Below are positions 1 to 64,000 of a DNA stretch of 64,000 bases, in pieces. Origin of the DNA: Exiguobacterium profundum (lineage in GTDB: Bacteria; Bacillota; Bacilli; Exiguobacteriales; Exiguobacteriaceae); the NCBI RefSeq assembly GCF_001909285.1, contig NZ_MRSV01000001.1, positions 1,011,331 to 1,075,330 on the forward strand. Direction: 5' to 3'. Within the stretch, counting starts at the first letter, position 1, and each line of letters begins with the position of its first letter. The position numbers and the translations under genes were made by a program. Under the pieces are notes generated by a model. The model saw nothing but the letters and a program-made list of their open reading frames with translations, did no database searches and was not told where the DNA came from.

Positions 1-55
1 ATTATAATAATTTTGTAAACGATTGTCATTATTCTTGAGGGGGACCCTACTTATT

Positions 56-1366
56 ATGAAACAACCGAAATATGCAGCACTTTTCCTAGCTACCACACTC
101 GCATTCGGAGGTATCGCGCCTTCGACAATCGTCAACGCAGAGACGACGGAAGACGTGACTGCTCCTGACGCACCTGTATTATCGGCACCACTCCACACGT
201 CGACAACACTCACGATTACTGGTGAAGTGGCTGCGAAAGCGGAGATCTTGATCAACGGCAAGACGTACGTCCGTACAATCCTCGAAGGTGGCGAGGCCGT
301 CTTCAAGATGTCACCACAATCGGTCGGCAAGGTCATCGACGTCCGTCTCGTCGACGCGAGCGGCAACGTGAGTGACACGACGCGTGCCATCGTCGCCGAA
401 GACCCGAACGCACGTCCAGACGCACCGGTCATCAAACCGTTGACGGAGACGTCACGTGAAGTGCGCGTCGTCGGGGAGCCGGGACAATATGTCGAGCTCT
501 CGATCGGCAGCAGCACGTATAAAGGGAAGTTCGATGCGAACGGGCTCTACCGTCGTGGCATCGCACCGCAACCGGCCCACTCATGGCTCTCGGCGAAGAC
601 GATCTCGACGAAAGGCGCGACGAGCGACGTCTCGAAACGTAGCGTCTACACAGACCGCGTCGCACCGAGAACGGCGACATTGACACAGTCCGTGACGGCG
701 GCATCATACGGTGTCTTCGGAAAAGCCGAACCGTATGCGACGGCCATCGTCAAGATTGGCACGAAGTCATACACGGCACCGGTTATGTCGACTGGGAAGT
801 TCATCGTGAAGATCCCGCGTCAAGCGATGGGGCAGAAGATGTCACTCGTCATCCGTGACGGCGCAGGCAACGTCAGCCAATCGAAGACAATCACAGTACA
901 GCACGCGCTCTACAACAACTTCCATCGTGTCTACGTGGATGGTATGAAGTTGACGGTTCATAAAGAAGTCTTCTATGCAGATTCGACGACGAAATACGCG
1001 GACACGTTCGTGCCACTCTTCGTCGGACATCCGTCGAAGTCGGGCCTCGGCTTCCTCCTCAGCAGCTACACGGAGGATGGCTCGGTCGCTGGTTTCGAGA
1101 AGTTAACGCTCCGTGTCGGTCGTGCGACCTATTCGCAAAACATCAATGATTACGAAGTCTACTACGAAGAGTATGAGGACGGTTCGGTCGAAGAGTCATA
1201 CTTGTTCCAACCAGATTCGAAACTCATCAGCTTCGTCGACAAGTACGTCCGTCCGGAAAACCGGATCACGGTCATGGTCCAAGGAACGGACTACGACCTC
1301 GAGTTCAACCTATCGGGTGCGGAGAAACGCGCATTCATCCAATCCCTCCAATACGCAGGATACTAA
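56..1366 (+). CDS. Secreted Ig-like repeat protein
   Basis: A 436-residue exported protein. I start it at ATG 56, where GAGGGGG at 37-43 acts as ribosome binding site; an earlier in-frame start at 23 would put extra residues before the signal peptide. Residues 1-28 are a clear Sec signal peptide (basic start, hydrophobic core, cleavage near VNA). Three Ig-like modules of the kind often called Big_6 follow at roughly 35-115, 123-200 and 205-285, each with a G-x-A/G turn and ending near (S/T)-(T/S)-(R/K). The same module occurs at the C-terminus of the next gene, and both copies share the ending TRAIV. The last 150 residues are acidic and aromatic and I do not recognise them. Probably a surface adhesion or scaffold protein; no enzyme motif seen. 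Confidence 0.85.
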   Translation: MKQPKYAALFLATTLAFGGIAPSTIVNAETTEDVTAPDAPVLSAPLHTSTTLTITGEVAAKAEILINGKTYVRTILEGGEAVFKMSPQSVGKVIDVRLVDASGNVSDTTRAIVAEDPNARPDAPVIKPLTETSREVRVVGEPGQYVELSIGSSTYKGKFDANGLYRRGIAPQPAHSWLSAKTISTKGATSDVSKRSVYTDRVAPRTATLTQSVTAASYGVFGKAEPYATAIVKIGTKSYTAPVMSTGKFIVKIPRQAMGQKMSLVIRDGAGNVSQSKTITVQHALYNNFHRVYVDGMKLTVHKEVFYADSTTKYADTFVPLFVGHPSKSGLGFLLSSYTEDGSVAGFEKLTLRVGRATYSQNINDYEVYYEEYEDGSVEESYLFQPDSKLISFVDKYVRPENRITVMVQGTDYDLEFNLSGAEKRAFIQSLQYAGY

Positions 1367-1374
1367 TTCTTTAG

Positions 1375-1398
1375 GACCGGTGGAGACACCGGTCTTTT
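1375..1398 (+). terminator. Rho-independent terminator
   Basis: GACCGGTG (1375-1382) pairs perfectly with CACCGGTC (1387-1394) around a GAGA loop, followed by TTTT. It closes the upstream surface-protein gene. Confidence 0.85.
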
Positions 1399-1494
1399 GT
1401 ATGCACGGATTCGATTCTCTTCTATATAAATGAAGTGGCGACTACCATCTGCCACCTAGGAAGAAATATTTCCGAAATCTTTTTGTTTTTTTTT

Positions 1495-1520
1495 TGAAAC
1501 ATAAACCGATAAATAACGTA
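1495..1520 (+). promoter_or_regulatory. Sigma-W-type ECF promoter
   Basis: TGAAAC (1495-1500), exactly 16 bases, then CGTA (1517-1520). This is the -35/-10 arrangement of Bacillus sigma-W promoters. It lies 50 bases before the ATG of the subtilisin-like protease and just behind a T10 run. It suggests control by an ECF sigma factor responding to envelope stress. The match is seen; the sigma factor is inferred, and none of ECF type is encoded in this window. Confidence 0.5.
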
Positions 1521-1570
1521 GAACAACGTGGAGCCAAGTGCTTCACTATTTAAGAAAAGAGGGAAAAGGT

Positions 1571-4204
1571 ATGAAACAAGCTTTGCAACGCCTCGTTGCA
1601 TTTGTATCGGTCCTTGCGCTCGTCGTGTCGCTCGTCCCAATGCGGACGATGGCAGCAGGCGCGGCCGATGTGAGCGGGGCCACATTACTTACACCAGGAC
1701 AGACTGTCGACTTCACGACAGGGACAGATCCGGTGAACACGTATTGGTTCAAGATGGAGCGAGAAGCTTCGGCTATGACACATATGGAGATTGCGATGGA
1801 AGCGTCTGCCGTGACGAACATCTCGGTCTATCCGAGCGCTGAGACGGCAGCGGCCGATGAGACGTTCGATCGCTACCGGGCGAGCGCTTCTCCGGACGCA
1901 GAGACGTCAGTCGCAAAAATCCAATTCCCATACGCATGGGAAGGTCCATATTACATCAAAGTGGAATACATGCCACTCGAGACAATCGATGAAGAGGGCG
2001 CGGTGATTCCACCGACGGCAGCAGATGTCTCACTTGGTTATAAATCAGTGAAACTCCCAGTGAAGTATGAAGAAGGAAACGGAACGATGTGTCCGGTCGA
2101 ATCGTTGCTCCCTTTGCCAGAAGATGGCGGGTTGCTCGATATGATTCGTCGCCTGCAAGAAGAGATCCTTGGTGGATCGAAAGAAGGACGTCAATTGGAG
2201 GCACTTTACTACAAGTCGTCCCCGTACATCGTCCGCAAGTTGGCATTCGACAAACAGAAACGCCAAGAGGCGTTAACGGACCTTCAGACGTTACGTCCGC
2301 TCATCACGTCACTCGTCAACAAAGAAAGTCACACTATCACGAAAAATGAAGCGGCTGCGATCAATCGCATGCACGCCTTGGTCAAATCAAGCGTACCGAG
2401 CGGAATCAAGTCGGATGTCAATGACTTGGCTTCATCGGTCGATATGACACGCCTCGCCGGCTCGACGGTGGAAGACGTGTTCGCACAGATTGGAATGGAG
2501 CTTCAAACGGTGGATACACCGCGTTATATCGTCAAATACAAATCACAACCATCGACATCGATCGGCAAGATGAACGCGATGACGGATGTATCGGCAGAGC
2601 GTATCTCGATCGGTCGTCCGGGAGACTATTTCGCGCTCGTTGACGTCGAGTCGGCAAGCACGAAGATGCAAGCAAAAGCGAAAGCGACGTTGAACGCCGA
2701 TTCGAACGTCGAGTTCATCGAGCCAGTCCAGACGTACAAAGCGTTTGCGACAGATTCGAGCTATGAGTATCAATGGGCAATAAATAAAAAATCAGTCCTT
2801 CAACCGATGAAGTATGCGGGTGTCGGATTAGAAGGCTATGAGGCACTCCGCCTTCCAGGTCGTTCAATCAAAGTAGCCGTACTCGATACAGGTGTAGATG
2901 ATCGTCTGCTCGACTTTAAAGGAAAAGTCGATGTCGCGAACGGAAAAGACTTCACGGACCCGAACGGGGATGGAAGCTCTCGCGATGAGAACGGTCACGG
3001 GACGCACGTAGCAGGTGTCATCGGGGCAGTACGAGACAACGGTGTCTCGATGCGCGGGATGGTACCGAACGTATCGATCCTCCCGGTTAAAGTGCTCGGA
3101 GCAGACGGGACGGGTGATACGGATCAAATCGCACTCGGAATCAAATATGCGGTCGACGCTGGAGCAAAAGTCATCAACATGAGTCTCGGTGGCGGCGAAA
3201 GTCGTACAATCGGTTATATGTTGAAGTATGCCTATGACCGCGGTGTCGTCGTCGTTGCAGCGACGGGGAACGAAAGTGAACCGGAAGTATCTTATCCGGC
3301 CTCTTCGAAGTATACAATCTCGGTCGGAGCGACGAACTCCCTCGGAATCGTCGCAGATTACTCGAACTTCGGATACGGCGTCGATGTCGTGGCACCAGGT
3401 TCGAAAATCGCAAGCCTTGTCCCAGATGGGAATGTCGTTTATTTGGACGGAACGAGCATGGCGACTCCACACGTCGCTGGCGTCGTGGCCCTCTTGAAAT
3501 CACAACACCCGACCCTCTCGGTCGAGTCGATCCGTACGCTCTTGCAACGGACGGCTGACCCGGTCGCCTTCTCAGGCGGAGATGTGCCGGAAGTACCGGT
3601 GGATGAGGAAGACGAATGGGCATTTGAAGACATGAGTGTCGAGTTCACGTTACCAGTGGCGTATTACGACATGTTAGGCGGTTACGGGAAGGTGAACCTT
3701 CACCGCGCCGAGTCGATGCTCCGTTTGAACGCGAACCGTGCGGTCGTGGCTGAAAATGCAGCAAACTTCAAAGTGAACGTGAAGTCTGGCACGGTCGTCT
3801 CCGTATATAACGGCGATCAAGTCGTCGGACGCGGGACAGCGAAGCAAGCGGTCGCATCGTTCAAGATGAAACCACAACCTGCAGGGACAGTCTTGCGCGT
3901 CGTTTACACGAACGGCAAGTATCAGTCGACGGAACGGTTGATCGTGACGGCGGGCAAACGTCCGGCTAGTCCAGCGGTCACAACGCTCCGTGCTGGCGCG
4001 AGAGCAGTGTCTGGTAAAGCGACACCGGGTATGACGGTTGTCGTTCGCAATGCGCAGCGTCAATTGTTCGGGACGGCGATGATCCGTCCGGACGGCACGT
4101 ACAGCGTCAAGACGCGGGCTCTCCGTAAAGGAGAATCGATCTACGTCCACGTGGAAGATTTGAACGGCCGTGCCGGACAAATGACACGTGCGATCGTCAA
4201 ATAA
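1571..4204 (+). CDS. Secreted subtilisin-family (S8) serine protease
   Basis: An 877-residue exported protease. ATG 1571 is chosen because AGAGGG lies 7 bases before it and the signal peptide then begins MKQALQRL. After the signal peptide (about 1-30) comes a PPC-like beta domain (about 35-140), then a long pro-region, then the S8 catalytic domain at about 430-670. The catalytic triad is visible: Asp439 in VAVLDTG, His476 in NGHGTHVAG, Ser629 in GTSMATPHVAG, with the oxyanion Asn567 in ATGNES. Two Ig-like modules (about 720-877) end the protein and resemble those of the preceding gene. It probably processes or degrades surface proteins. A sigma-W-type promoter and its own terminator suggest a single-gene unit. 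Confidence 0.92.
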   Translation: MKQALQRLVAFVSVLALVVSLVPMRTMAAGAADVSGATLLTPGQTVDFTTGTDPVNTYWFKMEREASAMTHMEIAMEASAVTNISVYPSAETAAADETFDRYRASASPDAETSVAKIQFPYAWEGPYYIKVEYMPLETIDEEGAVIPPTAADVSLGYKSVKLPVKYEEGNGTMCPVESLLPLPEDGGLLDMIRRLQEEILGGSKEGRQLEALYYKSSPYIVRKLAFDKQKRQEALTDLQTLRPLITSLVNKESHTITKNEAAAINRMHALVKSSVPSGIKSDVNDLASSVDMTRLAGSTVEDVFAQIGMELQTVDTPRYIVKYKSQPSTSIGKMNAMTDVSAERISIGRPGDYFALVDVESASTKMQAKAKATLNADSNVEFIEPVQTYKAFATDSSYEYQWAINKKSVLQPMKYAGVGLEGYEALRLPGRSIKVAVLDTGVDDRLLDFKGKVDVANGKDFTDPNGDGSSRDENGHGTHVAGVIGAVRDNGVSMRGMVPNVSILPVKVLGADGTGDTDQIALGIKYAVDAGAKVINMSLGGGESRTIGYMLKYAYDRGVVVVAATGNESEPEVSYPASSKYTISVGATNSLGIVADYSNFGYGVDVVAPGSKIASLVPDGNVVYLDGTSMATPHVAGVVALLKSQHPTLSVESIRTLLQRTADPVAFSGGDVPEVPVDEEDEWAFEDMSVEFTLPVAYYDMLGGYGKVNLHRAESMLRLNANRAVVAENAANFKVNVKSGTVVSVYNGDQVVGRGTAKQAVASFKMKPQPAGTVLRVVYTNGKYQSTERLIVTAGKRPASPAVTTLRAGARAVSGKATPGMTVVVRNAQRQLFGTAMIRPDGTYSVKTRALRKGESIYVHVEDLNGRAGQMTRAIVK

Positions 4205-4220
4205 GCTAGTGACAACGGGA

Positions 4221-4253
4221 GACGGGTATGCCGATGGGCATATCCGTCTTTTT
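4221..4253 (+). terminator. Rho-independent terminator
   Basis: GACGGGTATGCC (4221-4232) pairs with GGCATATCCGTC (4237-4248), one G-U pair, loop GATG, then TTTTT. It ends the protease gene. Confidence 0.85.
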
Positions 4254-4714
4254 GTATGGAGTGAATGCAACGGACGAGGTGACCTGACAAGGTTCGAATG
4301 ATGGAAAAGTGGTTCTCGCAGAGAAAAGGCCGTCATGAGGATACGATTCGTCTGTAATCGGATGGGTCGAAAGTCCTCACGGCACGCGAGAAGGTTGAAA
4401 CGAGAGGCGCAGATGCCTAAAATGGAACAAACCCGTTACTTTTGGATAACTTTGGTTTTGTTAAACAGGTCAATGATTTTATGGTTTGGAAATAACTAAG
4501 GTAAACATTGGACTTTGAGAATCAACATTGTAAATTAAATACTAAAGGTAATTAATGGTATAAAAATGGTTTTCAACTATTATTTCCGCCAAAAACGCAT
4601 GAAATCAACAAAAATCGACGTGTTTCGACATTTCCAAAAAAGGTAAATCTAAAAATGAATTAAACTAAAATCTCCAAAATTCAAAAACGTTACCATTTAA
4701 ACGAAAAATTACGC
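4254..4714 (+). other. Non-coding, AT-rich upstream region of the S-layer gene
   Basis: No convincing gene on either strand. The right half is very AT-rich with many A and T runs, as expected for an UP-element-like or bent stretch before a highly expressed gene. I see no further repeat or RNA gene in it. Confidence 0.5.
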
Positions 4715-4743
4715 TTGTGTCGCTTGGAAGTGTTATGTATATT
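4715..4743 (+). promoter_or_regulatory. Probable sigma-A promoter of the S-layer gene
   Basis: TTGTGT (4715-4720), 17-base spacer, TATATT (4738-4743). The -10 box matches 5 of 6; the -35 matches only TTG. It would give a leader of about 200 bases before the ATG at 4956, typical of S-layer genes. Confidence 0.45.
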
Positions 4744-4759
4744 ATGGATGTAAGGTTTT

Positions 4760-4842
4760 CCAAGAACAGTCTTGGTAAATTGTTCAAGATGATTCTTGCA
4801 AAGACTTCTACCGGGGGAGAACGCCCGGTCTAAAGAAGAGTC
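4760..4842 (+). promoter_or_regulatory. Three tandem hairpins in the S-layer mRNA leader
   Basis: Three adjacent hairpins. First: CCAAGA/TCTTGG with loop ACAG (4760-4775). Second: CAAGA/TCTTG with loop TGAT (4785-4798). Third: ACCGGG/CCCGGT (4810-4829), extended by GACTTCT (4803-4809) pairing with AGAAGAGTC (4834-4842) with a bulge. None has a T-tract, so they are not terminators. A role in mRNA stability or translation is inferred from what is known of long S-layer leaders. Confidence 0.5.
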
Positions 4843-4955
4843 GGTTACATAATCATTAGTACTTTATTCATTGTTATGGATACATGACTCCGAACGAGAT
4901 CGGTTGGGCGAGGACGGTAGAAAAACCTATCTACCTAAGGGAGGATTTACATCAG

Positions 4956-7676
4956 ATGGCTAAGAAGAAACAATTCGTTACTGCAGCGGCAGCGTTCGCA
5001 GTAGCAGCATCAGCAGTAGCGCCTGCAATCACAGCAGACGCAGCATCAACAACAGTCCAACTTTCATCGGACTACGTACGCGGCGGGGACCTCGACGCGG
5101 CACTTGACAAAGAGTACAAAGGTAGCGAGATCTACTGGTACAAATCGTCAGTCGACATGAACAAACTTGGCGTGTTCCAAACTGCTAAAGGCTTTGTAAA
5201 AGGCAAAGGCATCCGCGTTGAGAAAAAACTTCGCGTCTTGAACCACGCACAAGATATCCAACCTGAAGAAATCGTCCTCGAAGAAGGCGTTCCTGCATCA
5301 GGTCTTCGTATTCAGCCAGTTCTCTTCGCAGACGGCGTGAAATACAACAAAGTTGTCACATACGCTGGTTTCTCAACTGAGAAAGCTGGAGAGTTCGAAG
5401 GAACATTCACTTACTCTAACAAAGCATTCGGCGTTGTAACAAAAACAGTTAAATACAAAGTTGTGAAATCAGAAGTTGAAATCTCAAACGTTTCTTCTTC
5501 AGTAGATCAAGCAGCTGAAGTTCTCTCAGTCACAGCTGACGTGAAGAACCTCAAAGACGGTGAAAAAGTTGAACTCGTTGTTTACCCAGGTAAAGACATG
5601 TCAGCTACACCAATCAAAGCAGACGCAACTGTCAAAGATGGCAAGTTGACTGTTTCTCAGAAACTTCCTGCTGGAACTCACTCATTCCAACTCGTTTCTG
5701 GTGAAGTGAAATCTGCAGTTGTAGACTTCACAATCGAAGCTGCAATGGTTAAAGACGTTAAAGCAATTAACGCTACTCAAGTTGAAGTTGCATTCAACAA
5801 AGCAGTAGATCCTGCTACATTGTTTGCTAATGGTGTTAGCGGTGCATTTAATGCAGGTGCGACTGTTACATTAACATCAATCGACGGTATTACTTCTGGC
5901 GCGTTGACTGGTAAGTTAAGTGCAGACGGACAAACTTTAACAATTACATCTGCTAACGCACTTTCAAAACGTTATGATGTTGTTGTTGACGGAATCAAAA
6001 CTAAAGAAGCTAAAGCGTTCGCTAAATACAACAAAGTTGTTGAATTTGCAGCTGACACTACGGCGCCAATGGTTGTATCTACAGTCAAAAAGACTGCTAG
6101 CACATTCACAGTTAAATTCTCTGAACCAATGAACAACCTCGGATCAGTATCTTACAAGCTTGCTGACGGTACTTCTGTAACTGCAACTGCAACTGGAGTT
6201 CAAAATGACTTCACAGCTGGAGCGCAAGAAGTTACTTTCACTGTAGGTTCTGAAGTTGCTGCAGGTAAACAAGTGATTGTGACGTTTGTCGGAGCACAAG
6301 ACCAAGCGTTGAACATCATTTCTCCAAACCCTGCAACTGCATCATTTGTTAAAGGTGACAAAGATGGTGTTGCTCCTGCTGTAACTTCATTGGTAGCAGT
6401 CAACAACAAAACAATCGAAGTTAAGTTCACTGAAGAGTTGCAAGCAAACCCTGCAATCACAGGATTCGATGGAGCGCTCACGTTCAAACAAGACGCTTCA
6501 GATAAAACAAAATACACAATCACTTCAGACACTGCTAACACAGGATTGAAAGCTGTTTCTGTATCAGCTGGGTACACTGACTTGAGTGGAGAAGTTGGAG
6601 CTGCTTACTCTAAAGTCCTCAACTTTGATGTTGATACTGTTGCACCAAAAGTTGCTTCTACAAAAGTTGTGAAGATCGACGGCGTAGAATACCTTGAAGT
6701 GTCATTCGATGAAATCGTTGAAACTGCTGCTGCTCTTACAACTCTCGAAGTTACTGGAACTAAAGTTTCTAACTTTGTAACTTCAAACATCACTCCTGTT
6801 TCAGTTCCAGTTGCTAAGTTTGTTCAAGTGTCGACAGATAAGAAATCTTATCGCGTAACACTTGCTGACTTACTTGGGGTTAACTCAACTAAAGGTGCAT
6901 CATACTCGTTGGATATTGCTGGAAACAGCACTGCAACTCCAGTTGCGCTTGTTAGTGACTTGAGTGAAAACGCTGGTCCAAGCACATTCAAAGCTAACGT
7001 AGTTCGCTCTGAAGATGCAACAGCACCTTCAAACACTAAAGCTTCACTTGATACTTCGTTCAGCACTAACGGTATTCAAGTGAACCCTGATAAGACAATC
7101 ACAGTTCGCTTCAACCAAGAACTTGATGGAGCTTCAGCTACAAATGTTGCTAACTACAAGTTTGATGGCGCAGTAGTCGAAAAAGCTGTTCTCAGCCCAG
7201 TTGCTGCTGGTAAACAAGATGTTACATTGACTCTTAAAGCTGGATCTAACGTATTCACAGGTCTTCGTAACGTAACAATCAGCGGTGTTCAAGCTAAAAA
7301 CGGCTTGGTCATGGATGCTGTAACAACACAAGAATCGCTTGTGGAAAATGTTGCTCCTACAGTTTCGTCTGCTAAGCTTACTGCACCAGGCGTTATCACA
7401 TTGAACTTCAGTGAAGCTGTATACAACGCTGCTGATGGAGCTGGAGATGACTTCGAACTCTACGTTGGCGGAGTTAAAGTGACTGCAACAACTCTTGATA
7501 CAGAAGATGTGTTACAAGCAGCTGCTAAAAACACATTGACTTTAACTATCGGTGGTACAGCGCTTAAAGCTGAAGATCTTGCTAAAGGTCTTTCAATCAA
7601 GTCGGTTGACGGACTTGATATCATGGATGCTAACGATAACGTACTTTCAGTTGGAACAGTAACTGTAGCACAATAA
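4956..7676 (+). CDS. Probable S-layer protein with a novel N-terminal domain
   Basis: A 906-residue exported protein. ATG 4956 follows AAGGGAGG at 4938-4945; the signal peptide begins MAKKKQF and ends near ADA-AST (about residue 29). Residues about 30-175 form a domain nearly matching the N-terminus of the nucleotidase at 28968 (shared GDLDAALD, WYKSSV, FQTAKG and VKGKG). The rest is a series of Ig-like modules of the SbsA/Big_5 type, with repeats of the form V-x-V-x-F-(N/S)-(K/E)-x-V/M. Cys appears absent and Ala, Thr, Val and Lys dominate. Codons shift to T-ending forms (GCT, GTT, TCT, ACT), unlike the C-rich use of neighbours, consistent with very high expression. Strong leader and double terminator fit a major surface protein. 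No LPXTG motif; I recognised no SLH or CWB2 module. Confidence 0.75.
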   Translation: MAKKKQFVTAAAAFAVAASAVAPAITADAASTTVQLSSDYVRGGDLDAALDKEYKGSEIYWYKSSVDMNKLGVFQTAKGFVKGKGIRVEKKLRVLNHAQDIQPEEIVLEEGVPASGLRIQPVLFADGVKYNKVVTYAGFSTEKAGEFEGTFTYSNKAFGVVTKTVKYKVVKSEVEISNVSSSVDQAAEVLSVTADVKNLKDGEKVELVVYPGKDMSATPIKADATVKDGKLTVSQKLPAGTHSFQLVSGEVKSAVVDFTIEAAMVKDVKAINATQVEVAFNKAVDPATLFANGVSGAFNAGATVTLTSIDGITSGALTGKLSADGQTLTITSANALSKRYDVVVDGIKTKEAKAFAKYNKVVEFAADTTAPMVVSTVKKTASTFTVKFSEPMNNLGSVSYKLADGTSVTATATGVQNDFTAGAQEVTFTVGSEVAAGKQVIVTFVGAQDQALNIISPNPATASFVKGDKDGVAPAVTSLVAVNNKTIEVKFTEELQANPAITGFDGALTFKQDASDKTKYTITSDTANTGLKAVSVSAGYTDLSGEVGAAYSKVLNFDVDTVAPKVASTKVVKIDGVEYLEVSFDEIVETAAALTTLEVTGTKVSNFVTSNITPVSVPVAKFVQVSTDKKSYRVTLADLLGVNSTKGASYSLDIAGNSTATPVALVSDLSENAGPSTFKANVVRSEDATAPSNTKASLDTSFSTNGIQVNPDKTITVRFNQELDGASATNVANYKFDGAVVEKAVLSPVAAGKQDVTLTLKAGSNVFTGLRNVTISGVQAKNGLVMDAVTTQESLVENVAPTVSSAKLTAPGVITLNFSEAVYNAADGAGDDFELYVGGVKVTATTLDTEDVLQAAAKNTLTLTIGGTALKAEDLAKGLSIKSVDGLDIMDANDNVLSVGTVTVAQ

Positions 7677-7702
7677 TTCTTATCCTCTCTTTAGGGAATT
7701 TT

Positions 7703-7731
7703 GGGATACGCTAATATGCGTATCCCTTTAT
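7703..7731 (+). terminator. Terminator of the S-layer gene
   Basis: GGGATACGC (7703-7711) and GCGTATCCC (7718-7726) pair perfectly around TAATAT, followed by a short TTTAT tail. Confidence 0.75.
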
Positions 7732-7761
7732 AATTATATTTTCAACTGTGTAGTATTTTTG

Positions 7762-7797
7762 ATACACCCTTACCATCATGGCTTAGGGTGTATTTTT
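7762..7797 (+). terminator. Second terminator after the S-layer gene
   Basis: ATACACCCT (7762-7770) pairs with AGGGTGTAT (7785-7793) across a 14-base loop, then a T run. A backup terminator is common behind highly transcribed genes. Confidence 0.7.
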
Positions 7798-7817
7798 ATG
7801 TCTGAAGGATCAAAAAA

Positions 7818-8120
7818 ATGAAACCGAATCAATCTGAAAAGTGTGTCGGCATCGTCACGCCCATCAATGAAGAGAATAGTTGCTATAAAGGTCAAACTAT
7901 TGATTGGTCGAATGACGGCTAGACGCTCGTGAAAGAAATTTTGGATGGACTCGATCGGAAAGGATTTCCTCGTCGTCAGCCTGGGACGAGGAATAGTTTC
8001 AATTCAATATGCTGTAGCTCGAAATCACTTTCCGTTCAGGATACGCAATATTGGAAACGTGACGAATCTTGTCGAACGATAATAAAACAAAAAAAAAAAA
8101 CGGTTTTCCATATCGTTTAA
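7818..8120 (+). pseudogene. Possible broken reading frame with one in-frame TAG
   Basis: One frame runs from ATG 7818 to TAA 8118 with a single TAG at 7920-7922, giving about 34 residues before and about 65 after. It has no good ribosome binding site and the product is not recognised. The 3' end contains an A12 run (8089-8100). It may be the remnant of a lost gene between the S-layer gene and the next secreted protein, or simply chance. The remainder of 7798-8226 shows a small hairpin (ATCGTT-TAA-AACGAT near 8113-8126) and nothing else I can name. Confidence 0.2.
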
Positions 8121-8226
8121 AACGATGCGCACTGAGATATGAGGACTGGCTACAATAAGGCGTAGTCAATTTTAGAATGGGATGGATGGACTCATGACAT
8201 CTATGATATAAAAAGGAGAAAAAGAA

Positions 8227-9600
8227 ATGATCTCATATTTGAAACGCTGGTTGACGATTGTGACAGGGGTTTTCTTACTAGTGGCATTAGGACCTCAGAT
8301 GGTTACGGCAGAAGAACGTACTTTACCGTTAAATGGTGTGGTACATGGAGAACTGACAGCCGAACAGAATAGACAAACTTACACGTTGCAGGTAACAGAA
8401 ACGGGCAACGTGACAATTGATTTTACAACAATGGTAGACGATACAGTGAACATCGTATTCCAAGATGGGATGAACAACCCCATCTATGATACATGGATTA
8501 GTGGAAGTGCTTCTTCACCAGGAAGGAAAGTAATGTCTTGGAATCTTGAGGCAGGTGAGTATCAATTTATCGTATACGATGATTCTTATCGGACAAATCA
8601 AGGGAAATTCACCATCAAGACTTCGTTCACATCAGTCAAAACAGATGACATCGAACCGAACAATGGAACCGCTGAAGCACAACTGTTGAAATTCGGACAA
8701 ACAACGAAAGGATTCCTTTCCGTACAAGACGAGGTGGACGTCTATGAAGTCAAACTGACGAAAGCAGGACGTTTACATCTCAATTTATCGACATATGTAG
8801 ATGACACGTTACGCGTGTCCCTCACGGATGACATGAATCAGCAAGCATTCTACGAATCGATTTCGGGATCGAAGAAAAATCCAGGCAAGTTTGTTCGTTA
8901 TATTGATTTAGAGGCGGGTACTTATCATATCTCCATTCAAGATGGTGGACCCTACAGTACGGATACAGGGATGTACCAACTCAAATCAACGTTCGTTCCT
9001 GCATTGAATCAAGAGGCCGAACCAAACAACGGATCGGTTGAAGCAAAATTATTCCCATTTTATCAATCGCGTACCGGATTTTTGTCATGGAACGACTCCG
9101 TCGATGTGTATAAAATTGTGATTCCCAAGACCAGCAAAGTCGGAATTGATTTCACATCTTATGTTGATGAAAAAGCGATTCTTACGCTTTACGATGTAGA
9201 TAATATTAAAGTGATTGAGGACTATGTCTATGGTTCTACAAAGGCACCGGGACGAGCTAAAAAATCCGTGACGCTCACACGCGGTACGTACTATCTCTCT
9301 ATTAGTGATGGTCCGTGGCAGAGTGAAACGGGGAAGTACTTGCTAAAAGTCACATCAAGTCATCTGCTTCCGGTTGTGACAGTAAACTCTGTAACAGCCC
9401 GTTCCACAAAAGTAAGTGGCAAGACTGAGAAGGGTGCCACCGTCACGATGACGATTGGTAAGAAGTCCTATAAGCGTACAGCCGATGCGAAAGGGAACTA
9501 TTCATTCTCCATCAGCAAGCAAAAGGCTGGGACGAGCATCAAGATCTCGAGAAAAAATAAGTATGGGACATCTGTGAAGTCGGTGAAGGTATCGAAATGA
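8227..9600 (+). CDS. Secreted PPC-repeat protein with C-terminal Ig module
   Basis: 457 residues, ATG 8227 behind AAAAGGAG. Signal peptide about 1-29 (ends VTAEE). Three repeats of about 115 residues follow, each starting at an E-P-N-N-G-(T/S)-x-E-A motif or its equivalent and each containing a V-D-V-Y-x-(V/I) strand and a G-x-Y-x-(L/I)-S/I strand. These are pre-peptidase C-terminal (PPC) beta-sandwiches. A C-terminal Ig-like module (about 385-457) has the K-V-S-G-K-T-E-K-G-A turn. There is no protease domain here, although PPC domains usually accompany proteases. Probably a wall-associated binding protein. It is a separate unit with a terminator behind it. Confidence 0.8.
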   Translation: MISYLKRWLTIVTGVFLLVALGPQMVTAEERTLPLNGVVHGELTAEQNRQTYTLQVTETGNVTIDFTTMVDDTVNIVFQDGMNNPIYDTWISGSASSPGRKVMSWNLEAGEYQFIVYDDSYRTNQGKFTIKTSFTSVKTDDIEPNNGTAEAQLLKFGQTTKGFLSVQDEVDVYEVKLTKAGRLHLNLSTYVDDTLRVSLTDDMNQQAFYESISGSKKNPGKFVRYIDLEAGTYHISIQDGGPYSTDTGMYQLKSTFVPALNQEAEPNNGSVEAKLFPFYQSRTGFLSWNDSVDVYKIVIPKTSKVGIDFTSYVDEKAILTLYDVDNIKVIEDYVYGSTKAPGRAKKSVTLTRGTYYLSISDGPWQSETGKYLLKVTSSHLLPVVTVNSVTARSTKVSGKTEKGATVTMTIGKKSYKRTADAKGNYSFSISKQKAGTSIKISRKNKYGTSVKSVKVSK

Positions 9601-9667
9601 GTACATGTGTGTCGAATTACTTGATGCATCAATAGGTAAAGTGAATTGTGAACGAGTGTAGATGAAG

Positions 9668-9701
9668 AGAGGGTTCGGCAGCATGTCGGATCCTCTTTTT
9701 T
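9668..9701 (+). terminator. Rho-independent terminator
   Basis: AGAGGGTTCGGC (9668-9679) pairs with GTCGGATCCTCT (9685-9696), including three G-U pairs, loop AGCAT, then a T6 run. It follows the PPC-repeat gene. Confidence 0.7.
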
Positions 9702-9788
9702 GAAAGAAGAATGATTTGTTCTCAAATTCATGAGCTGGGTAATTGAAAGATGGTAAAAACGTAAACCAAAAGAATGGATGTGGGGAAT

Positions 9789-11444
9789 ATGAAACGATGG
9801 TTACGCATAACTGGACTGATAGTCTTGTTTAGTCTCTTCTCGTTTTCAACAGCAAAGGCAGCCCTCGTCATCGAACCGGTAAGTTCGATCGACGTGAGTC
9901 GCCCAACGAACTATATCGTAGGAAACGAGCAAATGTATATTGGTGGGAAAGAGGGATATCGGGCATATCGTTTGTCGGACGGGACCCTAAATCTTGATGT
10001 AAAAGGACAAGCTACTGATGTGTTAGATGTTAGTGATGATGAACAGTGGGTCATTACTAAACAATCATCTGGACTCGTGACATACGATAGCGAGGGAATT
10101 GAACATCATACGTTAGATGAAGCGAAATGGGAACACATGATGATATCCTTTAAAGATGAGACCGTACAAGCCCGCTTTTTGCCGAAATCTTCGGTCGTCG
10201 TCATCTTAACGGAGTCATCAGGTCTCGTTTGGTATGATGTTGCTACCGATCAAGTGAAAAAGCAAACCTTTATTGTTCGAGATGGGCGCTCTGCCCCATC
10301 GTCTCAGACGCTTCGTGTGTCAAAACAACTCATCGCTGTAGGGGAGAAGAGGATGATGTCGTTATACACTCATGAAGGGAAAATGACCTCCTCGTTCGAC
10401 ATGGAAGAATCGATCGAATCGTTCGATGTGACGGACGACAATATTGTTGTGATGATAAGAGCGGATGGCAGTTTATATGAATATAACCCGAGCACAGAGA
10501 GAGGGACTTTACGAGAAATCGGAGTCCATGGAGAAATCATGGTCAGTTCGTCCGGAACGTTTTTCTCGAACGAAACATCTCTTTATGACTTTAAGACGGG
10601 CAAGCGAGTCTATTCATCGATTCAACCGGGGCGTGTCGTCTTCACACCAGATTCAACGCGGTTTGTTTCGATTGGGGAACGCATCGAACTCTATGCTACG
10701 TCTTCACTCAACCAACGCATTCGTTCCATTGCAGTCAATCCAGAGTTGAAAATAATCGAATCCGACACGAAGGTCCGACCGAGTCTGATTGTAATTCGAG
10801 CGGACGGTAAGAAAGAGACTATCACGGAAGGGGTGGCGTGGACGACGACTTCGAAGGAACGTTTAGCGATTGAGAACGGTCTTTTTGTCGGGAAACTATC
10901 AGGGCCAGTTGTAGTGAACGCAACCTATGAAGATCACACTGCCTCACTTTATATAAAAGTCGTACCGGCCCCTCAACTAACAGATCATGAATGGTTGAAA
11001 GAACAGAAGAAAGCACTTGATCAAAACGGAACGTTTGAAGGCGCGGATTATCGTGTCGGAGATTTATATGCAAAAGTAAGAGGAACTGCTGGCAAACTTT
11101 TGTTAGACAAAAAGGTAGCGACACGAGGAAAGTTCCAAGGAAGTTGGATATATGCTGCGACGAACCGTTCAAAGCGTGTGAATGAGATTGTCTTCTCATT
11201 TTGGAACTACAAGCGCCCAAACATTACTGAACGGGGCGTACAACGTGCTTTCGGGAAACCGATTCAAACATGGACCAAGAAATCTAAGACATTTGAAACA
11301 ATTAACGGAAGTAAATCGTGGGAGAAACGCTCTGTGGGAAAAATTACGGCATATCGCAAAAAAAAAAAACATACGGTCTGGATGTATTATGACACGGGTG
11401 GAAAGTTACGCATGTTCCGTCTGTTTGAAAAAGTACCGAAATAA
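9789..11444 (+). CDS. Secreted propeller-like protein, function unknown
   Basis: 551 residues from ATG 9789, preferred over ATG 9774 because GTGGGG precedes it closely and the signal peptide then starts MKRWLRITGLIVLF. Residues about 30-320 contain repeated strand patterns with aspartate turns (for example W-x-Y-D, L-Y-E-Y-N, L-Y-D-F) that look like beta-propeller blades, though I cannot assign a family. About 325-405 resembles a Big_2-like Ig module (the W-T-T-T-S-x-x-x-L-A-I-x-N-G-x-F pattern). The C-terminal 145 residues are basic and unrecognised. An A12 run at 11358-11369 encodes four lysines, so a one-base slip would remove the last 25 residues or so. Its start (MKRWL) resembles the neighbour at 8227. 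Confidence 0.75.
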   Translation: MKRWLRITGLIVLFSLFSFSTAKAALVIEPVSSIDVSRPTNYIVGNEQMYIGGKEGYRAYRLSDGTLNLDVKGQATDVLDVSDDEQWVITKQSSGLVTYDSEGIEHHTLDEAKWEHMMISFKDETVQARFLPKSSVVVILTESSGLVWYDVATDQVKKQTFIVRDGRSAPSSQTLRVSKQLIAVGEKRMMSLYTHEGKMTSSFDMEESIESFDVTDDNIVVMIRADGSLYEYNPSTERGTLREIGVHGEIMVSSSGTFFSNETSLYDFKTGKRVYSSIQPGRVVFTPDSTRFVSIGERIELYATSSLNQRIRSIAVNPELKIIESDTKVRPSLIVIRADGKKETITEGVAWTTTSKERLAIENGLFVGKLSGPVVVNATYEDHTASLYIKVVPAPQLTDHEWLKEQKKALDQNGTFEGADYRVGDLYAKVRGTAGKLLLDKKVATRGKFQGSWIYAATNRSKRVNEIVFSFWNYKRPNITERGVQRAFGKPIQTWTKKSKTFETINGSKSWEKRSVGKITAYRKKKKHTVWMYYDTGGKLRMFRLFEKVPK

Positions 11445-11482
11445 GGTGTAAAGGTAACGAAACGAATTTTAAAAATGGTTCG

Positions 11483-11517
11483 AGTCATCTTTCTTTTTAA
11501 GAAGGATGACTTTTTTT
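11483..11517 (+). terminator. Rho-independent terminator
   Basis: AGTCATC followed by TTTCTT (11483-11495) pairs with AAGAAG followed by GATGACT (11499-11511), loop TTT, then a T7 run. Confidence 0.8.
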
Positions 11518-11678
11518 GATGATTGTCAGTTCATGTCGAACGATTCCTTTTCAATTTTAAATTTCTAATTGACTTGAATAACATATGTTTACTACAACAA
11601 AAGAACTAAGTTGATACTATCAAGATGATAGACAAGATTCATATGAAATGACTAAAGATGAAAGTGAGGTCGAGAGAT

Positions 11679-13016
11679 TTGAAACGGTTCGTGACACAGT
11701 TTTCTCTTTTTGCCATTCTATTCATGTTATTGAGCACATGCTTACCTACCACGGCAGCCGCGGCAAGTTTAACGGTTTCTCCGAAGAGTGTGGCGTTACA
11801 GGTCGGTCAATCGAAAACGGTACAGGCGAAAGCGAGTGGCGTGAAAAAACCGGTGTATGTATGGAAATCTTCAAACACGAAAGTAGCAACTGTGAAAAAT
11901 GGGAAAATTACAGCGAAGGCCGTCGGGAAAGTGACAATCACGGTCACTGTTCAAAAGACGAAGTTGAAGTCGACCGTTAGTGTGACGAAGAAACCGAAAA
12001 AACTAAACGCACAAGAAGCGTTTAAGTTAGTCAATCCATCGGTTGCGACAATTGAGATGTACGATGCTTCCGATCGACTTACCTCGACAGGGAGTGGATT
12101 CGTGACGAAGAAAGGGGAGGTCATCACGAATTTCCACGTCGTCTCAGGTGAAGCGAATCGATACGCTCGCATTCGATTCGCAAACGGCACCGAGGTTGAG
12201 ACGCTTAAGTTAAAACGCTTTGATGACGCACTAGATTTGGCAGTCTTAGACGTTCCTTCCCTTCAATCTATTCCGATATTGTCGACGGCAAAAGCGGGAA
12301 GTACAGGCTCAACTGTCTACGCACTGGGAAGTCCGAAGGGTGTCGATAATACGATTACACAAGGGATTCTAAGTAATCGTGAGGTCTTCTTTGGTGGTCA
12401 ACCATATCTTCAATTTAATGCCAGTGTGACACATGGAAATTCAGGCGGTCCTCTCATTAACGAGTACGGGCAGGTCATCGGAGTCGTCACGTGGGGGCTT
12501 CCTGACTCACAAAACATGAACTATGCGGTACCCATTCAAGAGCTAGGCAATTTGAAATACGGACGCGATACGATTGCAAATGTACAACTGCCGACCGAAC
12601 CCGGATATGAGTTACCCGTCGTATCAGGCAAAGGTGACACACGAGAACAGGAATTGAATGATGCGTTTGCGGATGCAGATGTGATCTCTTATGCCTCGGG
12701 TGATTTAATTGGTTCTGTTTATGATTTAGAAGATGTCGATACATTCGTCTTCCGGACCGACAAACGAATGACGCTATCCGTGTTTGGAGGATGGATGAAC
12801 AACCGGCAAGGTGAATACTGGGCGTTCGGTCTATTTGACGCGAACGGTGATGCGATTCGTTACAGTGAAGAGTTCTCGAATGAAGGACGCTATTATGGAA
12901 CGTTAGACCTCGTCATTCCCGCCGGCGAGTACTACTTGGCCTCGTTCCCATTGTCCGGTTTGGCCGATTCGGAATATTACAATCAGTCCTATCGAATAAG
13001 TTATGAATTGAAATAA
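11679..13016 (+). CDS. Secreted trypsin-like serine protease with Ig and PPC modules
   Basis: 445 residues if started at TTG 11679, which has GAGGT 9 bases upstream; ATG 11658 is in frame but lacks a ribosome binding site and would add a charged stretch before the signal peptide. Order of domains: signal peptide (about 1-29), Big_2-like Ig module (about 30-105, with W-K-S-S-N-T-K-V-A-T-V), an HtrA/trypsin-like protease (about 115-290), and a PPC-like C-terminal domain (about 325-445). The catalytic residues are His153 in NFHVV, Asp186 in DLAVLD and Ser255 in GNSGGP. There is no PDZ domain, so it is not a full HtrA. Probably degrades or trims surface proteins outside the membrane. Confidence 0.88.
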   Translation: MKRFVTQFSLFAILFMLLSTCLPTTAAAASLTVSPKSVALQVGQSKTVQAKASGVKKPVYVWKSSNTKVATVKNGKITAKAVGKVTITVTVQKTKLKSTVSVTKKPKKLNAQEAFKLVNPSVATIEMYDASDRLTSTGSGFVTKKGEVITNFHVVSGEANRYARIRFANGTEVETLKLKRFDDALDLAVLDVPSLQSIPILSTAKAGSTGSTVYALGSPKGVDNTITQGILSNREVFFGGQPYLQFNASVTHGNSGGPLINEYGQVIGVVTWGLPDSQNMNYAVPIQELGNLKYGRDTIANVQLPTEPGYELPVVSGKGDTREQELNDAFADADVISYASGDLIGSVYDLEDVDTFVFRTDKRMTLSVFGGWMNNRQGEYWAFGLFDANGDAIRYSEEFSNEGRYYGTLDLVIPAGEYYLASFPLSGLADSEYYNQSYRISYELK

Positions 13017-13081
13017 CATATCTTTTTAGTGGGATGAGTATCGGGAGTATTTAAAAAAATCAATATAAAAATAGTCGCAAG

Positions 13082-13123
13082 AGCTATGTGTATTTGTTTT
13101 AGGACGAATGCACATGGCTTTTT
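13082..13123 (+). terminator. Probable terminator
   Basis: AGCTATGTGTATT (13082-13094) pairs with AATGCACATGGCT (13107-13119) with wobble pairs, then a T5 run. It lies after the trypsin-like protease gene. The rest of 13124-13361 is AT-rich and includes an A13 tract (13283-13295). Confidence 0.6.
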
Positions 13124-13361
13124 GGTGTTGTCTGGAGTCATAAAAAGTATACAGAAATGGACTAATAAATGGTCACTTATCATTCTGTTTTATTATCTAT
13201 CAAAAAACAAAAAAAAATCATACTTGTAGCCATCTCAGTAAAAGGTAATTAAGAAGTTAGATTTGTCTTGAAACATTTCCATAAAAAAAAAAAAATATCA
13301 TCTTTGATTGTTAGATTATGTATTAAAATGAAACGAGTAATGAAGAATGAGGAGTGAGAGA

Positions 13362-13511
13362 ATGGCGCGTAAAACAAGAAGTGATTGCACGGTAGGTACT
13401 TTTGAGAAGAAGCACGGTCTTCCTCCTGGGACAATTCGGAATCCAGATGGAAGAGACACGCGAAGCGATAAGAAAATCGGAACGATTCGTAAAGAGTCTG
13501 AACGAAAATAA
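13362..13511 (+). CDS. Small basic protein, 49 residues
   Basis: A short gene from ATG 13362 to TAA 13509 with a good ribosome binding site (GAGGAG, about 7 bases before). The product is highly charged and has an internal near-repeat: T-R-S-D-x-x-V-G-T-x-x-K-K early and T-R-S-D-K-K-I-G-T-x-R-K late, separated by G-L-P-P-G-T-I-R-N-P-D-G-R. The repeat makes real coding likely. I do not recognise the family. It precedes the dynamin operon by about 145 bases and may be its first gene. A competing + strand frame (ATG 13447 to 13617, 56 residues) overlaps its end and lacks a good ribosome binding site. Confidence 0.5.
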   Translation: MARKTRSDCTVGTFEKKHGLPPGTIRNPDGRDTRSDKKIGTIRKESERK

Positions 13512-13656
13512 ATTCTACATCGAGCAAGGAAGCACGTACATGGTGAGCGGGTTTCTCAGTGGTTTTGAGGACGCGCTTTTTGAAGTTATGTATGGAATCG
13601 AATCAGTGTTTGGATAGAACGACACTATTCGAGAGTCAATATAAGGAGACGATGAG

Positions 13657-15771
13657 ATGGACCACCTGATTGATTTTAAACAAGAATTCACGATGCAGAC
13701 GATGCTGCATGAACTGCACGAGTTGATTGCGAAAGCGAATCGACTAAACCTCGACACGACGACGATTGAAGGCGTGTATAAGGATTTAAACGTCTTAAAC
13801 CTATTCTCTAACCGTCATATCGTCAGTGTCGCTGGTTTGCAGAGTGCTGGCAAAACGCTCGTTGTCAAGCGGACGCTCGATTTACCGGATGACCTCTTGT
13901 TGTCAGAAGTCGGAGTCGGAGAAAAACGTCCTGTCCTTCTTTCGTCTGACGCGACTGCGACAACGATTGCTTATCGAGTGACCCGCACTGTCAAGACAGC
14001 TTCGGGAAGCTTTGAATTGCAGGATGAACCCATCACGAAAGAAGAACTCAATATCGGTATTCAAAATCCAAGCGGCGATATGCTTTGGTTCGAGATCATT
14101 TTACCGAACAACCGTGTGCTCGGTCATTTGACGCTCGCTTTATTACCGGGGTTCGAACGGAGCACTCGCTCGGATTCACAAAAGTTCCTCGATCTTTTCC
14201 TCAAATGCTCGACGGGAATGATTCTTGTCTTGAACCATGCTCGACTCGCTCAGATGGATCAAGAGATGCTACTACAGAAAGTCGCTTCGACATATAAAGA
14301 CAAGGCACCTGGCTTCGTCCTCACGCATGCGAGTGAATTGACAGAAGAGAAAAGAACGATGATTTCACAAGCCCTGTTCCAAAAGTTCAGTATGGCAGAC
14401 GAGTCACAAATCATTTTAGCCGATACAGACATCGATAACGTCCCTCAAGAAATGGAACGATTGCTCAAATCGAACAGCCAATTCACTCAAGACTCACTCC
14501 AACTCCATCACGAGAAACTCATGATGATTGGTGAGACGTTAACACGTGAACTCATGAAACTTGAGCATGTGCTCATCGCACAATCGGACCGAAAGAACAA
14601 TCAGCGCGAGTTGCGGACGATGCAACGTTTATTTGATGCGGCTCGTGATAAATACATTCAAGAGTTAGACGAAACGTTAAAAGTACGTTTAGAGGTACAT
14701 GTAAAACGCTGTATCGATGAAGTGACGGAAACTATTAGACAAGAAAATCATACGTTATGGGACAAAGCACGAGCTTCTTTCAAAAAAGATATGACGTTCA
14801 ATGAGCGACACGAGTTGCTTGAATCCATCCAACATGTCTATACGACTGAAAATCCACGTGTATTGGACATTTTGATGATGGAGTCGATTGAGACAATGAC
14901 AAGGAAACGTCTTAGCCTCCATAAGCCGCATGTGTCTCAGAAGAAGCAAATTGAGCAGGCGGTGCCAAAACCGGCTCTCAGCTTTATGGAGCCGAAACCA
15001 AATGAACTCGTGCCGAACCAGCCTGAACTCGAAATCGCAGCCACGGACACGATGCAGGAAGCGTTTAGTGAGACATTGACGGAAGTGGATCGTTATTTAG
15101 ATCCGACTGTTCTTGATGTCTCACTTGGGGGACAACATACCCAACAACTCCCAGTGATTGCTGGAGCGATTGTACAGCATCTGATCTTGACGAAAGGGAA
15201 AGAGGGGGATGCGGACCTTGTTGTTGGTGGGATCGAAGAATATGAGACACTCAAAGCTAAAATCGGAAACATGGAAGGATTTCATCAAGAGTATTCAGGA
15301 CTCGTGCTTGATGCCAACCGCATGGTGACCGGGACAGCCATTTTCTTTGGTGTCGATGCACTCGATGGGAACTTCAACAGTTTTGGAGCTATTGTAGGGG
15401 CTCTTGAGGCGTTAGGTGTGGCAGCCGGAGTGGCAACAGGCGTTGCGGCAGCTGGTGTCAGTGGCGTGGTTGGTCTACTTGCCATTAAGCGAGGTTCGGA
15501 AAAGATTAAAAAATTCAAGTTCGAGCGTCATGACTATGCGACACAAGTGCTAAAGGCGACAGCTGATTATCAACGCGAGTCGACGATTGCGCTCGTCAAT
15601 AACGTTATGGATGAGATGCGTGACAAATTAGTGCATGCCTACTATGCCCGTCGGCAGGACGATGTGAATTCTGGTTTGTATGAAGAAGTTGAAGTACGCG
15701 TGAATCGCTTGAAGAATGAGTGTGGCAAACTCCGGGAAGAGGCGTTCCGCAATGCGGGAGCTATTTATTGA
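13657..15771 (+). CDS. Dynamin-like GTPase 1, with altered G3 and G4 motifs
   Basis: 704 residues; AAGGAG 8 bases before ATG 13657. The N-terminal G domain has a clear P-loop, GLQSAGKT, at 60-67, followed by a switch region rich in Thr. The G3 position reads ALLPGFE (about 161-167), so the usual Asp of DxPG is replaced, and the G4 position reads LTHASE instead of TKxD. Long helical segments follow, and about 577-610 is a glycine- and alanine-rich hydrophobic stretch like the membrane-inserting paddle of bacterial dynamins. It overlaps the next gene by 20 bases. Pairs of dynamins act as heteromers in several bacteria; this one may be a degenerate GTPase partner. Probable role: membrane remodelling or protection at the inner membrane. 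Confidence 0.8.
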   Translation: MDHLIDFKQEFTMQTMLHELHELIAKANRLNLDTTTIEGVYKDLNVLNLFSNRHIVSVAGLQSAGKTLVVKRTLDLPDDLLLSEVGVGEKRPVLLSSDATATTIAYRVTRTVKTASGSFELQDEPITKEELNIGIQNPSGDMLWFEIILPNNRVLGHLTLALLPGFERSTRSDSQKFLDLFLKCSTGMILVLNHARLAQMDQEMLLQKVASTYKDKAPGFVLTHASELTEEKRTMISQALFQKFSMADESQIILADTDIDNVPQEMERLLKSNSQFTQDSLQLHHEKLMMIGETLTRELMKLEHVLIAQSDRKNNQRELRTMQRLFDAARDKYIQELDETLKVRLEVHVKRCIDEVTETIRQENHTLWDKARASFKKDMTFNERHELLESIQHVYTTENPRVLDILMMESIETMTRKRLSLHKPHVSQKKQIEQAVPKPALSFMEPKPNELVPNQPELEIAATDTMQEAFSETLTEVDRYLDPTVLDVSLGGQHTQQLPVIAGAIVQHLILTKGKEGDADLVVGGIEEYETLKAKIGNMEGFHQEYSGLVLDANRMVTGTAIFFGVDALDGNFNSFGAIVGALEALGVAAGVATGVAAAGVSGVVGLLAIKRGSEKIKKFKFERHDYATQVLKATADYQRESTIALVNNVMDEMRDKLVHAYYARRQDDVNSGLYEEVEVRVNRLKNECGKLREEAFRNAGAIY

Positions 15772-17197
15772 ATTTGAAAAGAATCGGTATGAGTGGGCAT
15801 TTGACGCCAAGCATGATTTTATGAGCCGATTTCAACTATATGATGCTGAAGGTGTGACGCCGGACCAAGAGAAAGTCGTCCTATCGGTATATGGACCGAC
15901 ACAGGTCGGTAAAACGACACTCATCTTGAACTTACTTAGGGTGAAAGAAGAGGCGATTGACGAGATCTCGTCATTTTTACGAGGAAAACGGGAGATTGGT
16001 CAATCTGCGACGGTAACTGTGACGAGTTACAGTGTATCTGCCACAGAAGACTATGTGCTTACCTTGCCGAATCAAGAACCCGAAGTGATTCAGTCGACAG
16101 ACATCTTAGAAGATCGATTATCCACACTTCGAGTCGATGTCGAGGCGGGACGAATTGATTCACTCGCTCCTGTGCGCATCGCCTTGCCGAAGTCTTACTT
16201 TGAACAAGCAGACGTTGCCATCGAATTACTTGACCTGCCTGGGATTGAGTCAGCGGAGGAACGAGAACTTCGTCACGTCGAACGTTGTGTCAATCATTGG
16301 ATTCCTCGATCGCATATCTGTCTCATCGTCAATGGTGCAGGTGACCTGACGTTCCTTCGGGACATCGGTATGACGCACTTGCAGCATTGGTATGACTATC
16401 CGGATAATTTTTATGTCGTCTTGACTCGTGCGTACTCTCCGGAATCGGTCAAACGACGATTGCGGGACAAATCGATTTCAAACGAGACAGACCTCCGTGC
16501 CTACTATCATCGTGAAATTGGCGACATTCTCGGTCGAACGCCCGGGACAGTGTATCCGGTCGAGATTGGGGCGAGCATGCATCGGCTTGAGCCGGACACG
16601 CGTGAGATGGCCCAGTCGATTTTGAATGAGTTACGAGAGCGAATTGAACAGACTGATTATCGGCATGTGTCCTTTAGTTTTTTGACAGTTTTTTATGCGG
16701 AAGTGGTGCGTCAGAGCGATGAAGAGATTCGCCATATCACAGAAGATTTAGATGTGGCAGAACGGGAACTCGTTCGATTGAAGGAACGAATGCAGAAGTT
16801 AGAGGAAGAAAAAAAAAAGCGGATTGAGGATTTTGGAAGCCAAGAAATACAGTTGGCTGAAAAGATTGATGTCTTCAAAAAGGCGTTCGAACGGATTCAT
16901 CATCGTGAAATCCAAGAAGCCATGATTGAAACGGAGTTAATACATGCAAAGTATGCCAAATCAAAAATGGCGTTGAATACTGCGTTCTCTCGAGCAATCA
17001 CAGTACTAGATCAGTCATTGACTAAAGGCGTACAAACCATGAATCGATTACTAGATACAATTTATTTCGAACTCGATCAAGTTGACTCATCTCGATTACA
17101 CGTGTCACATCCGGGGGAGATTCAATTTTTTTCATGGGATTTCTCGAAAGTAGACCGTTATTTGTCCCAAAAGAACTATGAGACGCAGATGAATTAA
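15752..17197 (+). CDS. Dynamin-like GTPase 2
   Basis: 481 residues from ATG 15752, with AGAGG 9 bases upstream inside the end of the preceding gene; the overlap of 20 bases implies translational coupling. The P-loop is GPTQVGKT (48-55), a canonical LLDLPG G3 motif has its Asp at 161, and a T-R-A-Y-S sequence stands where G4 is expected. The C-terminal half is a coiled coil containing an A10 run (16809-16818, E-E-K-K-K). There is no obvious transmembrane segment. Together with GTPase 1 it forms a two-dynamin pair, a known arrangement in bacteria, in which one subunit tethers or tunes the other. It ends directly at the ATG of the next gene. Confidence 0.8.
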   Translation: MRELFIEFEKNRYEWAFDAKHDFMSRFQLYDAEGVTPDQEKVVLSVYGPTQVGKTTLILNLLRVKEEAIDEISSFLRGKREIGQSATVTVTSYSVSATEDYVLTLPNQEPEVIQSTDILEDRLSTLRVDVEAGRIDSLAPVRIALPKSYFEQADVAIELLDLPGIESAEERELRHVERCVNHWIPRSHICLIVNGAGDLTFLRDIGMTHLQHWYDYPDNFYVVLTRAYSPESVKRRLRDKSISNETDLRAYYHREIGDILGRTPGTVYPVEIGASMHRLEPDTREMAQSILNELRERIEQTDYRHVSFSFLTVFYAEVVRQSDEEIRHITEDLDVAERELVRLKERMQKLEEEKKKRIEDFGSQEIQLAEKIDVFKKAFERIHHREIQEAMIETELIHAKYAKSKMALNTAFSRAITVLDQSLTKGVQTMNRLLDTIYFELDQVDSSRLHVSHPGEIQFFSWDFSKVDRYLSQKNYETQMN

Positions 17198-17656
17198 ATG
17201 AAAAAACACCTCCTCGAAGAGTCAACGCGACTGAGTGAGTTAGTGTATCACGAAGTGAAACATATCTACGATCAATTGCAGGATATATCCGAAACGTTTT
17301 CGAATGATCAAGTGCGATTGGTTATTCGTTTCACGCATGAGATGGATTTGCTTAAGGCTGAACTAAATGAAGCCGAGCACAGCGTGATCCAACTACATGA
17401 ACGATTGACGAAGACGAAAGAACGTTGGCAAGAAGACATAAATCACGCACAACAATACCGAAGTTTCTTCATTGAGCACTTCGTGAAACGTCAGCAAGCG
17501 TTATTGCAACAAGCAACGTCCGACAATACCGAAGAACGTTACAGCGCTGGACTTTATTTATACACGCTCGGACAAGATGCCGAGGAAATTATACAAGCAC
17601 TGGGGTGTCCGAATGGAAACGAAACAAGCCACGACAGTGGAAGACGCGCTTTATGA
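17198..17656 (+). CDS. Coiled-coil protein of the dynamin operon
   Basis: 152 residues; its ATG follows the TAA of GTPase 2 with no gap, so translation is probably coupled. Almost entirely alpha-helical with heptad-like spacing (about 1-110), then a short tail that overlaps the next gene by 44 bases in another frame. No signal peptide or membrane segment. No family recognised. Its place between two dynamins and a membrane-anchored coiled-coil protein suggests an adaptor of the complex. Confidence 0.7.
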   Translation: MKKHLLEESTRLSELVYHEVKHIYDQLQDISETFSNDQVRLVIRFTHEMDLLKAELNEAEHSVIQLHERLTKTKERWQEDINHAQQYRSFFIEHFVKRQQALLQQATSDNTEERYSAGLYLYTLGQDAEEIIQALGCPNGNETSHDSGRRAL

Positions 17657-18566
17657 GCAAGCATTGTCGTCCCTGCGACAATTGAATCAAGAGGTATTCT
17701 TAAACGATCTCGATACGAAGTTAAAACAAACCATCCTGATGATCCAACAAGAAGTAGATGATTTAAAAGCAAAACTTGAAGAGGATCAACTCTATCTTTC
17801 TTCGACTATCCAAAATTTGAAGCAGGTCGTTCATTCAGATAGCACAAATTCGGTTGAACGGGTCGAGCAGTTAGATGAGCAGGTGCGGTCGTATTTTCGT
17901 GACTTCTATGGTCATTTCACGACAGAGATCGAGCAGTTGAAAAGTGCGTCGGCATCTTCGGTTTCCTTAACCGAACAGCTAGTTGCAAAGTATATGAGCA
18001 ATGCTGAGAGTCGGATGCATGATTTACAAGTACAGCAAAAGGCGACAATGGAATATGTCGATGTACGTTTCGAAAAGCTAGAACAGGTATATGATAGCTG
18101 GCTTCTCGCACTAAATGAAATGAAAGACGATTTTGCCAAACAGGCGAAGACTTTCCATGCGGCGAACGAGGCGCAACAACTTCATTTTCAAACTGGACAG
18201 GAAGAACTATCCCAGCGAGCCAGTGAACTGGACGCAACAATGCATCGATTAGAACAGCGACAGAATGAGTTACGTGAAACGACGAAACAAGAGTTCCTCC
18301 AAGCCGTTGCCGATAGTAATGCGTCACGCCTTACTTGGGAGGAGGCAATCGCAGAAGAGATGACCGAACGAGGAGTCAGTGAAGCGGCGGTGCGGAAACA
18401 GTTGCTCGATGACGTGAACGCAACTGCTGAAGCTGCGATCATCCAGCTGAGAGAAGAGAATGAGGCACTTGCCAAGCAGAATGAAGCCCGATTCAAGCAG
18501 AATCGATGGATTTTGATTGGGTTGGGTGTGTTGGGTGCAGCTCAAATTGTATTACAGGTGATATAA
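17613..18566 (+). CDS. Coiled-coil protein with C-terminal membrane anchor
   Basis: 317 residues from ATG 17613 (GGGGTG just upstream); an earlier in-frame start at 17577 lacks a ribosome binding site. The body is a long coiled coil rich in Glu, Gln and Lys. The last 20 residues or so (RWILIGLGVLGAAQIVLQVI) form one transmembrane helix, so it is tail-anchored with the coil in the cytoplasm. It closes the four-gene dynamin operon and may recruit the GTPases to the membrane. Family not recognised. Confidence 0.75.
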   Translation: METKQATTVEDALYEQALSSLRQLNQEVFLNDLDTKLKQTILMIQQEVDDLKAKLEEDQLYLSSTIQNLKQVVHSDSTNSVERVEQLDEQVRSYFRDFYGHFTTEIEQLKSASASSVSLTEQLVAKYMSNAESRMHDLQVQQKATMEYVDVRFEKLEQVYDSWLLALNEMKDDFAKQAKTFHAANEAQQLHFQTGQEELSQRASELDATMHRLEQRQNELRETTKQEFLQAVADSNASRLTWEEAIAEEMTERGVSEAAVRKQLLDDVNATAEAAIIQLREENEALAKQNEARFKQNRWILIGLGVLGAAQIVLQVI

Positions 18567-18621
18567 AAAAACTCGATATCGAATTGAATGTGGGACATTT
18601 CACAGTACGAGATTGGGGTGT

Positions 18622-18654
18622 CCTCTTTCGGTGTATCGAAAATTCAGAAAGAGG
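18622..18654 (+). promoter_or_regulatory. Hairpin containing the next gene's ribosome binding site
   Basis: CCTCTTTC (18622-18629) pairs perfectly with GAAAGAGG (18647-18654). The right arm contains AGAGG, the only good ribosome binding site before the membrane-protein frame that follows. Pairing would hide the site. There is no T-tract, so it is not a simple terminator. Confidence 0.4.
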
Positions 18655-18663
18655 TAGATTAAG

Positions 18664-19218
18664 ATTAAGTTTTTTAAAAGTGATTTAAATAGATTCATTG
18701 CTCTGGCGGTAATCGGGGGTTTCTTATTTTGGATTTCAGCGTTTCCTATAAAACTTGGAATTATCGTTTCTTACAGTATGTTGTTTCTAGTAATCTATTT
18801 AGTGTTGGAGTTGTTTGTTTTTTATAGAAAATTAAATATCATAACAATTGTTGGGATGATTGTTTTAATTGTGTCATTTGGTACCTTCTTAATGGGGTGG
18901 TGGAGTCTACCATCAAACAACGTGAACTCTGACAACGGTGTAATTGATTCTAAAATTATTTTTATTGTCTCCATATTGTCCATCATGATTGTGATTGGAG
19001 ATTTACTGGCGACCTACTTATCCCATAAAACATGGATCAGTCGTTTCATCACTATTTTTTGTTTTTTTGTTGGGATACTTTTGTTTATGCTCCTCATCGT
19101 GGATTCATCTTTGATAGAAGAACGTTTTAGTCAGGTGAACACTGACTTTCTATCCATTGTTGCGCTTGGCACCTCACTACTTACCATTGGAGTTAAAAGT
19201 CAGTTGCTTGAAGAATGA
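18664..19218 (+). CDS. Multi-pass membrane protein, start codon unusual
   Basis: An open frame runs from TAG 18655 to TGA 19216 and encodes five or six hydrophobic helices. The first ATG (18778) has no ribosome binding site and lies inside a hydrophobic stretch; the frame upstream of it already encodes a plausible start (K-F-F-K-S-D-L-N-R-F) followed by a membrane helix. AGAGG at 18650-18654 points to ATT 18658 or ATT 18664 as the start, or to a start codon lost by mutation. I place it at 18664 (184 residues); a conservative call would be 18778 (146 residues). No family recognised. Codons are AT-rich compared with neighbours, which suggests a different origin. Confidence 0.45.
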   Translation: MKFFKSDLNRFIALAVIGGFLFWISAFPIKLGIIVSYSMLFLVIYLVLELFVFYRKLNIITIVGMIVLIVSFGTFLMGWWSLPSNNVNSDNGVIDSKIIFIVSILSIMIVIGDLLATYLSHKTWISRFITIFCFFVGILLFMLLIVDSSLIEERFSQVNTDFLSIVALGTSLLTIGVKSQLLEE

Positions 19219-19290
19219 TGTGAATGTTTGTCATACAAAATGATGAAGGTGTCTTTACTGTGGAATTACAGGAATCATTTTAAAACATAC

Positions 19291-19328
19291 ATGACAAAAG
19301 GAGCTCTTTTTGGAGCTCCTTTTGTCAT
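19291..19328. terminator. Bidirectional terminator hairpin
   Basis: A perfect 16-bp inverted repeat: ATGACAAAAGGAGCTC (19291-19306) and its complement at 19313-19328 around TTTTTG. It sits between convergent genes and includes the stop codon of the minus-strand acyltransferase. Confidence 0.7.
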
Positions 19329-20431
19329 GCGACTTGGTTCTTCTGTTTCTGAGAAAGGCGTTTCTTTATGATTGAACGTCCAAGCTGAATCCCTGGTCGC
19401 TCGATAACCTGATACGTGACGGATGCAATCACGCCAGAGACGACGAGCGTCACGAGGAACGTCAACATCCATACCGTCGTCACGCTATATTGCTGGGTCC
19501 ACGTCTCGTTGAAGAGATGATTGACCCAATCGAGGACGAAAAAGTGGACGAGGTACAGGCTGAAGCTGATATACCCGATGTACTGCATCACCGGATGATT
19601 GAGGATACGTCCCCGAATGCCGGATAAGCCGAGAGCCAACAGACAAAAGGCGAGACCGAACAGCGCATGTTTCGGAAATGCGCTATAGACATCATATGGA
19701 GTAATCCCGAGTATGATAAGTAACGCAATCGATCCGAACGTCATCGCATAGTGCGTTCGCACGGACCACGATTGGTCGCGCCACACGAGATACAACGTGA
19801 CCCCCATCAAGAAGATCGGCAGCTGGTTCGGGAACCAATAAAAGGCGAAACTCTTCACGTCCATGAATGGCTGACGCTGTTCGGTCAGGAGGTGCAGGAC
19901 GATGCTGAGTACGAGCGTCGATGTTGTCCACACAATCCCTTGACGCGCCGTCTTGATCCATTTGAACAGGAACGGCACACATGCATAAAATAAAAATTCG
20001 TTCGAGATTGACCAACCGCCCGGCACGAGACTGAATAACCACTCGGGATGCAGGACGTTCGTGAACGTCAACGTCGAGACCAAGAGGGAAAGTGTCACGT
20101 CTGGATAAGCCGTCGAAACCCCGATGAATTGATTGATTAGATCAAAACTCAAGTAGAAGAGCAGTGCGGCGTAAAACATCGGTGCGATTCGGAAGAAGCG
20201 CTTCGTGTAGAAGTCCTGAAGCGGAATCTGGCGCGATACCGTATAGCGCTCCAATGAATAGAACAACGTGAAGGCGCTGACGATAAAAAAGAGTTGGACG
20301 CCGCGCGACCCTTGTATCCCGATATGGTATAACCAATCGGGCAATTGTTGAAGGGACCGTGTCGAGTGCGTCAACACGACCCCGAGGATGGCATAACCGC
20401 GAAGGGCATCTAAAAAACTGAGCTTCTGCAA
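19325..20431 (-). CDS. Membrane acyltransferase, family 3
   Basis: 368 residues with about ten transmembrane helices. The start is TTG at 20431, with AGAGGAG about 11 bases before it. The family signature is present: F-L-D-A-L-R-G near the start, a His in LTHS, and a R-F-F-R-I-A-P motif about residue 85. Such enzymes move acyl groups, often acetyl, onto cell-surface sugars across the membrane. The C-terminus is basic and cytoplasmic, with no SGNH domain, unlike the enzyme at 56797. It is the last gene on its strand before a bidirectional terminator. Substrate unknown; the nearby glycan genes are a natural candidate. Confidence 0.85.
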   Translation of the reverse strand: MQKLSFLDALRGYAILGVVLTHSTRSLQQLPDWLYHIGIQGSRGVQLFFIVSAFTLFYSLERYTVSRQIPLQDFYTKRFFRIAPMFYAALLFYLSFDLINQFIGVSTAYPDVTLSLLVSTLTFTNVLHPEWLFSLVPGGWSISNEFLFYACVPFLFKWIKTARQGIVWTTSTLVLSIVLHLLTEQRQPFMDVKSFAFYWFPNQLPIFLMGVTLYLVWRDQSWSVRTHYAMTFGSIALLIILGITPYDVYSAFPKHALFGLAFCLLALGLSGIRGRILNHPVMQYIGYISFSLYLVHFFVLDWVNHLFNETWTQQYSVTTVWMLTFLVTLVVSGVIASVTYQVIERPGIQLGRSIIKKRLSQKQKNQVA

Positions 20432-20550
20432 CTGATGTAATCTCCTCTATACATTCCTATTTTTCTTTTCTTTAAACAATCTATCACGCTGTTGACGGTG
20501 TGTCTATTTGATTCAGACACTTGTGTTGAAACTGTAAAATATACTTCTCG

Positions 20551-22632
20551 TTAAATCGGCACGCGAATCTGTCTCGTCTCTTTGTTCGAGAGCGTATAGG
20601 TCACGATGTAGTTCGAACCGGACACTTTCACACTGGCCGACCGAATCGTCGTCTTCGACTGGTCGAGTCGTATGAGCGTGAGGTAGCGCACGTCTTTCCC
20701 GGTATTATACGAGATGACTTGTGGACGCGGCTTCCATTCGTAATCCTCGACGGCGACGAAGCTCGTGCTGTTGCGCATCGATGAATTTTTAAGGTTCAGC
20801 TGCATGAGCTGGATCGTTCGCCCGTTCGTATCACCGTAGACGACGTTCTGGGTCGCCATCGAACTCTGAAGGAGTTTCAAACCTTCGGCGAGATGGAACC
20901 GCTGCACGAACTTCGTGGTTGCGGGTGAACTGATCCGGTCGTAGACGATGAGTGTCTGTTCTCTGTCGTAGACGAGCGTCCGTCGATGCGTCGCCCCGTT
21001 CCCGATGAGCTGGCTCTCCCCAATCGTAAGAAGGGTCGAACCAAGATTTTGTACGGTCTTGATGTTGCTCTTCCCACGCATCGTAGAACGGAGGTCGAGA
21101 TTCGCCCCGTCACGGTGGACGGTATTGTGGGCATCGACACCGAAGACGCGCTGACGTTCGGGGCGATTCGTATAGCCGTAGCGACCCGTCTCGATGATGA
21201 AGTCGCGGCCGAGGCCGTACAGGTCGATGCTCAAATCATCGGCATGCTTGTGGGCACTGCTGTGATAACCGGCTGTCATCATCACCTGGGTCGCCTGATT
21301 GAACGCGCGAGGTGGAGATGCCCAGTATTCGCGCATGAAGCTGTATTGGTTGCTGATCCGTTTCGCCGTGACCGGCGGGCGTGTCCCTTCCTTCCCTTGG
21401 GTGAGGGCGAAGACGAGCTCGGGGAAATCCTCGATATGCGGAATGATCGAGGTGTTCCGTCTGACACCGGACGTGTCTCCAAAGATCGGGAGTGTCCCGT
21501 TCGGTTTGATCATATACGTCAGTTGCTTCGGCATCTGTTCGACCCGTGCCATGCTCGAAGGGAGTGAGAAACGGTTCGCTTCTGCCCAGATGAGGAAGCG
21601 GTCGAGCACATGATACATATAGGATTGATAGCCGGGTGAATGCTCGAGATGGACGGCGTCCGACGTGATGCTGTGGCGGATCTGTTTGTCGAGGCGGCTA
21701 TCTGCGAGCGTCTTCCACGTTCTGCTCCGGTCGAACTGTGGGAACGTCTGCGCGATGGCGGTGAGCGCCATGTCTTGGAATATCCCATGATTGTGATCAT
21801 TTTTATAGAAGCTAGACGTCGCGAGTAACGTGCCATGGTCGTGGAGCGTCCGCAACATCAGACCGGTGAACGCCGTATCTTTATAGAGTGAAGAAGATTT
21901 ATAGGCATCCCAAAAATTCAAGAGATGGAACGTCCGGATCGACGTGCCGTGGTCGTTATATGGCCAACGGTACTGTTTGTAGTTCGCAATCGGATGGGCT
22001 TTCGTCCAACTTTTAACGACCCGTACCCCGTACTTCAAATAAGCGGTATTGCCGGTCTCGTTATACGCCTGGGTCAATTGATTGAGCACCGTCAAATAAT
22101 GAATTTGGAACGGATAGGAATTGCTCGACGAGCTCGGGATGTCCCGGTGCCAGTTAAACGTATCGACGTTCGGGACGGACAATTGATATGGTTTGGACGG
22201 GATCGACCAATCCCCACGAATCGCACGGTTGGCGTAGTCGACGGCGCGCGCAGGTGTCAATTTTTCATATTCATATGGCGCGTGAAGTGGCATCTGTTTC
22301 ATATACTCATGCGCGAGTCGTGCCGTTCCACTCGACTTCAAATTCGAAGCGGTGAGTGGGTCACCGAGTAAGAGCTTGGCCTGACTTTTCTTTATGTAGA
22401 TCTTTTTCGTATTACTCAGTGCGATGTAGTACCAGCCGGACGTACTGACGGCTGTATAGCGTTTTGTTGTCGAATACGCTGCCACTTTCGTCAATCGACC
22501 GTTCTTCATTTCATAGACGATCGCATTCGGGATGGAGCGGATATCGAAAGGGTTCGTCGCAGCCTGGACGGAGTCTGTCGGGGTCATGCCCCAAGCCCCT
22601 ACTAAGACGAGGACGAGTAATATTCGTTTCAT
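20551..22632 (-). CDS. Secreted heparinase II/III family protein, paralogue 1
   Basis: 693 residues; GAGGTG precedes the ATG at 22632. Signal peptide about 1-24 (ends VQAAT). An N-terminal domain of about 100 residues holds a strand pattern G-W-Y-Y-I-A and Y-I-K-K-S-Q-A. Next is an alpha-helical (alpha/alpha toroid) region of the Hepar_II_III_N type with D-H-N-H-G-I-F and H-L-E-H-S-P-G-Y motifs. The C-terminal beta domain carries A-H-K-H-A-D-D-L-S (His461, His463, Asp465), typical of heparinase II/III lyases. Probably cleaves a uronic-acid-containing polymer outside the cell. Two paralogues follow at 24406 and 26611. Substrate not known; the ManNAcA-type polymer encoded nearby is an inferred candidate. 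Confidence 0.85.
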   Translation of the reverse strand: MKRILLVLVLVGAWGMTPTDSVQAATNPFDIRSIPNAIVYEMKNGRLTKVAAYSTTKRYTAVSTSGWYYIALSNTKKIYIKKSQAKLLLGDPLTASNLKSSGTARLAHEYMKQMPLHAPYEYEKLTPARAVDYANRAIRGDWSIPSKPYQLSVPNVDTFNWHRDIPSSSSNSYPFQIHYLTVLNQLTQAYNETGNTAYLKYGVRVVKSWTKAHPIANYKQYRWPYNDHGTSIRTFHLLNFWDAYKSSSLYKDTAFTGLMLRTLHDHGTLLATSSFYKNDHNHGIFQDMALTAIAQTFPQFDRSRTWKTLADSRLDKQIRHSITSDAVHLEHSPGYQSYMYHVLDRFLIWAEANRFSLPSSMARVEQMPKQLTYMIKPNGTLPIFGDTSGVRRNTSIIPHIEDFPELVFALTQGKEGTRPPVTAKRISNQYSFMREYWASPPRAFNQATQVMMTAGYHSSAHKHADDLSIDLYGLGRDFIIETGRYGYTNRPERQRVFGVDAHNTVHRDGANLDLRSTMRGKSNIKTVQNLGSTLLTIGESQLIGNGATHRRTLVYDREQTLIVYDRISSPATTKFVQRFHLAEGLKLLQSSMATQNVVYGDTNGRTIQLMQLNLKNSSMRNSTSFVAVEDYEWKPRPQVISYNTGKDVRYLTLIRLDQSKTTIRSASVKVSGSNYIVTYTLSNKETRQIRVPI

Positions 22633-22727
22633 GCATACACCTCAATAAATTTGGATTTACTTCTTTTTCAAAGTTTTTCATGAGGTGTGTTTATTCCCTT
22701 AATTTTCTATATCATCTTTATTGTAAA

Positions 22728-22762
22728 AAGAAGACCGATCTAATTCACAGGTCGGTCTTCTT
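22728..22762 (-). terminator. Terminator of the recombinase operon
   Basis: AAGAAGACCGA (22728-22738) and its complement TCGGTCTTCTT (22752-22762). Read on the minus strand it is followed by TTT and lies just behind the recombinase stop codon. Confidence 0.75.
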
Positions 22763-22772
22763 TGTATGGTCT

Positions 22773-23636
22773 TTAGTCCAACGTCAACCGTTCCACCGCA
22801 TCGCGAAGATGATTCTCGCGGACGCGGATGTACCGACGTGTCGTCTTCGGCTCGGAGTGGCCAAGTAATTCAGATAACGTCGTCTCCATGACCCCTTTGT
22901 CATAAAGGTGCGTCGTAAACGCATGGCGGAGCGTATGAGACGTGACAGGATAGCCGAGCACTTCTGTGGCAGCCGTCGTCAGGTGACGATTGATGGTCGT
23001 CTTACAAATCAAGGCGCCTCGTGCAGATGGGAACACATAGGGCGAGTCGACGGGACGTCTCTCCTCATCGAGATAGGTGGAGAGGACGGAGTGAATCTTG
23101 TCATTCAACGGGATTCTCCGAGGTTTTCCCGTCTTTGATTCTCGGACATAGAGTAACCGCTCCTGCAAATCGATCGCATCGAGTTTTAACAGCCGGACCT
23201 CGTTGATCCGCATGCCCGTATGGAGCTGAACGGTTAAAAACGTACGATACAACGGGACGTCGATGGCATCGATGACAGCGGACAATTGTCTAGGGGAGGG
23301 GATCTCCGTTGAATGGCGCTCGGTCACTTTCACCCGTAACTGATGAAAGGGGTTATGGGTGACGAGATGCTCGGCGATGGCCCAATCGTATAAGCCGCGA
23401 AGAGCGCTCAAGTAGTTGTTGATGGTCACCGGTTGACAGCCTTCCGAACGGAGCGTGTCGATATACGGCATGACGTCCTGCCTCGTTTTTAATTCGTCGA
23501 GCGTTCTGCCTTCTCCCATGATGGCTTCGAATCGGGCAAACTTATAGGTCGCCTGGCTGACCGTGTTGTACGATTTTCCGGTCATGCGTAAATAGTGGAT
23601 GTGCTGGGCGACGGCGTCTTTCATGTGTAAGGTCAT
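22773..23636 (-). CDS. Tyrosine recombinase
   Basis: 287 residues; AGAGGAG lies 8 bases before ATG 23636, overlapping the end of the preceding sigma-like gene. An N-terminal SAM-like DNA-binding domain (about 5-85) precedes the catalytic domain. Active-site residues are visible: Arg in T-G-M-R-I-N-E-V, Lys in S-K-T-G-K-P-R-R, the H-x-x-R motif in S-H-T-L-R-H-A-F, His in L-G-H-S-E-P-K-T-T, and the nucleophile Tyr in R-R-Y-I-R. It lacks the extra N-terminal arm domain of phage integrases, so it resembles XerC/D, RecV or fimbrial-switch recombinases. No phage genes or tRNA att site are nearby. Two inverted, site-like sequences lie just upstream of the operon. Confidence 0.88.
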   Translation of the reverse strand: MTLHMKDAVAQHIHYLRMTGKSYNTVSQATYKFARFEAIMGEGRTLDELKTRQDVMPYIDTLRSEGCQPVTINNYLSALRGLYDWAIAEHLVTHNPFHQLRVKVTERHSTEIPSPRQLSAVIDAIDVPLYRTFLTVQLHTGMRINEVRLLKLDAIDLQERLLYVRESKTGKPRRIPLNDKIHSVLSTYLDEERRPVDSPYVFPSARGALICKTTINRHLTTAATEVLGYPVTSHTLRHAFTTHLYDKGVMETTLSELLGHSEPKTTRRYIRVRENHLRDAVERLTLD

Positions 23637-23650
23637 CTTCCTGTCTCCTC

Positions 23651-24094
23651 TTACTCGTTGTCATCACGGAGCATCCGTTGCAGTTCGGCCTTATAGGCGC
23701 GTAGTCGACTCGGCGAGTACCCGAGCGATGCCTCGGTCCCGTGAAGCATATGGCAGAGTAAGGTGAAATGGCGATTTGGTAAAGTGGATCGCTTGTCGTC
23801 TAGCCAAAGCGAGAGGGGCACTTCGCGCTGGTCGACTTGTTCGGGGAGTCGTTCGCTCGCGACCTCGTGTTGGAGCGTCTTCGCCTGTTTGGCCCGTTCG
23901 TTCAGGATGGCCCCGCGGATACGGATGAAACAGTACGTTTTTCCTAACGTTTTTCCGTCTTGAAGGGCACGCCATAGGGCGATTCGTGCCGTTTGGGCGG
24001 CATCGTCGACTTCGTTCGGATGGAGATGGAGCTGTCGGATGACGTAAAAGATCATCGGCTCCCACTCTCTGATTTGTTCGTTAGCATCTGGCAT
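23651..24094 (-). CDS. Sigma-70-like protein, region 2
   Basis: 147 residues from ATG 24094; the frame is open further upstream but has no clear ribosome binding site there, and that at 24094 is weak (GCAGG). Residues about 10-65 look like sigma region 2: W-E-P-M-I-F-Y-V-I-R-Q-L, then D-D-A-A-Q-T-A-R-I-A-L-W-R-A-L and a basic C-F-I-R-I-R-G-A-I-L-N-E. The C-terminus could hold a short helix-turn-helix, but I cannot confirm a region 4. Fourteen bases separate it from the recombinase, so they form an operon. A sigma-like protein paired with a tyrosine recombinase is unusual. It may direct transcription of the recombinase or of the surface genes alongside. Confidence 0.6.
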   Translation of the reverse strand: MPDANEQIREWEPMIFYVIRQLHLHPNEVDDAAQTARIALWRALQDGKTLGKTYCFIRIRGAILNERAKQAKTLQHEVASERLPEQVDQREVPLSLWLDDKRSTLPNRHFTLLCHMLHGTEASLGYSPSRLRAYKAELQRMLRDDNE

Positions 24095-24143
24095 GGTGGC
24101 CTGCTTTCCCGCGCGCGTCTCAAGTTTCCTAGGTGGATACAGC

Positions 24144-24284
24144 ATAATGGTTGTTATGCAGATTTCGCACCTCACGAACGTTGAAGTTTCGTCAGCCCAA
24201 ATCAGACACAGCAAGGAAATGCTGTATGGCACAACCTGAATCCCTTATCCATCGGAAGCATCGATTCTCTATAACAACCATTAT
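24144..24284. repeat. Inverted pair of recombination-site-like sequences
   Basis: ATAATGGTTGTTAT (24144-24157) and its exact complement ATAACAACCATTAT (24271-24284) bound a 113-base segment. Each copy is itself a dyad, ATAA-N6-TTAT, with the 6-base centre TGGTTG in opposite orientation in the two copies; the dyads extend to GCATAA/TTATGC on the left and CTATAA/TTATAG on the right. Two arms around a short asymmetric centre is the layout of a tyrosine-recombinase crossover site. The segment between them holds a hairpin (ACAGCA/TGCTGT, 24208-24225) and no clear promoter. Confidence 0.5.
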
Positions 24285-24338
24285 AGGAGGATGTCAGGTG
24301 ATGATTTGATCAAGAGGTAAATGATATCCAAGTTTTAG

Positions 24339-24367
24339 TTGTTTAGTATTCGTTTAATGGATATAAT
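24339..24367 (+). promoter_or_regulatory. Sigma-A promoter of heparinase paralogue 2
   Basis: TTGTTT (24339-24344), 17-base spacer, perfect TATAAT (24362-24367), 38 bases before ATG 24406. It lies outside the inverted-repeat segment, so inversion would not remove it. Between the repeat and this promoter, AGGAGG (24285-24290) precedes a 9-codon frame (ATG 24291) of unknown meaning. Confidence 0.55.
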
Positions 24368-24405
24368 TTACAGGGTGAAATCAAACCGGAAATGTGAGGA
24401 AAATC

Positions 24406-26496
24406 ATGAAACCTTTGTATAGACGATTATCCATCGGGATGTTGAGCGGGATGCTCCTGTTCGCACCGATGACGACGGCTTCGGCCAACTCGGACTTCAA
24501 CGTGCGCGTCGCTCCGTCGACCACGCTGCACCAAATGAAGGGGAAGAAACTGGTCCCACTACAGAAGACGAACACGACGAAAGAATACCGCATCGTGCGC
24601 CCGTCCGGATGGTATTATCTTGCCATGTCCGGCGGCAAACGGATCTATATCAAGAAAAGCCAGGCGGAGGTCGTTCCGGCCCGTTCGTTGACGAAAGCAC
24701 GCATCCAATCGAAAACGAACCGTCCGCTCGTCCATACATACATGGGGCAGACCAAGTCCCATATCCCGTATGAGTATGACCGACTGTCGACAGAACAGGC
24801 GAAACAGTTCGCCGATCGGGCGCTCGCCGGCAACTGGTATATCCCGACGAAACCGAACAATCTGTCGGTCCCAAACATCGACACGTTCAACTGGCATAAG
24901 GACGTCCCGGCCGTGGACAGCAACTCGTTCCCGTTCCAGCTCCACTACTTGACGGTCCTCAATCAGTTGACGCAAGCGTACAATGACACGGGTGACCTCG
25001 CCTATCTGAAATATGGCGAACGACTAATCAAAAGTTGGACGAAGGCACACCCGGCCTATAACTACAAACGACTCAAGTGGGGATACAATGACCAAGGAAC
25101 GGCGATTCGTGTGTTCCATTTGTTGAATTTCTGGGATGTGTATAAAGAGACGTCACTCTATCGGGACCCTGCCTTCACCGAGCTCATGTTGAAAACATTG
25201 TATGAGCATGGGGAGATCTTGGCCTCGTCCGACTTCTACAAACCGAAACATAACCACGGCATCTTCCAAGACATGGCGCTCACCGCCATCGCCCAGACGT
25301 TCCCTGAGTTTGACCGGAGTAAGGTTTGGCAATCGACCGCCAGCACGCGGCTCCAGGCGCAGATTGCCCATAGCATCTCGCCGGAAGGGGTTCACCTTGA
25401 ACACTCACCTCGATATCACGTGTATGTGTATCATACGTTGTCGCGCTTTATCGAATGGGCCGAGGCTAACCAGTTCGTTCTGCCTTCACGCTCGGGCTAT
25501 ATCGAGAAGATGCCGGATCAGCTCACCTACATGTTGAAGCCGAATCGGACGCTTCCGATCTTCGGTGACACGACGGGGCACCTTCAAGGGATGAACATCA
25601 TTCCAAAGACGAACGAATATCCGGAGCTCAGTTTCGCAGTGAGCGGAGGGGCAGAGGGCGTGGCACCGACCCTGTTGACGAAGCAAATCGGGGACCAATA
25701 CAGCTTCATGCGCGAATATTGGTCGCGTCCACCTGAGGCTTTCTCGGGTGCGACACAAGTGATGATGACAGCCGGGTATCATAGCAGTGCCCACAAGCAT
25801 GCCGATGACTTGAGCATCGACTTCTATGGACTGGCGCGTGACTTCATCATCGAGACGGGTCGCTTCGGTTATTCGGCACGACCGGAACGGAAGGAAGTCT
25901 TTAAAGTCGAGGCCCATAACACCGTCCACCGATACGGGGAAAACTTGGATTTAAGCAAAGGCATGATCGGCCGGAGCCGTATCGTGAAGACTGAAGACCG
26001 TGGAGAGACAAGCCTCGCCATCGGAGAGAGCGCGTTGATCGGGAAAGGGGCCACGCATCGCCGCACCCTCGTCTATGACAAGGCGAAAACGCTCGTCGTC
26101 TACGACCGCATCACCTCACCGAAGCCGGACATGTTCGTCCAGCGCTTCCACCTCGGAGAGGGTCTGAAGCTATATAAAGGGACGACCGAGGCACAGAACG
26201 TGACGTTCCGAGACAGCCGCCGTCGATCGATTCAACTGATGCAGCTCGAGACGGACGAAGAGTCATATATGTCCGTTCAACCAAGTCATCTCTCGGTCCG
26301 TGATGCGGAGTGGACGCTTCGCGACCAAGTCGTCTCCATTGAATACGGTACGGACGTGCGTTACATCACACTCATGCGGATCGACCGGACGAACACCTCG
26401 ATTGTCGACACGGCGGTCAAGGAACAAGCTAATCAGTATGAACTTACCTATACACTTTCCAACGGCGATACCCATACTCTCGACGTTCCAAAATGA
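24406..26496 (+). CDS. Secreted heparinase II/III family protein, paralogue 2
   Basis: 696 residues; TGAGGA precedes ATG 24406, and the earlier in-frame GTG at 24394 overlaps that site. Signal peptide about 1-27 (ends TASAN). Domain order matches paralogue 1: small N-terminal strand domain, alpha-helical lyase domain with K-H-N-H-G-I-F and H-L-E-H-S-P-R-Y, and beta domain with A-H-K-H-A-D-D-L-S (His463, His465). Sequence is very close to paralogue 1 over the central 400 residues, so the pair arose by duplication and now faces outward from the sigma/recombinase operon. It has its own promoter and terminator. Confidence 0.85.
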   Translation: MKPLYRRLSIGMLSGMLLFAPMTTASANSDFNVRVAPSTTLHQMKGKKLVPLQKTNTTKEYRIVRPSGWYYLAMSGGKRIYIKKSQAEVVPARSLTKARIQSKTNRPLVHTYMGQTKSHIPYEYDRLSTEQAKQFADRALAGNWYIPTKPNNLSVPNIDTFNWHKDVPAVDSNSFPFQLHYLTVLNQLTQAYNDTGDLAYLKYGERLIKSWTKAHPAYNYKRLKWGYNDQGTAIRVFHLLNFWDVYKETSLYRDPAFTELMLKTLYEHGEILASSDFYKPKHNHGIFQDMALTAIAQTFPEFDRSKVWQSTASTRLQAQIAHSISPEGVHLEHSPRYHVYVYHTLSRFIEWAEANQFVLPSRSGYIEKMPDQLTYMLKPNRTLPIFGDTTGHLQGMNIIPKTNEYPELSFAVSGGAEGVAPTLLTKQIGDQYSFMREYWSRPPEAFSGATQVMMTAGYHSSAHKHADDLSIDFYGLARDFIIETGRFGYSARPERKEVFKVEAHNTVHRYGENLDLSKGMIGRSRIVKTEDRGETSLAIGESALIGKGATHRRTLVYDKAKTLVVYDRITSPKPDMFVQRFHLGEGLKLYKGTTEAQNVTFRDSRRRSIQLMQLETDEESYMSVQPSHLSVRDAEWTLRDQVVSIEYGTDVRYITLMRIDRTNTSIVDTAVKEQANQYELTYTLSNGDTHTLDVPK

Positions 26497-26501
26497 TTGA
26501 A

Positions 26502-26525
26502 GCCTGGCGACTGCCAGGCTTTTTT
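26502..26525 (+). terminator. Rho-independent terminator
   Basis: GCCTGGC (26502-26508) and GCCAGGC (26513-26519) around GACT, then a T6 run. It ends heparinase paralogue 2. Confidence 0.85.
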
Positions 26526-26610
26526 ACGTGGACGATGAGAGTAGTTGTTGAATCCCACCATTTGCTAAGGTAGAATTTTCAAGTAGAACAACTGACAAGT
26601 GAGGGAACGA

Positions 26611-28701
26611 ATGGAACATTCACATGCAAAACAGATCGTGGCTCAACTTCGGGGTTCGCTCTCGGGGAAAGCGAGCGATGGTTGGGACGTCGTCATCTCG
26701 GCAGGGACGATGTGCTATCAATGGAAGGGAAGACGAATGGTGCCAGACAGTCGGCTCGAGACGACCGAGACGGTACGGCTCATCCGTCCATACGGTCGAT
26801 ATTATATTGTCCATAGAGAAGGAAGGGAAGCACTCGTCCGCGCGACGGATGTGATGCTCCTCATGACCGAACCCCTCTCGAAAATCAAATTGACGGACAA
26901 GATGGAGCGACTGCTCGTCCGTGACTATATGAAACAAAAGCGCACATTCGCTTCGTACCATTATGAACAAATCCGTGATGAACAGGCGGTTCATTTTGCG
27001 GAAGAGACGTTGAACGGAAGATGGTATATCCCATCGCTTCCGCATACATTGGCCGTCCGTGATGTTCGGACGTTCGATTGGAACAAAATGTTACCACCTG
27101 TGAACAACAACTCGTTCCTTTTCCAACTCCACTATTTGACGACGGTCAATCAACTGACTCATGCCTATGAGGTGACGAAAAAAGAAAAATACTTGCACTA
27201 TGCACACCAAATCATCGATAGCTGGCAGAGCCATCATCCGCTGCATGGCGGTCCGCGGGGGCGTGTAGCATACCATGCGCACGGTACGGCGATTCGAGTA
27301 TTCCATATACTCCGTTTCTTTGAAGCGTATCGCCAGGCACCGATCCATCATGATGCCCGTGTGACGTGCCGCTTGTTACATCTGTTATATGAACATGCGA
27401 CATTACTGGCGACCCCTACCTTTTATCGTCCGCTCCATAACCATGGGCTCTTTCAAGATATGGCACTGTTTGCGATTGCTTCCTGTTTTCCGGAGTTTGA
27501 TCGCAGTGCGGATTGGAGAAGGATTGCGCGTGCGCGGTTGAATAAGCAACTCGACATTTGCCTTTCGGAGGACGGGACCCATTTGGAGCACTCGCCCGGC
27601 TATCACGTTTACGTGTACCATACGCTAAGTCGATTTAGAGACTGGGCCGATTTAAATGGATTCACGTTGCCGGAAGGGATTGGACGCATCGACCGGATGC
27701 CAAAGCGCCTCTTGCATTTCATTAAACCGAACCAAACCTTGCCGATCGTGGGGGATACGGGAGGACAGCTTCGCGGAAGCCGTTTAATTCCTCGGATTGA
27801 AACGTTTCCCGAACTAGCCTTTGCCATGAGTGGAGGGACACAAGGACAATGCCCAGAAGAACTGCTGGCGAATCTAGGCTCTCAATATGCGGTCATGCGT
27901 GAATATTGGCACCATGCAAAGCGTCCGTTTCGTGACGCCACCTATATTCTGATGACAGCGGGATACCATGGGGGTGCACATAAACATGCCGACGACTTGA
28001 GTCTCGAACTATATGGATTGGGGCGGGATTTCATCGTCGAAACTGGTCGGTATGGCTATGTGGACGGACCTGAGCGTGCGCAAGCACTACGTGTCGCGGC
28101 GCACAATACGGTACATCGACTCGGAGAAGAGCTCGACTTGTCGATCGAGCGAATCGGAGAGAGCGGAATCCTAGAGGTGAAAGAGGCGCGGAAACAGATG
28201 ACGGCGACCGGAGTGAGCCGTCTGATTGGAAAAGGGGCCATTCATACTAGGCATGTCGTGTACGATAAGGCGCGAACGCTTGTCGTGTTTGATCGGATTG
28301 TCGCGCCGGAAGCGGACCTCTTTGTCCAGCGCTTCCATCTGGCACCCGGTTTGGACCTGGTATCGGGTACACCAGAAGAACACAACGTTCGATTTAAAGA
28401 TGCCTCGAATCGAGCCATTCAATTCATTCAGCTTTTAAAAAGCGAAGAGGCTTATATGGCACTTGAACCGAGCCATGTATCCATGCGTGATTTGGAGTGG
28501 ACTCCCCGCCAGCAAGTCGTTTCGATTGAACATGGTAGCGAAGTTCGCTTTTTGACTCTGATTCGACTAGACCGGACCGGGAAGCGTGTCGTCGATACGA
28601 AGGTCGAAGAGCGGGATGGGGTGTACATCGTCTCGTATTGGATTGAAAACGGGGGAAAGCATGTCATTCATGTGCCGTGTGAGGAAAGTCGTGACGTGTA
28701 A
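26611..28701 (+). CDS. Heparinase II/III family protein, paralogue 3, no signal peptide
   Basis: 696 residues from ATG 26611 behind GAGGGAACG; GTG 26599 is in frame but overlaps the ribosome binding site. It aligns with paralogues 1 and 2 through the lyase domains, keeping H-N-H-G-L-F, H-L-E-H-S-P-G-Y and A-H-K-H-A-D-D-L-S (His457, His459). Unlike them it begins with about 20 hydrophilic residues (MEHSHAKQIVAQLRG) where they have a signal peptide, so it should stay in the cytoplasm. It could act on imported or newly made polymer, or be a copy that lost export. It is more diverged than the other pair. An outer stem GTAAAGGAC/GTCCTTTAC (28696-28746) follows without a T-tract. Confidence 0.82.
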   Translation: MEHSHAKQIVAQLRGSLSGKASDGWDVVISAGTMCYQWKGRRMVPDSRLETTETVRLIRPYGRYYIVHREGREALVRATDVMLLMTEPLSKIKLTDKMERLLVRDYMKQKRTFASYHYEQIRDEQAVHFAEETLNGRWYIPSLPHTLAVRDVRTFDWNKMLPPVNNNSFLFQLHYLTTVNQLTHAYEVTKKEKYLHYAHQIIDSWQSHHPLHGGPRGRVAYHAHGTAIRVFHILRFFEAYRQAPIHHDARVTCRLLHLLYEHATLLATPTFYRPLHNHGLFQDMALFAIASCFPEFDRSADWRRIARARLNKQLDICLSEDGTHLEHSPGYHVYVYHTLSRFRDWADLNGFTLPEGIGRIDRMPKRLLHFIKPNQTLPIVGDTGGQLRGSRLIPRIETFPELAFAMSGGTQGQCPEELLANLGSQYAVMREYWHHAKRPFRDATYILMTAGYHGGAHKHADDLSLELYGLGRDFIVETGRYGYVDGPERAQALRVAAHNTVHRLGEELDLSIERIGESGILEVKEARKQMTATGVSRLIGKGAIHTRHVVYDKARTLVVFDRIVAPEADLFVQRFHLAPGLDLVSGTPEEHNVRFKDASNRAIQFIQLLKSEEAYMALEPSHVSMRDLEWTPRQQVVSIEHGSEVRFLTLIRLDRTGKRVVDTKVEERDGVYIVSYWIENGGKHVIHVPCEESRDV

Positions 28702-28913
28702 AGGACAAACCGTCACGACGCTCTCACGAAGTGATGTCGTCCTTTACATAATGAGGGAATCGTTTTTTGTGGAAATTGTAAAAACCTTAAAAATCTTCAA
28801 TTTGTGATTGTTTATTGGACGCGTTTCCGTTACGTTAGAACTAGAGCGATTTGTACATATAAGGGAAAAACGGACGACTTTGGGGTAATCGAGGTAAGTA
28901 AAAAGTCGAATGA

Positions 28914-28927
28914 TGTAAGCGCTTTCT
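28914..28927 (+). promoter_or_regulatory. cre site, CcpA operator
   Basis: TGTAAGCGCTTTCT fits the cre consensus TGWAARCGYTWNCW at every position. It lies 41 bases before the nucleotidase ATG, so bound CcpA would probably block transcription when a preferred sugar is present. Confidence 0.6.
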
Positions 28928-28967
28928 CTTGTGTGTCCTCTTCGCAAATCTGAAAGGGGAATTGGAC

Positions 28968-31040
28968 ATGACAAAGAAATCATCTCGTAAGTTGTACACA
29001 GCACTCGCTGTAGCGGCCGTATCGACTGCATCGCTCGCACCGGCTGTTGTCACAGAAGCTGCGTCGAAAGCACCAGTCGTCAAAGCGAAATCAGCGTATG
29101 TGTACGCAGGGGACTTGGATGCTGCACTCGATGCTACATATGAGGGCGCGCCGATCCATTGGTATAAATCGAGCGTCAACTTGGAGAAATTAGGTACATT
29201 CCAAACAGCTAAGGGAATCGTCAAAGGCAAAGGGAAGTACATTGAGAAACGCGTCCGCGTCCTCGATCACCCGATTGCGATTTTACCACCGAGCGAGCCA
29301 CTCGTGTTCAAACAAGGGAAACCGGCACTTGGCATCGTGAAGCAACAAGTGAAATTCGCAAGTGGGACGTATGAAAAAGCAGTACGTTGGAGCAAAATCG
29401 ACACGAGTGAAGTCGGCGAATTCGTCGCGACGGCTACATATACAAACCGTGGTAAAACAATCACACTTGAAGTTCCTTATACAGTAGAAGGATACAAGCT
29501 CTCGATCATGCACACGAACGACACGCACGCCGCGCTCGATCTCGCACCGAAACGTGCGACAGCCATCAAGCAAATCCGTGCAGAGAAGCCAGACAGCCTC
29601 TTGATCGACGCAGGGGACGTCTTCTCAGGATCGCTTTACTTCAACGAGTTCAAAGGTCAAGCTGACCTCAAACTCATGAACTACATGAAATACGATTTGA
29701 TGGTGCCGGGTAACCACGAATTCGATCTCGGTACGGAGCAAGGACACAAGGAACTTGCTGATTTCGTCCGCTATGCGAACTTCCCGTTCGTCAGCTCGAA
29801 CGTCAACTATGCAAATGACCAATACATGAAGAGCCTCTACCGTGACGAAGTTACACAAAAAGCGTACAACGGTCGTCTTTATGAAGGAGTCATCAAAGTA
29901 GTGGATGGCGAGAAGGTCGGATTCTTCGGTTTGACAACAGAAGAGACGGCATCCATCGCTAGCCCAGGCCCAATTGAATTCCAAAACTACATCGCAGAAG
30001 CACAAAAAGCAGTCGACGCGTTCAAAGAGATGGGCGTCGATCAAATCGTAGCTGTCTCACACCTTGGGTATAACGACAACCCGGCGTTCGACAACGACTT
30101 GTTGCTTGCTGAAAACGTAGATGGGATCGACATCATCGTCGGTGGCCACACGCATACTCGTTTGAGCGCTCCGGTCCTCATCACAGAAGGAAAAACAGAG
30201 CCAACGGTCATCGTTCAAGCGGACCAATACAGCAATTTCCTCGGAACGGTTGATGTCGAGTTCGACAAGGATGGAAAAGTCATCAAACATGCGGGTAGTT
30301 TGATTGATGTGAAGGCACTTCAACCAGATCCATATGCGGTAGAATTGCTCGCACCATTTAAAGATGTCGTGGATACAATCAGCCAAGACCCAATCGGTGT
30401 CTCACTCACAGCTCCACTCGATAACCCACGTGACAAAGGTGACGAAACGGCACCGAGTGTCCGTAAAAATGAAACAGCCCTCGGTAACTTGATTACAGAC
30501 GGTATGCTCACGAAAGCGAAAGAGTATGATTCTGCTGTCATCGGTGCTGTTCAAAACGGTGGTGGAATCCGTGCATCAATCGATGCAGGTCCTGTCACGA
30601 CAGGTGAAGTGTTGACGACACTTCCATTCGGAAACACGCTTGCCATCATGGACTTGAAAGGTAGCGAATTAAAAGCTGCTTTCGAGCGTAGCGTTGGCAT
30701 TTACCCAATCGAGAACGGTGGATTCCTCCACGTATCTGGATTCAAAGTATTGTTCGACAGCTCAAAACCGGCTGGCGAGCGCATCGTTAGCTTGCAGTAC
30801 AACAACGGCACAGAGTTTGTCGATGTCGAAGACGCGACGAGCTACAAAGTCGCAACGAACTTCTTCACAGCGCAAGGTGGAGACAACTATGTTGAGTTTG
30901 AAACGGCATTCAAAGACGGTCGCGTCAATGACCTCGGTCTCATCGACTGGGAAAACTTCCGCGATCACTTGATCAGCCTCGGCGAAGAAGTCACACCTGC
31001 TGTTGAAGGACGTATCGTCGACGTCAACGCAGCTGAATAA
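28968..31040 (+). CDS. Secreted 5'-nucleotidase / metallophosphoesterase
   Basis: 690 residues; AAAGGGGA precedes ATG 28968. Signal peptide about 1-32 (ends VTEAAS). Residues about 35-175 match the N-terminal domain of the S-layer protein at 4956 (GDLDAALD, WYKSSV, FQTAKG, VKGKG shared), so they probably serve to attach the enzyme to the wall. The metallophosphoesterase domain follows: H-T-N-D-T-H from His182, I-D-A-G-D, G-N-H-E-F with Asn249-His250, and G-G-H-T-H-T. The C-terminal nucleotide-binding domain has N-G-G-G-I-R-A-S-I and L-P-F-G-N-T. It releases phosphate and nucleoside from extracellular nucleotides. A cre site suggests catabolite repression. Confidence 0.92.
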   Translation: MTKKSSRKLYTALAVAAVSTASLAPAVVTEAASKAPVVKAKSAYVYAGDLDAALDATYEGAPIHWYKSSVNLEKLGTFQTAKGIVKGKGKYIEKRVRVLDHPIAILPPSEPLVFKQGKPALGIVKQQVKFASGTYEKAVRWSKIDTSEVGEFVATATYTNRGKTITLEVPYTVEGYKLSIMHTNDTHAALDLAPKRATAIKQIRAEKPDSLLIDAGDVFSGSLYFNEFKGQADLKLMNYMKYDLMVPGNHEFDLGTEQGHKELADFVRYANFPFVSSNVNYANDQYMKSLYRDEVTQKAYNGRLYEGVIKVVDGEKVGFFGLTTEETASIASPGPIEFQNYIAEAQKAVDAFKEMGVDQIVAVSHLGYNDNPAFDNDLLLAENVDGIDIIVGGHTHTRLSAPVLITEGKTEPTVIVQADQYSNFLGTVDVEFDKDGKVIKHAGSLIDVKALQPDPYAVELLAPFKDVVDTISQDPIGVSLTAPLDNPRDKGDETAPSVRKNETALGNLITDGMLTKAKEYDSAVIGAVQNGGGIRASIDAGPVTTGEVLTTLPFGNTLAIMDLKGSELKAAFERSVGIYPIENGGFLHVSGFKVLFDSSKPAGERIVSLQYNNGTEFVDVEDATSYKVATNFFTAQGGDNYVEFETAFKDGRVNDLGLIDWENFRDHLISLGEEVTPAVEGRIVDVNAAE

Positions 31041-31061
31041 GACAATCATTGGTTGCTTTCG

Positions 31062-31091
31062 GACGGATCCAGGAATGGGTCCGTCTTTTTT
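31062..31091 (+). terminator. Rho-independent terminator
   Basis: GACGGATCC (31062-31070) pairs with GGGTCCGTC (31077-31085), one G-U pair, then a T6 run. Confidence 0.85.
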
Positions 31092-31203
31092 ATAGGAAAT
31101 TCAGGCGTGTACATTTGTCATCAAATTGCGACCGACATACAACTCTGTTAAGATACGATAAGATGAAGAAATACTGATTACTTAAAAAAGGTGGAGCGGA
31201 CGT

Positions 31204-33849
31204 ATGGATGTAAAAGCGACGCTGCGCGATGTGCAAGCGCACATTGCGTGGTTGAAAGAAGAAAAAGAACGGGTCGACCGGAGAGAAGCATTGAACGGAG
31301 ATGACTTGATCACCCTTGAGGACCTTCCTTCATTGTCGAGACAGGCACAACGCCCGCGTCTTGACGATAAATTGTTTGAAGAACAGCAAGCTACCTTAAA
31401 AACGGAACTCGAATCAGCTCGAGCGCGACTCCCGAAACAAGATGTGACTCGTATCGCATCGAATGGGAGCAATTTTTATGAGAAGGCGGACGTACAAGTG
31501 GCATTCGTCGGTCCGGTCAAACGAGCGAGAGAGTTAGAGCGGCTTTGTCATGTCCATTTATTTGAGAATGTGACGGGCTTCTTAGAGCTGGCTGAAATCG
31601 AAAAGATTGATTTCCTTCTCATCTCGGCCGCGCTAGTGGAAGATGAGACGACTGCATTCCACCACATGGGTTCGCCGCGTTCGCACTCCCGTCACTGGTT
31701 GGAGAATTTGATTCGCAAAGCCAAACAAATTGATGTTCGTGTCGTGTTTGAAACTACTCTCGATACGAATCACTACGATCGTTTCTCCTCACTCGCCGCT
31801 CAGTGTGACTATATCTTTACGGCAAACGAGGAGCGTGTGACGGATTATATCGAAGAAGCCGGACATGAGCGCGTTTTTGTCATCCGTCCGGGAATCGACC
31901 CACTTCGCTTCAATCCAATCGGGATGACGCGTGTTCAGTCGGATTCGGTCGTCGTCACGAACCGTTTCCCGGTACAACGTTTCGCAAAAGACTTGGAGAC
32001 GCTCGCACAAGGTGTTCGTGATGCGAATAAGTCTCTTTATGTGATTCGCGAAGCGGATGAATCGAAGGTGTCGTTCGCACCGAAATCACTTCAAGATGTC
32101 CTCGTCCATGGGGACCAACAGGAGATCGAGGCGTTGAAAGAAACCTCGAACTGGATTCTTCACGTCAATGAAGTGAAAAACAGTCCGACGATGAGTGCGC
32201 AAGCCATCTATGAGGCACAGGCACGGGGACAACTCGTCTTGACGAACTACAACGTGGCCGTCAACAACGACTTCCCGAACGTATTCATCGCGACGAGCGC
32301 ATTGGATGCACAAGGGATTTTAGAAATGTTCGATACAGACGAAGAGCGTCTCGAGCATCAACTATCTGGTGTCCGCACCATCTTCTCGAACCATACAATC
32401 TATGATCGTTTCAACGAAATGTTATTCGTTCTCGGCATTCACCACGAAGTCCGTCGTGACGTCCTCGTCATCGGTCGCGGCGACGTGACGGCGACACGTG
32501 AGCTGTTCGAGCGCCAATCCTATCCGCATAAACGTTTTGTCGCAGAAGCAGATTTACAAGAAGTCGATTTACGCACAGCCGACTTCGTGACGGTATTTGA
32601 CGACCGTTATCACTACCTCGACTATTATGTAGAGGATATGGTCAATGCCTTCAAATACACGGACGTCGCTTTCGTGACGAAAGGGCAGGACGTTGTACAT
32701 GAATTCGTAGAGGGATACGATGACGTCGCGTTAACGATGTTTGCGGCAAGCCACCTGTCGCTTGAGACGCTTCGGGACGACCAGCGTATCGAGGGACAAG
32801 GCTATGCCATTGATCATTTCGAACTGCTCGCGGCAGATGACGTACTCGTCCCGAACGAACCGGGCGACTATGCGCTTTCAATGATCGTACCGATTTATAA
32901 CAACGGTCGTTATCTCTACAACAAATGTTTCTCTAGTCTTCGCCGTAGCTCGATGTTTGAAGACATGGAGATTTGGCTCGTCGACGACGGTTCGACGGAC
33001 CAAGAGACGATCGGCTATATCGAACGCCTCGTGCGGAAGTATCCGAACGTCTATACGTACTCATTCAACGACGGAGGCAGCGGCAGTGCGTCGCGTCCGC
33101 GAAACAAAGGCGTCGAATTGGCAACGACACCGTACATCGCTTTCCTTGACCCGGACAATGAAGCGGTCAACGACGGCTATGCGGAACTATTCCGTATCAT
33201 GAAAGAGAATGACGCGCTTGACCTCGCAGTCGGAAGTATGTTGAAGCTTGCGAACCGCGAGGCCATGATTGAGCTAGACGGCCTTGAAAAAGATGGTGTT
33301 CGCGTCATCGAAGACCCAAGAGCGTACTTGCTCGAGCACAACTTCAAGGTACAGAGTATCCAGACGATGGTCATCAAAAAAGACTTCATCCAGAAGCACG
33401 ATTTGAAACAGGTCATCGGTGCGGTCGGGCAAGACTCGCTCTTCTTCCAAGAGATGTTCCTCAGCGCAGGACGCGTCGCTCTTCTCGACTTGACGATTCA
33501 TGATTATTACGCGGCTGTCGCCGGTTCGACAGTCAACACGATCACGAAGAAGTACTTTACGAAGTGTGTCATTCGGGAAACGGCACGGGCAAAAGCATTC
33601 GCCCGGGAAGGTGTACTCGATCAATACCGTTCCACACGATTCGAACGCTTCTTCTCGATGTGGTATTTGGTCTTCTTACGCCGAAGCAAACCGGAAGAGT
33701 TTGTCGACAATGCCGGTATGCTTTATGAAATCATCGAACAGTATCGTCCGATGGAATTAGAGACGCCGATTGTAAAACAATTCGTCGACTTATATGAATC
33801 AGGACAAACAGAAGAATTGAAGCGTCTCTACTTTGACGCATACTTGTGA
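31204..33849 (+). CDS. Two-module glycosyltransferase (CgeB-like plus GT2)
   Basis: 881 residues, no signal peptide; GGTGGAG precedes ATG 31204. Residues 1-85 form a coiled coil. About 95-420 resembles CgeB/DUF3880-type GT-B enzymes, with N-S-P-T-M-S-A-Q-A-I-Y-E-A at about 320, a hallmark of that family. About 555-760 is a GT-A family 2 domain: M-I-V-P-I-Y-N-N, then V-D-D-G-S-T-D and a D-P-D-N (DxD-like) metal site. Two catalytic domains on one chain suggest it adds two sugars, or a sugar and a phosphate-linked unit, to a growing surface polymer at the cytoplasmic membrane face. First gene of the polysaccharide locus; the next gene begins 9 bases later. Confidence 0.85.
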   Translation: MDVKATLRDVQAHIAWLKEEKERVDRREALNGDDLITLEDLPSLSRQAQRPRLDDKLFEEQQATLKTELESARARLPKQDVTRIASNGSNFYEKADVQVAFVGPVKRARELERLCHVHLFENVTGFLELAEIEKIDFLLISAALVEDETTAFHHMGSPRSHSRHWLENLIRKAKQIDVRVVFETTLDTNHYDRFSSLAAQCDYIFTANEERVTDYIEEAGHERVFVIRPGIDPLRFNPIGMTRVQSDSVVVTNRFPVQRFAKDLETLAQGVRDANKSLYVIREADESKVSFAPKSLQDVLVHGDQQEIEALKETSNWILHVNEVKNSPTMSAQAIYEAQARGQLVLTNYNVAVNNDFPNVFIATSALDAQGILEMFDTDEERLEHQLSGVRTIFSNHTIYDRFNEMLFVLGIHHEVRRDVLVIGRGDVTATRELFERQSYPHKRFVAEADLQEVDLRTADFVTVFDDRYHYLDYYVEDMVNAFKYTDVAFVTKGQDVVHEFVEGYDDVALTMFAASHLSLETLRDDQRIEGQGYAIDHFELLAADDVLVPNEPGDYALSMIVPIYNNGRYLYNKCFSSLRRSSMFEDMEIWLVDDGSTDQETIGYIERLVRKYPNVYTYSFNDGGSGSASRPRNKGVELATTPYIAFLDPDNEAVNDGYAELFRIMKENDALDLAVGSMLKLANREAMIELDGLEKDGVRVIEDPRAYLLEHNFKVQSIQTMVIKKDFIQKHDLKQVIGAVGQDSLFFQEMFLSAGRVALLDLTIHDYYAAVAGSTVNTITKKYFTKCVIRETARAKAFAREGVLDQYRSTRFERFFSMWYLVFLRRSKPEEFVDNAGMLYEIIEQYRPMELETPIVKQFVDLYESGQTEELKRLYFDAYL

Positions 33850-33858
33850 GGTGAGAGC

Positions 33859-34170
33859 ATGAGCAACGAATTTGAAAAAGAAATCGGATTGTTGAAACAA
33901 CGAATCAAACTGCAGGAAGAAGAGATTCGTCATTTGAAACATGATGAACGTCTATTACGTCAAAAGCATCGACGACTCGTTCAAAAGTATGGAGATCTTC
34001 TGTACACGTTTGAATGGACCGTGAAGACGTTCGAGAAGAAAGAGCAAGCGCTCAGTGACTTGAAACGTAAATATGATGTGTTGAATCAGAAGTATCGTCG
34101 TCTTGTGCAATCGAAAGCCGGAAAAGCGATTTTGAAGGCACAGGCGGTTGCACGACGCATTCGCAAATAA
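33859..34170 (+). CDS. Coiled-coil protein of the glycosyltransferase operon
   Basis: 103 residues; AGGTGAG precedes ATG 33859. A continuous, very basic coiled coil with a near-repeat (R-Q-K-H-R-R-L-V-Q-K and N-Q-K-Y-R-R-L-V-Q-S). No membrane segment and no enzyme motif. Its tail (K-A-G-K-A-I-L-K-A-Q) resembles the coiled-coil ends attached to many surface-polymer glycosyltransferases, so it may be a scaffold holding the multi-domain enzymes on either side together. That role is inferred. Confidence 0.7.
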   Translation: MSNEFEKEIGLLKQRIKLQEEEIRHLKHDERLLRQKHRRLVQKYGDLLYTFEWTVKTFEKKEQALSDLKRKYDVLNQKYRRLVQSKAGKAILKAQAVARRIRK

Positions 34171-34212
34171 AGAATCGAGCTCGAAAGACTCGATGATTTG
34201 GAGGATATGAGG

Positions 34213-37200
34213 ATGGATTGGCAGAAAAAAGCACGTCGCGCCGCTTACCTTGGGGTACAACGGTCGAAGCGACTCGGTCGTAAAGTGTTGAACAAACGCC
34301 CGAACAAATCGCATCAACTACGTGAACTCGTACCGAACTGGTATACACGCTCACCTTACGTACACGTTGAAGGGACGGACCTTGTCTTCTCTGGGGACGA
34401 GCCGGTCACCGTCACGTACCGACCGAACGCGAGTTCAGATATCATCTCGGTGAACGACCTCGTCGAATCAGGTCAAAAGACGTTCACGGCTATGATGCGT
34501 GTCAAATCGCGCGAAGGTCTGATGCCAACGTTGACGTTAGAAGTCGTGCGTAAAGGTGGACGTACTCGTTACGTGACGGTACAGGACGGCGATCAGGTCG
34601 ATGTGACGCTCGGCATGGGTGAACAAATCGTCCGGGCTCATCTTGAAGTCAACGGGGCAGGAGCGTTCAGCCTCGTCGAGCTCATGCTCGGCAAGCTGTC
34701 GCTTTGGACAGTCGAAGGGACGGCTGCGAACGTATCACTTGATGCTTTTGATTTCCGTTATCCGCTTACGTCGTCGTCACTCCGTTCTCTCAAACCACAG
34801 AGTGAGATTGCTCACTTCGACGGAGACACGCTCGTCGTCCGTGCCGAAGGGAACCAATACACGCACTATGGCGTCGATGAGATCGCGCTACCACACGTCG
34901 ATACAGAACGTGGCATCGATTTTGAGACGGGTGATATGGACGATGACTTGTATCGTTTCTATTTGAAAGGGGACCGCACGGGTACAGCGGACGCCTCGCT
35001 ATTCATCGCGACGTATACGGTGTCTGGGCAGGATCGTTTGATTGAAGTGCCACTCGGACTGAGCGGTATCGTCCGCATCGCACCGTCACACCGTTCCATC
35101 CGCTATTTCATCCGCGTGAACGGGTCAGGACAGCTTGAGAACTTGAATATCGGCATGATTCGCGAAAAGAGTGTCCGCCGTGAAGACGTCTTGTCCCTCA
35201 AACCGGACATGTGGACGATCCCGGCACCCGACCTCATCAAATTGAAGAGTCGAGATGACCAACTCGTCGTCCAGTTGAAAGGCGAGGACGATCAGCGCCG
35301 CTACATCTCGTATGCAGAGATGAACAACAGCTTCAAACTGCTCCCGACAGAGTTCCCGTATGAAGTGAAGGCGAACAGTCGTTACCGTGTCACGCTCGAT
35401 GGTGTAGCCGATGAAGGGGCGAATGTTGTCCTCTACATCATTGCCTACTCGGCGACGGAGCGTCAGATTATGCAACAGGTTCAAATCGGAAGCGAGAAAG
35501 TCTTCTACTTTGACCGGGGCATCCGCTTCCTCCGTTTCGCCCTCCGTGTCGACGGTGTCGGAGAGGCTCAGGTCGACCGCATCCGTGTCGCTGAAGAACT
35601 CGTCAGCGATGGTACAGAAAACCCGACGTGGATGGACGTGCGCGAGGCTCGCTTCTTCGCACCAATCCCACGTGAACTACACGAACTGAAGGTCGCGGCC
35701 ATCTTCGATGAGTTTACGATGGCATCCTACAAACCAGAGTGTCAGCTCATCACGTTCACACCGGACAACTGGAAGACGGTGCTCCTCGATGAGCAACCGG
35801 ACGTCCTCGTCGTCGAATCGGCGTGGAAAGGGAACGCCGGTGCATGGGAGAAGAAAATCGTCAAATATGGCACGAACACATGGGAAGAGCTCGATGCGCT
35901 TCTCGCTTGGTGCCGTTATCACAATATCCCGACCGTCTTTTGGAACAAAGAAGACCCGATTCACTACGACCGTTTCATTGAGACGGCGAAGCGATTCGAC
36001 TATGTGTATACGACCGACATGAACCGCGTTCCGAACTATAAAGAAGATTGTGGTCATGACCGTGTCGATGCGTTACCGTTCGCGGCGCAGCCGAAAGAAC
36101 ATAATCCGATCCGCTTACCAGGGACTCGTGAGCCGTATGCGTGTTTCGCCGGTTCGTATTATGCGAACCGCCACGAATCGCGTAAAGCTGACATGGACAG
36201 ACTGTTCGCGGCGGCAGACAAGTATGGTCTTGCGATTTACGACCGCAACTATGCGATCAACCAACGCGGGGAGAGCGACCAACTTCAATTCCCGGAACAG
36301 TTCCGTCACTCGATTCGCGGCAGTTTGAAATACAACCAGATTGCCAAGGCGTATAAAGGGTATAAAGTCATGTTGAATGTCAACTCGGTCAACGATTCAC
36401 CGACGATGTTCTCACGTCGCGTCTTCGAAGGACTCGCCTGCGCCACACCGGTCGTCAGTACACGCTCGGTCGGGGTTGATGCCATGCTTGGCGATTACGT
36501 CTTCCTTGACGACGGAGAATCTGACTTGGATGAAACATTCCGCCGTTTGATGACAGATGACTCATTCTATGAGGACATCGCGATGCGTGGTATGCGTCAC
36601 GTGTTGACGTATCACACGTACACGCAACGTCTCGCGAAAATCGTCCAAGACGTCGGCATCCCGTACCGTGTCGACCACGAGAAGATTGCCGTCGTCGCCT
36701 TCATCAAGTCGCGCGAAGAGGCAGAACGCGTCGTCGCTCAGTTCGAGGCGCAACGTTATGAGCATAAACATCTCATGATGTTCCTCGATAAGTTCGAGGA
36801 TCACATCGATGTATACAACACGTATAACACGCCGTCGATCTCGACGTATATGCGTAGCTACTTGACGCACTATACCTCGTTCACGGAGATGGTCGAATCG
36901 TACGATTGGGTCGCCCACTTGAAGTCGGACGATTATTACGGTCCGAACTACTTGAGCGATTATCTGCTCGCGGCACGCTACGCAGAAGCGGACGTTCTGA
37001 CGAAAGAGGACTACTATATGTATGACGGTCAGCTCGTCAAACAGGACCATGACGAATCGTATCGTTATGTGTTTGATGCGACACCGTCCCGCTCAATCGT
37101 GCAGCCGTCGGCACTCCGTTTCTATACGGTGGAGGAGGCACTCCACATCTTTGAAGCGGATGAGAGCTTGAACGAGCTTGCTCGTTCTGGCAAACGCATC

Positions 37201-37278
37201 TTCAGTGTCGACCCGTATCAATATGTGAAAGCCGGTGCCGCCATGGATGAAGCGGACCTTCAGGAGGTAACATTATGA
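34213..37278 (+). CDS. Large CgeB-like glycosyltransferase
   Basis: 1021 residues from ATG 34213, 8 bases after GGAGG; TTG 34198 and ATG 34207 are in frame but too near the ribosome binding site. The basic start is followed by about 470 residues of repeated beta-rich modules I cannot name (ending G-x-G-x-(L/A)-x-x-(L/I) strands recur at about 130, 300 and 460). About 490-815 is a CgeB/DUF3880-type GT-B domain with V-F-W-N-K-E-D-P and N-S-P-T-M-F-S-R-R-V-F-E-G-L-A. The last 200 residues form a further domain with H-L-K-S-D-D-Y-Y, reminiscent of a GT-A DxD site. It overlaps the next gene by 4 bases (ATGA), so translation is coupled. Confidence 0.8.
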   Translation: MDWQKKARRAAYLGVQRSKRLGRKVLNKRPNKSHQLRELVPNWYTRSPYVHVEGTDLVFSGDEPVTVTYRPNASSDIISVNDLVESGQKTFTAMMRVKSREGLMPTLTLEVVRKGGRTRYVTVQDGDQVDVTLGMGEQIVRAHLEVNGAGAFSLVELMLGKLSLWTVEGTAANVSLDAFDFRYPLTSSSLRSLKPQSEIAHFDGDTLVVRAEGNQYTHYGVDEIALPHVDTERGIDFETGDMDDDLYRFYLKGDRTGTADASLFIATYTVSGQDRLIEVPLGLSGIVRIAPSHRSIRYFIRVNGSGQLENLNIGMIREKSVRREDVLSLKPDMWTIPAPDLIKLKSRDDQLVVQLKGEDDQRRYISYAEMNNSFKLLPTEFPYEVKANSRYRVTLDGVADEGANVVLYIIAYSATERQIMQQVQIGSEKVFYFDRGIRFLRFALRVDGVGEAQVDRIRVAEELVSDGTENPTWMDVREARFFAPIPRELHELKVAAIFDEFTMASYKPECQLITFTPDNWKTVLLDEQPDVLVVESAWKGNAGAWEKKIVKYGTNTWEELDALLAWCRYHNIPTVFWNKEDPIHYDRFIETAKRFDYVYTTDMNRVPNYKEDCGHDRVDALPFAAQPKEHNPIRLPGTREPYACFAGSYYANRHESRKADMDRLFAAADKYGLAIYDRNYAINQRGESDQLQFPEQFRHSIRGSLKYNQIAKAYKGYKVMLNVNSVNDSPTMFSRRVFEGLACATPVVSTRSVGVDAMLGDYVFLDDGESDLDETFRRLMTDDSFYEDIAMRGMRHVLTYHTYTQRLAKIVQDVGIPYRVDHEKIAVVAFIKSREEAERVVAQFEAQRYEHKHLMMFLDKFEDHIDVYNTYNTPSISTYMRSYLTHYTSFTEMVESYDWVAHLKSDDYYGPNYLSDYLLAARYAEADVLTKEDYYMYDGQLVKQDHDESYRYVFDATPSRSIVQPSALRFYTVEEALHIFEADESLNELARSGKRIFSVDPYQYVKAGAAMDEADLQEVTL

Positions 37279-39458
37279 CGAAGCAACCGCTCCGAATCCT
37301 CGTATACGGGGACGTCAATTTGAACTTGATCGACGGATCGGCCATCTGGCTCACGTCGGTCGTGCATATGTTGAACCAGGACCCGAACATCGAGGTCGAC
37401 GTGCTCTTGAAGCGCTCGATTGTGAAACCGGAAGTGACGGCGTCGATCAAACAGCTCGACCGCGTCAATTTCATCGACGTCTTCACGGAAGACTCGACGA
37501 AGAAAGACGAGCCGTACTATGAGAAGAAGGTGCTCCAGCCGGAAGAGGCGGCCCAACTCATCCACGAGCTCGTCGAGACGAAACAGTATGACATGACGTT
37601 CATCCGTGGGTTCCAGCTCGCTTATGCGCTCTCCGATTATGAACATACGATGAAAAAGACGTGGACTTATCTCACAGATTTCACGCATGATTCATCGGCC
37701 GCGTCACAGGAAGAGTTGGCACGTTTGAAGAAGATTGCGGACCGTTCGGCTCGCATGCTCTGTCAGACGACGGAGATGAAGGCGTACTTCGAGACGTTTT
37801 TACAGACGCCGAAGCCGTTCCTCATCTTGAACCCGATGATCCCGAACATGCGTGAGGCGACGCCGACGTTCAAACGTCAGGCGAAACGTCTCGTCTATAC
37901 AGGAAAGTTCGCGCCACTCTGGTATTCGGCTGAAATTCTCGACGCACTCGAGAAAGTACGGGTCCGGATGCCGGACGTCGAATTGAAAGTGGCGGGAGAC
38001 AAGTTCAACCAAGACCCGAACAATCCGAACTTCCGTAAAGAAGTGACGCATCGTCTTCAAACGGACGAAGGGATCCACTGGTTGAAAGGTATCCCGCGTG
38101 CGGACGTCGAGACGCTCATCGAAGAGAGCGACATCGGCATCTCGTGGCGTCACCCGGACCTTGACGACAGCCTCGAGTTGTCGACGAAGCTCCTCGAATA
38201 TGGGGCGCTCGGGAAGCCGGTCCTCCTTAACCGCAACAAGATGCACGAGATGTTGCTCGGCTCGAGCTACCCGCTCTTCGTCAATTCGGAAGACGAATTC
38301 ATCGAAAAGGTTGAACTCGCCTTCACGCATCCAGCCATCTATAAGGATGCGGCGGAACGGCTCTACAACATGGCGAAGAATTATACGTTCGCCAGCACGT
38401 TCGAACGTCTCCGTGACGCGATTTGGGAGATGCAGAAGACGACGATCCTCTTCGCCGGTCACGACTTGAAGTTCATCCGCATGTTCATGGAACGCTTTGA
38501 GGCCGACCCGAGCTACCGGGTCCTCATCGACCAGTGGGATGGACACAAGATTCATGATGTAAATCACAGCAAGGCATGTCTCGCACAAGCAGACGTCATT
38601 TTCTGTGAATGGGGCCTCGGCAACGCCGTCTGGTACTCGCAACATAAGTTGCCGCATCAACGCCTCATCGTCCGGATTCATCGTCAGGAGAAAGAAACAC
38701 CATTTCCACGGGAATATGCGCTCGACAACATCGACCGTATCATCCTCGTCTCACCGTATATGTTAGAAGAGATGCATCGTCTGTTCGGAATCCCGCGTCA
38801 CCAGATGACGGTCATCTACAACGCCGTCGACGCGGACAAGCTCGACAAACCGAAACAGGCAGACGATTTGACGTTCCGTCTCGGTATGATCGGCATGAAC
38901 CCGAAACTGAAGCGTCCGGACCTCGCGCTCGACGTCCTCGAAGAGCTGCTGAAGACGGACAAGCGGTACCATCTCCACTTCAAAGGACACCATCCAAAAG
39001 ACGTCTATTGGATCGGGAAGCGCGAAGAGGAGAGCGCGTACTATGAGGCGCTACTGAAACGCATCGAGGAGTCAGAACTTCGCGACCACGTCCACTTCGA
39101 TGGTCACGGCAATGACGTCGATACGTGGCTCCAATCGATCGGATTCGTCTTCTCGACGAGTGACTTGGAAAGTTTCCATCTCGCACCGGCCGAAGCGATG
39201 GCAGCAGGGTCATACCCGCTCATCCGCCACTGGACGGGTGCGGAAACAATTTACCCAGACGAACTACTCGTCACGGATACGTCGAAATTTGTCGATACGA
39301 TCCTCTCTTATAAAGAAGATACCGAGAAGCTGAAGACGGACGCAAAAGCCTATCAGGCGTATGCCCGTAAACATTTCGCGCTCGATCGTCTCTATCGAGA
39401 GATGGAACAAATCATTTCAGGCAAAACACACGAACAATTTGCGACGACATTGTCATGA
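37275..39458 (+). CDS. Double GT-B glycosyltransferase (GT4-like)
   Basis: 727 residues; AGGAGG precedes ATG 37275, which overlaps the previous stop codon. Two GT-B modules appear to be fused. The first (about 1-380) ends with a donor-site pattern D-D-S-L-E-L-S-T-K-L-L-E-Y-G-A-L-G-K-P. The second (about 385-715) ends with S-D-L-E-S-F-H-L-A-P-A-E-A-M-A-A-G, the E-x7-E motif of GT4 enzymes. No membrane segment. With the two enzymes upstream it gives this operon at least five catalytic modules, enough to build a complex repeat unit without a long list of single-domain transferases. Confidence 0.85.
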   Translation: MTKQPLRILVYGDVNLNLIDGSAIWLTSVVHMLNQDPNIEVDVLLKRSIVKPEVTASIKQLDRVNFIDVFTEDSTKKDEPYYEKKVLQPEEAAQLIHELVETKQYDMTFIRGFQLAYALSDYEHTMKKTWTYLTDFTHDSSAASQEELARLKKIADRSARMLCQTTEMKAYFETFLQTPKPFLILNPMIPNMREATPTFKRQAKRLVYTGKFAPLWYSAEILDALEKVRVRMPDVELKVAGDKFNQDPNNPNFRKEVTHRLQTDEGIHWLKGIPRADVETLIEESDIGISWRHPDLDDSLELSTKLLEYGALGKPVLLNRNKMHEMLLGSSYPLFVNSEDEFIEKVELAFTHPAIYKDAAERLYNMAKNYTFASTFERLRDAIWEMQKTTILFAGHDLKFIRMFMERFEADPSYRVLIDQWDGHKIHDVNHSKACLAQADVIFCEWGLGNAVWYSQHKLPHQRLIVRIHRQEKETPFPREYALDNIDRIILVSPYMLEEMHRLFGIPRHQMTVIYNAVDADKLDKPKQADDLTFRLGMIGMNPKLKRPDLALDVLEELLKTDKRYHLHFKGHHPKDVYWIGKREEESAYYEALLKRIEESELRDHVHFDGHGNDVDTWLQSIGFVFSTSDLESFHLAPAEAMAAGSYPLIRHWTGAETIYPDELLVTDTSKFVDTILSYKEDTEKLKTDAKAYQAYARKHFALDRLYREMEQIISGKTHEQFATTLS

Positions 39459-39466
39459 AAATGTAA

Positions 39467-39496
39467 TTGCACCAAAGAATTGTTCAAGAGTATAAT
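39467..39496 (+). promoter_or_regulatory. Probable sigma-A promoter
   Basis: TTGCAC (39467-39472), 18-base spacer, perfect TATAAT (39491-39496), about 90 bases before ATG 39586. It would start the sugar-nucleotide and exporter operon. No terminator separates it from the upstream glycosyltransferase gene. Confidence 0.5.
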
Positions 39497-39585
39497 GAGT
39501 ATTGTTTTATTATCGAATGTGAAATAAAATGATGGACAATGCGCTATTTAAAAAGCGCGTCAAAACATTTGGAGGTTACCACACA

Positions 39586-40875
39586 ATGAAAGTATGTACA
39601 GTAGGTCTTGGATATATCGGATTACCGACATCGGCTGTCTTTGCGAACTATGGCGTCGACGTCGTCGGAGTCGATATCTCACAACATGTTGTTGATAAAT
39701 TGAACCGTGGAGAGATCCACATTGAAGAGCCAGGTCTCGGCGAAATGGTCGCAGACGTCGTGGCAAAAGGGAAGTTCCGTGCATCACTATCTCCAGAGAA
39801 AGCAGATGCCTTCATCATCGCGGTCCCAACACCGAACAACGACGACGAGCACAAATCATGTGACTTGACGTACGTCTTGGATGCGACACGCAAAGTGTTG
39901 CCATTCGTTGAAAAAGGCAACGTCATCATCGTTGAGTCGACAATCGCACCACGTACGATGGACGACTTCGTCAAACCACTCGTTGAAGAAGCTGGATTCA
40001 CTGTCGGTGAAGACATCTATCTCGTACACTGCCCAGAGCGCGTATTGCCTGGACAAATCCTTCATGAGCTCGTGCACAACAACCGCATCGTCGGTGGGAT
40101 CACGACAGAATGTGCAGAAGCAGGCGCACGCGTCTACGGTACATTCGTTGAAGGTGAAATCGTGAAAACGGATGCGAAGACGGCAGAAATGTCGAAACTC
40201 ATGGAAAACACGTTCCGTGACGTCAACATCGCACTCGCGAACGAACTCGCAAAAGTATGTAACGACTTAGACATCAACGTTCTTGACGTCATCGAGATGG
40301 CGAACAAGCACCCACGTGTCAACTTGCATAGCCCAGGACCAGGTGTCGGTGGACACTGTCTCGCGGTCGACCCGTACTTCATCGTCGCGAAATCACCTGA
40401 CCTCGCGAAAATCATCAACTTGTCACGTGAGACGAACGTCTCGATGCCACACTACGTTGCAGACAACGTTCAGAAGTTGACTGCTGGAATCGAAGACGCG
40501 AAAGTCGCTGTCTTTGGTGTGACATACAAAGGAAACGTCGACGACATGCGTGAAAGCCCAGCGGTTGAAATCGCTGAAATCTTGCTTGACCGTGGTGTGA
40601 ACATCTCTGTTCACGATTCACACGTTGAAAAATCAACATCAAGCCGTTTCGAGCTCGTTTCAAAAGAAGAAGCACTCAAAGACGCAGACCTCGTCCTCGT
40701 ATTGGTTGACCACAACGAGTTCAAAGTCCTCGACTTTGCAGAGCTCAAGTCATCAATGCGTCGTCCGATGATCTTCGACACACGTAACATCGTGAAACCA
40801 GAAGGTGAAGACGTAGCGGTCGTCAACTACGGCAACCTCTACAAATATACAAAGGAAACGAATCTCGTTCTTTGA
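39586..40875 (+). CDS. wecC: UDP-N-acetyl-D-mannosamine dehydrogenase
   Basis: 429 residues from ATG 39586 after TTGGAGG; the frame upstream (ATG 39529) lacks the NAD-binding start. It oxidises UDP-ManNAc to UDP-ManNAcA with NAD. The Rossmann motif G-L-G-Y-I-G-L-P is at residues 6-13; V-P-T-P marks the family; the catalytic Cys258 is in G-V-G-G-H-C-L-A-V-D-P; the C-terminal UDP-binding domain has V-T-Y-K-G-N-V-D-D-M-R-E-S-P. WecC fits better than the UDP-glucose dehydrogenases, because the epimerase that makes its substrate lies in the same cluster at 42636. Codons favour GAC, GTC and CTC with strongly expressed character. Confidence 0.88.
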   Translation: MKVCTVGLGYIGLPTSAVFANYGVDVVGVDISQHVVDKLNRGEIHIEEPGLGEMVADVVAKGKFRASLSPEKADAFIIAVPTPNNDDEHKSCDLTYVLDATRKVLPFVEKGNVIIVESTIAPRTMDDFVKPLVEEAGFTVGEDIYLVHCPERVLPGQILHELVHNNRIVGGITTECAEAGARVYGTFVEGEIVKTDAKTAEMSKLMENTFRDVNIALANELAKVCNDLDINVLDVIEMANKHPRVNLHSPGPGVGGHCLAVDPYFIVAKSPDLAKIINLSRETNVSMPHYVADNVQKLTAGIEDAKVAVFGVTYKGNVDDMRESPAVEIAEILLDRGVNISVHDSHVEKSTSSRFELVSKEEALKDADLVLVLVDHNEFKVLDFAELKSSMRRPMIFDTRNIVKPEGEDVAVVNYGNLYKYTKETNLVL

Positions 40876-40890
40876 TTCAGGTGAATGAAC

Positions 40891-41688
40891 ATGTTTAAAT
40901 CCGCGAAAGCTATTCTTTCAGAGCTAAAGTCGAGCTTGTACTTGATTTTCCGTCTCGCCACGTATGAGACGCGAAGCAACAACTCGATGCAGTACCTCGG
41001 ATTTTTATGGGAGTTCGTGACACCGTTATTGCAGATTGGAGTTTACTGGTTCGTATTTGGATTTGGTATTCGAAGCGGCAGGCCGATTGATGGCGTGCCG
41101 TTTCTGCCATGGTTGGTCGCAGGGATTGTCGTCTGGTTCTTTATTGCCTCGGCGATCACCTCGACGGCCCGGTCCGTCTATTCGAAAATCGGCATGGTCT
41201 CCAAAATGAGCTTCCCAATCTCGACGATTCCGGCATACGTCTTGCTCGCACTCTTCTATCGCCACGTGGCGTTAGTCGGTGTCTCGTTTATCTTGATGTG
41301 GGCATTCGGATTCCCGATGGGGCTACATTCGCTCTGGTTTATCTACTTGGCGTTCAGTGCGCTTGCACTACTTTACTCGCTCGCCTTGATTACGTCCGCG
41401 CTCACGACAATCGTGCGCGATCTTCAAAACCTTCTTCAGTCGATGATGCGGATGTTGATGTATTTGACACCGATTTTTTGGGTGCCGTCGGCGAAGCTCG
41501 CGAATATCCTACAAATCAATCCGCTCTATTATTTAGTCGAAGGATATCGGTCGATGTTCCTCGGAACCGACTGGTTGGCGACTAACTGGGCTTACGGTCT
41601 CTATTACTGGGCCATCGTCTTCGTTCTCTTCTTCGTCGGGTCGATGATTCATTTGCGTTTCCGTCGACACTTCATCGATTACATTTGA
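40891..41688 (+). CDS. ABC-2 polysaccharide exporter permease, TagG-like
   Basis: 265 residues with six transmembrane helices. ATG 40891 is preferred to ATG 40885 because AGGTGA at 40879-40884 would touch the latter. The family pattern is visible: Y-L-G-F-L-W-E near residue 40, G-V-Y-W-F-V-F helix, and P-I-F-W-V-P and N-P-L-Y-Y-L-V-E-G-Y-R near the end. It forms the channel that moves an undecaprenyl-linked polymer across the membrane, together with the ATPase encoded 10 bases downstream. TagG and Wzm are close relatives. Confidence 0.88.
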   Translation: MFKSAKAILSELKSSLYLIFRLATYETRSNNSMQYLGFLWEFVTPLLQIGVYWFVFGFGIRSGRPIDGVPFLPWLVAGIVVWFFIASAITSTARSVYSKIGMVSKMSFPISTIPAYVLLALFYRHVALVGVSFILMWAFGFPMGLHSLWFIYLAFSALALLYSLALITSALTTIVRDLQNLLQSMMRMLMYLTPIFWVPSAKLANILQINPLYYLVEGYRSMFLGTDWLATNWAYGLYYWAIVFVLFFVGSMIHLRFRRHFIDYI

Positions 41689-41698
41689 GGAGGACCTT

Positions 41699-42586
41699 AT
41701 GTACCAGGTTAAATTTGAAAACGTATCGAAACGATATACGCTTTATAACAAGCAATCTGATAAGCTGAAAGAGATCTTCTTCAGTAAAGCAGGGGGCAAA
41801 CAGTTTTACGCGCTTCGCAATGTCACATTTGAAGTTCCACCCGGGGAAGTGGTCGGGATTATCGGCATTAACGGGTCAGGGAAGTCGACGATGTCGAACT
41901 TGTTGGCTGACGTCATGCCGCCGACTCACGGGAAAATCGAACTTCACGGAAAGACGGCGTTGATTGCGATCTCTTCTGGTTTGAACGGCAACTTGACTGG
42001 GCTCGAGAACATCGAGCTCAAAGGGTTGATGCTCGGGATGACGAAACAGGAGATTATCGATTTGACACCGGCCATCATTGAATTCGCCGATATCGGTGAC
42101 TTTATCAATCAGCCTGTCAAGACGTACTCGAGCGGGATGAAGTCTCGTCTCGGATTCGCCATCTCAATCAACGTCGACCCGGACATTCTCGTCATCGATG
42201 AGGCGCTCTCGGTCGGGGACCAAACGTTCACCGACAAGTGTCTCGCCAAGATGAACGAGTTCAAAGATCGTGGGAAGACGATTTTCTTCATCAGTCACTC
42301 GGTCTCACAAGTTCGCCAATTCTGTACGCTCGGCCTTTGGCTCGAGTTCGGAGAAGTGCGCGAATATGGACCAGTCGATGAAGTCGTTCGGGAGTACAAC
42401 AAGTTTTTGAAATGGTTCCGCAACTTGTCTAAAGAGCAACAAGACTCGTTTAAAGCCGACAAGCTCAAACGTCGTACGACGGTCGTCGATGCGACAGAGC
42501 TCGGAGAGACATACATCTTACCGCCTTTGACAGAAGAACAACTACAAACACGCCATTCGTCGGTCGCTGTATCGAACGAAGCGTGA
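41699..42586 (+). CDS. ABC polysaccharide exporter ATPase, TagH-like
   Basis: 295 residues; GAGGAGG precedes ATG 41699. Walker A is G-I-N-G-S-G-K-S-T (about 58-66), the signature is Y-S-S-G-M-K-S-R, and Walker B is I-L-V-I-D-E-A-L-S with the H-loop in I-S-H-S. This matches the TagH/Wzt/RfbB family of polymer exporters. Bacillus TagH is over 500 residues; this protein stops about 50 residues after the ATPase core and has no extended C-terminal or carbohydrate-binding domain. It works with the permease just upstream. Confidence 0.88.
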   Translation: MYQVKFENVSKRYTLYNKQSDKLKEIFFSKAGGKQFYALRNVTFEVPPGEVVGIIGINGSGKSTMSNLLADVMPPTHGKIELHGKTALIAISSGLNGNLTGLENIELKGLMLGMTKQEIIDLTPAIIEFADIGDFINQPVKTYSSGMKSRLGFAISINVDPDILVIDEALSVGDQTFTDKCLAKMNEFKDRGKTIFFISHSVSQVRQFCTLGLWLEFGEVREYGPVDEVVREYNKFLKWFRNLSKEQQDSFKADKLKRRTTVVDATELGETYILPPLTEEQLQTRHSSVAVSNEA

Positions 42587-42592
42587 GCAATT

Positions 42593-42635
42593 GGGAGGAG
42601 GAAGCACGGCGAAGTCAGACCGTGCGAAACGACCT
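42593..42635 (+). promoter_or_regulatory. Ribosome binding site separated from its start by a hairpin
   Basis: A very strong GGGAGGAGG (42593-42601) lies 34 bases before ATG 42636, too far for normal initiation. Between them GCACGG (42604-42609) pairs with CCGTGC (42620-42625). Folding this hairpin reduces the effective spacing to about 12 bases. No ribosome binding site lies directly before the ATG. Confidence 0.4.
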
Positions 42636-43736
42636 ATGAAAAAAGTCATGACCGTCTTTGGGACGCGACCAGAAGCCATCAAAATGGCACCACTCGTACT
42701 TGAGTTGAAAAAACGTGAAGGGGTAGAACCGATTGTCGTCGTGACAGCGCAGCACCGTCAAATGCTTGACCAAGTGCTCGAGTTGTTCGAAATCAAACCG
42801 GACTATGACCTCGACATCATGAAGGACAAGCAGACGCTTTACGATGTCACATCACGCGTATTGAAAGGGATGGGCGAGGTCATCGCTGAAACGAAGCCAG
42901 ACATCGTGTTGGTCCACGGGGACACAACGACGACATTCGCGGCATCACTCGCAGCCTTCTACAACCAAGTCGCAGTCGGTCACGTTGAGGCTGGCTTGCG
43001 CACACACAATAAATATTCACCATTCCCGGAAGAGATGAACCGCCAATTGACGGGTGTCATGGCTGACCTTCATTTCGCACCGACGGAAACGTCGCGTGAC
43101 AACCTCCTTCGTGAAGGCAAGAACGAAGAGATGATCTTCGTCACAGGGAACACGGCAATCGACGCACTCAAAACGACAGTCCGCGACGACTATGCGAGCG
43201 AATTGCTCGACAGCATCCGTTCACAAGGTCGTCGTCTCGTCATGTTGACGGCACACCGTCGTGAGAACTTGGGTGAGCCGATGCGTAACATGTTCCGTGC
43301 GGTCCGTCGCTTGATCGAGAAGTATGATGACATTGAAGTCGTGTATCCGGTCCACATGAACCCGGTCGTTCGTGAACTCGCTAACGAGATTCTTCACGAT
43401 GTCGAACGCGTCCACTTGATCGAACCGCTCGACGTCTTCGACTTCCATAACTATGCGGCGACGTCGCACTTGATCTTAACGGATTCAGGTGGCGTACAAG
43501 AAGAAGCACCATCTCTCGGTGTACCTGTCCTCGTCCTTCGTGACACGACAGAACGTCCAGAAGGTGTAGCTGCAGGAACACTCAAACTCGCAGGGATTGA
43601 AGAAGAAAACATTTTCTCACTCGCGGATGAGCTCTTGTCTGACGAAACGGCATACAAAGCGATGTCACAAGCATCGAACCCGTACGGTGATGGTGAGGCG
43701 TCACGTCGAATCGTCGATGCCATCCTTGCCAACTAA
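42636..43736 (+). CDS. mnaA: UDP-N-acetylglucosamine 2-epimerase (non-hydrolysing)
   Basis: 366 residues. It interconverts UDP-GlcNAc and UDP-ManNAc, feeding the dehydrogenase at 39586 or direct ManNAc use. The protein start M-K-K-V-M-T-V-F-G-T-R-P-E-A-I-K-M is the classic family N-terminus, which fixes ATG 42636 even though the ribosome binding site is distant (see the hairpin entry). Further family marks: V-H-G-D-T-T-T, H-V-E-A-G-L-R-T, T-A-H-R-R-E-N, and D-S-G-G-V-Q-E-E near the C-terminus. Also called WecB. Last gene of the wecC-exporter-epimerase set; a terminator follows. Confidence 0.92.
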   Translation: MKKVMTVFGTRPEAIKMAPLVLELKKREGVEPIVVVTAQHRQMLDQVLELFEIKPDYDLDIMKDKQTLYDVTSRVLKGMGEVIAETKPDIVLVHGDTTTTFAASLAAFYNQVAVGHVEAGLRTHNKYSPFPEEMNRQLTGVMADLHFAPTETSRDNLLREGKNEEMIFVTGNTAIDALKTTVRDDYASELLDSIRSQGRRLVMLTAHRRENLGEPMRNMFRAVRRLIEKYDDIEVVYPVHMNPVVRELANEILHDVERVHLIEPLDVFDFHNYAATSHLILTDSGGVQEEAPSLGVPVLVLRDTTERPEGVAAGTLKLAGIEEENIFSLADELLSDETAYKAMSQASNPYGDGEASRRIVDAILAN

Positions 43737-43748
43737 ATGAAAACGAAT

Positions 43749-43782
43749 AGAGTTGTTTTGTGCCCGGCACAGCAACTCTTTT
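43749..43782 (+). terminator. Rho-independent terminator
   Basis: AGAGTTG (43749-43755) pairs with CAACTCT (43773-43779), with an inner TGTGCC/GGCACA stem, then TTT. It ends the sugar-nucleotide operon. Confidence 0.7.
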
Positions 43783-43817
43783 CTGTATCATTATCCTAAT
43801 GATTCGGAGGTGCTTGC

Positions 43818-44018
43818 ATGTCAACGAAGCGAATTCGTCCGGCGATTTACCATTACTATCCGCGTGGACCACATAAAAATCATATGTCGATGCGCGAAGA
43901 GGAATACAAGACAGAGGTCACTTTTTTACCTCAATCGCTAAAGGACTCGATTTATGTTCAACTATTTGACTTGAAATTTGAAATTCCCCCATCGAAAATC
44001 TTTTTGGCTGATGCCTAG
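43818..44018 (+). CDS. Small protein, first half of a split frame
   Basis: 66 residues from ATG 43818 behind CGGAGGTG. Ends at TAG 44016 and the same frame continues directly with ATG, giving 91 more residues to 44294. No signal peptide; mixed charged sequence with strands; family not recognised. It may be the N-terminal part of a single protein of about 158 residues broken by a nonsense mutation, or a true short gene followed by a coupled partner. It sits between the epimerase operon and the MBOAT/DHHW acetylation genes. Confidence 0.5.
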   Translation: MSTKRIRPAIYHYYPRGPHKNHMSMREEEYKTEVTFLPQSLKDSIYVQLFDLKFEIPPSKIFLADA

Positions 44019-44036
44019 ATGGATGAAGGGGAAGAG

Positions 44037-44294
44037 ATGGAAGTCAACACATCCGTTTATGTCGAAGGCGACCGCGCCATCCGACTAGAATTGTACGTCA
44101 TGCAGTATTCAGACGAAGAACGTTTATCGAATAAGCGTTTCATGCTCACATTGAACCCAGGGGTGAACCCCGTTGTAGAAGTCGTCAAACAGATGGAAGA
44201 TGCCAAGTATTTCAAGATGTCCTACAAATACATCGTAGAAACGCTTGAACCGACCACTGTACGATTTGATGATCTCTATGTGACGTTCCGCTAA
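44037..44294 (+). CDS. Small protein, second half of a split frame
   Basis: 85 residues from ATG 44037, which has AAGGGG 5 bases upstream; ATG 44019, immediately after the TAG of the first half, is an alternative start without a site of its own. Same frame as the gene at 43818. Beta-rich, alternating hydrophobic pattern (V-E-G-D-R-A-I-R-L-E-L-Y-V), no membrane helix. Not recognised. Its own ribosome binding site means it can still be made even if the gene was once longer. MBOAT starts 37 bases later. Confidence 0.5.
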   Translation: MEVNTSVYVEGDRAIRLELYVMQYSDEERLSNKRFMLTLNPGVNPVVEVVKQMEDAKYFKMSYKYIVETLEPTTVRFDDLYVTFR

Positions 44295-44331
44295 GCGGAG
44301 CAAGTCTTAAGGGAGAAAGGGACCATACGGT

Positions 44332-45762
44332 ATGTTATTTAGTTCCACGGTATTCTTATTTTATTTCTTACCGGTCGTGCTGCTGCTGTATTTCGTATCA
44401 CCACGCTGGTTAAAAAATACGATTTTACTCGTCACAAGTTTATTTTTCTATGCATGGGGTGAACCACGGTTCGTCTTAATCATGCTCGCATCGATCGTCA
44501 TGAACTATGTGTTCGGCTTTATGGTCGACAAGTATCGTGATGATGCAAAGAAAATCAAATGGACGATGGTGCTCATGCTTCTCGGGAACCTCGGGATGCT
44601 TGGGGTCTTCAAGTACGCGAGTTTCTTCGTTGAGAACGTCAACTCGGTATTTGGCTTCTCGCTGAACGACCCGGATATTCCTCTTCCGCTCGGGATTTCA
44701 TTCTTTACATTCCAAGCGATGAGTTATGTCATCGATGTGTATCGAAACGATGGGCGTCTACAGAAGAACTTGTTTGACTTGGCACTTTACGTATCGTTCT
44801 TCCCACAATTGATTGCCGGACCGATCGTCCGTTATCAAACGGTCGCAGATGAAATCGTGGACCGCCGTGAGACAGTCGATGACTTCGTCTCTGGGATTCA
44901 ACGATTCGTCATTGGTCTAGGGAAGAAAATGATTCTAGCGAACAGTTGTGGATACGTCGCGGATCAGGTATTCAGTCAATCGGCTGGGGATTTGTCGACG
45001 ACACTCGCCTGGATCGGTGTCATCGCTTACTCGCTACAGATTTACTTTGATTTCTCAGGTTATTCGGATATGGCGATCGGTCTCGGTCGGATGTTTGGGT
45101 TCCATTTCCTTGAGAACTTCAATTATCCGTATATTTCAAAATCAGTGTCTGAGTTTTGGCGTCGCTGGCACATCTCACTTGGGAGCTGGTTCCGAGATTA
45201 TGTGTACATCCCACTCGGCGGGAATCGACAAGGCCCATGGAAGACATATCGTAACTTGACCATCGTTTGGTTATTGACCGGGGTATGGCACGGTGCGAGT
45301 TGGACATTCATCGCATGGGGATTATACTATGGGATTTTCATCATGCTCGAACGGGCATTTCTTGGGAAATGGCTTGCCGCATGGCCGGCATGGCTCGCCC
45401 ACGCGTTCACGCTCTTCATCGTCGTCATCGGTTGGGTATTCTTCCGTGCCGATAACTTCACGTACGCAACAGAGTATCTGCAAGTGATGTTCGGATTACA
45501 CGGAGGTGAAGTATTCGATCAAACGGCATATTACTACATTGTTCAGTACGGTGTCGTGCTTGTCATCTCGATGATTGCTGCTACACCGCTTCCGAAAATG
45601 CTAGTCGCCCGCTTCTTGCGTCATGAAGTGAGTACGGATCGTCCTGTGCTTGCTGCAAGCGCTGGTCTTGCACGAGCGGCGTATATCATGCTCATTTTCG
45701 GTATCTCGATTTCATATGTCGTATCGAGTACATTTAACCCATTCATTTATTTCCGGTTCTAA
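44332..45762 (+). CDS. MBOAT O-acyltransferase (AlgI/DltB-like)
   Basis: 476 residues with about eleven membrane helices. The MBOAT signature includes S-F-F-T-F-Q-A-M-S-Y, S-E-F-W-R-R-W-H-I-S-L and the catalytic His in G-V-W-H-G-A-S-W. In the AlgI/PatA group this protein carries an acyl group, usually acetyl, across the membrane and hands it to a partner of AlgJ/AlgX type. That partner is the next gene, 12 bases downstream. The pair probably O-acetylates the polymer made by this locus. The window has three acyltransferases for surface sugars: this one, 19325 and 56797. Confidence 0.9.
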   Translation: MLFSSTVFLFYFLPVVLLLYFVSPRWLKNTILLVTSLFFYAWGEPRFVLIMLASIVMNYVFGFMVDKYRDDAKKIKWTMVLMLLGNLGMLGVFKYASFFVENVNSVFGFSLNDPDIPLPLGISFFTFQAMSYVIDVYRNDGRLQKNLFDLALYVSFFPQLIAGPIVRYQTVADEIVDRRETVDDFVSGIQRFVIGLGKKMILANSCGYVADQVFSQSAGDLSTTLAWIGVIAYSLQIYFDFSGYSDMAIGLGRMFGFHFLENFNYPYISKSVSEFWRRWHISLGSWFRDYVYIPLGGNRQGPWKTYRNLTIVWLLTGVWHGASWTFIAWGLYYGIFIMLERAFLGKWLAAWPAWLAHAFTLFIVVIGWVFFRADNFTYATEYLQVMFGLHGGEVFDQTAYYYIVQYGVVLVISMIAATPLPKMLVARFLRHEVSTDRPVLAASAGLARAAYIMLIFGISISYVVSSTFNPFIYFRF

Positions 45763-45774
45763 GGAGGGCTGACA

Positions 45775-46995
45775 ATGGAACAACAAACCAAAAGCGAACA
45801 AGTCCGTTCGAAAAGGCGGCGCCTTTCTTGGGTGGTCAACAGTATCCTATTGATCGGCTTCCTTGGCACCATCTTTTATGGACTCGCCGTTTACGCCTTT
45901 GGCACCGAACAAGCACGTTCGGATAGTGAGGGACGGATGCTAGCACAGCGCCCGGATCCATCTGTCGAGACGATTCTGGATGGAACGTATATGGAAGAGT
46001 TCGAGGCATCAGCAAACGATCAGGTGTTTGAGCGTTACATGTGGATTGAGACACAAGCTTGGGTGCAACGTAACGTTCTGCAACAACAGATGAACAACGG
46101 TGTCATCAGTATCGATGAGTTCTTGTATGCACCAGATCCTGTGGCGAGCGACTATTCGTCACTTGGGGTCTTCTTTAAAGAATTACAAAAAGAGATGAGC
46201 GAAGCTGACATTCCATCTTATTTCGCATCGGCCCCAAGTAAACCGGTCTATGCGACAAGACAAGGAATCTTCCCAGATTACATCGAGTCGGCAGATGCAG
46301 AAAACCGCGGACAGCTTCATGCTCGTCTTGAAGAGAATGAGATTCCGCTCATCGACTTAGAAGAAACGCTCGGCGATCAGCCAGGAAAAGATATTTACTT
46401 TAAGACGGATCACCACTGGCGTCCGGAAGGGGCATTCATGGCTTATGAACAAATCATGGAACGCTTAAGCGAGCAGTTCCCTGATGCTCCTGCCTTATCG
46501 ATGGAGGATATGGAAATCAAATCGGTAGACGGTCCGTTTTATGGATCTCATGCCCGTGAAATTTCGATGCCTTACGTCGAGTCACCTGATCAATTTACTT
46601 ACCTTGAACCGAAAGACGGATTTACTACGACAGTCTGTCGAAATGGCGACGACTGTGGTCATTCGGTCCTAGATACGGATGTCTTGAAGAACTCGACGAA
46701 ATTCACGAACTACTACAACTTGTTCATGGGTGATAACTATGCCCAATCGAAAATCACACAAAACAAAAAAAAAAATGATTATCACTTGCTCGTCTTAAAA
46801 GATTCGTATGCGAACCCGATGCTTGGCTATCTTGGAGAGTCATTCGGAACGGTGTCAGCGCTTGATGTCCGTTACTTCGACGACTATGATGTCAGCATTG
46901 CGGATTATGCAAAAGAAAATGAGGTAGATGCGGTGCTGTTCGTTCACAACGATCGCATCCGTGGTCTTGGTTCGATGTATCAAGAAGGCTTGTAA
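45775..46995 (+). CDS. DHHW-type (AlgJ/AlgX-like) polysaccharide O-acetylation protein
   Basis: 406 residues; AAGGAGGG lies just before ATG 45775. A basic N-terminus and one transmembrane helix (about 20-42) anchor it, with the rest outside the membrane. The motif K-T-D-H-H-W-R-P-E-G-A (about residue 217) is the defining DHHW signature of SGNH-like acetyltransferases that work with MBOAT proteins; L-K-D-S-Y-A-N-P-M near residue 340 supplies the Ser block. An A11 run (46765-46775) encodes lysines shortly before that motif, so slippage there would remove the C-terminal active-site residue. Confidence 0.85.
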   Translation: MEQQTKSEQVRSKRRRLSWVVNSILLIGFLGTIFYGLAVYAFGTEQARSDSEGRMLAQRPDPSVETILDGTYMEEFEASANDQVFERYMWIETQAWVQRNVLQQQMNNGVISIDEFLYAPDPVASDYSSLGVFFKELQKEMSEADIPSYFASAPSKPVYATRQGIFPDYIESADAENRGQLHARLEENEIPLIDLEETLGDQPGKDIYFKTDHHWRPEGAFMAYEQIMERLSEQFPDAPALSMEDMEIKSVDGPFYGSHAREISMPYVESPDQFTYLEPKDGFTTTVCRNGDDCGHSVLDTDVLKNSTKFTNYYNLFMGDNYAQSKITQNKKKNDYHLLVLKDSYANPMLGYLGESFGTVSALDVRYFDDYDVSIADYAKENEVDAVLFVHNDRIRGLGSMYQEGL

Positions 46996-47035
46996 CCCTA
47001 ATCAATCGATTACGGAGAAAAGGTAGGTGCTCATT

Positions 47036-48349
47036 ATGAACATATTACTACCGGTGTTTTTTCACTCCTTATTGGGAGGATTACACCTCCATATCTTATC
47101 TTCTTTGAAAGTGTTTCTACGAGAGGGGCATGAGGTGACCGTTGTCTGTAAACCTGGTCCCTTTGCCGATGAAGTAAGGAAAATCGGCGGGCAAGTCGTC
47201 GAGACGGACTATTCGAGTGAGGACGTGCAATGTGTCATCGATCAAATCCGATCACAGCCGTTCGATGTCGTGTATGCGCATCCGTTCGACGCGCGTCAAT
47301 TTGGTCTCGCGGTGGCGGAGGCGAACGCAATCCCGTTCATCCTCGTCATCCACGGGATGTATTATGATGAGATTGAGCAGTATCATCCGAGCGTTTCGCG
47401 AGTGATTGCGGTATCGGAACGGATTGCTACACACCTGACTGAGCACTGTCCGGAAATCGAATCAAAACTTACTGTCATCCCGAATGGGGTCGATTCGACT
47501 TTTGTTCCGTCGGAGGAAACATCGTCATCAGAACGTATCGTGGGCTTATTCACGTCTCGCCTGGATGCGGACAAACTGTTTATACTAGATGTCTTCTTAG
47601 ATGCACTAGAAGACGAGAGGGTGCGGTCTTTACCGATTGACTGGTTGATTATCGGTGACGGAACACAGCGAGATAAATACGCCGAGCGTTATGAAGCTGC
47701 ACTGGCAGGGACAGGTCAGAACATCGAATGGCTTGGGTGGCTAGAACAAAGCCAACTCCCTGAAGCGATGCGGCGTGCCGATTTCATCATCGGTCCCGGA
47801 CGGTCTGCGCTGGAAGGGATGGCACTCGGTAAACCGACCATCGCTGTCGGGAGCAAAAGCTATCAAGGCTTGGTCACTCCTTCGACGTGGCAAGATATCG
47901 CGAGTACGAACTTCGGAGGCATCGGGAATAAGTATGAAGGGTATTCACCAGGACAAATCGGTGAGGCGATTCTCGAGTTGATGGATGAGACGAAGCGACG
48001 GGACCTTGCGAGCTTCTCGGCTACACTCGTCGATCAACATTTTCGAGACGAACAATCGCAACAACGCCTACTCGAGGTGCTTGAACAGGTGATAGAAGAA
48101 GGTGCTCGAGAAATCGATTTGGTCGAGCGTTACCCTCATATTCGTTATGATCAACTTCATGCTCGTCGTTCGAACCGAATCTGTTCATGGAAATTGACAG
48201 ATCGGGAACAACGACTTGAAGAGACACGCGATGAATTAGTGACGACCAAACGACAGCTCGACCAACTGCTTATGATGAATGAGGAACAGTCGTTGGAAAT
48301 CGAGAAGCTACGTATGGAACTTCAGCGATTATCTAATGAAATGGAATAG
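47036..48349 (+). CDS. GT4-family glycosyltransferase with coiled-coil tail
   Basis: 437 residues from ATG 47036; GGTAGGTG lies about 8 bases before, and GTG 47027 overlaps that site. GT-B fold: an N-terminal acceptor domain beginning M-N-I-L-L-P-V-F-F-H-S with a G-G-L-H loop, and a donor domain with I-P-N-G-V-D, I-I-G-D-G-T-Q and a G-P-G-R-S-A-L-E-G-M-A-L-G-K-P motif. The last 50 residues are a coiled coil that could tether it to the other enzymes. Cytoplasmic, no membrane helix. Last gene of the polysaccharide locus; a terminator follows. Confidence 0.85.
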   Translation: MNILLPVFFHSLLGGLHLHILSSLKVFLREGHEVTVVCKPGPFADEVRKIGGQVVETDYSSEDVQCVIDQIRSQPFDVVYAHPFDARQFGLAVAEANAIPFILVIHGMYYDEIEQYHPSVSRVIAVSERIATHLTEHCPEIESKLTVIPNGVDSTFVPSEETSSSERIVGLFTSRLDADKLFILDVFLDALEDERVRSLPIDWLIIGDGTQRDKYAERYEAALAGTGQNIEWLGWLEQSQLPEAMRRADFIIGPGRSALEGMALGKPTIAVGSKSYQGLVTPSTWQDIASTNFGGIGNKYEGYSPGQIGEAILELMDETKRRDLASFSATLVDQHFRDEQSQQRLLEVLEQVIEEGAREIDLVERYPHIRYDQLHARRSNRICSWKLTDREQRLEETRDELVTTKRQLDQLLMMNEEQSLEIEKLRMELQRLSNEME

Positions 48350-48359
48350 CGACTTATGG

Positions 48360-48391
48360 AAAGAGAACTTCGAATCAGAAGTTCTCTTTTT
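48360..48391 (+). terminator. Rho-independent terminator
   Basis: AAAGAGAACTTC (48360-48371) pairs with GAAGTTCTCTTT (48378-48389) around GAATCA, then more T. Ends the polysaccharide locus. Confidence 0.85.
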
Positions 48392-48475
48392 GAATATAGC
48401 GAACTTCTTCATTGTTTATATGATAAATATCACCAAAAGTATTCTACAGCCATAATAGTCAAAATAAGTATTTAT

Positions 48476-48515
48476 TATGTAAATTTTGTATTATTTATAT
48501 TACAAAATTTACATA
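48476..48515. repeat. Perfect 15-bp AT-rich inverted repeat
   Basis: Arms at 48476-48490 and 48501-48515 are exact complements around a 10-base loop. No T-tract follows. It lies about 95 bases before the start of the Ig-repeat surface-protein frame and could be an operator or a leader hairpin. The surrounding 48392-48600 is otherwise AT-rich with no gene. Confidence 0.55.
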
Positions 48516-48610
48516 TTTATTTCGTTTTCGGGGTAAAAATGATTAACACCTTAGAGGCACGCACATCATGTATACCTGTCGCCTTGTTTTTAGTAAAGGA
48601 GGATGCATAA

Positions 48611-48700
48611 ATGAAAAAAGTCGTTGCTCTTTTTTTGTTTTTTTTCTTACTTTTTTGATTTACCGTTGTACCAGGGTCGAAGGTTGAGGCAAGTTCATCT
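48611..48700 (+). pseudogene. Signal peptide cut off by an in-frame TGA
   Basis: ATG 48611 has a near-ideal GGAGG 8 bases upstream and opens a frame that reads M-K-K-V-V-A-L-F-L-F-F-F-L-L-F, stop (TGA 48656-48658), then F-T-V-V-P-G-S-K-V-E-A-S-S and continues in frame into the Ig-repeat protein. With Trp (TGG) in place of TGA it would be a perfect signal peptide of about 28 residues. So the surface protein has lost its export signal by one base change, or the stop is read through. Confidence 0.65.
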
Positions 48701-51274
48701 GTGACCCATGTCTACTCACCAAAATCGTATACACACTATGGAGGAGTTACGTATGCGGTTAAGAAATTTACTAAAACAAAAAGTGTGAAAGTCAAATTAT
48801 CTAACGGGCGGTACGCTTATCGTTCAGTGAAATGGTCGAAAGTTAGTTTTCAAAAAGAGTACTTGAATCGAACTCAACGAATCGTTGGAAGCGTTCAGGG
48901 CACGAACAAGAAAGCGACCTGGTATGTGAGAGTGAAGAACTATCCGATCAAGGTTTCAACGCCAATCATTCGTGCGGTCGGAAAAGGTCAAAAGGTGAAT
49001 TTGCCGACCAAATTAACTGCTTATTTTGCAAATGGTCAACGTTCCACTTATCCATTGGAGTGGGGCCCGGCGTACACAAGTAAGCTAGGAACTAGAATGG
49101 TCAGCTATAAAGCTCGTGGATTAAACTTATACTTCAGTGGAAAAGCGAAGCTTGTGGTGCGAGATGTTCAATTGACCCAACCCGTTTTTTCTTTTTTTAT
49201 TAACAATGAACAGATTCAGGCCGTAGGTAAAATTCATTATCCGGCTCGAGGCGTACGTCACTACTTGATTGCTGAAAACAGAGAAACCAAAGTACAGTAT
49301 AAAAAGTTGATTTATCCTGAACAAGATGGATCTTACAAAGTGGCATCTCTACCGCTCAAACCTGCATCCTATAATATGTATGTCCAGTCGGGCGTCAAGC
49401 GGACATCACCGGTGGTCGTTTCATTAAAAGGCGGACAGGTTCCGGGTGATTCGGAATCGGATATTCGCAATCTATTAAAAGGTCTATTATTGAATATCCA
49501 AGTGACGAATCCATTGTTGAATGACATCGTCTTCCCGCAAATTGACGGTGTGACATTCTCGATTGATTCAAACAAGTCGGCTTTGTCGAGTGCTGGTAAA
49601 GTGACGCGCGGAACGAATGATGAACTTGTAACGTTCACGATTCAAGCGAAACGTGGGGACATCACGGAATCAATCACCTACAATAACATTTTGATTCCGA
49701 AGCGCTCCCAGACGGACGAAGAAGAGCTCGACCTCTGGCTCAACAGCATTCAAATCGATAACCCGCTCACGAAGAATATCGAATTGCCGTCCTATCCGGG
49801 TGTCGTCTTCTCGATTGAATCGAGCAATCCATCAGTCGTCTCCACTTCTGGTGTCGTTACGAGAGGAAATCAAGACGTGTATGTCAATTTGACCGTACGG
49901 GCAACGAAGGGAGCGGTGACGCGTACGAAGTCCTTCCCGAATATCCTCGTACTGAAAAAAGATTCATCGGCGGACAGTATCATTGATGATTACTTGAATC
50001 GACTGGTCATCTCAAGCCCAGTGACTTCAAATATCACACTCCCACCTCTTGCTGGGGCGACTGTGACCTTGACGTCTTCGAATCCAGCGGTTATTACAAA
50101 CAGTGGGATTGTCACACGAGGTACGACGGACCAATCCGTTTCGCTCGTCGTCACAGTGACAAAAGATGGGGTCACGAAAACGAAAATTTTCCTCGGTTTA
50201 CTTGTACCGAAGAAAGAAGGCGGGGCTGAAGGGGTAGTAGATGACTACTTGGCAGCACTGTCGATTACAAGTCCACTCACATCGAACATTGTCCTACCGC
50301 CATTCACTGGTGGTACAACGACGCTGTCCTCATCGAATCCAGCGGTCGTCTCGAACAGTGGGGTTGTCACACGTGGCACGACGGATCAAACGGTGTCGAT
50401 TACGGTCAATGCGACGAAGGACGGTGTGACGAAATCACGTACCTTCTCGAACTTGCTCGTACCAAAAGATGATGCGTTGTTGACAGCCGAGCTCGACGCG
50501 GCTTTAAATGCCATCAACCTTGGTAGTCTCATTAACCTGTCGACCAACATCTCACTTCCGTCCGCATCAAACGGAATCAATGTCAGTTGGTCCTCGAATC
50601 AACCGGGTGTCATCTCGAACACCGGGGTGATTCAACAAGATCCGACCGATGCGAAATCGTTCATCCTGACGGCTTCGGTCACAAAGAACGGATTGACTCG
50701 GACGAAGACGTTTAGTGGGTCGGTTGCAGCGAATGTTCAGTTGGTATTAGCAGACGATGTGACGAAAGTTAAGTCGTCATTCGGGACGCTGTATCCGGTA
50801 TTTGATTTGTCGTTACCAACGAGCTTGAATGGTACTCCGCTCACATGGACCTCAAGTAACCCGGCGCTGATGACGAGTACGGGGGACGTTCGAGAAAATG
50901 ATGTGGTCACGCCATTTACCTTGACCGTCAGCAATGCTAGTACAAATCAAATCATCAATATGTCCACACAAGATGTCGATACGGGGTTACTCGGTGGGTT
51001 GCTCGATTCGCTTGGAACCCTTTTGAATCCAGTTGTGAGCGCATTGACGGGTAATGCGCAAACAGCCACTCTGCCAACGCAGTATGGAGGTTTACTTGGA
51101 ATCGGGGCGAAGAGCATCACGAATTGGGAGAGTTCACACCCGGATCTCGTGACGGTTCAAGGATCCAATGTTACCATCCAACGAGATGACCAAGAGCATA
51201 TCGTTGTCTTACGAGCGAAATATGAAGGAATCGATCAACCGATTCCATTTATCGTCAAATTATCGAAACGATAA
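48701..51274 (+). CDS. Ig-repeat surface protein (aBig-type), signal peptide interrupted
   Basis: About 857 codons remain open from GTG 48701, but this start has no good ribosome binding site; the real start is most likely ATG 48611, in frame, with a TGA at 48656. Residues 1-160 (this numbering) form a basic N-terminal domain with V-K-V-K-L-S-N-G-R-Y-A-Y. From about 255 there are five to seven repeats of about 85 residues, each with S-S-N-P-(A/S)-V-V-S-x-S-G-V-V-T-R-G and a closing K-D-G-V-T-K-(T/S)-x-x-F. They fit the atrophied bacterial Ig group. Repeats at about 49970-50210 and 50230-50470 are close at both protein and DNA level. A strong terminator follows. Confidence 0.75.
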   Translation: MTHVYSPKSYTHYGGVTYAVKKFTKTKSVKVKLSNGRYAYRSVKWSKVSFQKEYLNRTQRIVGSVQGTNKKATWYVRVKNYPIKVSTPIIRAVGKGQKVNLPTKLTAYFANGQRSTYPLEWGPAYTSKLGTRMVSYKARGLNLYFSGKAKLVVRDVQLTQPVFSFFINNEQIQAVGKIHYPARGVRHYLIAENRETKVQYKKLIYPEQDGSYKVASLPLKPASYNMYVQSGVKRTSPVVVSLKGGQVPGDSESDIRNLLKGLLLNIQVTNPLLNDIVFPQIDGVTFSIDSNKSALSSAGKVTRGTNDELVTFTIQAKRGDITESITYNNILIPKRSQTDEEELDLWLNSIQIDNPLTKNIELPSYPGVVFSIESSNPSVVSTSGVVTRGNQDVYVNLTVRATKGAVTRTKSFPNILVLKKDSSADSIIDDYLNRLVISSPVTSNITLPPLAGATVTLTSSNPAVITNSGIVTRGTTDQSVSLVVTVTKDGVTKTKIFLGLLVPKKEGGAEGVVDDYLAALSITSPLTSNIVLPPFTGGTTTLSSSNPAVVSNSGVVTRGTTDQTVSITVNATKDGVTKSRTFSNLLVPKDDALLTAELDAALNAINLGSLINLSTNISLPSASNGINVSWSSNQPGVISNTGVIQQDPTDAKSFILTASVTKNGLTRTKTFSGSVAANVQLVLADDVTKVKSSFGTLYPVFDLSLPTSLNGTPLTWTSSNPALMTSTGDVRENDVVTPFTLTVSNASTNQIINMSTQDVDTGLLGGLLDSLGTLLNPVVSALTGNAQTATLPTQYGGLLGIGAKSITNWESSHPDLVTVQGSNVTIQRDDQEHIVVLRAKYEGIDQPIPFIVKLSKR

Positions 51275-51275
51275 C

Positions 51276-51310
51276 AAAGAACGGAGTCGCATGATGCGAC
51301 TCCGTTCTTT
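51276..51310. terminator. Bidirectional terminator
   Basis: A perfect 16-bp stem (51276-51291 and 51295-51310) with loop TGA and A/T runs at both ends, lying between convergent genes. Confidence 0.85.
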
Positions 51311-51313
51311 TAG

Positions 51314-51607
51314 TCAATGTGTTGTGAAGCGAGCGGGTCCAATCGAAGAGACGAGACGTGTCGCTGCACGTAGGCAATCCAGCTGTCTCGTATAAACACG
51401 GCTCACATCAGAAAATGCAGAGGGGAGATGGTCTGAGTCGAGGGGACCTTGTCGCATATAAGGAGATTCCCCGGCGCCAAGCGGTGTCGGATGAATCACA
51501 AACTTATAGTGAGATGGGTCGAGCTCGACGACTTCGATTTCTGCAAACAATTGTGCATCACGTGTATACAAGAAGCGGGTGGATAACCATTTATCTGAAT
51601 CTGTCAT
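51314..51607 (-). CDS. Small protein of unknown function
   Basis: 97 residues on the minus strand; GAGGGAGG lies 11 bases before ATG 51607 and a bidirectional terminator closes it. The first half has a plausible soluble fold (W-L-S-T-R-F-L-Y-T-R, E-I-E-V-V-E-L-D-P-S-H-Y-K-F-V-I-H-P), the second half contains R-V-Y-T-R-Q-L-D-C-L-R-A-A-T-R-L. No membrane segment; family not recognised. Divergent from the DUF218 gene to its right across 185 bases. Confidence 0.6.
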   Translation of the reverse strand: MTDSDKWLSTRFLYTRDAQLFAEIEVVELDPSHYKFVIHPTPLGAGESPYMRQGPLDSDHLPSAFSDVSRVYTRQLDCLRAATRLVSSIGPARFTTH

Positions 51608-51792
51608 GGGTCACCAGTCCTCCCTCAAAAAGTCTTATCTCCTTTATATTAAAACATTTTATGGTTATTTGGTAATTTTATTTCATATATATCCCAAAAC
51701 ACTGACTATAATTTGTAAAAAGAATGGATTCGTGCAATCTTTCTCTTGATTAAGTATGGTTAAAAGAGAATGGACGAATATGAGGTGACAAT

Positions 51793-52302
51793 ATGAGAAA
51801 GAACGCGACTGGTACATACCGGTTCGTCATCATCCTTGGGGCGAAAGTGAATGGGACTCGACCGTCTCGCGCGCTCCAACATCGAATTGATGTAGCGGCC
51901 GCCTATGCGAAGGCACATCCTCATGTCGAACTGATCGCAACAGGTGGACAGGGACCAGATGAAGGGATGGCGGAGGCGCGTGTCATTGAACGAGAACTGA
52001 TGGCGCAAGGAATCGATGCAACACGGATTCATGTGGAAGCGACATCGACGTCGACAATTGAGAACTTTGAGCATAGCCGCTCAATTTGGGACGGGGCGTC
52101 CGGTGTGACGATCGTGACGAATGATTTTCATGTGCCGCGCGCTCGTCTGATTGCGAGACTGTACTTTCAGCTCGAGAGTGATGCTTTGTATGCACCGACC
52201 CCACCGCTTGCGAAAGGGCGATATATGATTCGTGAAATGTTGGCGTATGTGAAGTTGTTGGGACGTTACGTATTTAATCGAACATGGACGAGGAAAGAGT
52301 AG
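51793..52302 (+). CDS. DUF218 (YdcF/SanA-like) protein
   Basis: 169 residues; GAGGTGA precedes ATG 51793. The DUF218 pattern is clear: F-V-I-I-L-G-A-K-V-N-G at the start, A-T-G-G-Q-G-P-D-E-G near 55, E-A-T-S-T-S-T-I-E-N-F near 90, and V-T-N-D-F-H-V-P-R-A near 112. Family members such as SanA and ElyC affect envelope integrity, though their chemistry is unsettled. This copy has no signal peptide or membrane helix. Its stop codon lies within the terminator hairpin that follows. Confidence 0.82.
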   Translation: MRKNATGTYRFVIILGAKVNGTRPSRALQHRIDVAAAYAKAHPHVELIATGGQGPDEGMAEARVIERELMAQGIDATRIHVEATSTSTIENFEHSRSIWDGASGVTIVTNDFHVPRARLIARLYFQLESDALYAPTPPLAKGRYMIREMLAYVKLLGRYVFNRTWTRKE

Positions 52303-52322
52303 ATAATTCTACTCTTTTTCTT
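52294..52322 (+). terminator. Rho-independent terminator
   Basis: AAAGAGTAG (52294-52302) pairs with CTACTCTTT (52309-52317) around ATAATT, followed by a T-rich tail. It includes the TAG stop of the DUF218 gene. Confidence 0.8.
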
Positions 52323-52331
52323 TTATTTTTA

Positions 52332-52360
52332 TTGTAAATAAATAACGGTATACTTATATA
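52332..52360 (+). promoter_or_regulatory. Probable sigma-A promoter of the zinc-ribbon operon
   Basis: TTGTAA (52332-52337), 17-base spacer, TATATA (52355-52360), 45 bases before ATG 52405. Confidence 0.4.
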
Positions 52361-52404
52361 AAATATGGTAAGATAACTCGTATTATGCTATAGAGAGGTG
52401 AATT

Positions 52405-53772
52405 ATGAACTGTCCAAATTGTTCAAAAGAACTGAGTACCACGCAACAGTTCTGCCCAAATTGCGGCACGAAGGTGGAAACAACGGCTTCAATGGAAGAA
52501 GTGAAACCGACACCACCCGTTGAAACGAAGATTCCATCTTCCAAAAAACGAGTCGGAAAAGGCTTATTGATTACGGCATTATCTTTATTATTGATTGCAG
52601 GTGCGACATATTTTGGATTTTATCGATTCATGTATACCCCTGAAAAACAAATCGAACAGATTCGCAAAGCTATCACGAGTGAGGATGCCAAGGCACTCGC
52701 CCCGTTATTGCGACTCAAAGAAGCAGACGTGACAGAGGGACAGGCAACGGCCTTATTGACAGGATTGAGCCAAGCGGAATTGATGGAATCGACAGTGGAC
52801 TATTTAGACCGTGCTAGTCGTTCCATCGGAGCATCGAATGAGGGACTTCCGCTTCGTTTACGGGAGATCGGCAAATCGTACGGTGTATTCAAGCGATATG
52901 GTCTTGAGTTGATTCCTCAGACGATGTATGTGTCGAGTAACTTTGATGCCATCACAGTGTCTTTGCCTGACCCATATGGGAAAGAAAAACTGGCTTCTGA
53001 AGGAGATCAAGTCGTCATTCGGGATGCGTTTCCTGGTATGGTCGAAGTCGCTGTGAAATACGATGGTCAATATGGACAAGATCAAGCGGTCAAAACGTTC
53101 AATAGTCTGGAGTCGTCCAATTCAGATGAACCGTTCATGGTCGCATTCAAAGGATTGAGTGTCGAGCTAGATCAAACCTACGAAGACGCTCCGTTGATTG
53201 TGAATGGGGAAGACTCAGGCAAAACGATTGGAGAATGGAAGACATACGGACCCGTTCCGAAACAAGGCGTAACGTTGAGTACTTATATTGACATGCCATG
53301 GGGGACGGTAGAATCCAAACAGGTTCTCGCTAAGCCGGGTAGTAAGCCGGTCAAGTTTGACCCGCAAGTGGATGCTGACACAATTGGGTTCACAGAGGAC
53401 ATCATCACGCGTCACGCCGAAGAATGGGTGAACTTCATGTATTACGAGGACTTGAGTGCATTGACGGTTGTCACGGATGAGGCTTACTTGGCCAAAAAAA
53501 AAAAAACTTATGACATCATGCAATCAGAAAACCAGGAATGGTATGGCTCGTTCGATGGGGTAGAAGTGATAAACCAAAAAACGAAACTTACGACATGGAA
53601 TAAAAAGATGGCGATTGAGACGGAAGCGGTCATTGGTATTAACAGTCAATTTATGACGGATGGCGAAGAAGACGCGCCTCAACGTTTAGTGAAATCAAGG
53701 TTTCGCTATGTCATCGCCGAACCATATGATGATGGAACGTATCATATCGTAGAAGCGACATATTTAGAATAG
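52405..53772 (+). CDS. Zinc-ribbon membrane protein, TcaA/YvbJ-like
   Basis: 455 residues; GAGAGGTGA precedes ATG 52405. A cytoplasmic zinc ribbon (C-P-N-C-S-K and C-P-N-C-G-T, residues 3-23) is followed by one transmembrane helix (about 52-75) and a long extracytoplasmic part. This is the layout of TcaA of Staphylococcus and YvbJ of Bacillus, linked to cell-wall antibiotics. A run of A13 (53494-53506, K-K-K-K) sits near the C-terminus and could cause frameshifts. It heads a three-gene zinc-ribbon operon; the next gene follows within 12 bases. Confidence 0.82.
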   Translation: MNCPNCSKELSTTQQFCPNCGTKVETTASMEEVKPTPPVETKIPSSKKRVGKGLLITALSLLLIAGATYFGFYRFMYTPEKQIEQIRKAITSEDAKALAPLLRLKEADVTEGQATALLTGLSQAELMESTVDYLDRASRSIGASNEGLPLRLREIGKSYGVFKRYGLELIPQTMYVSSNFDAITVSLPDPYGKEKLASEGDQVVIRDAFPGMVEVAVKYDGQYGQDQAVKTFNSLESSNSDEPFMVAFKGLSVELDQTYEDAPLIVNGEDSGKTIGEWKTYGPVPKQGVTLSTYIDMPWGTVESKQVLAKPGSKPVKFDPQVDADTIGFTEDIITRHAEEWVNFMYYEDLSALTVVTDEAYLAKKKKTYDIMQSENQEWYGSFDGVEVINQKTKLTTWNKKMAIETEAVIGINSQFMTDGEEDAPQRLVKSRFRYVIAEPYDDGTYHIVEATYLE

Positions 53773-53783
53773 GAGAGATGAAC

Positions 53784-54209
53784 ATGACAATGTGGCAACA
53801 ACAGTCTGCGCTATTAGATACAGCGGAGAGTATCAAGGACTTACAGGCTCGAATGGAAAAAACAAAAAAGGCTCGGGGGCAATTGCTTCTTGAACTCGGA
53901 CAACAGCAGTATCGTCAATTGATGCAGCAAGGACGTTCGGAAGAAGTGACGAAGATCATGGAACAGGATGTCCTCATCTATGAGGCGAGCCGGCGCATCC
54001 GAGATATGCAAGAAGCGCTTAAACCACATCGCTGTACATCGTGTGACGCATCGCTCGATAAGGATGCAAAATTCTGTGGTTCATGTGGTACACCGGTCCC
54101 GCAACCGGACGTCCGTCCGAAACAAGCATGCAATTCTTGTGGTTCCCCACAACCGCTTGATGCCTCGTATTGTGCATGCTGTGGAGGGAAGATGGAGGTG
54201 ACTGCATGA
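53784..54209 (+). CDS. Soluble coiled-coil protein with two zinc ribbons
   Basis: 141 residues from ATG 53784, 8 bases after AGGAG; ATG 53778 is in frame but only 2 bases from it. The first 80 residues are a coiled coil; two zinc ribbons follow (C-T-S-C...C-G-S-C-G and C-N-S-C...C-A-C-C-G), eight cysteines in all. No membrane helix. Overlaps the next gene by four bases. Probably an adaptor of the zinc-ribbon membrane proteins on either side; specific function unknown. Confidence 0.75.
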   Translation: MTMWQQQSALLDTAESIKDLQARMEKTKKARGQLLLELGQQQYRQLMQQGRSEEVTKIMEQDVLIYEASRRIRDMQEALKPHRCTSCDASLDKDAKFCGSCGTPVPQPDVRPKQACNSCGSPQPLDASYCACCGGKMEVTA

Positions 54210-55903
54210 GGTATTGTCACCAATGTGGTCATGCAAATGAGGACCACAATCAATATTGTGAACGGGACGGTGTCCAACTAGAAGGGACAGATACGTCGTA
54301 TCGTTTTGACGTATCGACCGGTCAATTTTGTACGAGTTGTGGCAATGCTAGGGCAGCGCATGAATTATATTGTCATGCTTGCGGCCAAACGGCACTCGAA
54401 CCGTCGACAAGTGTCAATCGGATGGAAGAGTCACTTCGTACGGTCGCCGCGACCGGGACACAAGTGATGTCACAATTGAGACGAGTGGCCGGAAAACGAG
54501 ACGGCGCAATGAAGTTGTCCTTTTCAACTGAATCGCTCCGGTCATTACGTATCAATCAGACAGACGTGATACGCGGATCAGTGCTCGGTCTTGGATTTTT
54601 ATTTGTTCTCCTGTTGATTGCAGGAAGTCTAGTCGCGATGCTACCGGCGGAGGCCATTCCGTCACTTGCCGATGAACTCGAAATTAACATTTCGTCGTTT
54701 AATGCAACGATGTTCCTCGCTTTTCTCATCGGTGCGAAAGTGTACTGGTCCGTCACGACAGAACAGGTGAATCAGTTTATCGCGAGTCTCGGTGCAGGGA
54801 TTGGAGATTTCTTGCGAATCGAAGGGGCTGTGGATGCTCAATTTGGAAACTACTTTATGATGTATGGTGGAATATTCTTGATGATTGCCGTTGTGTATGT
54901 CTTGATTCGACAGACATCGACGTTGAGCGATGTGTTCAGTCGTATGGCGGGATTCATGGTGACGGTTCTCGTCGGGTATGGATTGATTTACGCCTTCGCT
55001 TTTCATCCACCACTCTTTGAAGTCGCATGGATCAAAACCATTGCGGCGACAACGTTGATGGTCCTCTTTGCTCTCGGGTTGGCTTATTTGATTACGATGC
55101 CGTTCCAGGGAGAGTGGAAGATTGCGCAACAAGGCGTTCGTGCGTTATTGACCGTCACACTCGTATCGACGTTCGTCGGTATTGGTTACTTTGGTCTTCA
55201 ACTCAGTAAAATCGATGAGGGAGAACGCCTCGAGTTTGTCGACAGCGAAGAAATGCTGTATTTGACTGGACAAGCGGCGAGTATGAATTGGCAGACTATC
55301 GGACATGGAGGAGAGCAAGCACTCTCACTTCAATCTCCATTAGGTTCTTATGAAATTGGCATGTCGTTGTTTGGGGAGACCGCAAAAAAAAAAATTGAGA
55401 ATTCAATTGAAACAGTAAGCGAAGGATTTGGTGGGGTAGAGGATGTCTTGTGGCAATCATTCTCCGATACCGAAGGACCGGCCAATTCAATTGGCAAGCC
55501 TGTCGATATGATCACCGTCTCACCGATGATTTTTGGGACGTTGACCGAAATGTATGAGGCGGATCTCGCAAATGATGAAACGCGTTCTGAAGCGTTGTAC
55601 AAGGACGGTGTCTTCTCCTGGTTGCTGATATTATTAGTCTTGAATGTCGTGATTTATGCTATGTTCGCTAAGGGGCATGTTCACTCATGGCAGGCAGGAA
55701 TCTGGTTTGTGGCTCCGGCACTCCTTGCATTCATCGTCTGGCAGTGGTTCTTGAATAACGGCATGTTCGTTGAGTTGAACGGGGTTCGGATTTTAGGCGT
55801 TGCCACGGACGGAATGAGTATCGCAGGAACGTTCATTGCGCTCGTCTTGATCACGATGGGGGCGCTCCTTGGTTGGGGAATGAAAAAATTGAATATCAAC
55901 TAA
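54206..55903 (+). CDS. Zinc-ribbon multi-pass membrane protein
   Basis: 565 residues from ATG 54206, with GGAGGTGA just upstream and an ATGA overlap with the preceding gene. Two N-terminal zinc ribbons (C-H-Q-C-G...C and C-T-S-C-G...C-H-A-C-G, about 4-65) are followed by about eight hydrophobic segments between 125 and 565, with a large extracytoplasmic loop at about 345-460. An A11 run (55384-55394) in that loop encodes K-K-K. No family confidently recognised. The operon couples cytoplasmic zinc ribbons to membrane proteins, a pattern seen in envelope-stress or wall-antibiotic modules. Confidence 0.75.
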   Translation: MRYCHQCGHANEDHNQYCERDGVQLEGTDTSYRFDVSTGQFCTSCGNARAAHELYCHACGQTALEPSTSVNRMEESLRTVAATGTQVMSQLRRVAGKRDGAMKLSFSTESLRSLRINQTDVIRGSVLGLGFLFVLLLIAGSLVAMLPAEAIPSLADELEINISSFNATMFLAFLIGAKVYWSVTTEQVNQFIASLGAGIGDFLRIEGAVDAQFGNYFMMYGGIFLMIAVVYVLIRQTSTLSDVFSRMAGFMVTVLVGYGLIYAFAFHPPLFEVAWIKTIAATTLMVLFALGLAYLITMPFQGEWKIAQQGVRALLTVTLVSTFVGIGYFGLQLSKIDEGERLEFVDSEEMLYLTGQAASMNWQTIGHGGEQALSLQSPLGSYEIGMSLFGETAKKKIENSIETVSEGFGGVEDVLWQSFSDTEGPANSIGKPVDMITVSPMIFGTLTEMYEADLANDETRSEALYKDGVFSWLLILLVLNVVIYAMFAKGHVHSWQAGIWFVAPALLAFIVWQWFLNNGMFVELNGVRILGVATDGMSIAGTFIALVLITMGALLGWGMKKLNIN

Positions 55904-55906
55904 GCG

Positions 55907-55942
55907 AAACAAGCACGGACAGCCTCCTGTCCGTGCTTGTTT
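55907..55942. terminator. Bidirectional terminator
   Basis: A perfect 16-bp stem, 55907-55922 with 55927-55942, loop CCTC, A and T runs at the two ends. It separates convergent zinc-ribbon genes. Confidence 0.85.
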
Positions 55943-56683
55943 TCAATATTCTTCTTCCCGTGATAATTCATTGGAACCAAGGTTTTGCACAATCTTCATG
56001 TCGCCATCCTCATACCGGACTGCATACGTCGTTTCGAATGTCGCTCTCACACTAGAGTCGTCTTCTTTGATGATACGGTACTCTTCATTCGTGGTGACGG
56101 TCGCGGTTTCATCATCTTCAATCGAGTCACGATCTTCACCGTTCACTTGAATAGAGATGACTTCTGTGTATATGTGGTCTTCTTTGATGCCTTTGACGAA
56201 GAGCGTGTTGTTCAAGTAATCTAATGTCTGTGACTGGAACGTTGATCCCTCAGCAAGGAATGTTTCGACTTCGGATGTATCCGTTGAATAAGTCGCACTG
56301 GTGAAAGCGTCTATAAAAGAATACATAAACCGATCGATTTCGTCATAGGAAACTGATTCATAGAACACACCCGTTTCTGCTTCGGTATCCGGGAGAGCGG
56401 CGTCCTCTTCGACTTCAGAAGCTTTTTCTGATTCTTCTTCCTCCGTCGAAGCAGAGAACGATTGTTGTATATCTTTTGCTGTCGTCGTCTCTTTTGAGGC
56501 GAGTGGTTCGTTCCATTCCGACCATAACCATACCCCTAATCCAATCACGGCCACAAGGGCGAGCGGGACGGTCCACTTCCAAAGGGGAAGTCGGGTCGAT
56601 GACGTTTCGATTTTCGTGCCACATTGTGAACAGTGGGATTGCCCTCGCTTCAGAGTCGCTCCGCATGCTGTGCATTTATTCAT
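55943..56683 (-). CDS. Zinc-ribbon membrane protein with TcaA-like C-terminus
   Basis: 246 residues from ATG 56683; the earlier in-frame start at 56701 adds only six residues. Zinc ribbon C-T-A-C-G...C-S-Q-C-G (residues 3-25), one transmembrane helix (about 38-57), an acidic linker (E-E-E-E-S-E-K and similar, about 75-105), and a C-terminal domain of about 135 residues with I-D-R-F-M-Y-S-F-I-D-A-F that looks like the NTF2-like extracytoplasmic domain of TcaA/YvbJ proteins. Convergent with the zinc-ribbon operon and probably functionally related. Confidence 0.78.
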   Translation of the reverse strand: MNKCTACGATLKRGQSHCSQCGTKIETSSTRLPLWKWTVPLALVAVIGLGVWLWSEWNEPLASKETTTAKDIQQSFSASTEEEESEKASEVEEDAALPDTEAETGVFYESVSYDEIDRFMYSFIDAFTSATYSTDTSEVETFLAEGSTFQSQTLDYLNNTLFVKGIKEDHIYTEVISIQVNGEDRDSIEDDETATVTTNEEYRIIKEDDSSVRATFETTYAVRYEDGDMKIVQNLGSNELSREEEY

Positions 56684-56767
56684 AGTAATCACTCTTTCCA
56701 TTTTTTAGTATTATTTTACCTCTTTCATAAGAGTTCTGAAATGAGGGATTATGTATTTGAGTCAATT

Positions 56768-56800
56768 AAAAACTAGGCTCTTGCACTCGCAAGAGCCTAG
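56768..56800 (-). terminator. Terminator of the OatA-like gene
   Basis: CTAGGCTCTTGC (56773-56784) pairs with GCAAGAGCCTAG (56789-56800) around ACTC. On the minus strand it is followed by T5 and contains the stop codon region. Confidence 0.8.
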
Positions 56801-58632
56801 TTTGGTTGACAGCCGATTTCTTCGTTCAGTACGTGGCCAAACGCTTCGGCGCCCTTAATATTTAAATGGACCCCGTCACTTTCGAAGTACGCTTCCTTTC
56901 CGATTGAGCGTTCATGCCAATCGATGAGGGACACGTTCTCATGAAGCTCACTGGCCCGGGCGAGTTTTTTATTGACCTCACTCTCCCATGGACGCGGGAC
57001 ACGTGTGTTGATCAAATAGATTTCATCTGCTCGTTCGAACTGCTTGAGCAACGTCTCGAGTTGCTCCATTTTGAAGGCGCCGTTCGTTCCGAGATGGAGG
57101 AACACGACGTGACCTGGAGCATTATACGATTGGTACTGAGAGGCAACTGGAATCGCATCGCGAACTTGACGTCCGATTTGGGCGTCGATTTTCATGTTCG
57201 GGAAAGCATCTGCCAAATATTCGTTCAATCCGAGCATGACCGAGTCGCCAATCGCGAGAGCCGGTGGACATGTTCGTTCTTCTGGTTTTTCAGTTGGTGC
57301 TTTGTTTTCTTCTGTCGGTTGATCTTCAGACGGGACTTCCTCTGTCTCCTTGGATTCCGGTTCGTTCGGAACGTCCTTTGTCTCATCTTTTGGCATCGGT
57401 ACTTTCACGACAGGAATTTCATCTTCGACCGGCTTCGACTCAGAGAACGCCAGGATGGTCAAATTCCCAACGAGAACGAGTGAGAGCGCGGTCGCACATG
57501 CCGTGGCGGCAAAGCGTGCGTTTGGGTGCGTCGGTGTTGAGACGAGCTGACGGAACGCTTGTTTGAATCCGTTTCGACGAATCGGTGTCTCGACGAAGCG
57601 ATACGACAACTCGGCGATCAAGAGCGTCAACGCCACTTGCCCGACGGAAAGAAGTGGCGAGAACGTCCCGAGTCGATCGAGCGGTGTCGATAGAATGATG
57701 ACCGGGTAGTGCCACAAGTAAATCCCATACGTCCGTGTACCGATCACGCGAAGCCAAACGCTTCCAAACAGTCGTGACCAAATGGTCGCCGGATGGGCGA
57801 CAGCGGCAATCAATAGGGCGGATAGGAAAGAGACGAGCAAGAAACCTCCGTAATAGAGGAATGTATCGTAGGCGTTGACGTTACTGATGATCCCGACGAT
57901 GACGATGAGCGAAACGGCGCCGGTCCAGTTCAAAATGTGGCGTCCAATATTCGGGATCGTTTCTTTAAACGTGTCCGGACGCCAACCGAAGGCGAGGACG
58001 GCTCCCATAAGCAGACCGAACAATCGCGTGTCGGTCCCGTAGTAGACGCGGCTCGGATCGGCTTCCGGGACATATCGGAACGCCATCCAGGCGGCGGAGA
58101 CGAATAGAAGCGCGGCGAGCAGTTGAAGCAATCGCTTTCGGAACGCGAGACCGACGAGTAGGAGCAACGGCCAGAACGCATAAAACTGTTCTTCGATTGA
58201 GAGAGACCATAGATTTTGGAGCGGTGATGGCTTTCCGAAACTCTCGAAGTAGGAGACTTCGTGAAAGATATACCACCAGTTGTTCACATAGGCGAGTGCC
58301 GCCAGTGAATCTTGGCGCACCGTATCGAGCAAGGAGCGGTCAAACAGAGTCACATACGTCATCACGACCGACAGCATCAAGACGAGTGCCGGCAACAAAC
58401 GACGGAAACGCGCGAGGTAGAACTTTTTCAAATCGATTGTGCCGGTCTTCGTCCATTCGCGAATCAAGATCCCGGTAATCAAGTAACCGGACAGGACGAA
58501 GAAGACATCGACACCGAGGAATCCCCCGGGTATGTAAGGTACATTTAAATGATATAAAATCACAGCCAAGACGGCGAACGTGCGCAAGCCGTCGAGACCA
58601 GGCATATACGTTGTATGTTTGAGTGGTTGCAT
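56797..58632 (-). CDS. OatA-like acyltransferase with SGNH domain
   Basis: 611 residues; AAGGAAG lies before ATG 58632. An N-terminal acyltransferase-3 domain with about ten helices (G-L-D-G-L-R, I-L-Y-H-L-N, F-V-L-S-G-Y, S-L-S-I-E-E-Q-F) is joined by a Pro/Glu-rich linker (about 405-455) to an extracytoplasmic SGNH domain with Ser464 in I-G-D-S-V and Asp586/His589 in D-G-V-H. This is the layout of OatA, which adds O-acetyl to MurNAc of peptidoglycan and gives lysozyme resistance. Related enzymes modify other wall glycans, so the exact substrate is not certain. Confidence 0.85.
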   Translation of the reverse strand: MQPLKHTTYMPGLDGLRTFAVLAVILYHLNVPYIPGGFLGVDVFFVLSGYLITGILIREWTKTGTIDLKKFYLARFRRLLPALVLMLSVVMTYVTLFDRSLLDTVRQDSLAALAYVNNWWYIFHEVSYFESFGKPSPLQNLWSLSIEEQFYAFWPLLLLVGLAFRKRLLQLLAALLFVSAAWMAFRYVPEADPSRVYYGTDTRLFGLLMGAVLAFGWRPDTFKETIPNIGRHILNWTGAVSLIVIVGIISNVNAYDTFLYYGGFLLVSFLSALLIAAVAHPATIWSRLFGSVWLRVIGTRTYGIYLWHYPVIILSTPLDRLGTFSPLLSVGQVALTLLIAELSYRFVETPIRRNGFKQAFRQLVSTPTHPNARFAATACATALSLVLVGNLTILAFSESKPVEDEIPVVKVPMPKDETKDVPNEPESKETEEVPSEDQPTEENKAPTEKPEERTCPPALAIGDSVMLGLNEYLADAFPNMKIDAQIGRQVRDAIPVASQYQSYNAPGHVVFLHLGTNGAFKMEQLETLLKQFERADEIYLINTRVPRPWESEVNKKLARASELHENVSLIDWHERSIGKEAYFESDGVHLNIKGAEAFGHVLNEEIGCQPN

Positions 58633-58756
58633 GCCCCCACTTCCTTTCTAGTAAAGCGGACATTTCCCTTATTTTTGAATCCATTTTTCAGTATAACGAG
58701 CGTGGAGGAGGGAATGGTTTCAAAAGATTAACAATCAAATGACGTAAAAATCCAAT

Positions 58757-58780
58757 AAAAAAAGGGACACGAGGTCCCTT
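58757..58780 (-). terminator. Terminator of the chromate transporter gene
   Basis: AAGGGAC (58762-58768) pairs with GTCCCTT (58774-58780) around ACGAG; on the minus strand a T-run follows. Confidence 0.75.
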
Positions 58781-58785
58781 GCACT

Positions 58786-59970
58786 TTACATCAGATTAAT
58801 CAACGTCCCACCGAGTACCCCGGCGATGACGAGTGACCACGGTGGTAACTTCCAATAAGCAATCATCACGAACAGGAAGGCAGCGAACACGAAGTCGACC
58901 GCATCGTTGACGGTACTCGTGAAGATCGGGCTGTAGAATGCCGCAATCAAAATTCCGACCACTGCCGCGTTGACACCGATGAGGGCGCCGGCGACTTTCG
59001 GGTTGTGACGGAGCGCGTCCCAAAACGGAAGTGCCCCGAGGATGAGCAAGAAGGCCGGCAAGAAAATCGCGACCGTCGCAAGGATACCACCCGGCACACC
59101 GTTAATCACCGTTCCAAGATAAGAAGCGAACGTGAAAAGCGGACCAGGAACGGCCTGAGCGGCACCGTATCCTGCAAGGAAGGCTTCTTCACTCAAGAAA
59201 CCAGCTGGTACAAGTTCTCGTTCTAGTAGTGGCAAGACCACATGTCCGCCGCCGAAGACGAGGGCACCGGCCCGGTAAAAGCTATCGAACAAGGCAATCG
59301 CCTGATTCTCAAACGTCTCCCGTAAAATCGGTAAGATGACGAGAAGTGCCCCAAAAATCGACAGCAGAACGGCCCCGAGACGTTTCGAAATCGGGAACGC
59401 ACTCGATTTCGTATCGAGGCGGTCCGGCTTGAACATCAGGAATCCTGCGAGGGCCGCGAGGAGAATGAATAATACCTGACTGAACGTCGTTTGCCAGAGT
59501 AGGACGCCTGCCAAGGCAAAAAAGGCAATCGTTCGTGTCTTTGTATCAGGTGTCAATTTACTCGCCATCCCTAAGATGGCATGGGCGACGATAGCGACGG
59601 CGACGACTTTCAAGCCGTATAACCAGCCTGCATCGGAGACGTCGAGTCCGGATAACAATAAAGCGAATAGGATGAGGGCAACGACCGACGGCGTTGTGAA
59701 GCCGATGAATGAGGTGATCCCACCTAATATGCCACCGCGGACAATCCCGATCCCGATCCCGACCTGTGAACTCGCCGGTCCGGGCAAGAATTGGCATAAG
59801 GCGACGAGGTCGGCGTAAGCTTTCTCATCCATCCATTTGCGTCGTCTCACATATTCCTCGTGGAAGTAACCGAGGTGGGCGACCGGACCACCGAATGAGG
59901 TGAGACCGAGCCTCGTTGAAACGAATAAAATCTCTAGTAACGTCTTGAACGTCACACGTTGTGTCGTCAT
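58786..59970 (-). CDS. chrA: Chromate transporter ChrA
   Basis: 394 residues with about ten to twelve helices in two homologous halves. Both halves carry the family motif: T-S-F-G-G-P-V-A-H and Q-F-L-P-G-P near the start, and V-F-G-G-G-H-V-V-L-P and A-A-Q-A-V-P-G-P in the second half. ChrA exports chromate, giving resistance. The ribosome binding site (AAGGAG) lies inside the end of the broken PadR gene, 4 bases of which separate its TGA from the ATG, so the two form an operon. Confidence 0.88.
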   Translation of the reverse strand: MTTQRVTFKTLLEILFVSTRLGLTSFGGPVAHLGYFHEEYVRRRKWMDEKAYADLVALCQFLPGPASSQVGIGIGIVRGGILGGITSFIGFTTPSVVALILFALLLSGLDVSDAGWLYGLKVVAVAIVAHAILGMASKLTPDTKTRTIAFFALAGVLLWQTTFSQVLFILLAALAGFLMFKPDRLDTKSSAFPISKRLGAVLLSIFGALLVILPILRETFENQAIALFDSFYRAGALVFGGGHVVLPLLERELVPAGFLSEEAFLAGYGAAQAVPGPLFTFASYLGTVINGVPGGILATVAIFLPAFLLILGALPFWDALRHNPKVAGALIGVNAAVVGILIAAFYSPIFTSTVNDAVDFVFAAFLFVMIAYWKLPPWSLVIAGVLGGTLINLM

Positions 59971-59974
59971 ATCT

Positions 59975-60055
59975 TCACTCCTTAATTTCTTTGAATAACT
60001 CGTATGCCTTTTGACGGGCTTCCGCCAACACAGAAAGTCCTTTTTCGGTCGTCAT
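59975..60055 (-). pseudogene. Severed C-terminal part of the PadR gene
   Basis: In frame with the PadR gene after its TAA (60056-60058). It reads M-T-T-E-K-G-L-S-V-L-A-E-A-R-Q-K-A-Y-E-L-F-K-E and ends at TGA 59975. T-x-x-G-x-x-x-L followed by an amphipathic helix is the usual PadR C-terminus. Joined to the first part the length is about 102 residues, the normal family size. The TAA is followed at once by ATG, so reinitiation is conceivable. Confidence 0.7.
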
Positions 60056-60283
60056 TTAGTTTTTGCGAACGTGTCCATCGACCGTCTCGTTTTCACGAAT
60101 CAAGAGCCCGTCTTTCTCCATCCCGTGCAAGATCGGATAGAGCGTCCCGGCGCTGATTTCGTACCCGTGCTCCCGAAGCTCATCGACCATCCATGCTCCG
60201 TACACGGGGTGTTCCGCGGCGTGGTGCAAAATATGGATGTGGATGAATCCGAGAAACAGTTTCCGCAAGACGCGGTCTTCCAT
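60056..60283 (-). CDS. PadR-family regulator, truncated by in-frame TAA
   Basis: 75 residues from ATG 60283, 9 bases after AAGGAG; ATG 60292 touches that site. The winged-helix domain is complete: L-F-L-G-F-I-H-I-H-I-L, then A-E-H-P-V-Y-G-A-W-M-V-D-E-L, and the recognition part S-A-G-T-L-Y-P-I-L-H-G-M-E-K-D-G-L-L. It stops at V-R-K-N, where family members go on with Y-Y-R-L-T, so one base (for example TAC to TAA) created the stop. Without the C-terminal helix dimerisation should fail and repression of chrA may be lost. Confidence 0.75.
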   Translation of the reverse strand: MEDRVLRKLFLGFIHIHILHHAAEHPVYGAWMVDELREHGYEISAGTLYPILHGMEKDGLLIRENETVDGHVRKN

Positions 60284-60299
60284 ACGTGTCATCTCCTTA

Positions 60300-60316
60300 A
60301 TATCGAAATCCGATAT
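60300..60316. promoter_or_regulatory. Probable operator of padR-chrA
   Basis: ATATCG-AAATC-CGATAT, a perfect inverted repeat just upstream of the PadR ribosome binding site. TCGAAATC recurs at 60303-60310 and 60323-60330. Position and symmetry suit a PadR autoregulatory site. Confidence 0.4.
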
Positions 60317-60483
60317 CGATTTTCGAAATCAGTTTAACAAAAGATAGGAACCGGGACAAGGAAAGAGCATGCAGTTTACGAAAACTTTAAATGAAAAGAT
60401 GGGAATGACTTCGGAAAAAATAGGGAATCTATCACAAATGAGGTAGAATAGGTAGAGATTTTATTTGCTGAGGAGGAAGTGAC

Positions 60484-63168
60484 GTGACAAACCCCATTCA
60501 TTCTTCATACGATACATTGTTGCGTTATATGCCCCAAGGCTACGTCGAGTTTAAAGTGATTTACGACGACGCTTCGGAGCCGATTGACTATGAATTCTTT
60601 GAAGTGAATCCTGCCTTTGAGAAAATCATGAAAGGGAAGCGAAAACACTTCATCGGAAAAAAAGTGTCAAGCGCCCTAAAAGACTTTGAATATAGTGAGC
60701 GGGAATGGATGATTCAAGTGGCACACGTCGTCAGTGATGGCGGCACGGTAACGTTTGAACACTATTCTCGCCGTAATAAATGTTGGTTCGAGATGTCCGT
60801 GTTTAGTCAACGAACGGGGTTTGTGTCCGTCATGTTTCACGACATCACGCCACACGTCCAAGAGAACAATGCGTTAAAACAGCTCGTCAACGTATCGCAT
60901 CGCTTCGTCTCGACGGGTAGTGACTTGTTAATGAATCAACAATTTCTTGACCAAATCCGTGACTTCACCGGAGCGAAGGCGGTCGCTCTCAATTTGATGG
61001 ATGCGGATGGCGAATCGTATACGACAGTGGCATTATCAGGAATCGATGAAATGTTAGAGAGAAGCCTCGACATCCTTGGATTTCATCCAGTCGGGAAGAA
61101 GTGGCCAATGACGGACCAACGACGCGACCTGTTCAAACAATCAAATCCTCGTGTCTTTGATGGGATTGGTCCACTTATTGATGGTGCGCTTCCAACACGT
61201 CTCGTCAAAAATCTACTTCGAATTTTCTCGCTTGGAGAAGTCGTTCTCTTCAAAATCGAGAAAGACGGTATTTTATACGGAGACTTGACGATTGTGATGG
61301 AAAAAGGGAAGGTCGCCAATCGGCTAGGGCTCGTAGAGTTATATCTCGTCCACGTCCTTGAGCAATTGACGAAAGCCGATCATCAAATCGGAGAGAAGAA
61401 AAAATCGATGTTTGGTGGATTCGCGACCCTCGACTTGGAGTGCATCATGGCCTTCAACACACGACAAGTGCTCCATTTGAACGATGCATGGGAACGAATT
61501 TTAGGGTTTTCACTTGATGAGCTGGAGAATATCGACTTTCTTAGTCTAGTTCACCCGGATGATGATACCATCACGGAAGCGGCGTTTATGGAACTTGAGG
61601 AACGTGGTGAGTTGTTCCGCTTCATCAACCGTTTCCGGACGATCGACGATACGTATCGATCGATCGAGTGGCATTGCAAACTTCAAGGGAATTATATTTA
61701 TGCGGTCGCGAAAGACGTGACGGACCGAGTTCAGTTAGAAGAAAAGTTGGCAGACCGAGATCGGCTTTTGACGAAATTGTCCGATCAAATCCCGGGTGCC
61801 ATCTATCAATTCGAATTATTGCCTGATGGAAGTTTCAACTTCCCATTCTTTAGCCGAGGCTTTGAAGATATGCTGGGGATTTCGGCAGAAGAGGTACAGA
61901 CGGACGCGAGTCTTGTCTTCCGACGGATGCACCCGGATGATTATCCGCTTGTCATGCAGTCGATTGATGAGTCCTATCGCAACTTGACGATTTGGGATGC
62001 TGAGTTTCGCGTCTTGACCGAGGACGGACGAACCGTCTGGATTTTAGGATCATCCCGTCCGGAAAAGATAGCGGATGGTCACGTGTTGTGGCACGGTTAT
62101 ATCGGAGATGTCACGGAGAAGAAAACATATGAGAAAGAGATTGAGTATCTCAGTTACCACGATCAATTGACGGGCATTAAAAACCGGCGTTACTTTGAAG
62201 AGGCGTTGGAGCGCTATGATGATGACCACTTTTATCCGCTCACACTCATCGTCATCGATATCAACGGGTTGAAGCTCACGAACGATGCGTTCGGACACTT
62301 GGTCGGAGACCAGCTGCTCGTCGAAGCGGCGAATATTTTGCGAAATGAATTGCGCGCGAAAGATGAAGTGGCACGAGTCGGAGGCGATGAGTTCGTCGTG
62401 ATCTCTCCGAATACGACGCTCGATGAGGCGAAACAGCTGTCGGATCGTCTCGGTCGTCTCTTCCACGAGCAGACGGTTGAAGGATTACCGATTTCCGCAT
62501 CATTCGGTGAAGCGGTCAAACATGACTCGAATGTCGAATTGACCGAGGTGTTCAATTTAGCGGAAGATCGGATGTATCACCACAAGGTTTCTGAAAAGCA
62601 GAGTCGACGCCACCATTCCATTCAAATCATCATGCGCACGCTGTATGAGAAGATTCCACGAGAAGAAGCGCATTCTCAACGAGTCGCCAATTTAGCGGGG
62701 CAACTGGCAGAAGCGATGGGCTTCACGAATGCCGAAGTGAATGAGATTCGAACGGCCGCTATTCTCCATGACATAGGAAAAGTGGCAATCAGCAACGATA
62801 TTTTGGATAAACCGGGCGCGCTGACCGAATCGGAATGGTATGAAATCAAACGCCACCCGGAAATCAGTTACAATATTTTAAGTACCGTACCCGAATATGT
62901 CGCCTTATCGGAAATTGTCTTGGCGCACCATGAACGATGGGACGGGAAAGGCTATCCGAAAGGGCTACAAGATTTTGAGATCCCTCTTGCTTCACGAATC
63001 ATCGCAATTGCGGATACGTTCGATGTCATGGTGACGGGGCGACCGTATCGACAGGCGAAGACGATTGACGAGGCACTCGCCATCATCTCACAAGAGGCGG
63101 GCAAACAGTTTGACCCATCTCTCGTCGACGTCTTCTTTGAAAAAGTCGTACCGACACTTCAACAATAA
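60484..63168 (+). CDS. PAS-GGDEF-HD-GYP cyclic-di-GMP protein
   Basis: 894 residues from GTG 60484, with AGGAGG about 8 bases before. A PAS-like domain (about 10-125), a GAF-like region (about 135-300), and two more PAS domains (about 315-420 and 430-545) precede a GGDEF domain with intact G-G-D-E-F (633-637) and an HD domain with H-D-I-G-K (762-766) and H-H-E-R-W-D-G-K-G-Y-P (815-825), which is the HD-GYP signature. No transmembrane helix, so it senses in the cytoplasm. It could both make and break cyclic-di-GMP, or one half may only regulate. Single-gene unit with its own terminator. Confidence 0.88.
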   Translation: MTNPIHSSYDTLLRYMPQGYVEFKVIYDDASEPIDYEFFEVNPAFEKIMKGKRKHFIGKKVSSALKDFEYSEREWMIQVAHVVSDGGTVTFEHYSRRNKCWFEMSVFSQRTGFVSVMFHDITPHVQENNALKQLVNVSHRFVSTGSDLLMNQQFLDQIRDFTGAKAVALNLMDADGESYTTVALSGIDEMLERSLDILGFHPVGKKWPMTDQRRDLFKQSNPRVFDGIGPLIDGALPTRLVKNLLRIFSLGEVVLFKIEKDGILYGDLTIVMEKGKVANRLGLVELYLVHVLEQLTKADHQIGEKKKSMFGGFATLDLECIMAFNTRQVLHLNDAWERILGFSLDELENIDFLSLVHPDDDTITEAAFMELEERGELFRFINRFRTIDDTYRSIEWHCKLQGNYIYAVAKDVTDRVQLEEKLADRDRLLTKLSDQIPGAIYQFELLPDGSFNFPFFSRGFEDMLGISAEEVQTDASLVFRRMHPDDYPLVMQSIDESYRNLTIWDAEFRVLTEDGRTVWILGSSRPEKIADGHVLWHGYIGDVTEKKTYEKEIEYLSYHDQLTGIKNRRYFEEALERYDDDHFYPLTLIVIDINGLKLTNDAFGHLVGDQLLVEAANILRNELRAKDEVARVGGDEFVVISPNTTLDEAKQLSDRLGRLFHEQTVEGLPISASFGEAVKHDSNVELTEVFNLAEDRMYHHKVSEKQSRRHHSIQIIMRTLYEKIPREEAHSQRVANLAGQLAEAMGFTNAEVNEIRTAAILHDIGKVAISNDILDKPGALTESEWYEIKRHPEISYNILSTVPEYVALSEIVLAHHERWDGKGYPKGLQDFEIPLASRIIAIADTFDVMVTGRPYRQAKTIDEALAIISQEAGKQFDPSLVDVFFEKVVPTLQQ

Positions 63169-63204
63169 AAAGCGAGTCCTCCTGAATATGGGGGACTCGC
63201 TTTT
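63168..63204. terminator. Bidirectional terminator
   Basis: AAAAGCGAGTCC (63168-63179) pairs with GGACTCGCTTTT (63193-63204). Lies between convergent genes. Confidence 0.8.
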
Positions 63205-63207
63205 GTA

Positions 63208-64000
63208 TTAGACGGTCAGGGGTCGTTTCTTCAACACGAGGATGGTGAGGAGGAAGACGACTCCGGTCATGCCAATCATGACAAGGATGGAGAGATACGG
63301 GAATTGTCCCTCATACATCGTGATGACACCGTTATTCAACCAATAGGTCGGCAGGAAACGACCGACAAGTTTCAATGAATCCGGCAACCAGAGCAGGCTG
63401 ATGAACGCCCCGCCGGTGATGGCGGATGCCATCGTGACCGAGATTTGAAAGATGTTCGCCTTCTCCCGATTCGTCGCAAACACGGCGATGAGGCCACCGA
63501 GGGCTAGACAGACGAGCAGATAGGAAGAAAACAAGGCGAACACGGTCGGGAGATGTGTCCATACATCCTGACCGTATAAAGCGAGGCTCACGCCAATCAA
63601 CAGCATCACGTAGATGAAGCCGACGAGATAAAAGGCTAGTAGCAGGGAGGCGAAGTAACGCCTTGGTGTCACCGGTGAGGCGAACAACCGCGCATAGATC
63701 TTCTCGTCCCGATCATCCGCGACAAACATAGGAATGAACTGGAGAAAGGTCGACATCATGATGAACGACAACAGACCGAAGAAGGCCTGTGTTCGGGCGG
63801 TCGTGGCGACACTTTCCTGGAACGGTTCACTTGAAAGTGTGTAACCGTTCGACGTCTCTTTTGACGCAAGCTGTTCGAACGTCGCTTTATCGTAGCCGCT
63901 CGCTTCGAGCAGTTGGCGTTCGCGGGACAGATGACCGTTCAGTGCCTGCTCGATCAACGAGGCATCACTCCCGGCGATTGCAGAGAAGGAAGGGCGAGGC
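63208..64000 (-). CDS. ABC-2 type transporter permease, partial
   Basis: The frame is open to the window edge, so the start lies outside. The visible part has five or six helices: F-L-S-F-I-M-M-S-T-F-L-Q-F near the beginning, R-L-F-A-S-P-V-T-P-R-R-Y, which is typical of YhgE/DrrB-like ABC-2 exporters, and a final helix before K-K-R-P. It would pair with an ATPase further upstream, probably just beyond the window. Substrate unknown; relatives export drugs or peptides. Confidence 0.8.
   Translation of the reverse strand, partial: PRPSFSAIAGSDASLIEQALNGHLSRERQLLEASGYDKATFEQLASKETSNGYTLSSEPFQESVATTARTQAFFGLLSFIMMSTFLQFIPMFVADDRDEKIYARLFASPVTPRRYFASLLLAFYLVGFIYVMLLIGVSLALYGQDVWTHLPTVFALFSSYLLVCLALGGLIAVFATNREKANIFQISVTMASAITGGAFISLLWLPDSLKLVGRFLPTYWLNNGVITMYEGQFPYLSILVMIGMTGVVFLLTILVLKKRPLTV

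Follow-up and report, generated by a model that had tools for sequence, protein, structure and literature searches.

Invertible DNA switches of the familiar kind govern a surface structure, and strains often differ in them. The nearest described system found, as judged from the accessible text, is the flagellar switch of Clostridioides difficile, where a segment of 154 bp between 21 bp inverted repeats is inverted by the tyrosine recombinase RecV (PMC5386303). According to the same text, this switch lies upstream of an operon that includes the sigma factor gene sigD, its effect is exerted post-initiation, and RecV also inverts the cwpV switch (PMC5386303). Further examples come from the invertons of gut bacteria, invertible elements that in the accessible portions of two accounts are often found near cell-surface genes (PMC11892184; reviewed in PMC11868660), and from the phase-variable capsule cps1 of Akkermansia muciniphila, in whose abstract invertible elements are linked to capsule genes (PMC13343947).

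The locus considered here lies in a stretch of 64,000 nucleotides from Exiguobacterium profundum (hereafter the window, meaning the whole stretch of DNA that was analyzed). It shares with the C. difficile flagellar switch, as far as the accessible text of that report describes it, a short segment, inverted repeats, a tyrosine recombinase and a downstream operon with a sigma gene (PMC5386303). In C. difficile sigD belongs to a larger flagellar operon, whereas at this locus the operon is made up of the sigma gene and the recombinase gene themselves, and the genome has this one site pair alone. Set against the gut invertons, in so far as the accessible portions of those accounts describe them, it is one conserved locus that runs through a whole genus-level group, with sites that are specific to clades and a sigma gene of its own. 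The abstract on Akkermansia cps1 mentions no sigma-recombinase operon, and the host is unrelated (PMC13343947). No report of phase variation or inversion at this Exiguobacterium locus appeared among the results of searches of the open literature (including the accessible part of PMC2615787), Exiguobacterium is nowhere named in the main text of an inversion survey (PMC5903667), and broader literature searches returned other systems only. From comparison of sequences we hold it to be likely, with good confidence, that the segment at 24158-24270 is flipped by the adjacent recombinase, and we predict that this switches the sigma-recombinase operon on and off.

The module in the window

The features of the module are collected in Table 1. 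The recombinase is made up of a SAM-like core-binding domain and a catalytic domain, and no arm domain was matched, in line with the sequence-only reading that it lacks the arm domain of phage integrases. Six residues that we take to be its catalytic positions (R143, K168, H234, R237, H260, and Y269) are all invariant in nine aligned close recombinases. The closest NCBIfam profiles and solved structures are those of XerC/XerD, XerA and related tyrosine recombinases, yet the protein falls below the curated cut-off of every NCBIfam model that it matched. Five of the six named loci matching the recombinase alignment are from Exiguobacterium (s48, TNDT2, alkaliphilum 12/1, s122, and qingdaonense S82); the one remaining, that of Roseospira marina, shares 26% identity along only a portion of its length.

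Table 1. Coordinates of the module and of adjoining elements, given as positions in the window.
Feature	Position	Strand	Remarks
Terminator-like hairpin, 3' of recombinase	22724..22766	.	inverted repeat I4
Tyrosine recombinase, Xer-like	22773..23636	-	287 aa; core-binding and catalytic domains
Sigma-like protein	23651..24094	-	147 aa if its ATG is used; sigma-70 region 2; relative in 38/38 family genomes
Conserved leader	24095..24140	-	CCTAGG then GCGCGC; between -10-like hexamer and sigma start
Fixed -10-like hexamer TATGCT (predicted)	24141..24146	-	overlaps end of sigma-side site
Sigma-side crossover-like site	24144..24157	-	copy of ATAACAACCATTAT; dyad 24142-24159; kept in 7/7 class I genomes
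Invertible segment	24158..24270	.	113 bp inside the two 14-mers; both orientations in relatives
Weak -35 candidate GTGCGA (uncertain)	24165..24170	-	18 bp upstream of -10-like hexamer, present orientation
Distal crossover-like site	24271..24284	+	copy of ATAACAACCATTAT; dyad 24269-24286; kept in 7/7 class I genomes
Promoter-like sequence of the lyase gene, TTGTTT-17-TATAAT	24339..24367	+	outside invertible segment

Although 783 phage records matched the recombinase, the ten listed are at most 30% identical. No match to the window's site pair (class I, below) was found in viral contigs or to the sigma-like protein in a plasmid collection, and nothing phage-like appeared among the window neighbors scanned with Pfam, as had been claimed from the sequence. 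An integrase of a phage, an ICE or another mobile element was rejected on the lack of a matched arm domain, the nature of the scanned neighbors (lyase and polysaccharide genes) and the lack of a plasmid match for the sigma-like protein and of a viral match for the site pair.

The sigma-like gene ends 14 bases before the start of the recombinase gene on the same (minus) strand, in agreement with the operon proposed earlier. Its product contains sigma-70 region 2 (PF04542, 29.6 bits against a cut-off of 24), and no Pfam match to region 4 was obtained. A structure model (mean pLDDT 86, pTM 0.49) shows the region-2 helices and four C-terminal helices, and the top Foldseek matches of this model in the PDB are sigma factors (best E 0.015, none at E 0.001). 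Given these helices and fold matches, the region-4-like helices of the model likely correspond to region 4. A start giving 193 amino acids, as first read, is unlikely since inspection by eye places an in-frame stop upstream of the ATG in a relative (G005). A wider search with the sigma protein returned 32 proteins; the four with a named source are all from Exiguobacterium, and the weakest match (P0047, 25%) may be an ordinary sigma factor.

Upstream of the sigma gene, the two perfect 14-base inverted copies described in the sequence-only reading are present as claimed, bounding 113 bases, as are their asymmetric 6-base centers (TGGTTG), which are opposed to each other. The dyads extend to 6-base arms in which the outer letters differ between the copies yet are self-complementary, so that each forms an 18-bp dyad: GCATAA-TGGTTG-TTATGC on the sigma side and CTATAA-CAACCA-TTATAG at the distal end. 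With up to two mismatches allowed, the 64-kb window contains just these two copies, and two or more such loose matches arose in 5 of 100 shuffles. In the 2.9-Mb genome, with up to one mismatch, the 14-mer occurs twice only, as one inverted pair, and the backwards-pattern control gave none. In 1000 dinucleotide shuffles of 24095-24394, perfect inverted pairs whose arms stand 40 or more bases apart reached 12 bases at most, compared with 14 in the real sequence. A chance origin of the repeats is ruled out by these shuffles, by the uniqueness of the pair in the genome and by its co-occurrence with the recombinase. A search of 20000-28000 for known RNA elements gave no match at the gathering threshold.

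The genes flanking the module in the window are lyases of the heparinase II/III type, consistent with the surface lyases noted there before. A long same-strand run of surface-polysaccharide-type genes (24394-51274) starts just beside the switch, comprising two heparinase-type lyases, a 5'-nucleotidase family member, glycosyltransferases, UDP-glucose dehydrogenase, ABC export, UDP-GlcNAc 2-epimerase, and acyltransferases.

Distribution and site classes across the family

Thirty-eight genomes of the family were examined, 19 of the genus Exiguobacterium and 19 of a sister genus, and an order-level search gave the same 38; the search for close recombinases covered 41 genomes. A profile search with the sigma protein found a relative in every family genome (38/38), in each case with an inverted site pair upstream that encloses 110-138 bp, the pair in G045 being a variant. 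A tyrosine recombinase gene directly follows the sigma gene in 38 of 39 distinct copies; the remaining copy (G015) is cut by a contig end, and a recombinase match lies at the end of another contig of that genome. A close recombinase, 68-100% identical, is found in seven of the 41 genomes, the window's own included, while in genomes without it a distant one (30-36% identity where listed) occupies the same place after the sigma gene. The class I site pair is present in 7 of the 19 Exiguobacterium-genus genomes, exactly those with the close recombinase, always as one pair each with 113 bp inside. The suggested search of relatives for the dyad beside this recombinase has thus found the repeats conserved together with the enzyme.

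One of five site pairs (Table 2) occurs in 40 of 41 copies, two of which are duplicates in G009, with 110-135 bp inside; the 41st, that of G045, has the variant pair with 138 bp inside. Genome-wide site searches covered classes I and V. The class V site, with up to one mismatch, forms one inverted pair in 18 of the 19 sister-genus genomes, G045 being the exception. Backwards-pattern controls gave a single match in 6 of 19 genomes for class V and in 2 of 19 for class I, so single chance matches to such short sites do occur, with no inverted pair at the module. The description of the module as self-contained gains support from the single inverted pair per genome in 7/7 class I and 18/18 class V genomes.

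Table 2. The five site classes and the orientation of the enclosed segment in distinct copies. The labels A and B were assigned arbitrarily class by class, and the counts leave out two duplicate G009 contigs and G045.
Site class	Site sequence	Orientation A	Orientation B
I	ATAATGGTTGTTAT	4	3
II	AAACGCTATTC	1	2
III	TCATCGATAT	3	5
IV	AATCGTTGTTCTT	2	0
V (sister genus)	ATAAGTAGAGTTATC	13	5

Site sequence classes largely follow recombinase clades. In a tree of 56 recombinase sequences, a single clade is formed by each of classes I, II, and III and likewise by the second recombinases of class V; the first recombinases of class V require two label changes because the branch of G045 is long, and the two sequences of class IV do not resolve as a clade. 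The second recombinase of the sister genus, encoded on the opposite strand in 18 of 19 genomes (L098:9716-10603 and equivalents), lies directly after the first in 17 and about 2.5 kb further on in G044. In G009, three contigs (L094, L095, and L096) carry one and the same class III module, oriented alike in all three, and a fourth contig carries a class I module; this is probably a mixed assembly, which was flagged as 8% contaminated.

Orientation of the segment and predicted promoter elements

The class I inner segment is in orientation A in G000, G010, G005, and G017 and in orientation B in G004, G003, and G009, and the direction of the sigma-side flank is constant across genomes of both orientations. 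With one genome per species, each genome shows one orientation per module. Among pairs of opposite orientation, the flipped match exceeded both the unflipped match and 20 shuffles in 93 of 94; the best pair (G008/G016) is 96.5% identical when flipped and 46.0% when unflipped, and in the exception (G000/G009a) the flipped match did not rise above the shuffles. The presence of both orientations among relatives, with a fixed direction of the sigma-side flank, indicates that the segment has been inverted in nature. Inversion, as predicted from the opposed centers, is therefore seen between species, the sites and the sigma side staying in place while the segment is found both ways.

How often has the segment turned? 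On recombinase trees drawn for each class, at least 2 inversions are required for class I, 3 for class III and 4 for class V (on average 2.5, 2.5, and 4.6 with shuffled labels). With 1 assigned to class II, which has three sequences, the total is 10, near that of randomly placed labels. The corresponding sigma trees give 2, 2, and 4. Orientation is therefore not stably inherited between species.

In 38 of 38 distinct copies an 18-base stretch at the sigma-side site contains TATACT or TATGCT, a -10-like hexamer that abuts this site or overlaps it and that is found in the mirror stretch of the other site in none (0/38); G045 also has such a hexamer as judged by eye. The position about 18 bases upstream of this hexamer falls inside the invertible segment. 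In class V, a TTG lies 18 bp before the hexamer in all 18 junctions of orientation A (13 observed, 5 computed by flipping) and in none of the 18 of orientation B (5 observed, 13 computed), and orientation A gives TTGAAA or another TTG hexamer at this spacing. Class V is thus predicted, at the level of sequence, to have a split promoter that is made or broken by the flip. In classes I-IV, the window included, no convincing -35 element or clear sigma-A promoter was found in either orientation with consensus weights set by hand. In this promoter scan GTGCGA led the rightward sites in one case alone, that of G004 flipped into orientation A, and its score there was weak. Neither orientation is thereby marked as ON or OFF in these classes, whose promoter may need help or another sigma factor.

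Between the hexamer and the sigma start lies a leader with two short palindromes, CCTAGG...GAGCGCTC in classes II-IV and CCGCGG...ATATGCATAT in the sister genus (L082, L098, and equivalents). The leader was also tried as a candidate regulon motif on the 19 Exiguobacterium-genus and the 19 sister-genus genomes; every match was at the module and no regulon was found. The pattern occurs once in 10 of the 19 Exiguobacterium-genus genomes, three times in G009, at its three contig regions that share one module, and in none of the other eight, and once in each of the 19 sister-genus genomes; the window's own genome is unmatched because class I leaders differ. Found only at the module, the conserved leader is a possible operator or self-regulation site. 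The segment enclosed by class V sites is more conserved over some 40 bp at one end (AAACCGTTGGCATGATT..., as in L098 upstream of 8474) than elsewhere, and this part looks, to our eye, a little like a CcpA site.

Likely output of the proposed switch and competing explanations

If the segment turns, what does it control? The gene to the left of the module varies between genomes (a lyase, an HTH gene, a ROK regulator, an epimerase, a subtilase, or unknowns), and with a simple ORF caller it is divergent from the sigma gene in 29 of 39 distinct copies, in the opposite arrangement in nine and lacking in one. This variation, together with the lyase gene's own promoter-like sequence, makes control of one fixed neighbor unlikely as the conserved function and the operon itself the more likely output. 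On these sequence features the switch likely acts on the sigma-recombinase operon and not on the flanking lyases. The earlier hint that those lyases are the controlled surface genes is not supported, as neighbors differ, the lyase at 24394 has its own promoter-like sequence and the hexamer faces the sigma gene.

An opposing account, which we regard as unlikely, has the switch mainly controlling the divergent neighbor beyond its distal end, which in the window is the lyase at 24394 followed by the polysaccharide genes, with the operon serving as flipping machinery only. The common divergence of the left neighbor (29/39) and the position of the window lyase at the head of a long same-strand run with glycosyltransferases, UDP-glucose dehydrogenase and ABC export would suit such control, but the identity of that neighbor differs between genomes, the -10-like hexamer is at the sigma-side site in 38/38 copies and at the left site in 0/38, and the TTGTTT-17-TATAAT of the lyase gene stands outside the segment. 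Slightly less probable again is a genuine inversion system that regulates itself only, in which sigma transcribes the recombinase and the whole is a selfish or relic element with no wider regulon. The restriction of the conserved leader elements to the module, the lack of a regulon motif in the search above and the changing neighbors all fit this account; against it, conservation of the sigma gene in 38/38 family genomes suggests selection for an output, and the sigma protein found no match in the plasmid collection.

Inversion might instead be the work of the host XerC/XerD pair, in place of the adjacent recombinase, acting at dif-like sites; what we take to be the dif core is similar to the class I dyad, and four more distant tyrosine recombinase matches exist in the genome. 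We consider this very improbable. Whereas dif sites are universal, class I sites occur in only 7 of the 19 genomes of the genus, the pair being confined to those with the matching neighbor recombinase, and site class largely follows the clade of that recombinase; if the enzyme were a universal one, its substrate would not be expected to vary along with a neighboring gene. Least credible of all is that the repeats are static operator dyads for a regulator, with no inversion. The dyads are perfect and flank a promoter-like region, as operators might, but four of the five site classes include both orientations, with identities that reach 96.5% once one segment is flipped, and static operators were rejected on this ground.

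In the favored reading, that of a segment flipped by the adjacent recombinase, the enzyme would bind the dyads, cut at their asymmetric 6-base centers and invert the segment. The -10 would stay fixed outside the sigma-side site with the upstream half of the promoter inside the segment, so that each flip would swap the sequence about 18 bp upstream of the -10. With the recombinase gene standing second in the operon, the very enzyme that turns the operon OFF would be made in the ON state, and the sigma factor would appear in only some of the cells or in pulses. It would then act in trans on other promoters, plausibly those of cell-surface polysaccharide genes near the module. Glycosyltransferases, pyruvyl transferases, flippases, and sugar dehydrogenases were found at the loci scanned elsewhere (part of the neighbors were scanned), and the recurrence of polysaccharide genes near the module in these loci makes a surface-polysaccharide regulon of the sigma factor plausible. 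A bolder version can be put forward tentatively: a self-limiting pulse generator kept genus-wide, in which a split promoter drives sigma and its own recombinase, short random bursts of a surface-polysaccharide program result, and the recognition sequence has shifted more than once in site and enzyme alike.

The switch described here seems to control a transcription factor and its own flipping enzyme. If so, phase variation would belong to the core regulation of a genus that is mostly environmental, and in the five recombinase-site pairs nature would offer a series in which to study changes in tyrosine recombinase specificity.
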